Assembly: GCF_905250085.1 (NCBI RefSeq)
Contig: NZ_CAJNOB010000056.1
Coordinates: 1 to 39,034, forward strand
Length of the DNA stretch: 39,034 nucleotides
DNA from: Candidatus Methylacidithermus pantelleriae
GTDB lineage: Bacteria > Verrucomicrobiota > Verrucomicrobiia > Methylacidiphilales > Methylacidiphilaceae
Direction of reading: 5' to 3'
In this document: in pieces, positions 1-39,034 of the stretch
How the letters are laid out: every line of letters starts with the position of its first letter
Position numbering within the stretch: the stretch's first letter is position 1
Program-made: the position numbers and the translations under genes
The notes under the pieces: model-generated
Told to the model about the DNA's origin: nothing
Seen by the model: the letters and a program-made list of their open reading frames with translations, nothing else
Database searches by the model: none

Positions 1-610
1 ATCGGCGCTTTTGAGCTACCACTTCGTGCAGGAGCGATAAAGGGCTGGCCAGTGTTTGCCGAACGTCCGTAACACGGACGCCTTTTCGTGGGTGACACAC
101 CGGCTCCTTGCGGTCAAACGTTTGGATCTTTGAAAGAGGAAGGCTCAAGCTTTGAGTCGGTGGACCCCGTTCGGACTGGCTCACCTTCTCCCTTCGGGTA
201 GGCTAAGGCAACCGCGATGCTCCAGTCGGCTTCTTTTGCTGTCAGACTGAACCGAAGTCGACCCAGCCGAGACGTCTCCGCTCGGTGCGGTCAACCGCAC
301 GCGCCGTCGGGGCACAAATTCTTACCAGAAGGGCTAAGCCTTGTACCCTCGCCCGGAAAGATTGAGACTCTTCGAACGACCATTCGTGCAAGAGACAGTC
401 GCGCTCACCCGCAACGGCGGTCATCTCACCTTGGCCCTACCTACAAGCCATCGGAAGAAGCACCTTTGGCCGTTTCGAGAACGGGGGTTCGGGGGAGACT
501 CAAAGCGACACAAGCGGCAGCCGCCCGACACGGGGAGGTGATCGACTGCCTCCCACGCCGGTCTCCTCGAAAACGCGAGACTGGGTGCTACCTGACCTTT
601 ACCTGCGAAG
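1..610 (+). pseudogene. TnpB relic, copy 1, C-terminal part with internal deletion; runs off left edge
   Basis: No intact reading frame. The DNA is closely similar, in opposite orientation, to the tnpB relic at 26074-26880; the first 100 bases match at roughly nine in ten positions, and similarity continues past the gene to about 705. Translated pieces in several frames resemble the C-terminal half of IS607/IS605-type TnpB, an RNA-guided nuclease: an ESVDP stretch near 150, AMLQSASFAV near 215, and a TSHRKKHLWPF stretch near 435 that fits the late conserved region. Against the second copy, about 190 bases are missing near base 102, removing the part that carries the first RuvC aspartate. In-frame stops and frame changes make it non-functional. 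The copy starts at the window edge, so more may lie to the left. The family call rests on remembered TnpB sequence and the linked tnpA relic of the other copy. Confidence 0.6.
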
Positions 611-785
611 CCCCACCACACAAGCCCTCGGCAGCGCTATCAGGCGGGTATCTCGGAGCATTTCCCCTAACAGGAAAATGGTTCTCTGTAGTTTTAGGAA
701 CGGTAAGTCACAGGAATGAGTAGCTCGCCAAGCGAGGCAAAGAGAACCGGCCCAAGGCTCTCCCTTTTGTTGAGCGACTGGGTTT

Positions 786-1331
786 TTAAACCGACCAATC
801 CACCGAGATGGCCTCCTTCTCTCCTGTGCGGTCGTTGAGGAAATAGACCTTTCCGTGACGGACCCCATACTCGTGAAGGAGCCGCGTCGCCTTTACGTCA
901 AAACAACAATAGCGCGCGATATCCAAAAGTCTCCCTTCCCTCCACCACCGCAACGCATCAGTGCCCCGGGCGATTTTTCCGATTCCCAGGGTTGCTCGAG
1001 CCAGGGCTTCCAATCCTAACCGGCGACCGATCCGTTTTTCGACGTCGCGCATGAGGTCCAGGCAAGGGAGATCTTCCAAGGAAAAAACGCTATAGGCCTC
1101 CAAAATCTTGAGATCGAAGTCGACGATGTTGAACCCGATGACGCAGTCAGCGTGACGCAACTCATCCAACAACTGAGGAATATCTTCTTCGAGATAAATG
1201 CGATATTCTCCCGTGAGATTACCATAGGTGACGGCCACCGACATTCCCATTGCGTGCTTGTGGGCCCATCCTCCGACTTCCTGGGCCCCCCTTTGGGTTT
1301 CTAAGTCCAGATACACAAGCTTTTTCACCAT
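786..1331 (-). CDS. DEDD-type 3'-5' exonuclease-like (RNase H fold) protein
   Basis: A 181-residue protein that looks like a stand-alone ribonuclease H-fold exonuclease domain. The DxE pair near the N-terminus is D9 and E11 in VYLDLET. The second motif is GFNIVDFD (residues 66-73), and the last is YCCFD (Y141 to D145), the YxxxD form of the DEDDy class. These are the four acidic positions expected to hold two metal ions, so nucleic-acid 3'-end trimming is the likely activity; the substrate is unknown. No helicase or polymerase domain is attached. I chose the ATG at 1331 because the longer reading starts with TTG and adds eight residues ahead of the first beta strand; no strong ribosome site is visible. 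It diverges from the rhodanese gene with 85 bases between them. Fold confidence is good, exact role is open. Confidence 0.7.
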   Translation of the reverse strand: MVKKLVYLDLETQRGAQEVGGWAHKHAMGMSVAVTYGNLTGEYRIYLEEDIPQLLDELRHADCVIGFNIVDFDLKILEAYSVFSLEDLPCLDLMRDVEKRIGRRLGLEALARATLGIGKIARGTDALRWWREGRLLDIARYCCFDVKATRLLHEYGVRHGKVYFLNDRTGEKEAISVDWSV

Positions 1332-1416
1332 GGTTCGTACTATTTGTGATATCAAAGGCTATCGTGGCAAGCCGTGGTTTGACGCTGGCCCGGCTGGCAG
1401 GCAGGTTTGACGCGCC

Positions 1417-2205
1417 ATGGGAAAAAGGGATCGTTTGCAACGGCTTTTGGAAGAGGTTCGCAACGAGATCCGCGAGATCACCAACGCGGAAGCCCTACGC
1501 TACGCAAGGGAAAAGAAGGCAGTGTTTGTGGATGTTCGCGAAACCTACGAGTGGTTCCGCGGTCATGTTCCTGGCGCTCTTCATATTCCGCGCGGTCTTC
1601 TAGAGCAACAAATTGAGAAGCGCCTGCCAGACCCATCGACCTGCATCATCTGTTATTCGGGAACGGGCCTCCGCTCCGCTTTGGCTGCTTGGAGTCTTCA
1701 AAAAATGGGATATTCCCATGTTTTTTCCCTGGCCGGAGGCTGGCAGGCTTGGAGAAAAGCAGGCTTCCCCTCGAGCACCGAGCCGGAGCAATACCCGCGG
1801 AGCCCTTTTGCTAAGCTAGGAGGAATCGTCTACCTGCCCCGGCTGATTGATAAAGCTCGCTTTTGCCCACAGGGGAAGCTGCCGGGATATGAGTATTTAA
1901 CGTCCGGGTTCGACAAGATGCTCCTGGATTTTCTCTGCATCGAAGGGAGGCGGTTTGAGGAAATCGTTCAGCAGTACGAAACCGACGAGGAAATTTTGGC
2001 GCAATTGCGAAAGGAACTGGGGCCAGCATGGCCAAGCGAGTACGCGATTGCTGAGTTTAACCAGCGAATGATCCACAAGCGGCCCGAAACTCCGGAAAAG
2101 CGGGCCAAGTTCGAAGCGGCCTGTTCGAAGCTCCCACCCGGGAGAAAACGCCCGGACACCTACTTTGAACTCATGGATGCCCAGGAGGGAAGACCTCCAG
2201 CTTGA
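1417..2205 (+). CDS. Rhodanese domain fused to DUF5069 domain
   Basis: 262 residues with two parts. Residues about 20-118 are a rhodanese domain: FVDVRETYEWFRGHVPGA leads into the active-site loop CYSGTGLRS (C79 to S87), whose cysteine would carry a persulfide. Residues about 130-250 match the DUF5069 type (LGGIVYLPRLIDKAR, then a GYEYL...DFL stretch), a small domain of unknown function common in Verrucomicrobia and Planctomycetes. The fusion suggests the DUF5069 part acts with a sulfur-transfer partner or is regulated by persulfide; that is inference. There is no signal peptide, so it is cytosolic. The last 29 bases overlap the chosen start of comEC, so the two may be co-transcribed. Rhodanese assignment is secure; the joint function is unknown. 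Confidence 0.85.
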   Translation: MGKRDRLQRLLEEVRNEIREITNAEALRYAREKKAVFVDVRETYEWFRGHVPGALHIPRGLLEQQIEKRLPDPSTCIICYSGTGLRSALAAWSLQKMGYSHVFSLAGGWQAWRKAGFPSSTEPEQYPRSPFAKLGGIVYLPRLIDKARFCPQGKLPGYEYLTSGFDKMLLDFLCIEGRRFEEIVQQYETDEEILAQLRKELGPAWPSEYAIAEFNQRMIHKRPETPEKRAKFEAACSKLPPGRKRPDTYFELMDAQEGRPPA

Positions 2206-4558
2206 GCAAAAGGAAGTGGTCCAGCCAGCTCGTGCCCCCTGGTTTTGGCCAGCCTTGGTCTTTACGGCTGGTTGTGCGGTCTCCCTCTTAGCCCCCATCC
2301 CTTGGGCTTTACCGCTGGTGGCTGTCGCGGCAGTAGTGGGGTCTTGGGCCCGGTGTTCCCGTGAGTCGCTTCGAGGTCTTTGCGGATTTTTTCTTGCCGT
2401 TGGACTCCTCGGGATGGCTCATGGAGCTTTATTTCGACTCCGTAATGAGAGCGGATGGATGGAAGGGTTGGGCCAAAAGGATTTTTCCTGGGAGTCGATT
2501 CCTTGGGTAGTCAGGGTGCTGTCACTCCCTTCGGTGGAAGAAGACCCGAGCGGGCAACAGACCCAGACTTTTGTTGCAAAACTCCTTGCTGCTGGGACGG
2601 AAAGTGGCTGGGTACCGGCCCGCGGGGGGATTGCAAAAGTGCGTATCCTGGGAAAGGTGGGCGAAGGTTTCTTCGTTCAACCTGGAATGGATCTTTTCCT
2701 TAAGGGAAGAATCCAGTCTCCCAACTTCAAGACTCTTTCCTCTTTGCCCTGGGTTCCCCAGCCAATGTTTCCCTCGCCGAGCTCCTATACCTATCGTATG
2801 TGGGCAACCTGGAAAAACGTTCGGAAGCTGGGCTGGCAAGAGGGACTTTTTTGGCGATGGCTCCGGTTTTGGGGGAAGGTCCGTGAATGGATCGAACACA
2901 CATTGGCTTGGGGACTCCAAGACAACGTCCAGGTGCAAAGACTCCTTGTGGCGATGGTTTTAGGCGAAACGCAGGGTTTGAAACCGGAACTGGCCATGCA
3001 ATTCCAGCGTGCCGGGCTTTACCACGTGTTTGCCGTCAGTGGACAAAACGTGCTCCTCTTTTCTCAAACGTTTCTTTTTGTGTTTCAGACCCTTGGAGTC
3101 TCCCGTTTCCGGCTGGCAATTGTGTCTCTCCCTTTGCTGGCGGGCATGGTCCCCTTGTGCGCCGGGTCTTCTAGCGTACAACGGGCGGTTCTCATGACTA
3201 GCTTTGCGTCCCTGGCCACTTTTTGGTGTCGTCCTTACAATCCCCTCAATGCTTGGGCCGTTGCGCTTTGGGTCATTGTAGCGATGGAGCCTTCCCGAGT
3301 TTTTGATCCAGGATTGGGGCTAAGCTTCTCCATTACCCTTGCACTGGCTCTTCTAGCGGACCCCTTAACGAAGCTTCTGATCCAACCCTTTCGGCAGGAT
3401 GCGGGGATCCAATCGAGGGTGGTGGCCGGCTGGGATCCAGCCAGGGGACGTGTGGCGCGGATTTTTGCCTGTGCGTTAGCGACAACGCTCGCAAGCTGGA
3501 TGGGTGCTTTGCCCTGGGAGATCGTGTGTTTTCACGCGATCAGCTTAATAGGCCCGGTTGCCAATTTGTGTCTTCTTCCCGTCGTGGAAGCCATTATGGT
3601 GGCTGCCAGTCTTTCCGTTGCCTTCGGATGGTTCTTTCCAGCTGTGAGTTTCCTTCTCAACCGGGGGAATGCGTGCTTGCTTGGGTGCCTGTTAAGCGGC
3701 GTGAGTTTTTTTTCGCATTTCCCCTTGGCTATCCTTGCGGTTCCCACCCTGAGCAACACCGGTCTTTCAGAAAAAGTGCGGTTGATTGTGCCCTCTTTCC
3801 CTGGTGGCGAGTCTTGTATCGTGCTTTGGCAGGGCCGGGCCTGGATCTGGTATCGAGGAGACATGGCAAGCTACCTGCAATGGATCGAGCCTTGCCGGCG
3901 ATGTCTTGGAGTGAACCGTTGGGAGGCCGTGTGTTGGGAGCTCGACGCGACCCGGGAAGCGGCACAAAAAGCGGGAGTCATCCCGGCCGGACGCTGGCCA
4001 CTACCGGGAAAGGTTTCCTTCTCAGGAACGGCCAATGGCGACGTGGTCGTTCGAGGACCGGGGGATTTTGAGATTCGGTGGCTTCGTCCATCGGAAACGG
4101 AACCCGAGAGCTATTTTTGGGTTCGGTCCTTGCGAAAAACGGCGATCATCGCCAGTAACACGACCTACACAGGCCAGGCCCGGGTGGGCTCTGTATTCCT
4201 CTCACCTCAAGGCCGGGTGGAGGTTTTGGTTCAACGCTCAGCGGGCCTTTTCTCATGGGAATGGCTTCGTCGCTTGCGCCCGCGGTACTGGCTGGTCAGC
4301 GGCGGTGAGGGGATCACCCAGGTGGTGGAGGAGTTTGGGTGGCGTTCGCGAACGGGCCCTCCCTTTGCCAAGCTAGGTGTGCTAGAAAAAACGCACGGAT
4401 TGGAACTTCGGTGGGGGAAAGGCGAAAATGAGGAGATTTTTCTGGGAAATCCAAAGTATCGTCTTTTTCCTTTGGGATTAGCCACTGGAGAAGCTTGCTG
4501 GGCCGTGGAAACATCCACCGGTGCTTTCGATCCCGCTGCCACTGCCGATGGAGGATAG
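2177..4558 (+). CDS. comEC: ComEC/Rec2-family DNA-uptake channel protein
   Basis: About 793 residues, the usual ComEC size. The N-terminus has hydrophobic segments (residues about 20-75), followed by a soluble domain and the multi-pass competence domain. The family hallmark GLYHVFAVSGQN is present, followed by GSSSVQRAVLMT and a string of membrane helices to about residue 520. In ComEC proteins this forms the inner-membrane channel through which single-stranded DNA enters during transformation. The C-terminal third normally is a metallo-beta-lactamase-like nuclease domain; here I see no HxHxDH motif, so the nuclease part looks degenerate. The start is uncertain: ATG 2177 overlaps the upstream gene, the longest reading begins with TTG at 2165, and GTG 2216 is also possible. 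Confidence in the family is high. Confidence 0.88.
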   Translation: MPRREDLQLEQKEVVQPARAPWFWPALVFTAGCAVSLLAPIPWALPLVAVAAVVGSWARCSRESLRGLCGFFLAVGLLGMAHGALFRLRNESGWMEGLGQKDFSWESIPWVVRVLSLPSVEEDPSGQQTQTFVAKLLAAGTESGWVPARGGIAKVRILGKVGEGFFVQPGMDLFLKGRIQSPNFKTLSSLPWVPQPMFPSPSSYTYRMWATWKNVRKLGWQEGLFWRWLRFWGKVREWIEHTLAWGLQDNVQVQRLLVAMVLGETQGLKPELAMQFQRAGLYHVFAVSGQNVLLFSQTFLFVFQTLGVSRFRLAIVSLPLLAGMVPLCAGSSSVQRAVLMTSFASLATFWCRPYNPLNAWAVALWVIVAMEPSRVFDPGLGLSFSITLALALLADPLTKLLIQPFRQDAGIQSRVVAGWDPARGRVARIFACALATTLASWMGALPWEIVCFHAISLIGPVANLCLLPVVEAIMVAASLSVAFGWFFPAVSFLLNRGNACLLGCLLSGVSFFSHFPLAILAVPTLSNTGLSEKVRLIVPSFPGGESCIVLWQGRAWIWYRGDMASYLQWIEPCRRCLGVNRWEAVCWELDATREAAQKAGVIPAGRWPLPGKVSFSGTANGDVVVRGPGDFEIRWLRPSETEPESYFWVRSLRKTAIIASNTTYTGQARVGSVFLSPQGRVEVLVQRSAGLFSWEWLRRLRPRYWLVSGGEGITQVVEEFGWRSRTGPPFAKLGVLEKTHGLELRWGKGENEEIFLGNPKYRLFPLGLATGEACWAVETSTGAFDPAATADGG

Positions 4559-5099
4559 AGGCTTTCAGGCGACCCTTCCAGCAAGCTGTAGCCAGTGGGG
4601 TTCTCGCGACAGGTTGCGGTTTGTGAGCTATTCCCGGTCGGCACGGTCCCAGCAATCTTACCCAGCACTCTATCTGGTGAATGCCAGAAGAACGATACGC
4701 GCTTTCGCGGCGCGGTGCTCTGTTATCTCACTTCCCCAAAGAGACTGGATATTTCGACCCCGGTGATGATCAAACCATCTCGCACAGAACGCTTGGCGGT
4801 TGGGGGACGACCGACAATGGGGCTTATTTTCTGGGAGGCACGACGCGTAGTTTTCCTTCGCTACGGAGGGACTGCCCCGAGGACGATCTCTTGGGGTCAT
4901 TGGCGGGGGAAATGATCCCCTACCCAATAGGTTTCGCCGAGCAACCGCGTGTTTCTTACAGAGCCTTAGGTGGATTGTAAGCGGTTGGCATTCCTCCTGT
5001 CGCAGTATCGAAAGACCTGCAAGACCTTGCGGAAACCAGCGCTTCCCAATCTAGCCCTCTTCTCCGTAGCATCGCGCAACACAAACCCGCTCTTCGTCC
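4559..5099. other. 541-base gap without a recognisable gene
   Basis: Between comEC and the glycosyltransferase gene. A 99-codon frame at 4681-4980 (plus strand) has no ribosome site and resembles nothing I know. An imperfect inverted repeat at 4893-4920 (GGGGTCATT paired with AATGATCCCC, one bulge) could form an RNA hairpin but has no T-run. The stretch probably holds the promoter of the downstream gene; I could not pick one out. Confidence 0.5.
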
Positions 5100-6836
5100 A
5101 TGGAACGTCCAACCTTCTTTGACAACCGAATCTTTCCATGGGTTGTCTCCGCGCTCATCGTGGCAGTGGTTAAATTCTTTAGCCCTTGGACCCTTTCCTG
5201 GGATGAAGCTTGCCAGCACGAAGTGGCTCATCGATTGGTCGCAGGACTGGGGCTAACCTCGACTTTTCTCTCGATTCCCTCCGAGGATCTTTGCCAGGAT
5301 CCCCTCCCTCGCCCTTATTTTCACCATCCCCCTGGTTATTCCCTTCTGATAGCGGCCCTGCTCACGCTCAAGCTCCCGATTCTTCCGTCACTACGCGTGC
5401 TTTCCTTTGCACTCACCCTTGGCGGATGGATCGGGTTTGGCCGCATCGCCCGACTCCTCTTCCCTGCACCTGAACACCCGAACGAGCGAGCCACTTTTCC
5501 CTGGATGGCTGCTTGGATCATCCCTTGGTTGTGGAGCCCATGGTGGCGAGGCACCGACCTTTACCTTTGGGCGCTAACTCCGTGGGTACTCCTTATCGGA
5601 AGCCTTCCCGGCAAGGCATATCCCTACGCTACGTTTACTCGAGCTCTCCAAGACGCCTTCCTTGGAATGCTGGTTGGAATCCTTTACTGGATCCGTTATG
5701 CTTCACTTTTTCTTTTGGTGTGGTTCCATCTATGGATTCTTATCGACACGGATTGTCCCCGCAGGTTTTTGATCCGGCGGTGGATATGTTTTTGGCTCGG
5801 CTTTTCCCCCCTTTTTTTTCTTTTGCAATTCTTTCAAAGGATAGCCGAAACCAACCACCGGGGGTTGATAGCTCCCTTTCTTACCATCGGCGGCTTCGGA
5901 GAGGTTGGGTCCCGACTGAAGGAACTTCTTTTGGAGCTAGGGAATACTGCCCAACCCTTTTTCTTTTTTTTACCCGGGTCCTGGCGCCGCGAGCTTGTCC
6001 AAGGTTGGCCGAGCTGCCTTTTCCTCTGGCTTTTGGCCGTAGCTTTGCTTCTCTGGCCTTTTTTTCTCCTGCGTAAAGACCGATTGGCACCCTCTTCCCC
6101 CCAAAGGCGCCTTCTTAAGGCTTGCTTATGGGCAATCCTGGCCAATTTTCTTACGCTTTCTCTAGCGGAACTGGCCAGCCACGACATGGAGCAGGGAAAA
6201 ATCCCCTTTCTTCTGGAAGACCGTTATTTCTGGCCGGTTGGAGCATGCTATCCCTTGGTAGGGATCGCTGCCCTCACCGGTTGGCGAAGCGGAAAGGCGT
6301 TAGCCCGCTGGGCTACGGCGATCTTTTCCCCTCAGTGGCGTGCGATCACGACGCTGGTGTCCCTTTTGGCACTTGCGGGATTATTTATAAGACAACCTCT
6401 ACGTCAGTGGACGGCCAAAGCTCTCGATGAAGCCCTTCGTTCCATGGAACGCCCGCGAAATGTTTTTGTCACGGGAAAAGAAAAATCCAAAAGGTATGTG
6501 CATCTTCTAGCTCGGAGCCATCCGGGGGCTGCGTTCTACATTGAAGACTACCCCTTCTATGCCTTTGACTGGGATCCTTTCCACAACCCCCTACGCCCCA
6601 TTCCCCCACCCAGCTTCTGGCAGCATGCCTGGTGCTCCTGTTCCAAGGAACTCTTTTGGATTCTCGGGCAATCGAGCCCAGGAGCCTTTTCTCCCAAAAG
6701 CAGCGGGTATCGAAAACCCCTGGGAAATCTAGGCAAACATTTTTCCGTGGAGCTCGTTACCTTTTTTCCCGAGGAAGAGGTGGCCATTTTCCATTCCGTA
6801 GTCCCGGCGGGATATCGCTTCCGGGGAGAACCCTGA
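5100..6836 (+). CDS. Multi-pass membrane glycosyltransferase, GT-C/GT39-like
   Basis: 578 residues with about ten hydrophobic segments over residues 10-440 and a soluble C-terminal tail. The first external loop carries a W-D-E triplet (SWDEA, residues 33-37), the position of the catalytic acid in GT-C enzymes such as ArnT and protein O-mannosyltransferases. A short HHPPGYS motif lies about 40 residues later, as in the GT39/PMT_2 type of proteins that use polyprenyl-phosphate sugars. It likely moves a sugar from a lipid-linked donor onto a cell-envelope acceptor on the outer face of the inner membrane. Donor and acceptor cannot be told from sequence. It stands alone: 541 bases upstream and over 600 downstream have no clear gene. 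ATG 5100 starts just before the first membrane helix. Confidence 0.7.
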   Translation: MERPTFFDNRIFPWVVSALIVAVVKFFSPWTLSWDEACQHEVAHRLVAGLGLTSTFLSIPSEDLCQDPLPRPYFHHPPGYSLLIAALLTLKLPILPSLRVLSFALTLGGWIGFGRIARLLFPAPEHPNERATFPWMAAWIIPWLWSPWWRGTDLYLWALTPWVLLIGSLPGKAYPYATFTRALQDAFLGMLVGILYWIRYASLFLLVWFHLWILIDTDCPRRFLIRRWICFWLGFSPLFFLLQFFQRIAETNHRGLIAPFLTIGGFGEVGSRLKELLLELGNTAQPFFFFLPGSWRRELVQGWPSCLFLWLLAVALLLWPFFLLRKDRLAPSSPQRRLLKACLWAILANFLTLSLAELASHDMEQGKIPFLLEDRYFWPVGACYPLVGIAALTGWRSGKALARWATAIFSPQWRAITTLVSLLALAGLFIRQPLRQWTAKALDEALRSMERPRNVFVTGKEKSKRYVHLLARSHPGAAFYIEDYPFYAFDWDPFHNPLRPIPPPSFWQHAWCSCSKELFWILGQSSPGAFSPKSSGYRKPLGNLGKHFSVELVTFFPEEEVAIFHSVVPAGYRFRGEP

Positions 6837-7449
6837 GGTGATGTTGCCGACAGGGGTCGCCCCACCTCCACGGGCTGTCCTTAGCCAGCGCGAACGTTCC
6901 GACGTTTCTTTTTTTTGAGGGTTTCCAGCTGAACACCCTCCCGGTTTTTTCCAAGGAAAAAGGTTTATGCCAAAAAACGGCGCAGAATATCTCCATCCTT
7001 TTTTCGCGGATCAAGATGGGAAAATCCCGCCCGCCACAAGGGCGGGCCTTTGGTTTGGCATTCCTCGGATGGGGCAGAGAATGGACGCACTCTCCCTGAC
7101 CGCCATGGCGTCGCTTGGCCTGTGTCCCCAATGAGTCTTGCGGTCCGAGCTTTTTTCTTTCTTTGGGAAAGACTCCCGGAAGCCTTTTCTGTGCGACTTT
7201 TTTCAACAACGCGGGGCCTTCCGTTGCCGGAATCCAGGGAGGCAGCGGGAAGGAAAGCATGCATGAGTTCACGGCCGATTTTGCTCCTTTGGCAGACCCA
7301 GGGCGCAAGGCTCGGCAAGATTGCAGAAGGGAGCCTCTGCGGCGGGCTTTCCTCGTTTCAGCCATTACCAATGGGAGGCAGCACCGTTTTGGACTCCGGC
7401 TAGCAAAGGGGTGACCGATGGGGTCATCGGGCTGAGAGCACTGGCACCC
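6837..7449. other. 613-base gap between convergent genes, no recognisable gene
   Basis: Open frames on both strands are short, overlap one another and show no family features. The only structure I can point to is the G/C-rich hairpin at 7029-7047. Part of the stretch may be decayed coding DNA, but I could not assign it. Confidence 0.5.
7029..7047. terminator. Possible bidirectional terminator hairpin
   Basis: A perfect 7-bp G/C stem (GCCCGCC / GGCGGGC) with a 5-base loop, flanked by AAAAT on the left and CCTTTGGTTT on the right. It sits between the convergent glycosyltransferase and TPR-like genes, though about 190 bases past the first and 400 past the second. The T-runs are weak, so this is only a candidate. 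Confidence 0.35.
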
Positions 7450-8568
7450 TCAGGGAAAAAAATCCCAGATTACTCCGTTTGGTTTATCGCTACTGATAGG
7501 AACCCGCCACGTACTTTCGGCAACCACTCGGTTTTGTTCATCCAATCCTTGGAGACGAACGCGACTGGTCCCTTCGGGACAACGCAAGGAGGCTAGAAAA
7601 ATCCGATGAGGGAGATTACTCCAGGAACGGATGTCCGCCAAGGAAGGTGCGCTTTCCCCCGCTGAGGCTTCCTCGGAACTGTCGGAGCTCTGGCCAGTTG
7701 AGGATGTTACCGGTTGACCATTGAGAAACGCCTCTACATGTTGACCCCGCCAAGTGGTCGCCTGCCAATAGAGATCTTCCGTCGGTCCGATCACAAGCGG
7801 CTTTTGTCCAACAAGACCCACCGTGACTCGTCGAACCCGATCCGGTCCTTCGGCCAAGACTAGAATCTCCCCGTTTTTCCCCCGCCGGAGCTTGTGCGGA
7901 CCCTCCCCAGTTTCCACAAGTACGAGAATATTATCTCCTGCTACCGGTAACGCCCCCTTGGTGGATCCACCTTGGATCCGGTTCCATATCCGGATGGCCT
8001 GTTTTTTGGCCTTTTCGTCACCTGCGACTCCGGCAGCATAAGAGGCTACCCAGGCAGCACTTGCCCAGTCACCCTGGCCATCCTCTGTGGTTATCCCGTC
8101 TTCTTCGAGGCATTTTTTCGCTGCTGCTATCGCGGCTGCAAAATTCTCTTGCTGGATGTAGAGAACCGCACGGTACAGATACAGAGCGGACCGTTCATAC
8201 GGTTCTCCCAGGAACCACGGACTGGCCATTGGCTTTTTTCTTGAGGCTTGTGCCGATTGGGCAGCCCGGATTCGGACGATGGCTTCATCTAAGGCACGCG
8301 CAGCCAAAGAGTAGCGAGACTCCCGCGCGCTCGCCAACCCTAACTTGAGGCTTGCACAAATTCTCTGGTTATCGTCTCCCAGCGAGTAGTCCAAATAGAG
8401 TCTTCGCAAGGAGGGCGGGATGTCTTCTGCCGCCATTCTTGCATGGAGGGCCTGCGCGCGATCTAGGCTAGAGGATTCAATTGCAACCAGGCGAAGCGCG
8501 CCAGCAATACCCAACCCCAAGAGTACGAGCACTGCCAAGAAGCCCTGCCAAAGGGTACGCAAAACCAT
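7450..8568 (-). CDS. COG3014-like exported TPR-type protein, function unknown
   Basis: 372 residues. An N-terminal hydrophobic helix (residues about 8-28) acts as a signal peptide or membrane anchor, so most of the protein is periplasmic. A helical middle part has a TPR-like repeat (YERSALYLYRAVLYIQ followed by an AAIAAAKKCLEE helix). The next part, with the DNILVLVETG stretch, resembles the uncharacterised COG3014 family, in which helical repeats precede a small beta domain. A serine-rich linker follows near residue 300. ATG 8568 has a good ribosome site (GGAG about 10 bases upstream). It is the third gene of a same-strand run after the SDR and ribE, 64 bases past ribE, but nothing ties it functionally to riboflavin synthesis. 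The COG3014 resemblance is from memory of the family pattern. Confidence 0.6.
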   Translation of the reverse strand: MVLRTLWQGFLAVLVLLGLGIAGALRLVAIESSSLDRAQALHARMAAEDIPPSLRRLYLDYSLGDDNQRICASLKLGLASARESRYSLAARALDEAIVRIRAAQSAQASRKKPMASPWFLGEPYERSALYLYRAVLYIQQENFAAAIAAAKKCLEEDGITTEDGQGDWASAAWVASYAAGVAGDEKAKKQAIRIWNRIQGGSTKGALPVAGDNILVLVETGEGPHKLRRGKNGEILVLAEGPDRVRRVTVGLVGQKPLVIGPTEDLYWQATTWRGQHVEAFLNGQPVTSSTGQSSDSSEEASAGESAPSLADIRSWSNLPHRIFLASLRCPEGTSRVRLQGLDEQNRVVAESTWRVPISSDKPNGVIWDFFP

Positions 8569-8632
8569 GATCGTTTTTCTCCAAGCCGGCTGTTTTTCCT
8601 TCCGAAAGAGATCCTTCTTGAAGCTATAAGAA

Positions 8633-9256
8633 CTAGCCCCCCGCGAAACTCACACCGTTCTGGCAACTCCGGTATTCTAGCATGTGCCAGAGATATTTGG
8701 CGATCAGATCCCACTCGACGTTCACCGGCTGCCCGGCTACGCGAGTGCAAAGGTTGGTGTGATGATAGGTAAAAGGTGTAACGGCCATGGAGAAGCGATC
8801 CTTGGCTACGGAAACCACCGTAAGACTAATTCCATCAACCGCCACCGACCCCTTGGGAACCGCATAGGGTCTCCATGCCTCCAAAAGTTCCACTTCCAAC
8901 CAGAATTCCCCGTTTCTTTTCTCTAGTGCCAAGATGTGTCCCACCCCGTCCACGTGGCCTGTGACCCAGTGCCCGCCGACGGGGTCTCCGAGTCGCAGTG
9001 CCCGCTCCAGATTCACGCAACTGCCTACCTCTAGTGACGATAGGTTGGTCGCCCGCTGGGTCTCCTCAAGGAGCAAGAACCGGCCGCGTTCTCCTTTGAG
9101 CTCCTCAACCGTAAGACAACATCCGTTGACTGCCATACTCTCTCCGGAACGGATCTGCGAACCCAATGAGCAAAGGTCAATCTCTAACCGCATACTTCCC
9201 CCGGTGACTTCCTTCTGCCAAACTTTCCCCGTTGCTTGAACGATTCCCGAGAACAT
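8633..9256 (-). CDS. ribE: Riboflavin synthase, alpha subunit
   Basis: 207 residues, the normal length. It starts MFSGIV and contains two tandem lumazine-binding barrels (residues about 1-95 and 96-195). Marks are the AVNGCCLTV and AVDGISLTV strands, one per barrel, and the GHWVTGHVDGVG linker. The enzyme joins two molecules of 6,7-dimethyl-8-ribityllumazine to give riboflavin and a pyrimidine that is recycled; it works as a cytosolic trimer. ATG 9256 has a clear ribosome site (GAGGGAGA about 8 bases upstream). It follows the SDR gene by 28 bases. No FMN riboswitch is visible upstream, and no other rib gene is in the window. Assignment is secure; the gene is called ribC or ribE in different organisms. 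Confidence 0.95.
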   Translation of the reverse strand: MFSGIVQATGKVWQKEVTGGSMRLEIDLCSLGSQIRSGESMAVNGCCLTVEELKGERGRFLLLEETQRATNLSSLEVGSCVNLERALRLGDPVGGHWVTGHVDGVGHILALEKRNGEFWLEVELLEAWRPYAVPKGSVAVDGISLTVVSVAKDRFSMAVTPFTYHHTNLCTRVAGQPVNVEWDLIAKYLWHMLEYRSCQNGVSFAGG

Positions 9257-9284
9257 TCGGCGTCTCCCTCTTCGAAGAACTTTG

Positions 9285-10010
9285 TTAGCGGAGATTCCAC
9301 CCCCCGCTTACAATAATGTGCGAGCCGGTAAGGTAGCTAGCGCTTGGTTGACAAAGAAAGGAAATGACGCTCCAGATGTCCTCGAAAGATCCGTAGCGAC
9401 CTGCCGGAATTTTCTCCAGAGGGGGCAAGTCCAGACTATTTTCCAGATATCCCGGTGAAACCATGTTGACAGTGACACCATAGCGAGCCTCCTGGCGAGC
9501 TAGGGTACGGGTCAAAAGAAGAAGACCCGTTTTTCCAACATGATAGCTCAAAGCCCATTGTCGCGCACTGAGCCGCTCGGCACTGGAGTCTCCGATATTG
9601 ATGATCCTCCCCTGTCCTGCGGACCGCAGAAGCGGTAAGCACGAGGAGCTGGTAAAGAAAGCGGCGGTCACCGTGGAATCAAGACCTTCACGCCACTCTT
9701 CTTCGGTTAACTCGAACGTCGGCTTGGGCGTATAGACTCCCGAGTTATTGATCAAAAGATCCAAGCGGCCAAATTCCTTTCGACACATCTGGGCTACGTA
9801 CTCTGCTTCCTTCTTTTTGGAAAGATCTGCTTGAACAACTGCAGCCGGGCGCCCAACCGATCGAACGCGTTCTGCTGCCCAAAGTGCCCCCTCCTTGCTT
9901 CTTCGGTAATGAATGAGAACCGCCCAACCCTCTTTTCCGAGCCGGCACGCCAGCGCCTGTCCAAGGCCCGTTCCTGCTCCTGTGACCAAAGCTACTTTGG
10001 TTGTTTCCAC
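9285..10010 (-). CDS. Short-chain dehydrogenase/reductase
   Basis: 241 residues, a classical SDR. The cofactor motif TGAGTGLG (residues 10-17), the NNSG motif (88-91), a serine near 142 and the YHVGK catalytic pair (Y156, K160) are all present. H34-Y35-R36-R37 after the second strand, with two arginines and no acidic residue, suggests NADPH. The substrate cannot be read from the sequence: 3-oxoacyl reductases and pteridine reductases of the FolM type share this layout, and the ribE neighbour makes a pteridine or flavin link tempting but unproven. It starts with GTG at 10010, just after a GAGGGAAGG stretch, and lies 28 bases from the divergent methyltransferase gene, so the two probably share a control region. 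Confidence 0.85.
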   Translation of the reverse strand: METTKVALVTGAGTGLGQALACRLGKEGWAVLIHYRRSKEGALWAAERVRSVGRPAAVVQADLSKKKEAEYVAQMCRKEFGRLDLLINNSGVYTPKPTFELTEEEWREGLDSTVTAAFFTSSSCLPLLRSAGQGRIINIGDSSAERLSARQWALSYHVGKTGLLLLTRTLARQEARYGVTVNMVSPGYLENSLDLPPLEKIPAGRYGSFEDIWSVISFLCQPSASYLTGSHIIVSGGWNLR

Positions 10011-10038
10011 CCTTCCCTCACTCTAGTAGAAAGCCCTT

Positions 10039-11037
10039 GTGAGGAAAAGACCGCCCTCTTTCCTTGGCGTGCACGTGGATCGTGCGTCAGTCAAACACTG
10101 GGAGCAATGGCTAAAACCCAACCACTGGCTTCAAAAAGGCTCGTTTGATCCAGCTCTGCACTACCAAACAAGAGCACAAGCCGCCTTGTGGCAAGAGGTT
10201 TTCCAACGACACGCACCTTTGGCCCAACGCCGGGTCTTACGTCTTTACCGGAGTCTCGCACAGGCGATCGCCCAACGCTACCAAGGGACCGTTTTGCGGG
10301 TCGTAAGCCTGGGCGTTGGGACCGGAACCAAGGAAAGGTGGGTTCTCCAAGAACTTCATCGAAACGATAACGAGCTTGAATGGGTTCCTGTTGACGCGAG
10401 CCTTCCGCTTCTGCTCGAAGCGACCGTTCCGAGAAGGCTACCCCCCCTCCAGCGCCTTTTTCCTCTGCTGGCTGATTTTCGGGAGGCACCCCGTTGGTCC
10501 CAAAGTCTTCAGAAGGAGTTAGGTGCGAAACCGACGGTATACACGCTTTTCGGTCTTCTCCCCAATTATCGACCCAGAGAATTTTTCCCCGTCCTTCGAA
10601 AGATGTTAGGAGAGAAAGACCGGGCCTGGGTAAGCGCAAACCTCGTTCCGGGAGGCTCCAGAACCCAATCCGATTACAAAAAGGCCGTAGAAAGCGTTCT
10701 TTCCCAGTACGACAATTCTGAAACAAGGCGTTGGCTTACGGAAATCTTGCGCGAATGGGGTCTCCAGTACGGTGTGAACGATTGCCAAGTGAGTCTCGTT
10801 CCAGATGGCATCCTGTATGCCATTTCCGTTACGGTGACCTGGAAAGGAAAAGTGGGTAAGATGGCTACGCAGGAGTCAATTCCAGATGCAGGGACAAAAA
10901 ACCTTGAGCTTTTTCGAAGCTACCGCTACACGCCCGAGCTTTTCGAGCAAACGGTACGGGAGTTTAAACTCCATCTTCGGAACTCCTGGATTGCCCCCAG
11001 CCAAGAAGAGGGAATATGGGAGGTGAGTCTCCCCTAG
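10039..11037 (+). CDS. EgtD-like SAM-dependent methyltransferase
   Basis: 332 residues with a Rossmann-type methyltransferase core. The SAM loop is VVSLGVGTGTKE, followed by WVPVDAS (strand 2 acid) and TLFGLLPNYRP, which matches the FFGSTIGN-like strand 4 motif of the EgtD (histidine N-alpha-trimethylase) family. The C-terminal FRSYRYTPELF fits the family's substrate-domain tail. The usual N-terminal PEYYPTRTE signature of EgtD is not evident, so the substrate may not be histidine, and no egtB-like partner is in the window. The longest reading begins with GTG at 10039; GTG 10069 or 10075 are alternatives and none has a strong ribosome site. It diverges from the SDR gene with 28 bases between the starts. 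Fold good, substrate unknown. Confidence 0.65.
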   Translation: MRKRPPSFLGVHVDRASVKHWEQWLKPNHWLQKGSFDPALHYQTRAQAALWQEVFQRHAPLAQRRVLRLYRSLAQAIAQRYQGTVLRVVSLGVGTGTKERWVLQELHRNDNELEWVPVDASLPLLLEATVPRRLPPLQRLFPLLADFREAPRWSQSLQKELGAKPTVYTLFGLLPNYRPREFFPVLRKMLGEKDRAWVSANLVPGGSRTQSDYKKAVESVLSQYDNSETRRWLTEILREWGLQYGVNDCQVSLVPDGILYAISVTVTWKGKVGKMATQESIPDAGTKNLELFRSYRYTPELFEQTVREFKLHLRNSWIAPSQEEGIWEVSLP

Positions 11038-11638
11038 GAAACGTGAAAGGCTTCTTGCAAGGCCAGTGGAGCCAAGGAAACGCTTGCTAGCGGCTTCAAC
11101 TTCTCTTTCAAAGGTAAGGAAAAATAGAGCCGATACGGAATACGAGCCTACGGCGGTTTTCCTTTCGCAGAGAGGCGATGGACCGAGCGCGCCCACCGGG
11201 GATATTTTGTAGGACGTTTTTTTCTGGAAAACGAAAGGGGCGCTAGAAGGGAATCAAACGGAAGACAAGCCCGCGAAAATGGCTAAAAAAACAATAGCCA
11301 ATAAATCCCTCTGCCCTCCCCAGGGAAGCTTGCGAAAAGGAAACGTCTGGCCAACCTCCAGCGGGGCTTTTTCCATGGTCCATAGGCGAGGCCCGCCCAA
11401 GCTTGCTCACTCCTCGTACCCCCCTACCTGCACCCGGGCAAGATACGCCTTTCGTGGCCCCTTTTTTGCGAAAAACGCGGGCTTCCTTTTCGGCTGCCCC
11501 GAATCTTTGGTTGCGAGGGAGCGTTTTGGGTTGGAACTTTTATCCTCGAGCCCAAGGGGCTACAGGTAGGAACAAAGAGCTATCTTTTCCGATGGACCGC
11601 GTTTGCTCCTGCCAGGGCTAATTCTCCAGACGACAGAG
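11038..11638. other. 601-base gap without a recognisable gene
   Basis: Between the methyltransferase stop and the 3' end of tRNA-Ser. Open frames here are short, lack ribosome sites and match nothing I recognise. I see no convincing hairpin terminator. Confidence 0.5.
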
Positions 11639-11725
11639 CGGACAGGGTGGGATTCGAACCCACGGAGGGGTTGCCCCCTCTCTCGATTTCGAGTCGAGTG
11701 CCTTCAACCACTCAGCCACCTGTCC
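11639..11725 (-). tRNA. tRNA-Ser(CGA)
   Basis: Minus strand, 87 nt including the G discriminator. The acceptor stem GGACAGG pairs with CCTGTCC. The 5' half, GGTGGCTGAGTGGTTGAA, is the usual serine D-arm. The anticodon stem CTCGA/TCGAG encloses the loop CTCGAAA, giving anticodon CGA (reads UCG). A long variable arm (GAGGGGGCAACCCCTC) and the T-loop GTTCGAATC follow. The 3' CCA is not encoded. It is a single gene with no neighbouring tRNA. Confidence 0.96.
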
Positions 11726-12138
11726 CTGTGAAAAAGGCTTTCGGCTTTGCGCCTTGTACAAGCAATAGAGAAAAAGAAACCCTGGTAAGCAAGCGTCTTT
11801 TTGAGGCGGGCTCTTCTCTTGCCGAGAACAAGATTGGCCGGATCGGTGGAAAGGTGGGTAACCTTTTCCGGGCCATTGAGGCCGGTTCCTTAGGGCAGGA
11901 TCGAAAAAAGCTTCGAACGGGATCCGTCGGTCAAGGCCTATGGGTGCACGGCTCGTTTTTTTTAGGCAAGGGAACGAATAAAAGTCTCTCCTCCAAGAAA
12001 TGAGTTTACAATGTTAAGAAGTTTAAACGTTAGCTCTCTTTAACTAGAGAGCAATCGTCTTCTATGAACCAGGGCAGGCCACTTGGGTTTTGGTAAGCCG
12101 GCAGCCGATTTTCTCTGCTTGGGGCCAGATACAACAAC
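11726..12138. other. 413-base gap upstream of the carboxypeptidase gene
   Basis: No coding frame that I can support. It must hold the tRNA-Ser promoter (minus strand) and probably a plus-strand promoter for the carboxypeptidase; I could not choose a clear -35/-10 pair. A perfect inverted repeat lies at 12033-12052. Confidence 0.5.
12033..12052. repeat. Perfect 7-bp inverted repeat
   Basis: GCTCTCT and AGAGAGC separated by six A/T-rich bases, about 190 bases before the preferred start of the carboxypeptidase gene and just after an 8-base palindrome (GTTTAAAC, near 12021). It may be an operator or a 5' RNA hairpin; no T-run follows, so a terminator is unlikely. Confidence 0.3.
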
Positions 12139-12240
12139 ATGAGAAAACGAGCACAACTCCCAAGAGAAAAACTCCCCCCTTGGATGAGTCGGATTGACCG
12201 ACGTGGTCGGGTGGCTTTTGTGCCGGCGAGGTTTTTTAGG

Positions 12241-13119
12241 GTGAGCACAGGAAAATCGGTATCGGTCCTCCGCATCGCCCTATGGGTTTGCATAGCCTCG
12301 TACGGGTGGGTTGGAGCGGCCGGTCCTTCGGTTGCCCGGGGACAGGCTTTTTCTGCACCGCAACCTCCTGAGGTCAGCGCGCGATCGGGAGTTCTTTGGG
12401 ATCTTTCGCATCGGACCGCGCTTTGGGAAAAGAGTTCGGAACAGTCCAATCCCCTGGCAAGCACCTCCAAGCTCATGACCGCGATTGTGGTCATGCGAAA
12501 GACGGGTCTTTTAGGCGATGTGGTAGTCAACCGCCAAGATCTGATCTTTTTAGGGGGCAGCTACGCTCCCACGGTTCGATTGGTTCCGGGAGACCGCATT
12601 CCCGTGCGGGAACTGGTAAAGGCTCTGGTCATTGCTTCCAGTAACGAGGCTGCCAATGTCCTTGCCCGGTACTGTAGTGGGAGTGTCGCTCGTTTTGTAC
12701 AAGAGATGAATGCAAGCGCTCAAGAAATGGGGTGCAAAGGCACGCATTTTGCCGATCCCCATGGGCTTTCCCCGGATACCCGTGGGACCGCCTCGGATCT
12801 TGTACGCATTTTTGAGCGTTTTTTACGTTTTCCGCTCCTGGCGCACTGGGCCGCACAGACCTCGGATGTTTTGCGGGATTCTGAGGGCCGGCCGCTTCAG
12901 CTTCTGTTTTCTACGAATCGTCTTTCTGGGATTTATCCCGGTCTGGGCCCGGCGAAAACGGGTTGGACATCGGCGGCGGGCCATTCCTACGTGGCAGTCT
13001 GGGGACAGGGTGAGCGGAAGGCTATCCTGGTTCTTTTGGGAAGCCGTGATCCATGGCAGGATGCATGGCATCTTCTCGATTACCTTCAAAGCTATTACCG
13101 GGCTTGGTCAAGCCAGTAA
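12241..13119 (+). CDS. D-alanyl-D-alanine carboxypeptidase (PBP5/S11 family)
   Basis: About 292 residues from GTG 12241. The three penicilloyl-serine motifs are present: STSK (S74 to K77), SSN (S133 to N135) and KTG (K239 to G241). The enzyme trims the terminal D-alanine from peptidoglycan stem peptides in the periplasm. I prefer GTG 12241 because it gives an ordinary signal peptide (basic start, hydrophobic IALWVCIASYGWVG, small residues before VARGQA), places the catalytic serine near residue 73 as in E. coli DacA, and has GAGG nine bases upstream. The frame stays open back to ATG 12139, which would add 34 arginine-rich residues before the signal peptide. The C-terminal amphipathic anchor domain of PBP5 is absent, so the protein may be soluble. 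Convergent with the multicopper oxidase gene. Confidence 0.88.
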   Translation: MSTGKSVSVLRIALWVCIASYGWVGAAGPSVARGQAFSAPQPPEVSARSGVLWDLSHRTALWEKSSEQSNPLASTSKLMTAIVVMRKTGLLGDVVVNRQDLIFLGGSYAPTVRLVPGDRIPVRELVKALVIASSNEAANVLARYCSGSVARFVQEMNASAQEMGCKGTHFADPHGLSPDTRGTASDLVRIFERFLRFPLLAHWAAQTSDVLRDSEGRPLQLLFSTNRLSGIYPGLGPAKTGWTSAAGHSYVAVWGQGERKAILVLLGSRDPWQDAWHLLDYLQSYYRAWSSQ

Positions 13120-13298
13120 GGCACTGGTTTAGGGAAAGAACTGTCGTCGTTTCTTGTCTCTTTTGGGCTCGCCCATCTGGTGTCGAAAAGCTTTCTCTCG
13201 TGCCGGGTGGACCGCTGGGAGAATCCAGGAAAAAAGAAAAGAGAATTCCCGTGTTTGCCTTTTTTGGAGGGGGTATCACCCAAAAGGAAGCCGGGCTC

Positions 13299-14933
13299 CT
13301 AATTTACCCGGAACACAAGAAACATCCCGCTGTGGAGGTGCTCAAGAATGTGGCAGTGGGCCATCCACTTGCCGGGGTTGGAAAGTTCCACCAGAAGGTC
13401 GACCGTATCCCCGGCGCCGACCTGAACGGTGTCTTTCCACACACGGAGTTTATTTTCCTCCGCATTGGTAGCCAGCACAAGGAAACGTTGCCCGTGGATA
13501 TGAATCGGGTGTTGCATGGGATGGAGGGAGTGGATGTCATTAATTAACCGCAAAAACAAATACCCATCCCGGGAAAAATCCCAGCCTTGGATCGCCTCTC
13601 CGGAAGCTCCGGTGGAAAGATCCACCAACTTCCAATGAACATCCTTGGAAGTGGACGACTTATTTGCCTGGTACATGTGGTCTTCCCATTCTACTTTGGC
13701 CCCTTTTTTAACAAGGGCGGTGAGCATCCCTAGGAAAAGTTGCTGCCGCGCCTGGGCGGCTTCCGGGGATTCGGCCGTCGCAACCCCTTGGATCGCGGCG
13801 GGTGTAGCATCCACTGTGAGCCGGAGGGTTTTTTCGGGTCGAGCGTCGCGATATTTGGCTACGAGTTGATCAAACAATGCTTTTTCCGGTTGGTTTTCCC
13901 GCAGCACAAGGAATTCTTTCTCGTAGGAAGGAGAAGCGGCGTCGCCGGAGACTTGGAAAGTGGCCAGCTCATATGTCCTCGGACCTACCAGGGGATCCTC
14001 CGCATGGTGGGTGAGCTTGTACGTCCCCGGTTGAGGGAAAAAGACATCCACGATCCAGCGTTCGCTGGGCGCAATGACCAGCGCATCGAGAAAAACCTCA
14101 TGATCCACACGCCCATTGTCCCCGCCCACCAGCTTCATTTTGGCTCCCGGAATAAAAAGGCGATACGGCCGGGCACTGGAAGCATTCAGCAGGTAGAAGC
14201 GAACGACTTCTCCCTTTTTTAGTTCTAGCTTATAATCCGTTTGGCCATTGACCAGGATGGTGTTTCCAAACCGGCCCATAAACGCAAAGTTCACCCGATC
14301 GGGCAAATATTCGGGAATTTTGCCGTCCTTTAGCAGAAGGTCATGGAGCGTCAGAACCACTTCCCGGTTTGCCGGAGGCCAATAGTTAGCCTCGGAGGGT
14401 GCTACGAGGTAAACTCCAAAAAGACCTAGTTCCTGGGCATAATCCTCCCGGAAGTGCGGGTGGTACCAGTAGATCCCAGGATCCGGGAAACGAACCCGAT
14501 AGACAAAACTTTTCCCTGGGGGAACCGCTTTCTGGGTGACATCTGGAACTCCATCGAAGGAATTTTCCACCCGCACTCCATGATGATGGATGGTAGTGGG
14601 AAGACCGCAATGGTTCACCAGAGTAATCTCTACCTGGTCACCCTGGTGAACTCGAAGGAAAGGTCCAGGGCTAGAACCATTGTATCCGAGTTCTCGAACG
14701 ATGGTTGTCCCAATCTTCTTGGTCACAGGAGAGGCGACCAACGTGAACTTGGCCCCATTGGCAAGATCAACCGTTTGCGGCTGGGAAGCAGGGGGAAGTC
14801 CTTGGACAGAGAGCGAAAGGTCCAAGGCTGGTCCCTGCCCCCGGTACCAGAGAAAAGCTGCAATACCTGCAGCGGCCAAGATCAAACCAGCCCAAAAAGC
14901 CCAGCGGGCAATTCCTGGTTTTCCCTCCCTCAT
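13299..14933 (-). CDS. Multicopper oxidase, membrane-anchored or exported
   Basis: About 544 residues. An N-terminal hydrophobic helix (residues about 10-30) directs export or anchoring. Copper ligands are all visible: IHHHG and WYHPHF in the first cupredoxin domain, and HPMQHPIHIHG plus MAHCHILEHLHSGM in the last; the final cysteine with flanking histidines forms the T1 site and the HxH pairs form the trinuclear centre. The methionine two residues after the last histidine could be the axial T1 ligand. Such enzymes oxidise copper(I), iron(II), manganese(II) or phenols while reducing oxygen to water. The substrate is not evident, since I see no methionine-rich CueO-type insert. ATG 14933 follows GAGAGG by a few bases and is better than the upstream GTG at 14948. 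It lies 79 bases after the lipoprotein gene on the same strand. Confidence 0.9.
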   Translation of the reverse strand: MREGKPGIARWAFWAGLILAAAGIAAFLWYRGQGPALDLSLSVQGLPPASQPQTVDLANGAKFTLVASPVTKKIGTTIVRELGYNGSSPGPFLRVHQGDQVEITLVNHCGLPTTIHHHGVRVENSFDGVPDVTQKAVPPGKSFVYRVRFPDPGIYWYHPHFREDYAQELGLFGVYLVAPSEANYWPPANREVVLTLHDLLLKDGKIPEYLPDRVNFAFMGRFGNTILVNGQTDYKLELKKGEVVRFYLLNASSARPYRLFIPGAKMKLVGGDNGRVDHEVFLDALVIAPSERWIVDVFFPQPGTYKLTHHAEDPLVGPRTYELATFQVSGDAASPSYEKEFLVLRENQPEKALFDQLVAKYRDARPEKTLRLTVDATPAAIQGVATAESPEAAQARQQLFLGMLTALVKKGAKVEWEDHMYQANKSSTSKDVHWKLVDLSTGASGEAIQGWDFSRDGYLFLRLINDIHSLHPMQHPIHIHGQRFLVLATNAEENKLRVWKDTVQVGAGDTVDLLVELSNPGKWMAHCHILEHLHSGMFLVFRVN

Positions 14934-15012
14934 TTGCAAACCTCTCACGACCGGTGGCTCGCCAACGGCCTCTTACCCCAGTATTCCAGGCCCAGACTCA
15001 CCCGGCCTGGAG

Positions 15013-15501
15013 TCACGGCACGATAAAGATTTTTCCTGTGTAAGGGCACTTAACCTCGGTTCCAGGAGGAAACCCCTGTACATCGACCAAGCCCGCATGC
15101 TCGGCATAGGGGCTTCGCACAAAACCCTTTTTACCGGGCACGGGAATCCCCTTGGGATACTTGGTCGTAGCCGTTGTCGAGCTGGAAGCTGAACCGGAAG
15201 AACTGGGCGAGGGAGTGGAACTTTCCGCAGTCCCGCCGCTACTCCCTGTCCATGGCTTGTATTCGCTTGGAGGCGGAGAGGTGGAGGGCTGGGAAGAGGA
15301 TGGACTGGAAGAAGGAGCGGAAGACGGTTCCGAAGGGGCAGAAGCAACGGGGGAAGTTGCCGGCTCCGGCATGCCGGCTTCGCGCGTCTTAGCGGGCGTA
15401 TGACCCGCAAAGGGCTTGGAGGGCTCCGCGCAACCGTAGAGTCCAAGCCCAAGACACACAATCAGTACAACATGACACCAACCCAAGGAAAAGCTTCTCA
15501 T
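15013..15501 (-). CDS. Ser/Pro-rich lipoprotein with conserved C-terminal module
   Basis: 162 residues. A type II signal peptide ends in the lipobox LYGC, so C24 would be lipidated and the protein held in a membrane facing the periplasm. Residues about 30-110 are low-complexity Ser/Pro/Ala/Thr, a flexible tether. The C-terminal 45 residues form a compact module with [20 protein letters not shown] and [17 protein letters not shown], a pattern I associate with short exported proteins of Verrucomicrobia; its function is not known. The module has one cysteine in KCPYTGK. ATG 15501 has an AGAGAAA ribosome site. It lies 66 bases past the second GH57 gene and ahead of the multicopper oxidase, all on the minus strand. 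Confidence 0.75.
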
Positions 15502-15567
15502 CGTTTTTCTCTAAAGCCAAAGGACAGATACAACCGACCGAACCCTCCACGTAGCCTATAATAGTTC

Positions 15568-17610
15568 TTAGATCTTTTTCATGCGAGAAACAAGCAAAAA
15601 CCTTTCTGTAGAGCCACAGTCAAGACGTAAGGGCCATACCACTACAAAAGACGAGCCTTGATAGTTTCGTTCTGGTTCTCCCTCCGTGAGCGTGGTCGTC
15701 CACACCCCAAAATGCCACAGAACCGCTGGGTGACCCAGTTCCCATTCCCACAGAAACTTGCGAGTTTGGTCCTGGATCGCCCAAGTGCGCGCTTCTGCGC
15801 ACTCGAAATCAGTGGCGCAACTGAAGCGATCGTCTCCCACGACGAGCTGGCGTTCCGAGCCATCGGCAGCTAAGCAGGTATAGTTGAGCTCGCACGCAAA
15901 CCACACTTCGATCGGTACCTTTCCTTGATTGGTCAGCTGGTATTCGACGTGAAGGCTTGCCGGGGGATGGAGCGAGTAGCTTTTTTGACAGGAAAGGGGA
16001 TGACGTTGTTCTCTCCAATACAGTCCCCCATGACGTTCCAGGACCAGAGTGGCCCGTTGGGGTTCCAGGGCCCAGGTTTTGACCGCGTAGGGTTGGTTCA
16101 CAAAATCTCCAAACTCCACAAAGGATCCTGCCCGAAAATCCTCCAGGCTGGTTCCCGGGGGAATGAAGTGATCCTGAAAAACGTATCGAAGATACCAGTC
16201 CTGAGGAGTTTTCCGCGATTCGGGCAGTTCCTTGTGATAGGCTTCCTGCCGGCGGCAAAACGTGTTGGCTACGTTGTACCGTGTCGGGAGGAACGAAAAC
16301 TCGCACACGCTCCCTCCGTAGGAGGGAAGGACCCAAACGGAACAGATCTCGGTTCGTAACATCCATTCTTTGGCAGGACTTCCTGGCAGGGTTGTTGCGG
16401 CAAGGAAGACTTTTTGGCCTGGCGGGAAAGAAAAAATCTCTTCCTCTACTGACAAAAGCCTTTGGTAGACGGCATCGCGAAGATAGTTGGCGTAGACTCC
16501 ACCACTGCGGCAGTGCCAATAAGCCGAATGCTCTTGCGCTGCCCAGAGGGCTTTTCGTGCCCGGTTCCGGGCGATGGCTGGCAGCTCGTCCAGTTGCTTT
16601 CGAAGCTGGAGCATTTTCCGATACATCCGGTAGGCTTCAGGATATTTTGCCAGAAAGCCAAGCCAGTTTGCCGCGCGAAAAAAGGGAAGAAAACGGTCAG
16701 CGTCATACCGGTTAGCAAGTTCGCCGTAAGCCTCGCGGTACTCCACTTCGCTCGAGGTTGGCATGGCAGAAGGCGCCAGTTGGCTGGCGGCTCCACACGG
16801 GAGAAAAGTCAATTGCCAGCTCCCCTCGAAGACCTCTTCCGGTAGGACGGTTGGAAGCCAGTCCTTTTCCTGCTCAAGAAACCCAAGCCACGCTTCCAGT
16901 CCTCCCTCTTCATAGAGGCGCTCGTAGGTTTGGGGCCAAAACCCTAAAAGGGCACCATTGTGGCCGAGAATCACAAGCTGCGGCTGTTGCCGGTGGCTAA
17001 TCTGTACAAAGGCGCTCTTCGTCTCCACCAGCGGTGCAAAAGGAATGGAACGCGACCAAGATCGATGGATCGGAAAGACGACAACGGGATGGCCCGCGTA
17101 TTCGGTCCGGAAGGGGTGGAAAAGTTCTCCTTTTTTCCAGCCGGCTGCCTCAAATAACGAATCTTCTAAGAAGGTGTACTGGTATCCCGCCTCGGCAAGC
17201 AGCTGGGCAAAATGCGGTTCCCACACCGATTCGGGAAGCCAGGCCCCCTTGGGCTCTTTTCCGAACCGCCCAGAGATCCAGCACGCCAGTTCCACCAGCT
17301 GGCCAAGGGCGTCGTTTCTCGGCAGCAGGTTAAGAAGCGGTTCATAGAAGCCCCCGCCTAAAAGTTCCACCTGTCCGAGCCGGACTCTTTCGGCCACCTG
17401 GTCCAGCAAAGCAGGATGGTGGGATTCGATAAACTCAAAAAGATTGCCCGAAAAGTGAAGCGCCACGCGGATTTTGGGGTGACGTTCCAGAGCCGCCAGG
17501 AGGGGCTGGCAGCTCCGGCAGACGAACCGCTCGTAGATCTCCGGAAAATTCCCCAGCGGTTGGTGGAAATGGATCACCCACAGGAGCCGAACCGGCTTTA
17601 AACAAACCAT
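15568..17610 (-). CDS. GH57 alpha-glucan enzyme, 4-alpha-glucanotransferase type, acid/base Asp replaced by Asn
   Basis: 680 residues, the length of GH57 4-alpha-glucanotransferases such as the Thermococcus litoralis enzyme. The start motif HQPLGNF (16-22) and the nucleophile motif WLPESVWEP with E127 are present, and the long C-terminal beta domains of this type follow. The motif holding the acid/base, normally HDDGEKFG.WP, reads GHNGALLGFWP here: the aspartate just before the glycine is N218 (codon AAT). That should cripple retaining glycosidase chemistry. The protein may bind glycan without cleaving it, have slow activity, or use another acid. It starts 13 bases inside the end of the preceding GH57 gene, so translation is likely coupled. 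Family identity is strong; the activity is doubtful. Confidence 0.85.
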   Translation of the reverse strand: MVCLKPVRLLWVIHFHQPLGNFPEIYERFVCRSCQPLLAALERHPKIRVALHFSGNLFEFIESHHPALLDQVAERVRLGQVELLGGGFYEPLLNLLPRNDALGQLVELACWISGRFGKEPKGAWLPESVWEPHFAQLLAEAGYQYTFLEDSLFEAAGWKKGELFHPFRTEYAGHPVVVFPIHRSWSRSIPFAPLVETKSAFVQISHRQQPQLVILGHNGALLGFWPQTYERLYEEGGLEAWLGFLEQEKDWLPTVLPEEVFEGSWQLTFLPCGAASQLAPSAMPTSSEVEYREAYGELANRYDADRFLPFFRAANWLGFLAKYPEAYRMYRKMLQLRKQLDELPAIARNRARKALWAAQEHSAYWHCRSGGVYANYLRDAVYQRLLSVEEEIFSFPPGQKVFLAATTLPGSPAKEWMLRTEICSVWVLPSYGGSVCEFSFLPTRYNVANTFCRRQEAYHKELPESRKTPQDWYLRYVFQDHFIPPGTSLEDFRAGSFVEFGDFVNQPYAVKTWALEPQRATLVLERHGGLYWREQRHPLSCQKSYSLHPPASLHVEYQLTNQGKVPIEVWFACELNYTCLAADGSERQLVVGDDRFSCATDFECAEARTWAIQDQTRKFLWEWELGHPAVLWHFGVWTTTLTEGEPERNYQGSSFVVVWPLRLDCGSTERFLLVSRMKKI

Positions 17611-19760
17611 TGGGCAGCCTCAAAGTCTTCCGTGGGTGCGATAAAACTCAAAGCCCCATGATCCGGGTAGCGTTCCAACACCATCCCCTTTTCCATGAGT
17701 TTCACAAAAAAGGCGACCTCTTTACCCGGTTCCCAGGCGAGCCATGGAATGGGGATCGCCACAACGAGAAAATCTTCCCAAGCGGCTTTGACGGGAATGT
17801 CACAGGGCTCGAAGTGGACGCCGTCAGAGCTTTGTTCTGCTCGGCAGCTGGGGGGTCTTCCCGCGGGAATCTCAAGAGTCACCCGGCGCGTAGTTGGGCT
17901 AATGAAATCCACCTGAACGGATTCTGGTCGCATGCTTAGATCCAGCCGCAAGTAAAAGGTTTCCCGGTCGAAGCCGAACCAAAGGCCCTGTCCAATCCGG
18001 TTGGAAAGAAACATGGCCGAGCCCTGGGCCCGGAGATTAAAAAAACCTGCGCCTACCCATTCGAAAAAGTCTTCTAGCTTGCCGGAAAGGGCAGGAGTCA
18101 CCCATGCACTTGGTTTGGTATAGGCTGCCACCGGAACGGGGGCGCAAATGGATACGTCTAAGTAGGGTGGCGGATTGGTGCCGGACAAAAGGTAGACATT
18201 TTTTAAATGGGTCCGGAAAAGCTCATCGAACGCCAGTTTCGTATCCGTGACAAAGTCTGGACCGTACCACCAGAACCAGTCACTCCCTTCGGCCGCGTAG
18301 AGTTCCATCCAGGCTGCCTCAGTCGCAGCAGCTTCTTGGGAATCCCTTGGAGCACGGTTGCACAGAAACGCGCGCGTTCGACGCAGCCACTCCCAGGCTT
18401 TATTTTCCTCCGGGTCTCCAATCCAAATGTCAAAATCAGAATGAATCCACGAACCGGTATACAGTCGTCGCAGTTCCTCATCGGGAGGGAAAAGCGAAAA
18501 ATATTCGCCTAGCGTGCGCGTTTTGAGCCGGGTGTGAAGCGAGAGCCCCTCGTAGAGTCGCTGGAGAAATTCCTCGCCCTGATCGCGAAAGTTTTCCCAC
18601 GCGTTTTCCCCATCCAGAGCCAAACAAACGACGGCTGAGGGAGATGGATAGCTAGAACAGATTTGTTCGAGGTGATGAAGGATGAAATTGACCGCCTGGG
18701 ACGGTTCGTTATTGGCCGCCTGGAATCCAATAAAATCCGAAAGCCCCCGGTCTCGAAACACCGCTAATACCTCGCTATCCTGGTGAACGACTCGCCATCC
18801 CCGGAAAAGAAGTCCCCGTTCCGAGGCTTTGCTTCTCCATCGGGGATCTAACGAAAGACTATGGAAAAGGATTCCCTCATCCGTGCAGAAATACTGGAAC
18901 CCGGCTTGGTGAAAAAGGGGGACCAGTTCCGGGCAGACGGATCCTTCCGAAGGCCAAACTCCTTGAGCCTCTTTTCCAAAGGTGGCCCGGTGCTTGGCCT
19001 GGGCGAGTTGCAACTGGGCAAGAGCATCTTCGGGGGCATAAAACTGGGTCGGAAGCGGAACATGGGGCATGCACCGTGCGGCAAAATCGGAATTGTAGAT
19101 GAGAGGAAGGATCGGATGGAAATAGGGAGAAGTCGTAATCTCGATCTGACCGCGCTCCATAGCCTTGCGGTATAGCGGCAGGATCAACCTAAGAATTTCT
19201 CGATGGATATCCAAAAGCTGATCTCGCTGTTCCTCCGTAAAATCCCTTCCTTGAACGCGCAACTCTTCGATCAACGGGAAGCGCTTTCGTGCGGCAAACC
19301 CGCACCATACCAGGTTGTGGAGAGTTTGGAGATCCAAGTAGTCCTGAAGACTAAACAGGCGGGTCGATTCGGCAAGATGGTTAGTGGCCGGAGGTTCTTT
19401 TCCCCTCCGTTGCAAAAGCTCCCAGTAGCGGGGGATTGGCCGGATCATGGTCTCCCAGTTGGCCCGGAAAAACCCTTCCAGAATGGCAATCTTTTGATCG
19501 TCTCGCAGCTCTTCCACTGGGGTCCGGCTGATGAGTTCATGCTCATCCATCATCTTGCCTTGAGCCAGTTCTTCAATCTGCTGGATGAGCACCGGGGTGA
19601 TGTTAAACGTAACTTTGATCGATGGGAAACGCTCCAGCACGTCAATCATGTCCAGGTAACTGTGCACGGCGTGGAGTCGCACCCAGGGCATACGGGCCCG
19701 TTGAGAGACGGGGTCCGCGTAGTAGGGCTGGTGCATGTGCCAGAGTAAAAGGATGTTCAT
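17598..19760 (-). CDS. GH57 glycoside hydrolase (amylopullulanase/alpha-amylase type)
   Basis: 720 residues. The GH57 start motif HMHQP sits at residues 8-12, the nucleophile motif GVWPSEGS has E272, and ALDGENAWE holds the acid/base D383, so both catalytic residues are in place, unlike the neighbouring GH57. The fold is an incomplete seven-stranded barrel with a C-terminal beta domain. The likely substrates are alpha-1,4 or alpha-1,6 linked glucans such as glycogen or starch. No signal peptide is present, which fits turnover of stored glucan in the cytosol. The gene lies 27 bases after galT, and its last 13 bases overlap the second GH57 start, so these three form one transcription unit. The exact bond cleaved cannot be told from the sequence. 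Confidence 0.9.
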   Translation of the reverse strand: MNILLLWHMHQPYYADPVSQRARMPWVRLHAVHSYLDMIDVLERFPSIKVTFNITPVLIQQIEELAQGKMMDEHELISRTPVEELRDDQKIAILEGFFRANWETMIRPIPRYWELLQRRGKEPPATNHLAESTRLFSLQDYLDLQTLHNLVWCGFAARKRFPLIEELRVQGRDFTEEQRDQLLDIHREILRLILPLYRKAMERGQIEITTSPYFHPILPLIYNSDFAARCMPHVPLPTQFYAPEDALAQLQLAQAKHRATFGKEAQGVWPSEGSVCPELVPLFHQAGFQYFCTDEGILFHSLSLDPRWRSKASERGLLFRGWRVVHQDSEVLAVFRDRGLSDFIGFQAANNEPSQAVNFILHHLEQICSSYPSPSAVVCLALDGENAWENFRDQGEEFLQRLYEGLSLHTRLKTRTLGEYFSLFPPDEELRRLYTGSWIHSDFDIWIGDPEENKAWEWLRRTRAFLCNRAPRDSQEAAATEAAWMELYAAEGSDWFWWYGPDFVTDTKLAFDELFRTHLKNVYLLSGTNPPPYLDVSICAPVPVAAYTKPSAWVTPALSGKLEDFFEWVGAGFFNLRAQGSAMFLSNRIGQGLWFGFDRETFYLRLDLSMRPESVQVDFISPTTRRVTLEIPAGRPPSCRAEQSSDGVHFEPCDIPVKAAWEDFLVVAIPIPWLAWEPGKEVAFFVKLMEKGMVLERYPDHGALSFIAPTEDFEAAQWFV

Positions 19761-19787
19761 ACCTGGAAAACCCTCGATCCTCTCCTT

Positions 19788-20810
19788 CTATTCAACACGA
19801 ACGCGCCGCAGAAATTCGGCCGCTTCCTCTGGAAAGACGGGATTAATGTAAAAGCCAGTGCCGTATTCAAAGCCGGCGACATTGGAAAGTCTTGGAAGAA
19901 TCTCCATGTGCCATCGGAACGTCTGCTCCACAAGAGACCAAAGCCCAGACCTCGGATCCCGGAAGGGGGCCGTGTGAATCACAAAATTGTAATGGACCTG
20001 TTTGAGCCCGCGGCGGAGTTTGCGAAGAACCCCTCGGAGAATTTCCGCAAAAAGGGCAAGATTATGCTCGTCGAGCGTGTAGAAATCAGGAGCGGCAAAC
20101 TTCGGCATGATCCAGACTTCGAAAGGGAAACGGCTTGCGTACGGACAAAAGGCGGCAAAGCTACTATTTTCCATGACCATTCGTTCCCCGCTTTTCTGCT
20201 CACTGCGGAGCACATCCTCAAAAATATTTCGTTCCTTGGCTTCCCAGTGAAGCTCTGCATAGTGGAGTTTTTCCCGGACGGCCCGGGGCACCACGGGAAG
20301 GGCAATGAGCTGGGAGTGGGGATGACGGATGGTGGCGCCAGCAAGGGCTCCCACATTTTTGAAAATGAGGACATAACGGAGCCGGATATCTTGTCGCAAA
20401 TCGGCCATTCGAGCTCGGAACGCTCGCAGGACGTCCGCCACCCCTTCTTGGGTTTGTTCTTCCAATTCGAGGGACGGATCCGGAGTTTCGATAATGACTT
20501 CATGAGCGCCAATGCCGTTCATCCGGTCGTAGAACCCCACGGGTTCCCGCCCCAGCTCTCCCTCCACCCGCAAGGCCGGAAAGCGGTTGGGGACCACCCG
20601 CACTTTCCAGCCTGGGGAATTCGGGGCGGACCCTGCAGGCCGGATGGCGAAGATTTCGGGCGGGGTGAGCCGCTCATTGCCTGCAACAAAAGGGGAAGGG
20701 GATGGGAGAGGCCAGGTGGGCAACGGGAGTTGCTGGGGTCGTTGCCGGCGTTCGGGTGCAAAGACTACCCATCGGCTTCCAACAATGGGATCACGTCGCA
20801 GCTCCGACAT
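19788..20810 (-). CDS. galT: Galactose-1-phosphate uridylyltransferase
   Basis: 340 residues from ATG 20810. The HIT-superfamily active site is HPHSQLIALP, in which the second histidine forms the uridylyl-enzyme intermediate. Other family marks are the N-terminal ELRRDPIVGSRWVVFAPER, with its basic nucleotide-binding residues, and the FCPYASRFPFEVWIMPK stretch. The enzyme exchanges UMP between UDP-glucose and galactose-1-phosphate in the Leloir pathway; related bacterial enzymes may use ADP or other sugar phosphates. The reading is open far upstream, but the family's normal start is MSELRRDP. It is the first gene of the glucan cluster and diverges from tgt across 171 bases, which must contain both promoters. 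Linkage to GH57 enzymes suggests sugar-phosphate exchange with stored glucan. Confidence 0.92.
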   Translation of the reverse strand: MSELRRDPIVGSRWVVFAPERRQRPQQLPLPTWPLPSPSPFVAGNERLTPPEIFAIRPAGSAPNSPGWKVRVVPNRFPALRVEGELGREPVGFYDRMNGIGAHEVIIETPDPSLELEEQTQEGVADVLRAFRARMADLRQDIRLRYVLIFKNVGALAGATIRHPHSQLIALPVVPRAVREKLHYAELHWEAKERNIFEDVLRSEQKSGERMVMENSSFAAFCPYASRFPFEVWIMPKFAAPDFYTLDEHNLALFAEILRGVLRKLRRGLKQVHYNFVIHTAPFRDPRSGLWSLVEQTFRWHMEILPRLSNVAGFEYGTGFYINPVFPEEAAEFLRRVRVE

Positions 20811-20966
20811 ACGGTGAGCTTTGCAATAGGATGAGTCTTTTGTCCAGGCAAGCCTAGAAAGGTTCGGGGTGATTGACGAGATGGGGGAAAGAGAGACGGC
20901 TGCCCCAGAACTTTTGCGATCCATTGGGGAGAAGACTCGTCGTAAAGCAAGGGGATGGTAGGCTAG

Positions 20967-22468
<1,502 letters not shown>

Positions 22469-22483
22469 CGGGCAGCTTCCCCC

Positions 22484-24778
22484 ATGAACCCTTTCTGGAT
22501 TTTTCTTGCCGCTTCCGGTTTTGTGATTGCCTTGGGAGGGTATTTTTTTTCCGATCAGCCGAAACGGAAACGTCTTTTGGGTCTTTCCGCTTCGATCTGC
22601 GCGATCTTACTTTCTTTTCTTTCCCTCTATCCGTTGGAAAAAACGGTCCGGCTGGGTTTGGACCTGAAGGGTGGGACGGCTTTCCTCATCGAACTGGAAG
22701 GAAAACCTTCCCCCCAGGCGCTTGAACAAGCGGTGGCGGTGATTCGCAAAAGGGTGGATAAATTTGGTCTTTCCGAACCCATTATCCAGCCTGTCGGTCA
22801 TAATCGCATCAGTGTGCAGATCCCCGGACTTTCTGAAGAGGATAAGAAGGCGGCGCGAGATCAACTCTCACGAGTAGCTAAACTGGAGTTTAAGCTCGTT
22901 CATCCCGACAGCGCACGCCTGCTGGCCGAACGAGCCAGCGGCAAACCGTTGCCGATTGACTACGAGGCACTGCCGGTTCTTGGACGTGATGGAAAACGGG
23001 ATGGGTTTCTTGTAGTAAAGCGACGGCCCGAGCTTACTGGCAAATTTGTCCGGCGTGCCTTCCGCGGCTATGACGAGGTGGGCCGACCCACCGTTGTCAT
23101 TCAGTTTAGTGACGAGGGACAACGGGTGTTTGGAGCGGTGACTTCCCGCAATGTAGGACGGCAACTGGCCATTGTGTTGGACGGGGAAATCCGTAGTGCT
23201 CCCGTCATCCAGACGGCAATCTACAATAACGCCACCATTTCCGGGGGGAACATGACCCCCGCGGAAGCGGAAGAGCTAGCCAGTGTCCTGGAAAATCCTC
23301 TAGAGACCCCGGTCCGGATCCTGGAAGAACGAGGGGTTGATCCTTCCCTGGGGAGAGATTCGATTCTGCGAGGCCGCAACGCGGGTTTCGTCGCGCTTGG
23401 GCTTGTGGTGGGATTTATGGTCCTTTATTACCGCCTGGCGGGCGTCATTGCGGTGGGGGCCCTTCTGTTAAACCTCCTCCTTCTCTTTGGTCTTTTGGCC
23501 CAGTTCCATTTTACTCTTACCCTCCCAGGGATTGCGGGCATCATTCTCACCATCGGAATGGCTGTGGACGCAAACGTTCTTATTTACGAGCGGATCCGGG
23601 ATGAGCTTGCCTTGGGGAAACCCTTGGCCACCGCCGTTTCGCTAGGGTTTGAGCGAGCCTTTAGCGCGATTTTCGATTCCAACGTGAGCACGATTCTGCC
23701 TGCGACGGTTCTCATGTTTCTTGGGAGCGGGCCGTTGCAAGGATTCGCAGTAACTCTCACGCTGGGGATCGTGGCAAATCTCTTTACAGCTGTCGTTGCC
23801 ACGCGAAACGGGTTCGAATGGCTGCTGGATTTGGGAAAGATCCGGCACTTGCTCATGATGCAGTTTCTCAAAAACCCCCGTTTTGATTTCCTCCGGTACC
23901 GCATCCCGTCTGTATGTTTGGCCGGAATCCTTTTGCTGGCAGGAACCGTTGCCTTTTTTGGTCGGCAAAGCGAGCTTTTGGGGGTGGATTTTGTGGGTGG
24001 AGATGCCGTTACCCTCTCTTATCGAGAAGCTGTCCCGGTTGCGTCGATCCGGTCGACTCTCGAGGAGGCAGGGATTCATCCTATGCTCTTGCAATACGCA
24101 AAAGATTCTCACCAGATCCTACTGCAAACGCGCTACGGGGAAGGCGACAAAGCAGCTAGTCTTCTCGTCCGTCGTTTTGGAAGCCACGGTTTTACGAAGA
24201 TCGGCTTGGACAGTGTCGGCCCTACCGTGGGCAATGAACTCAAATGGAGGGCCATCCAGTCCTTGAGCTTGGGTCTGGTTGCGATCCTTGTATACGTGGC
24301 TTTTCGGTACGAATGGTCGTTCTCGGTAGCGGCAGCGGCCGGTCAAATCCACGATGTTCTCATGGCCGTCGGGGGAATGGCTCTTCTCGGGCACGAGTTT
24401 ACGATGACTCTGGTGGGAGCGTTCCTCACCATTTTGGGCTATTCGATCAACGAAAAAATTGTCATTTCTGACCGGATTCGTGAACTGATGCGTATCCATT
24501 CGGGAATGGCGTTTAGGGAGCTTGTGAATCGGGGTCTCAATTTAACTTTAGCGCGGACCGTGATTACAGGGGGGACGGTGCTTTTAGCAACACTCTCGAT
24601 GCTTCTCTTGGGCGGTCCAGTCATTTCCGATTTTGCCCTGGCCATCTTCATAGGTGTGGTTGCGGGTCTTTTTTCTTCCCATTTTCTTTCTCCTGCGCTC
24701 TTGTACTGGTTCCACGAGCTCGCTCAGCCGGTGGGCAGTGGCCGGAAGGTGGTAGCCAGGGCCAAAGGGGTTGTCTAG
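22484..24778 (+). CDS. secDF: Fused protein translocase SecDF
   Basis: 764 residues, a natural fusion of SecD (about 1-460) and SecF (about 470-764), with twelve membrane helices in two sets of six. SecD marks are GLDLKGGT, the periplasmic P1 domain, and GMAVDANVLIYERIRDEL, whose Asp is part of the proton path. SecF marks are LLGVDFVGGD and GYSINEKIVISDRIREL. In SecF the usual N-D pair of this last helix is N656-E657, an Asp-to-Glu swap at a residue tied to proton conduction in characterised SecDF. The protein uses the proton gradient to pull exported proteins out of SecYEG. It is the last gene of the tgt-yajC-secDF operon. Confidence 0.96.
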   Translation: MNPFWIFLAASGFVIALGGYFFSDQPKRKRLLGLSASICAILLSFLSLYPLEKTVRLGLDLKGGTAFLIELEGKPSPQALEQAVAVIRKRVDKFGLSEPIIQPVGHNRISVQIPGLSEEDKKAARDQLSRVAKLEFKLVHPDSARLLAERASGKPLPIDYEALPVLGRDGKRDGFLVVKRRPELTGKFVRRAFRGYDEVGRPTVVIQFSDEGQRVFGAVTSRNVGRQLAIVLDGEIRSAPVIQTAIYNNATISGGNMTPAEAEELASVLENPLETPVRILEERGVDPSLGRDSILRGRNAGFVALGLVVGFMVLYYRLAGVIAVGALLLNLLLLFGLLAQFHFTLTLPGIAGIILTIGMAVDANVLIYERIRDELALGKPLATAVSLGFERAFSAIFDSNVSTILPATVLMFLGSGPLQGFAVTLTLGIVANLFTAVVATRNGFEWLLDLGKIRHLLMMQFLKNPRFDFLRYRIPSVCLAGILLLAGTVAFFGRQSELLGVDFVGGDAVTLSYREAVPVASIRSTLEEAGIHPMLLQYAKDSHQILLQTRYGEGDKAASLLVRRFGSHGFTKIGLDSVGPTVGNELKWRAIQSLSLGLVAILVYVAFRYEWSFSVAAAAGQIHDVLMAVGGMALLGHEFTMTLVGAFLTILGYSINEKIVISDRIRELMRIHSGMAFRELVNRGLNLTLARTVITGGTVLLATLSMLLLGGPVISDFALAIFIGVVAGLFSSHFLSPALLYWFHELAQPVGSGRKVVARAKGVV

Positions 24779-25043
24779 CGGGACGGTGGGCGGCGTGCCC
24801 CGGACTCTCCCATGGTCAAGAAAGATCCCGCCCAAAAAGGGTCTCCCTTTGTTACCTGGCGGCGAACCCCGAAGCAACGGTGGTGTGCGGGGGCGTTGAT
24901 CGAAGAGAAAGTGAAGTGTTGTGTGTTGTCTTGGGACCGGATCAGAAACCGGGAACTTTGAGTAAACATTTTTTGGGCACGGAAAAAGACACCAAAGGGC
25001 AGCGTTTCCCGTTTCTCGTTCTTTCGTGTTAGCCACCATCCCA

Positions 25044-25949
25044 TCATCGAGCCAGCTTTGGATGGTAAATTTGTAAAGATCGCACCACACCGCGTACTTT
25101 GCGTACTTCATGGGTGCGCAATAGATCGGTCTTTCCAAGAATCGCAAGGACCGCAAAAAAAGGTTCGGCTACCCTTACTTCTTCCTCAAAGTACTCAAAG
25201 GCGTGAGGAAGAGCATGGCAGGTTGGCCAGCCCAAGCGGCGGAGCCGGAAGGTCCCAAGAAAAATCTCCATCTGGCGCCGGACCCTTTCCGCGCTATCCT
25301 GAAGGTTCGAATAATAGAATCCTAGCCCGGGATCCACCCAGATCCTTTTCACACCTGCCTTGCTCGCTAGCTCAATTTCCCGAGCAAAATATTCATACAA
25401 AGGAGCGATTGGGTCTGCGACGAGACGGATTTCCCCAACTTCTCGAACGTTCGGTCCTTCCACATAGTTAATAATGACCGCTGCATCAAACGCCCCAACC
25501 ATCGCATAAATCTTTCGGCTTTCACGAGGACCTGTAAGATTAATGATCCGTGCTCCAGCTTTCAAACCAGCTAACGCAACATCGGCATAGTATGTCTCAA
25601 CGGACACAAGCACATTTTGCTCAGCGAGTTCCCTAACAATCGGTAGAAACGCTTGTTTTTGCTCCTCAATGGAAGCGCGACGGGCATGCAAGAGGGAAGA
25701 TTCCGCCCCAAGATCGACGATCGATGCCCCCGACAGCGTCAAAAGCTTGCCTCTTTCAATGGCCGCTTCCGTGTTGAGCACAACACTTTCTCGATACCAG
25801 GAATCCGGGGAAAGATTGATGACCCCCATAATGTAGGGGGCGCCTTGCTGCGTAAAGACGTGGGGTCCGAGGGAAAATTCCTGGACAGGACACTGCCAGT
25901 CCTCCTTGTACGTTTCCCAAAGCGCTGAGAGTTCCGGTAGACTCAACAT
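25044..25949 (-). CDS. Divergent dihydropteroate-synthase-like (pterin-binding) protein
   Basis: 301 residues. The TIM-barrel plan of dihydropteroate synthase is visible: MGVINLSPDSW matches the GVLNVTPDSF motif, SIVDLGAESS matches DIGGEST, WVDPGLGFYYSN matches DPGxGFGKT, and a late RTHEVRKV matches the RVHDV end. Key positions differ: the N-D of the IINDISG motif is N-L here (ARIINLTG), the lysine of GFGKT is missing, and the GxSRK loop is not seen. It therefore may not make dihydropteroate but use another pterin-like ligand. ATG 25949 has AGGAG 16 bases upstream, a long spacing; the longer reading starts inside the adjoining transposon relic. Convergent with secDF (265-base gap). Fold fairly sure, function open. 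Confidence 0.65.
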   Translation of the reverse strand: MLSLPELSALWETYKEDWQCPVQEFSLGPHVFTQQGAPYIMGVINLSPDSWYRESVVLNTEAAIERGKLLTLSGASIVDLGAESSLLHARRASIEEQKQAFLPIVRELAEQNVLVSVETYYADVALAGLKAGARIINLTGPRESRKIYAMVGAFDAAVIINYVEGPNVREVGEIRLVADPIAPLYEYFAREIELASKAGVKRIWVDPGLGFYYSNLQDSAERVRRQMEIFLGTFRLRRLGWPTCHALPHAFEYFEEEVRVAEPFFAVLAILGKTDLLRTHEVRKVRGVVRSLQIYHPKLAR

Positions 25950-26073
25950 AACACAGTTACAAAATCTCCTTTTTTTGCCGTTCTTACAACCATAGACAAC
26001 CATTCCCCTACCAGGGAAGATCGTCCGGGGCGCTGGCCGAACAGTGCTGCCTGAGGACTTGCGTGCCGGGGTT

Positions 26074-27612
26074 TCATAGGCAAAGCCCAGCTAGCACCAG
26101 GTCCCGCGTTTCCGAGGACACTGGCGTCGGAGGCAGTCGATCGCCTCCCCGTCGGGCAACTGCCGCTTGCGTCGCTTTGAGTCTCCCCCCGAACCCCCGC
26201 CCTAGAAACGACCAAAGATGCTTCGTCCGATGGCTTGTGGGTAGGGCCAAGAGGACATGACTGCCGTTGCAGGTAGCACGACTGCCTCTCGCACGGATGG
26301 GCGTTCGGAGAGTCCCAATCCTCTCCGGGCGAGAACACAAAACTCCGCCGTCCTCGTAAGCATTTATGCCCCGACGGCGCGTGCGGTTGACCGCACCGAC
26401 CGAAAAACGTCTAGGCCGGGTCGACTTCGGTTCACTCCGACTCCGGCAGCAAAAGAAGCCGACTGGAACATCCCGGTTTTGCCTTAGGGTCCCCGAAGGA
26501 GGGAGAGGGTGAGCCAGTCCGAACGGGATCCACCGACTCAAAGCTTGCGCCTTCCTCTTTCAAAGATCCAAACGTTTGGCCGCAAGTATTTTGCTCGATT
26601 CGGGGCAAGGCCCCGGGGATTTCTTTACCGGCATTAGAAAAAATCGCTTTCGCTTGGCCCCCACTCTTGCCATGGAGATTCCACGGGATCTCCCGGATTC
26701 TCATGAAATTACCCAAGCGGTCCATTTTGCCCAAGCCGACATGATCGCCTTTCCTATCGATCCCGACCGCTCCGGTAAGTCGGTGTGTCACCAACGAAAA
26801 GGCGTCCGTGTTACGACGCTCGGCAAACGCTGGCCACCCCTTTATCGCTCCCGCACGAAGCGGTAGCTCAAAAGCGCCGATCCCTCGTGCTTCCGGCCGA
26901 GTTTCGGCGTTTTGGTTGGCGCCCTCACCATCCGGCTGGCGGCGAGCGCCTGGAGGATCGCGCCCTGGCCGTAGGCGAAAGCGCACGCACTCAAAGAACC
27001 TGGTATTGGCTCAGGCTCCCCCATTCGATCGGCAGCCGCAACGGGAAGCCGAGAGACTCGCCTCCGGGGCTACCCTGGGTTGGCAGGACGGGTTGCCGGC
27101 GGTCTTGTCCCCCGACCCCGAGCACAGAGAACGGGCTCGTCGGGCTCCGTTTGCCAATTGCTCTTCCAGTCTGCATGGTCGGTGGATCTCCTTTTCTTCG
27201 AACGAAAACTCTTTACGAGAAGAAGGGACGCTCACCCAAACAGGGACGCACCTGCTCGCGACTCCTCTTCGGCCAGGACGAGCTCAAAGTAGCTCAGTCG
27301 GGAGGATAGGTAGTAGCGGCCCACGTTTTCCGCACCAACCGTTCGGTCCCGGCATCTTTTGCTGGGAGCTTGCGGATCGATCACCCCTTCCGCTCTCCGG
27401 ATCCCCGCTCCTTAGCTTCTTCAACGAGTGCGGGCCGCCGCGGCAAAAAGGATCGATTGGGCTCGTTAAGGAAAACACAAGCCCGCATCTAGCAAAAAAA
27501 CTCCGCTCCACCCGTTCGTAGAGCGCCACATAGCTCTTAAAAAACCCCGCAGCTCTTCCGCTGTCAGCGTCAAAACCTCTTTTTGATGTTGAAAAACCGA
27601 AAGCCTACTCAT
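26074..27612 (-). pseudogene. TnpB relic, copy 2 (frameshifted)
   Basis: Pieces of one TnpB-like protein follow in order but in changing frames: VFQHQKEVLTLTAEELRGF (start near 27612), ALYERVERSFFA (near 27520), SGDKTAGNPSC (near 27100), CAFAYGQGAILQALAASR (near 26980), then TGAVGIDRKGDHVGLGKMD with the first RuvC aspartate, REIPWNLHGKSGGQAKAIF, ESVDP, VGAVNRTRRRG and a C-terminal TSHRTKHLWSF. This order fits the TnpB-related nucleases carried by IS607 elements. Such proteins are RNA-guided nickases or nucleases when intact; this one is not. Compared with copy 1 it retains about 190 more bases (26587-26780). Its first ATG overlaps the end of tnpA by 8 bases. Confidence 0.65.
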
Positions 27613-28178
27613 GAACGGCTTCGAGCGCCTTCCTGGCGCGGTTCTCTGCGCGGATTTCTTCTTGGCAACGCCCGGCACATAATGAACTTCCCGTCTAGGT
27701 CGTGCACGATATCCTCGGTCCTCTCATTGGGATCCACTACCAGGATCGATCGACTCTGCGCGGCCCATGTCGCTTCCCGGTATTCGAAGCCCAAACGCAT
27801 CAACCGGTCGCCTGCTCGACCTGGATTGAGGCCAAGCTTTGGATCATAGAGGACCCGAATAAGCCCTCTTGCGCTGGCCGTTCATCCCAAACCCAACCTC
27901 CTTGGACCGCCGTAACAATCCGTAACCCTTTCCTTGAGAGCCAACTGGGAGAATCCAAGCCAATTGCCTCTGTCAACCCGCTGGTTCATCACCGCTTGCA
28001 GACCCGTGCGTCCGAGGACCCCCATCCGGTGGGTGCCACCTCGGCATCCACGATCACCGTCCCGCTGGGCAACTCCCCTGCGGGAAAAGCCAAACGCCCC
28101 TCCTTCCCCATCCGCCCAGCCGTCTTGGAGTTGTTAGCAAACACCCGCCCGCTCGGCCGCCCACACACTTACCCTCAT
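27605..28178 (-). pseudogene. IS607-type serine recombinase TnpA relic (frameshifted)
   Basis: The original frame starts MRVSVWAAERAGVC at 28178 and then shifts; the next frame reads KTAGRMGKEGRLAF and LPSGTVIVDAE, which together match the MerR-like DNA-binding head and LPSGTVIV hinge of IS607 TnpA. The recombinase half follows in pieces: VLYDPKLGL, RLMRLGFEYREATWAAQ, ILVVDPNERTEDIVHDL and NRARKALEAVHE before the TAG at 27605. The YARVSS serine motif itself is scrambled. IS607 enzymes are serine recombinases that move a circular intermediate to nearly any target. The gene cannot be active as it stands. Confidence 0.75.
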
Positions 28179-28244
28179 CCGGATATCCTGTGACCGAGAG
28201 CCCTAGCTGTCGCTGTGTGGTCTAGCTCTTGATAACCCTTGACC

Positions 28245-28847
28245 CTAGAGAGTTCCCTTGGTGCTGGGAGGGCCTATCACGCGCGGATCCAACGCTACGG
28301 CCTGTCGCAAGGCACGTCCAAGACCCTTAAAGAGGCCTTCTAGGCAATGATGTACGTCTCGGGTGCGAAGGATTTCCATGTGAAGCGTGATCGAAGCCTG
28401 CTGGACAAACGCCCGAAAAAATTCTTCGGCAAGCTGCGCAGGAAAATTCCCAACCATAACATGAGCCAGCGGGAACCACCGGGGGCTGCGAAAGACCAGA
28501 AAAGGCCGGCCGCTAATGTCCAGTGCTACCTGGACGAGGGTTTCATCCATGGGAAGAAGGCAAAAACCATACCGGTTGATTCCTTCGCGTAACCCTAACG
28601 CCTGGTGGAAAGCTTGGCCCAGGGTTAGACCTGTATCCTCCACCGTATGGTGGAAGTCGACGCCAAGATCTCCTTGGGCTTGGATTTGAAGGTCCACACC
28701 CCAGTGATATCCCAAAAGCTCAAGCATATGATCGAAAAAGGGTATGCCCGTAGTAATCTCGGTCTTCCCTGGACCATCCAGGTTGAGTTCGACGTGGATG
28801 GAAGTCTCGCGGGTTTTCCGTTGGACCGAAGCCTTTCGTTCTTTCAT
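28245..28847 (-). CDS. hisB: Imidazoleglycerol-phosphate dehydratase
   Basis: 200 residues from ATG 28847, the normal length for the stand-alone enzyme. It dehydrates imidazole glycerol phosphate to imidazole acetol phosphate, the sixth step of histidine synthesis. Metal-binding motifs are FFDHML, DFHHTVEDTG and, near the C-terminus, DVHHCLEGLFKG. No phosphatase domain is fused, unlike E. coli HisB. A GTG at 28874 would add nine residues, but ATG 28847 matches the family start and overlaps, as ATGA, the stop of a small upstream frame. No other his gene is in the window. Downstream lies the IS607 relic, so it may have been cut off from former operon partners. Confidence 0.95.
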   Translation of the reverse strand: MKERKASVQRKTRETSIHVELNLDGPGKTEITTGIPFFDHMLELLGYHWGVDLQIQAQGDLGVDFHHTVEDTGLTLGQAFHQALGLREGINRYGFCLLPMDETLVQVALDISGRPFLVFRSPRWFPLAHVMVGNFPAQLAEEFFRAFVQQASITLHMEILRTRDVHHCLEGLFKGLGRALRQAVALDPRVIGPPSTKGTL

Positions 28848-28996
28848 GAACGCTTGACAAGGAAAGTCAGCCACTCGGGGAGGAAAGCAATAACAATTGT
28901 TCCGGCCTGACTCTTTTCCAAAAATTCTTCAAGCTTGGGTAAGTCACCATGGCATCGATTGACAAGGGCAACCACGGATAGCTTTTCGTGGAACAA
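28844..28996 (-). CDS. Possible small protein coupled to hisB (about 50 aa, TTG start)
   Basis: A stop-free minus-strand frame from 29038 to 28844, 65 codons without ATG. It ends in TGA that overlaps the hisB ATG as ATGA, the usual sign of translational coupling. The last 50 codons, from TTG 28996, read like a soluble alpha/beta piece: SVVALVNRCHGDLP, KLEEFLEKS and GTIVIAFLPEWLTF. I do not recognise the family. It could be a true short gene, the remaining 3' end of a longer decayed gene, or chance. No clear ribosome site is present; GTG 28975 is another possible start. Confidence 0.35.
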   Translation of the reverse strand: MFHEKLSVVALVNRCHGDLPKLEEFLEKSQAGTIVIAFLPEWLTFLVKRS

Positions 28997-29038
28997 GCTC
29001 CGATCCCATCGCCCGTTTTGTCCATCGTGGAGGGAGAG

Positions 29039-29822
29039 TCATCGGCTTGCCAGCCCCCCCTCTTTGCTCCAGTGTCGGCTGGCTGTCAAGAGGAAGCTGG
29101 ATCGGACGAACCAAGAGGAGCGGGCTTTTGCACTACGCGGCTACGGCCTCCTAAACCGCCAATCCCACGATCCCCTGTTTTTGGGCGGTTGAATACCTTT
29201 CCCCAAGTCCATTGCCCCATGGGGAAAGCAGGGGGCTTGTTGCGCTGAGCTTGCTTTATGCAGCTCGGGGCAAGAGAGGAGTTCATGGCAGCTCTCCAGG
29301 GGACAGAGAGCACCGCCAGCGAACTTCTTTCGAGCGATCTTTCGGGCTTGGTTTCGATTCCCGTTTGATTCCGATTGAGAGGCTCTTCGGCTACCGGAGA
29401 CCTTACTCTAGGGGGCAAGCATTTCTAGCGGTCGCCATCATCATAACGGGAGTAAATGTGCGAGTTGCCAGTGGTATGCCGATAGGGAGCAATGCCCACA
29501 ACCCACTACGCTTTGGTTGGGATCTTGGAAGTCAGCTGCCTGCCGGGCTGGATGACGTTCCAGGAAGCCCAAGCGGCGGTGTCATTTCCTACTCCGCTTC
29601 TTGCCCGAGGTTCGAGTGTCCACCAGGATTGGGAGGACCCCACCGCACCCCGCGGCTGGGCAGAACGAAACGATATGGGGGTTAAGGACGCGGTCACACT
29701 CGCGCCGGCAGCAGCCTACGTTTGAGTTCCTTCTCACCTGGTTAACCAACTCATTCTAGGAAGGAGATCGCGGGACCGCACCGTCGCATGTTTTCACCAA
29801 GGGATTCCCACACGATCGGAAC
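29039..29822. other. 784-base stretch without a recognisable gene
   Basis: Frames on both strands are short or GC-skewed, overlap one another and lack ribosome sites. Plus-strand frames at 29212-29685 and 29492-29725 are the longest, but neither shows a motif I know. With the adjoining IS607 relic, old decayed coding DNA is a reasonable guess, but nothing in it is identifiable to me. Confidence 0.45.
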
Positions 29823-30281
29823 TTAAGATTGTAGCCCATGAAGAACATGGGTTCTTATTTCTTTGTGTGCCCAGTCGAGAATGGTTTGTAATCGAGGTGG
29901 GAGAAGCTCTCGGGCTGCTTCGTAATGAAGCCATCGGAACTCGTGGTGTTCCGGGCGGCCGAGCTGAGGGCTAGAGGGTAGAGTTACCTCTCCTTCCGGG
30001 GCGTTCACCAGATAGAAGCGCGCAATCTTGTGCTTTCCATAAGGTTCGGTTTCCTTGTAAAGCTCCCCTAGGGGCAAGCGGAGTGTTCCAAGACCGGTCT
30101 CTTCGGAAATCTCTCGAAGGGCGGTCTCTATTGGCTTTTCTCCCGGCTGTAGGAGCCCCTTGGGAAAGTCCCAGTTCTTATAGGCTCGCAGGAGAAGGTA
30201 AACGGGTTGGGAGCCCTCGAGGCGATAAACGACTCCCCCGCACGAGAGCTGGAAACGTTCGGAAGAATGGCGCCGTACCAT
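29823..30281 (-). CDS. Nudix hydrolase, Ap4A-pyrophosphohydrolase-like
   Basis: 152 residues from ATG 30281. The full Nudix box starts at G42 in WDFPKGLLQPGEK and ends in REISEETGL (R56 to L64), with E57, E60 and E61 as metal ligands. The flanks WDFPKG before the box and an EHHEFRWL strand after it are typical of the bis(5'-nucleosyl)-tetraphosphatase group, which cleaves Ap4A to ATP and AMP. RNA 5'-end hydrolases are close relatives, so that role is possible. ATG 30281 has AGGAG ten bases upstream; the frame stays open further upstream, but those residues look non-coding. It sits about 670 bases from the RNA ligase gene, divergently. Confidence 0.85.
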   Translation of the reverse strand: MVRRHSSERFQLSCGGVVYRLEGSQPVYLLLRAYKNWDFPKGLLQPGEKPIETALREISEETGLGTLRLPLGELYKETEPYGKHKIARFYLVNAPEGEVTLPSSPQLGRPEHHEFRWLHYEAARELLPPRLQTILDWAHKEIRTHVLHGLQS

Positions 30282-30949
30282 CTTGAGGTAACTCCTAGGA
30301 AGCCGGGTGTAAGAATAACACGACCGTCTGGAAATAGTGCAGTGGGTTCGAGGAGAGCCCAAGAAAAAAGGTTGGCAGACCAGGTGGGGTTTTGAGGCTT
30401 TCCCAAGAATCGATTGCTGCCTCGAGCCGGCCAAGCTTCCCAAGCGCGCAATTTTTGGGTCGGCGGTCTTTTTTTGCGCTCGGAACTGTGGCGGGACTGA
30501 AACCCGCCGCTGGGCAAGATTCTGCCACAATCCTTTTTGCTGCAACGCTCAAGTCGAACGAGCGCAAGCTATTCTTGGCGCAAAAGAAGCGGATTGCGAT
30601 CCGTGGCGAAAAACCCATGGGGGAGCTTCTCGTAGCGAAAAAGAATGACAGGGTAAAGTCTGAGGCGCAATGTCGGTCACCCGGCCGACGCGTGCTCGCC
30701 TCCTCGGGAAATCTCCGCCTCCCACTGCTCCTGCGTTTGCAGGACTCCTTTGAGGGTGTGTGCGAGGGCGATTGCGGCCGCATTGTGAGAGATCCGAATA
30801 ACCGGCGTTCCACTTTTGCTTCTGTTGGGGATGTGGCTTTCGGCCAACGGGGGACGAATACTCTCCTGCTCTCCCTCCTGCAGCCGTATCCTTTCCTCTT
30901 AGGGAAAAGTACTTGAGCAGGCCGGGCTTCTCTACGTTCAATACAAAAA
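30282..30949. other. 668-base gap between Nudix and RNA ligase genes
   Basis: Between divergent starts. It must include the RNA ligase promoter, which I cannot place. On the minus strand, 30677-30847 carries a 56-codon frame with TTG start whose middle (TPVIRISHNAAAIALAHTLK) looks like a real helix-rich protein. It has no ribosome site and matches no family I know, so it is listed only as a note. Longer plus- and minus-strand frames here (30392-30916, 30295-30813) look like chance. Confidence 0.4.
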
Positions 30950-32053
30950 ATGGGTCAATCGGAAGCTTTGTGGGAGCCATGGATTCTCACGCGGAGGGCC
31001 ACCCGGGAAAACTGGAAAGACATTTCCTATGTGAGGCTGGCGACCGACGTCGGCTCTTTTCCCAAGGGCACCGTTGGGTTAGCAGACCGTATCGTTTACG
31101 GGTATCCGAAGATTCCGAGAATTGAGGTCCTGGAAAAAGGTCTCCGCACTCATTTTACCCACCCTTTCTGGGTGGAAGAAAAGGTCGATGGATACAACGT
31201 TCGCGTAGTTTGTTGGGAGGGAGAGCTCCTAGCACTTACTCGTGGGGGGTTTGTCTGTCCTTTTACGACGGATCGGGCAGGGGACTGGATCGATCGGGAG
31301 ATCTTTCGGGAGATACCCGACGTGGTTCTTTGCGGGGAGGTGGTCGGTCCTGATAATCCGTATGTTATCAGCACGAGCCCTTTGGTCGAAAGGGACGCAC
31401 GCTTTTTCCTTTTTGACGTGATGAGGATGGGAAGCCAAGAATTTGTTCCACACGAGCTAAAACAAGAGCTCGCTCGGCGTTTTGGCATCGATCTTGTCCC
31501 TCTTTACGGCCAATGGACCACCGAGGACATACCCAGGATTAGGGAAATCATTGTGGAGCTTAACCGGAAGGCTCGGGAGGGAGTTATTTTTAAGGAAGCA
31601 GGGGGTCGATCGCTGCGGGCCAAGTATGTGACAGCCTCGAGCGATCTCAGCGACATTGCGGCGATGGGAGAACGTTTTTATGACGTTCATCCTAGCTATT
31701 TTACCAGTAGAATCTTGCGGCTTGTTCTTTTCCTTTCCGAAATTGGAGGAGCTAATCCCCTGGAGCTTGAAACAGAATTAGGCCGCGCTCTTGTTCGGGG
31801 ATACGGAAAGGCAGTGAAAGAATTTCTCAAGCATGGCCAGTGCGGGGACGAGTTTCGGTGCCGATTCCGGAACCCGGAAAACGCCGAGCGACTGATCCAG
31901 CATCTGCACAAGGTGGAGGGGGAAAAGTCACGAACGCTAGTCCGGGAGCTGAAACAAGAGGGGGATTTCTGGGTATTGCGATTCTATAAGGTGTATTCTG
32001 CAACTACTGACTTACTGCGCAACTTGTGGGAAGGGCTCTTGCGTTTTGATTAA
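30950..32053 (+). CDS. ATP-dependent RNA ligase, Rnl3 (Pab1020) family
   Basis: 367 residues, the size of the archaeal Rnl3 ligases. The nucleotidyl-transfer motif I is [10 protein letters not shown] with lysine K78 as the AMP-binding residue. Other marks are [39 protein letters not shown] and LRAKYVT (motifs III, IV and V), followed by the helical C-terminal domain that drives dimer formation. Rnl3 enzymes join RNA 5'-phosphate to 3'-hydroxyl ends, and Pyrococcus Pab1020 makes circular RNAs. The family is mainly archaeal, so transfer is a fair guess. ATG 30950 has no strong ribosome site. The gene is convergent with the partner PIN gene and overlaps it by 42 bases. Confidence 0.92.
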
Positions 32054-32662
32054 GCTGCGGAGAAGGTAACGGAAATGTTTGGCATTGAAAAGCTTGATCC
32101 CGATTTTATCGGCCCATCGGCACATTCCTTTGTCGGCTGACACCAGGAACGCATCGAGCTCAAGAGCTAAAAGAAGGACGTCGACGTCTTCCTTGCTGTC
32201 CAGGATCCCTCTTCTTAAGGTTTCTCGATACCGTTCCCGTAAACGACTGATTAATTGATCCAATCCGATCGAGGTGTCGGAGCTACCGGTTTGCCCTGCA
32301 AGCTTCGTGTGCTCCTCGGCGACCCGGAGACCGTGATCGATCCGGTGTCGTAACTCCTCCATGAGTTCATACAAGAGAGCCCCAGGGACCTGAAGGGTGT
32401 ACTTCCTGGGGGAACGAATCTGGACCACCGACTCAAATTCCGGCGCCAACGCCTCCAGTCCCTTGATCAAACGCAGTTCCTCATAGACCGAAGTTGGCAT
32501 GTAGAAGGCCGCTGATGTTTGTTTGGCAAGAGCAAGGAAATTGGTGACCGCCTCGTCGGTATCATCTCCAAACTGTGAGGCTACTTCCGGATTGGTAAAG
32601 AGACTCGTATCCAGTACGAAGGAAGGACGATGACCTAGTGGCCCTTCCCAACCGGCTGGCAT
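32012..32662 (-). CDS. RNA-ligase partner protein, PIN-fold (MJ_0950 type)
   Basis: 216 residues. PIN-like marks are FVLDTSLF with D18, E61-E62 after the second strand, D159 and D161 in [19 protein letters not shown], and [11 protein letters not shown] with D177 and D185. These acidic residues form the metal site of PIN ribonucleases. The family is known as the partner of Rnl3 RNA ligases because the two occur together in genomes, mainly archaea. Its activity is not known to me; RNA cleavage is inferred from the fold. Here it faces the ligase tail to tail, sharing the last 42 bases. ATG 32662 is the natural start. A joint cut-and-join role is a hypothesis. Confidence 0.85.
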
Positions 32663-33195
32663 GACTCAATATGGAGCTTTTGGCAATCCCTTCCAAGGAG
32701 GTTTCTTTTTGTGTCGAGTCCTTTTCCTTGAGTCCCGGTTGGCCTGGAAAAAAGAACTTCGCCTATCCGCAAGACGAGCCCAAAGATCCCGTGGGTCTTG
32801 AGCCGGTCCGAGTCGTTGTGCGTTTTTTTTCGTAAGCTGGTTCGGGATAACTCGGAGCTTTCCAAGAGAGCTACGTTTTTTGGGCCTGTCAAGAAGATGG
32901 CAGGGGACAGGATGCTCCTGCGTTTCTCTTCGAAGCGGCAAGTAGTCCCGGAAAAAATCTTTTTTTCGATTCCCTGAGCAAAGAAAAAGAGACTCGCGAT
33001 TGGCTTTTTTCTTCTTTTGTTTGCGTTGGGAGAACCAGGACCCTAGGCTCGTCATCCGGTCCATTTTCCTGGGACCAAGGTCTTTGGCGCAACCGATCGA
33101 GAGCCTGGTACCGGAGATGGATGCTGGATTGTTGCCTTCCGTAAATGCGGGTTCATCCAATCTTTCCTCGACCTCCGTCAACCGGAAACTTCTTT
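32663..33195. other. 533-base gap upstream of the PIN gene
   Basis: A 171-codon minus-strand frame at 32666-33181 begins with TTG, is very rich in Lys and Arg, and shows no family features; I regard it as chance. The gap should contain the promoter for the PIN gene. No tRNA or clear terminator found. Confidence 0.45.
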
Positions 33196-33522
33196 TTAGC
33201 CCTGGGAGCTTTCAAGACAATGGCTCCACCAGTTGAGGTAACTAGCCTCAGCCGCGTACACCGGGAGAGCCACCACTTCCGGGCATTCATAACTGTGGAG
33301 TTCCCGGATTCGCTTTTGGAGCGATTCCCAGAGTTCCTGAGAACTTTTGATCAGGAGGAGACTTTCCCCAGCTTCTTCTGCCTTTCCCTTCCATCGATAG
33401 ACGGAATGGATTTGGGGCACAACCTGCACACAAGCTGCCAGGCGTTCCTCCACCAAGACTTGAGCGATCCTGCGCGCTTGCTCGACGTTTTCAGTCGTTA
33501 CGGAAACCAATAGGGGTTTCAT
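33196..33522 (-). CDS. cutA: CutA1-type divalent-cation tolerance protein
   Basis: 108 residues from ATG 33522. CutA marks are the start KPLLVSVTTEN, EERLAACVQVVP, the IHSVYRWKGKAEEA loop and SYECPEVVALPV before the C-terminal helix. The protein is a very stable trimer with a ferredoxin-like fold. It was linked to copper tolerance in E. coli, though its real role is not settled; a signalling role like PII proteins has been proposed. The longer upstream frame (to 33636) lies inside mnmA and does not belong. The start overlaps the end of mnmA by 32 bases, so the two genes are likely translated together. Assignment is strong. Confidence 0.93.
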   Translation of the reverse strand: MKPLLVSVTTENVEQARRIAQVLVEERLAACVQVVPQIHSVYRWKGKAEEAGESLLLIKSSQELWESLQKRIRELHSYECPEVVALPVYAAEASYLNWWSHCLESSQG

Positions 33523-34639
33523 CCTGCCATGTCCGCTGGGACAAAGGTCGCTCAATCCAGCCACCTCCGAGGACGATGTCGCCCTGGTAGAACACAGCCG
33601 CCTGGCCTGGGGAGACCGCAGGTTGCGGAGTTTCAAACTTCACCTTGACTCGATTCTTTCCGCGTTCTGGGAAAATCCAACCCAACGTGGGGGGTACATT
33701 GTGGCGGATTTTAATCTCGACCTCGGTTCCCGGAGCTGGTTCTTGGGTGATCCACACGACATCCTCCACCCAGAAGTTTTCTTGGAAAAGGTCTTCCCAG
33801 TAGCCAACGACTAGTGCGTGGGTCTCAGGTACAATTTCCAGTACATACAGGGGCCGTCCCTGGCCTCCGGGAAGTCCTTTGCGCTGCCCGACAGTGTAAC
33901 ATTCGATCCCCTCGTGCCAGCCTAACCAGCGCCCTTCTTTGGAAAAGATGGGTCCTTTCCTAAAGCCAGGACGACCCAGTCGCTGAAGGAGGAACCGCTT
34001 GTAATCTTTCCCTGGCACAAAACAGATTTCCTGGCTTTCCTCCTTGTCGTGAACTTTGAGTCCGGCTTCTCGTGCAAGATGACGAACCTGGCATTTGGTC
34101 AGCTCCCCCAGTGGGAAAAGGATAGAGGATAATTGATGCTGGTTAAGCCGGAAAAGAAAGTAGGACTGATCTTTCTCGCGATCGACCGCTCGGAGCAAAA
34201 GGCTTCCTTTTTCCGACTTCTGGATTCGAGCGTAGTGACCTGTCGCCACATAAGAGGCTCCCAGAAGGCGGGCTTTTCCTAAGAGCCGGCCAAACTTGAT
34301 GGATTGATTGCAAACGGTGCATGGATTGGGGGTCTTGCCCTCCTGATACGCGGAGATGAAACGGTTGACTACGACTCTTTCAAAAACCTCCGACTCATCG
34401 AGCACGTAGTGGGGGATTCCCAGGGCTGCAGCAACTTGCCGTGCGTCGGCAATGGCACCGGGACCGCAGCATTTATCCGAGGCGCGGGCGAGGCAAGAGT
34501 CAGTCCATACTTTCAGCGTGACCCCGATGACTTCCCACCCCTCTTGTTGGAGGAGGTAGGCCGCCACGCTCGAGTCGACCCCTCCACTCATTCCAACGAC
34601 GACACGTCGGGATCTAAGGCCGGGAGTGAGAACAGTCAT
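33491..34639 (-). CDS. mnmA: tRNA-specific 2-thiouridylase
   Basis: 382 residues from ATG 34639. It adds sulfur to uridine 34 of tRNA-Lys, -Glu and -Gln. The PP-loop VVGMSGGVDSSVAA binds ATP. The two catalytic cysteines are in NPCTVCN and EICFVPG, and the central GHYAR and KDQSYFLF motifs fit, as does the C-terminal beta domain with YTVGQRKGL. Sulfur normally comes from a persulfide relay starting at a cysteine desulfurase. A TTG at 34648 would add three residues, but ATG is preferred. It follows clpX by 209 bases on the same strand and overlaps cutA. Confidence 0.96.
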   Translation of the reverse strand: MTVLTPGLRSRRVVVGMSGGVDSSVAAYLLQQEGWEVIGVTLKVWTDSCLARASDKCCGPGAIADARQVAAALGIPHYVLDESEVFERVVVNRFISAYQEGKTPNPCTVCNQSIKFGRLLGKARLLGASYVATGHYARIQKSEKGSLLLRAVDREKDQSYFLFRLNQHQLSSILFPLGELTKCQVRHLAREAGLKVHDKEESQEICFVPGKDYKRFLLQRLGRPGFRKGPIFSKEGRWLGWHEGIECYTVGQRKGLPGGQGRPLYVLEIVPETHALVVGYWEDLFQENFWVEDVVWITQEPAPGTEVEIKIRHNVPPTLGWIFPERGKNRVKVKFETPQPAVSPGQAAVFYQGDIVLGGGWIERPLSQRTWQDETPIGFRND

Positions 34640-34848
34640 CCGATCCAAGATTATCCCGTTTCCATGGAAAAGCTAGGTGGGTCGGTCCGGAAAGAGAAAC
34701 ACTTGCCCCCTCTGGGGTGCTGCGCAAGATGCACCGGATCGCTCCACGAGCCTGAGGAAAAGCGCCACTCCATTCAAAAAGTCCCCGCCTGTGAACCTTC
34801 CTGCGGCGCCCTTTTTGTTTCTTTCAACGAGGATGATCCCTCGCTCGC

Positions 34849-36120
34849 TTACGCGACGTTGCGTTGCGATTCCCGTCGTTTCAGTGTCGGGGCTCGCTTC
34901 CCCTCAACGACCGCTCGAGTAATGGTCACCTCTTCAATATCGTTTCGTGACGGTAGCTCGTACATCAGGTCTAACATGAAGCGTTCCGTGAGAGAGCGAA
35001 GCGCCCGTGCTCCCGTCCCTCTCCGGTACGCCTCTTGTGCCAGAGCTCGAACTGCATCCTTCGTGAAGGTAAGCGTGACATTTTCCATGGCAAAAAGTTC
35101 CACGTACTGCTTAAGGAGGGCATTTTTGGGTTCCGTTAACACGCGCACCAGATCCTCCTCCGTGAGAGGCTCCAGGGTAGCCACCACCGGAAGTCTCCCC
35201 ACAAACTCTGGGATCATTCCATAGGCCACGAGATCTTCCGGTTCCACCTCCCCTCGCAGCGCTGTGCACTCGTCTTCCCGGTGGGGACCAAAACCTAACA
35301 CTCTTTTACCCCGTCTTCGTTCGACAATCCGCTCAAGCCCTACAAAAGCCCCCCCGCAAATAAAAAGGATTTTTTGGGTGTTGACCTGAATGTACTCCTG
35401 CTGAGGGTGTTTCCGTCCCCCCTGGGGCGGCACGTTACAGACACTTCCTTCTAGCATTTTTAACAGCGCCTGCTGGACCCCTTCCCCGGAAACATCCCGC
35501 GTAATGGAGGGATTGTCTCCCTTTCGCGCAATCTTGTCGATTTCATCAATGTAAACAATCCCGATCTCAGCCTTGGCCACGTTGAAATTGGCCACCTGCA
35601 AAAGCCGCAAAAGAATGTTTTCGACGTCCTCACCCACATAGCCTGCCTCGGTCAGAGAAGTAGCATCAGCGATGCAAAAGGGAACGTTGAGAACCCGGGC
35701 CAGTGTCTTAGCCAATAAGGTTTTCCCCGACCCGGTGGGGCCCACCAGAAGGATATTGCTTTTTTCCAGCTCTACAGGATCCCCGGAGCCTTTCTTTCCC
35801 TCGCTGGCGCTGACTCGGCGCGAATCGGCCAGCACCCTCTTGTAGTGATTGTGCACGGCGACGGAAAGAACCTTTTTTGCGTAATTCTGGCCGACGACAT
35901 ATTCGTCTAGCACCTTGTGAATCTCGGCTGGCTTGGGTGGTTTTAACTCCAAGGCCAGGCGTTGACCTTCTTCTTCCTGGAGTTCCTTTTCCAAAATCTT
36001 CTTGCAGACCTGAACACAGCTGTCGCAGATGTACACCCCCGGACCCGAAATGAGCTTTCGCACCTCGGCGTAGCTACGCCCGCAAAAGGAACACATCGTA
36101 ATCTGAGAAGGACGCGCCAT
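34849..36120 (-). CDS. clpX: ClpXP unfoldase subunit ClpX
   Basis: 423 residues, full length. The N-terminal zinc domain has CSFCGRS and [10 protein letters not shown]. The AAA+ core has Walker A GPTGSGKT, Walker [10 protein letters not shown], the pore loop GYVGED and the RKH loop [10 protein letters not shown]. The IGF-type ClpP-docking loop lies within the region reading [11 protein letters not shown], where L-G-F replaces the usual I-G-F. ClpX recognises tagged or damaged proteins, unfolds them with ATP and feeds them to ClpP. ATG 36120 lies 23 bases after clpP, so this is the third gene of the tig-clpP-clpX operon. Confidence 0.97.
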
Positions 36121-36143
36121 GGAGGCAAAGAAGGATCTGCGGG

Positions 36144-36800
36144 TTAGGAGCTCCGGCTGTTGGTTTCCACAAGAACCGGCTCTTTCCAGGAAGGCTCCAA
36201 GTCCACCTTGGTACGAACAACCTCGTCAATGAGCCCGTAGTTTTTGGCCTCCTGCGCCGACATAAAGAAATCCCGGTCCGTATCCTTCTCGATTCGCTCG
36301 ATCGGCTGGCCGGTATGATACGCAAGAATCTCATTGAGCCGCCTTTTCGTTCGCAGGATTTCCTGGGCCTGAATACTGATGTCGGAAGCTTGGCCTTGGA
36401 CACCCCCCAAAGGTTGATGGATCATGATTCGCGCATTCGGCAGTGCATATCGCTTCCCTTTGGTTCCCGCTGCCAAAAGAACGGCCGCCATGCTGGCAGC
36501 TTGGCCAATACAGTAGGTAGCCACGTCGCAGGTCAAAAATTGCATCGTATCGTAGATCGCCATTCCAGCCGTAACCAGCCCTCCGGGAGAGTGGATATAA
36601 ACGCTAATATCCTTTTTAGGATCCTCCATCTGAAGAAAAAGAAGCGAGGCAATCACGATATTACCCACAGCCTCATCAATCGGCGTTCCGATAAAGACGA
36701 TCCGGTCTTTGAGCAGCCGGGAAAAGATGTCGTAACCGCGTTCCCCCCTTCCCGTCTGCTCCACAACCATGGGGATAACCATCCCAAGGGGACCTTTCAT
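36144..36800 (-). CDS. clpP: ATP-dependent Clp protease proteolytic subunit
   Basis: 218 residues from ATG 36800. The Ser-His-Asp triad is in [11 protein letters not shown] (serine), IMIHQPLGG (histidine) and the DTDRDFFMS region (aspartate). The N-terminal [19 protein letters not shown] contains the usual processing and axial-gate region. Fourteen copies form the barrel that degrades proteins fed by ClpX. The start overlaps the tig stop as ATGA (36797-36800), a strong sign of coupled translation; a longer frame inside tig is rejected. A serine-rich end (TNSRSS) follows the core. Confidence 0.97.
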
Positions 36801-38104
36801 GAGTTTTCGATTCTTGCCTCCATCCAAACCCTATCGAGGACTTTGTGGAAAAGCAAACGCTTTCGAAGCTCTTCTGCCGCCCCGGTATTGAGGATTTTTT
36901 TGGCCAGTTCCCTTGCTTCCACTCCGTAGGCTTGGGCTAGTCGTCGGATTTCCTCATCGAGCTCAGCGGGCTCCACCTCGATCCCTTCCGCTTCGGCGAT
37001 CCGCTGAAAAAGAAACTCCATCTTTACCGTATCCCGAGCATTCCGCAGCGCATGGGAAAAGATTTCCCGCTTCTTTTCTTCAAGAACCTCGATCGGCACA
37101 CCTCTTTCTTGGTTTTCCAAAAGAATTTCTGAGATTCTTTCTCGCGTCCGGGCTTCTACGAGAGATTCGGGAAGCTCACATTCCACCATCTGGAGCAGGT
37201 GGGAAAGGAGATAACGTTTTTGTAGTGCTTCGGCTTGCGCCTCCTTTTCCTTCTGAAGTTTCCCGCGAATATGATCCCGCAACTCCGAAAGACTTACCCC
37301 CGCCAGTTCCTGTGCCAGCTCTTCAGTCCAGGCAGGGAGCATTGGCTCTTTAAGCGCTAAAAGCTCAACCGAATATTCCACCTCTTTGCCCCGCAAGGCC
37401 ACAACCCGCCAATCCTCCGGAAATCGAACCGGAATCACGCGTTTCTCGCCGATTTTCATTCCCTCGATTCCTTCCGGAAAACCAGGTGCGAAAACATCGG
37501 GCTGGAGCCAAATCCACAGTCGCCCAACCGTATAATCGCGCGGAAGAGTAAGCACCTGGCCCACCGGAACCCCTCCGATTCGTCCCTCAAGGGAAACCAG
37601 CGCAAAGTCTCCTCGACGTGCGGGCCGATCCGAAACCTCAATTAGGGTGGCTTTTTTTTGGAGTAGCTTTTCCAAGGCCTTGTCCACCTCTTCTTCCTTT
37701 ACCTCCACGGACACATAAGGCATGGAAAGACCCTTCCAAGCGGGAAGCGGAAACTGGGGAACACAATCCACAATCGCGGAAAAACTTAAGCTCCCACCCG
37801 GGGAAAACTCAATCTCCTCCGCCTGGACGGCCCGCACCACCGGGATGCGGCGGCTTTGAATTACCTCTTGGTAGGCCTTGGGAATCAACCGGTTTTGCAA
37901 TTCCTGGGTGATCTCCTTGCCGAAGCGTTTTTCCACAATTTCTTGAGGAGCTTTCCCCTGGCGAAAGCCTGGCAGGCGAACGGTGGTGGCAAACTCCTTG
38001 GCTATTCTTTTCCATTCCTTCTGAACTTGATCCGGCGGGATCTCAATTCGAAGTCTTTTCCGGCAACTGGAGACCTCTTCAATGGCAACGGTCAGTCCCT
38101 GCAT
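36797..38104 (-). CDS. tig: Trigger factor, ribosome-bound chaperone and prolyl isomerase
   Basis: 435 residues. The N-terminal domain carries the ribosome-docking loop GFRQGKAP. The middle FKBP-like prolyl isomerase domain (about 155-240) is rather divergent: it starts at [16 protein letters not shown] and has an insertion-rich loop, so isomerase activity may be weak. The C-terminal helical arms follow to the end. The protein meets nascent chains at the ribosome exit and keeps them from misfolding. ATG 38104 is the only start close to the family N-terminus. It leads the tig-clpP-clpX operon. Identity is firm. Confidence 0.95.
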
Positions 38105-38156
38105 GGTGCATTGTGCTGCCTTTAGGGGCAGTTCCGTGTTCGAAGCTCTTTCCTAC

Positions 38157-38186
38157 ACAATATCTTTCTTTGCCGGCAGCAGGCAA
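38157..38186 (-). promoter_or_regulatory. Possible sigma-70-type promoter for tig-clpP-clpX
   Basis: Reading the minus strand, TTGCCT (38186-38181) and TATTGT (38162-38157) lie 18 bases apart, fair matches to -35 and -10 boxes. Transcription would start near 38150, about 46 bases before the tig ATG. It is based on the pattern alone. Confidence 0.35.
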
Positions 38187-38212
38187 ACGTTCCACTGACT
38201 TTCCACGAGAAA

Positions 38213-38231
38213 TTCGGGTCAGCTTCCCGAA
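38213..38231 (-). terminator. Weak hairpin at the end of trxB
   Basis: On the minus strand TTCGGG pairs with CCCGAA across a 7-base loop that contains the trxB stop codon, and TTTCTC follows. The stem is only 6 bp and the T-run short, so termination would be partial. It separates trxB from tig. Confidence 0.3.
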
Positions 38232-39034
38232 CCGGAAAGGTAGCGCTCTGCGTCCATGGCTGCCATGCATCCCATCCCCGCCGCTGTAATGGCTTGCCGG
38301 TAAATCCGATCGACACAATCCCCGGCAGCAAAAACTCCCGGAACACTGGTGCGGGTCCCCTGGAAAACCCGGATGTATCCGTCCGGATCTAGCTCAAGCT
38401 TTCCCTCGAAAAGCCGCGTATTGGGGACGTGTCCAATAGCCACAAAGACTCCGGCGCAGTCCAGTTTTGAGGTTTGTCCTGTTTGCGTGTTCTTCAGTTC
38501 CACTGCGCACACCTGGTTTTTCTCTCCCAGCACCGCTTCCACGACCGTATTCCAGATTGGCTGGATCTTGGGATGACCCAGCGCGCGATCCGCCATGATC
38601 TTGGAGGCTCGGAGCCGGTCCCGCCGATGGATGAGGTAGACTTGGCTAGCAAAGCGTGTGAGGTAGAGAGCCTCCTCGCATGCTGAGTCACCTCCACCCA
38701 CTACGACAAGAGGCTGGTTACGGAACATTGGGAGTGCTCCATCGCAGGTGGCGCAATACGTAACCCCTTTTCCTTCCCACTCTTTTTCCCCGGGGACTCC
38801 CAACCGGCGAGGCTGGGCTCCCACGGCAATGATAAGAGCCCGAGTGTGCCAAATCTGACCGTTTACCCTAACCGAAAAGGGTGGTGGGTCCAGATGGACT
38901 TCCGTAACCTCTGATAAATACTGGATCTTGGCGCCAAAGCGTTCGGCCTGTTTCTGCATGGCCAGCATGAGGTCAGGACCCAGAATGCCCTCTGGAAAAC
39001 CCGGAAAATTTTCCACAAGCGTAGTGGTCGCCAG
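38219..39034 (-). CDS. trxB: Thioredoxin reductase, C-terminal part (5' end outside window)
   Basis: The frame is open to the window edge and begins in the middle of the protein at TTTLVENFPGFPEG; about 271 residues are seen of the usual 310-320. The redox pair is in YCATCDG. The NADPH loop reads VVVGGGDSACEEA, with R-R-D-R-L-R-A after it, and the C-terminal FAD motif is GVFAAGDC. The enzyme passes electrons from NADPH to thioredoxin in the cytosol. The missing N-terminal FAD-binding GxGxxG lies beyond base 39034. It stands upstream of tig on the same strand with a 114-base gap. Assignment is firm; the start cannot be set here. Confidence 0.95.
   Translation of the reverse strand: MATTTLVENFPGFPEGILGPDLMLAMQKQAERFGAKIQYLSEVTEVHLDPPPFSVRVNGQIWHTRALIIAVGAQPRRLGVPGEKEWEGKGVTYCATCDGALPMFRNQPLVVVGGGDSACEEALYLTRFASQVYLIHRRDRLRASKIMADRALGHPKIQPIWNTVVEAVLGEKNQVCAVELKNTQTGQTSKLDCAGVFVAIGHVPNTRLFEGKLELDPDGYIRVFQGTRTSVPGVFAAGDCVDRIYRQAITAAGMGCMAAMDAERYLSGSGS

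Follow-up and report, generated by a model that had tools for sequence, protein, structure and literature searches.

What an RNA ligase of archaeal type and its PIN-domain partner do together in a bacterium, and whether the arrangement of their genes matters for it, are questions raised directly by a contig of Candidatus Methylacidithermus pantelleriae (NZ_CAJNOB010000056.1, positions 1 to 39,034; this whole stretch of 39,034 nucleotides is referred to below as the window), in which the two genes converge and overlap at their 3' ends. An earlier note on this DNA proposed that one product joins RNA and the other possibly cuts it, that the complementary 3' ends of the two mRNAs allow each to limit the other, and that a neighboring Nudix hydrolase gene may belong to the same RNA processing or repair module.

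Co-occurrence and co-localization of the HARP and Rnl3 genes have been described by Seshadri and Gopalan (mBio 2025, PMC12153264). They found Rnl3 to be overrepresented in HARP genomes, 665 of the 751 HARP-positive genomes being also ligase-positive, and they observed co-localization of the two genes for 127 of the 164 bacterial cases and 163 of the 501 archaeal ones. The usual order was "bidirectional", with 10 tandem cases; Methylacidiphilum is named there as HARP-positive. The pairing is already known, including for the Methylacidiphilaceae. What we add is the invariable tail-to-tail order of the sampled bacterial pairs combined with a variable overlap, the head-to-head order of the pair on two haloarchaeal plasmids, and the lack of any third partner.

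Identity of the two gene products

The features of the locus are collected in Table 1. In the profile search, the ligase scored 327.9 bits against TIGR01209 (cut-off 136.9); it also matches PF09414, and its C-terminal domain, Lig_C (PF18330), scored 71.6 bits against a cut-off of 25. Motif I (KxDG) is present, with the adenylated lysine K78 in EEKVDGYN, and K78-VDG is invariant in the ligase alignment (A1). The PDB search retrieved 3qwu, 2vug, 8uce and 5d1o as solved relatives, of which the closest are 3qwu and 2vug (Pab1020 of Pyrococcus abyssi). The window ligase is like these two in that the nucleotidyltransferase and Lig_C domains extend over its full length and the motifs are shared, but it is ~35-43% identical to them and belongs to a bacterial branch, in which the last two residues before the stop codon are a hydrophobic one and Asp. 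This C-terminal ending was observed at 62/62 bacterial loci, whether or not an overlap is present, and that of two haloarchaeal ligases differs from it. RtcB, another RNA ligase, was found in 10 of the 13 Methylacidiphilaceae genomes, and Rnl3 is therefore not the sole RNA ligase there.

Table 1. Positions of the two genes and of their common segment in the window.
Feature	Position	Strand	Description and basis
Rnl3 (Pab1020-family) ATP-dependent RNA ligase, 367 aa	30950-32053	+	TIGR01209, PF09414, PF18330; PDB relatives; motif columns
HARP (PIN_5, protein-only RNase P family), 216 aa	32012-32662	-	TIGR03875, PF08745; PDB relatives; Aq880 residue mapping
Tail-to-tail overlap, 42 bp, codon on codon	32012-32053	both	last 13 codons + stop of each gene

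The earlier note was right to call the partner of the ligase a PIN protein, but it missed its more specific identity. The protein matches TIGR03875, "RNA ligase partner", with 214.5 bits (cut-off 95.3) and PF08745, PIN_5, with 209.5 bits (cut-off 27), and the RNA-free RNase P structures 8ssf, 8kda, 7f3e and 7og5 in the PDB with E values down to 7e-66, the solved relatives being 52-59% identical. By these sequence matches, the PIN partner is HARP, of the protein-only RNase P family. Like Aq880 of Aquifex aeolicus (PDB 7f3e, 8kd9; ~59% identity), it keeps all the catalytic aspartates: in the alignment, D18, D155, D159, D161 and D177 correspond to D7, D138, D142, D144 and D160 of Aq880, and all are invariant. 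The spike-helix residues R142 and R146 correspond to R125 and R129 of Aq880, arginines that are needed for pre-tRNA cleavage, and K119 of Aq880 aligns with Q136. Compared with Aq880, the window HARP has both a longer N-terminus and a longer C-terminal tail. All the residues that the earlier note had singled out (K78 in the ligase; D18, D159, D161 and D177 in the PIN protein) are thus invariant, as is D155, which it had not listed, and its picture of an RNA joiner paired with a possible RNA cutter holds, the pair being conserved and both families now identified by profile matches.

Two sequence deviations deserve mention. In the Methylacidimicrobium-type HARPs (L003-L008, L010), a Gly replaces the Glu beside the catalytic D159 (DSRGDVD versus DSREDVD), and the window HARP has Lys178 where other HARPs have Glu or His. 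The HARP of Methylacidiphilum infernorum has been reported to oligomerize and not to process pre-tRNA in vitro (Gossringer et al. 2023, as cited in PMC12153264); possibly, the Gly next to D159 and the Lys178 of the window protein are linked to this reported absence of pre-tRNA cleavage in the Methylacidiphilaceae.

Orientation and conservation of the gene pair

The two open reading frames converge and have 42 bp in common, as the earlier note had described. One HARP gene and one ligase gene were found in all 13 Methylacidiphilaceae genomes searched (the relatives were taken by name, as Methylacidiphilum and Methylacidimicrobium), and the genes are always convergent and overlapping. They thereby fall under the definition of a HARP-Rnl3 pair, which asks for co-localization within 5 kb on opposite strands. 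A search for HARP in the rest of the order and class gave no match in 85 other genomes; one Verrucomicrobia MAG outside this sample has both genes, lying apart (L065, L144).

For the wider survey, public genomes were scanned once with the ligase alignment, and 80 bacterial loci were obtained. HARP lies near the ligase at 62 of these, and in every case the two genes are tail to tail; HARP is encoded elsewhere in 15 of the 18 ligase genomes that do not have it nearby. When coordinates were compared across 136 Aquificota genomes, 38 adjacent pairs emerged, again all convergent, although the two sets share genomes and their counts cannot be added. Conservation of the pair and of its arrangement, on which the earlier note had made its proposal depend, was observed in the family (13/13), among the bacterial pairs (62/62) and in the Aquificota (38/38). 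Linkage is not essential, since 17 of the 55 Aquificota that have both genes carry them at separate places; moreover, 14 of the 69 Aquificota HARP genomes have no detected ligase. On two haloarchaeal plasmids the pair is head to head, with ~100 bp between the starts, and the archaeal orientation considered here is that of these two plasmid pairs only.

The window pair is like the published HARP-Rnl3 pair (PMC12153264) in that the same families are adjacent, on opposite strands, in bacteria of extreme environments. However, that study says only "bidirectional", whereas the bacterial pairs analyzed here can be specified as tail to tail, with an overlap that is frequent but not universal. HARP-Rnl3 pairs were also seen in Brocadia-type Planctomycetota and in Zetaproteobacteria (L091-L110, L064, L081), groups that are absent from the main-text list of that study.

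Tree distances of HARP and ligase are correlated (r = 0.90, 54 pairs), which is expected if the pair travels together, although shared species history contributes to this value and the underlying trees are quick ones with long branches. The Methylacidiphilaceae genera are united in the ligase tree and not in the HARP tree. A viral origin of the pair was rejected, as no relative of the ligase was found in viral contigs and no HARP in phage records.

The 42-bp overlap

Both stop codons, TAA on each strand, lie inside the shared segment, which encodes HARP residues 204-216. Residue 201 of the window protein aligns with residue 184 of Aq880, so that the overlap starts at about Aq880 position 187. 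Aq880 lacking residues 184-191 keeps substantial activity, and removal of residues 181-191 nearly abolishes it (PMC8266387). By analogy, these published truncations suggest that the C-terminal tail of HARP that holds the overlap is dispensable.

The length of the overlap varies even within the family: against the 42 bp of the window, it measures 39 bp in five genomes that belong to one genus and 54 bp in seven that belong to another. Among close convergent neighbors in 139 kb of the window genome, 4 of 15 pairs overlap, the HARP-Rnl3 pair included; this baseline is rough, as it comes from mechanical ORF calling without a trained gene caller, and by this rough measure 42 bp is not exceptional as an overlap size. 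The convergent order described in the earlier note recurs in all 62 adjacent bacterial pairs, but the overlap is present in only 33 of them (26 by more than 4 bp and 7 by exactly 4 bp), and the two haloarchaeal plasmids depart from the order as well. The 29 pairs without overlap have gaps of 1-327 bp (27 pairs) or of 839 and 1070 bp (one pair each), and in these last two an ORF sits between ligase and HARP.

The 4-bp class is explained by the end of the ligase gene, because its conserved Asp codon followed by TAA or TAG puts a stop codon in that antisense frame. The lengths of the 26 longer overlaps are all multiples of three. Codon phase was considered as a sign of selection and rejected, since the 4-bp class follows from the ligase stop context and the lineages are not independent. 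In the sequence of the pair, no clear intrinsic terminator was found directly 3' of either stop codon.

Neighborhood and genomic background

The genes flanking the pair are lineage-specific, 103 of the 130 neighbor clusters being singletons, and a conserved third gene was rejected because the clusters are clade-specific. The suggestion that the Nudix hydrolase forms part of the module has to be abandoned: none of the Nudix, HisB, CutA, MnmA and ClpX genes of the window flanks the pair at the other Methylacidiphilaceae loci, and a single weak match to the Nudix protein was obtained in 80 loci. The ORFs located between ligase and HARP are limited to two single cases: an unassigned ORF at L073 and, in a Methylothermaceae MAG, a gene for a HepT-like ribonuclease at L048 (PF01934, 96 bits; L048:2604-3083). 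In the window, the ~530 bp that separate the HARP start from CutA (32663-33195) contain no recognized gene, and an ORF of 171 aa on the minus strand of this region (32666-33181) has no family match. An Rfam search found no RNA family near the pair and, in the window, one tRNA-Ser at a distance from it.

RNase P RNA (RF00010) was found in the window genome and in all 12 family relatives, in one of them as a partial match at a contig edge. HARP is therefore not the only RNase P of the window genome. Among 50 ligase genomes, RF00010 is present in 37 of the 38 non-Aquificota and in none of the 12 Aquificota, implying that HARP works alongside the ribozyme outside the Aquificota. The window genome thus differs from the Aquificota, where HARP is the sole RNase P candidate, and also from Aquifex-type genomes in that its HARP gene overlaps the ligase gene instead of lying apart from it. 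Fibrillarin gave no match in the window genome (G000) and no more than weak partial matches in the 29 other bacterial genomes tested (at most 29.7 bits, with a cut-off of 27), which makes C/D box RNAs an unlikely substrate.

Discussion

Cuts made by RNase P leave a 5'-phosphate and a 3'-OH, and Rnl3 ligases of the Pab1020/MthRnl type join 5'-phosphate and 3'-OH ends with ATP. At the level of sequence, the gene identities, the intact catalytic residues, the convergent overlap, the conservation throughout the family and the presence of RNase P RNA are well established, and the reading that we consider fairly probable is that the two genes encode an accessory pair that cuts and joins RNA and is passed on as a tail-to-tail cassette of two genes, with the overlap as a passive by-product of packing. 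By RNase P chemistry, HARP would cut structured RNA and generate 5'-phosphate and 3'-OH ends, which Rnl3 would close directly, with no need for end-healing enzymes. The pair could in this way cut and rejoin, circularize or repair RNA, and it would act as an accessory system and not as the main tRNA 5'-maturase. The overlap most probably originated when the HARP frame ran past its core into the constrained C-terminal codons of the ligase until the first stop on its own strand, which would have added a spare tail to HARP. The reported failure of M. infernorum HARP to process pre-tRNA, as cited in PMC12153264, counts against this reading.

Of the alternatives, the one that survives best, although we regard it as rather unlikely, is that HARP serves as a back-up RNase P while the ligase repairs RNA independently of it, their adjacency resulting from transfer from a shared donor and not from a joint function. 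The presence of RNase P RNA alongside HARP, the presence of RtcB in most of the family genomes and the separability of the pair fit such a division. However, adjacency has been kept across several phyla while the neighborhoods changed, and co-occurrence is nearly complete, HARP being located elsewhere in most ligase genomes that do not have it nearby (15/18).

Control through the overlap itself was the proposal of the earlier note. Complementary 3' ends or transcriptional collision would let the two mRNAs limit each other in the manner of an excludon or a noncontiguous operon, and would balance cutter and joiner. The review PMC7154746 describes such devices in bacteria, the tail-to-tail order is invariable in the bacterial pairs, the overlap is kept in all family genomes, and no clear intrinsic terminator follows either stop codon. 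But almost half of the adjacent pairs (29/62) do not overlap, the genes are apart in 17/55 Aquificota and head to head on the two haloarchaeal plasmids, and convergent overlaps are not rare in the window genome, by the rough baseline. The proposal is thereby weakened as a general mechanism, although transcripts could still overlap across gaps of 1-50 bp, and we hold it to be unlikely; mutual antisense control is neither needed to explain the data nor required by the pair in general. It is more doubtful still that the tail-to-tail order, with transcripts overlapping beyond the coding regions, represents a selected coupling of cutter and joiner at the RNA level, acting in bacteria on a shared substrate that is neither tRNA nor C/D box RNA.

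VapBC-type modules are co-directional operons. The present genes are convergent, and the partner of the PIN protein is a ligase and not a DNA-binding antitoxin, which argues against the view of the pair as toxin-antitoxin-like, in which HARP would be an RNase toxin and the ligase its repairing antidote. This idea, raised in PMC12153264, may draw on the placement of PIN_5 within a VapC-like group in that study, and also on the patchy distribution of the pair, its lineage-specific neighbors and its presence on haloarchaeal plasmids. We nevertheless consider it improbable: no ligase was detected in 14 of the 69 Aquificota genomes with HARP; in the Aquificota, HARP is the only RNase P candidate and hence a housekeeping enzyme; and a ligase knockout of Thermococcus kodakarensis shows no growth defect (PMC12153264). 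Although Rnl3 circularizes C/D box RNAs in Pyrococcus and Thermococcus (work cited in PMC12153264), the model that the same study proposes for archaea, in which the pair matures and circularizes C/D-box-like guide RNAs, is hardly credible for these bacteria, given the fibrillarin results above.

The tail-to-tail rule in bacteria, the head-to-head order on two haloarchaeal plasmids, the absence of a third gene and the absence of a fibrillarin match in the window genome narrow the published ideas: together they weigh against both a classical toxin-antitoxin operon and, where bacteria are concerned, the C/D-box model. The Methylacidiphilaceae, with the pair in every genome examined, provide a clean setting in which to ask what HARP does beside the RNase P ribozyme.
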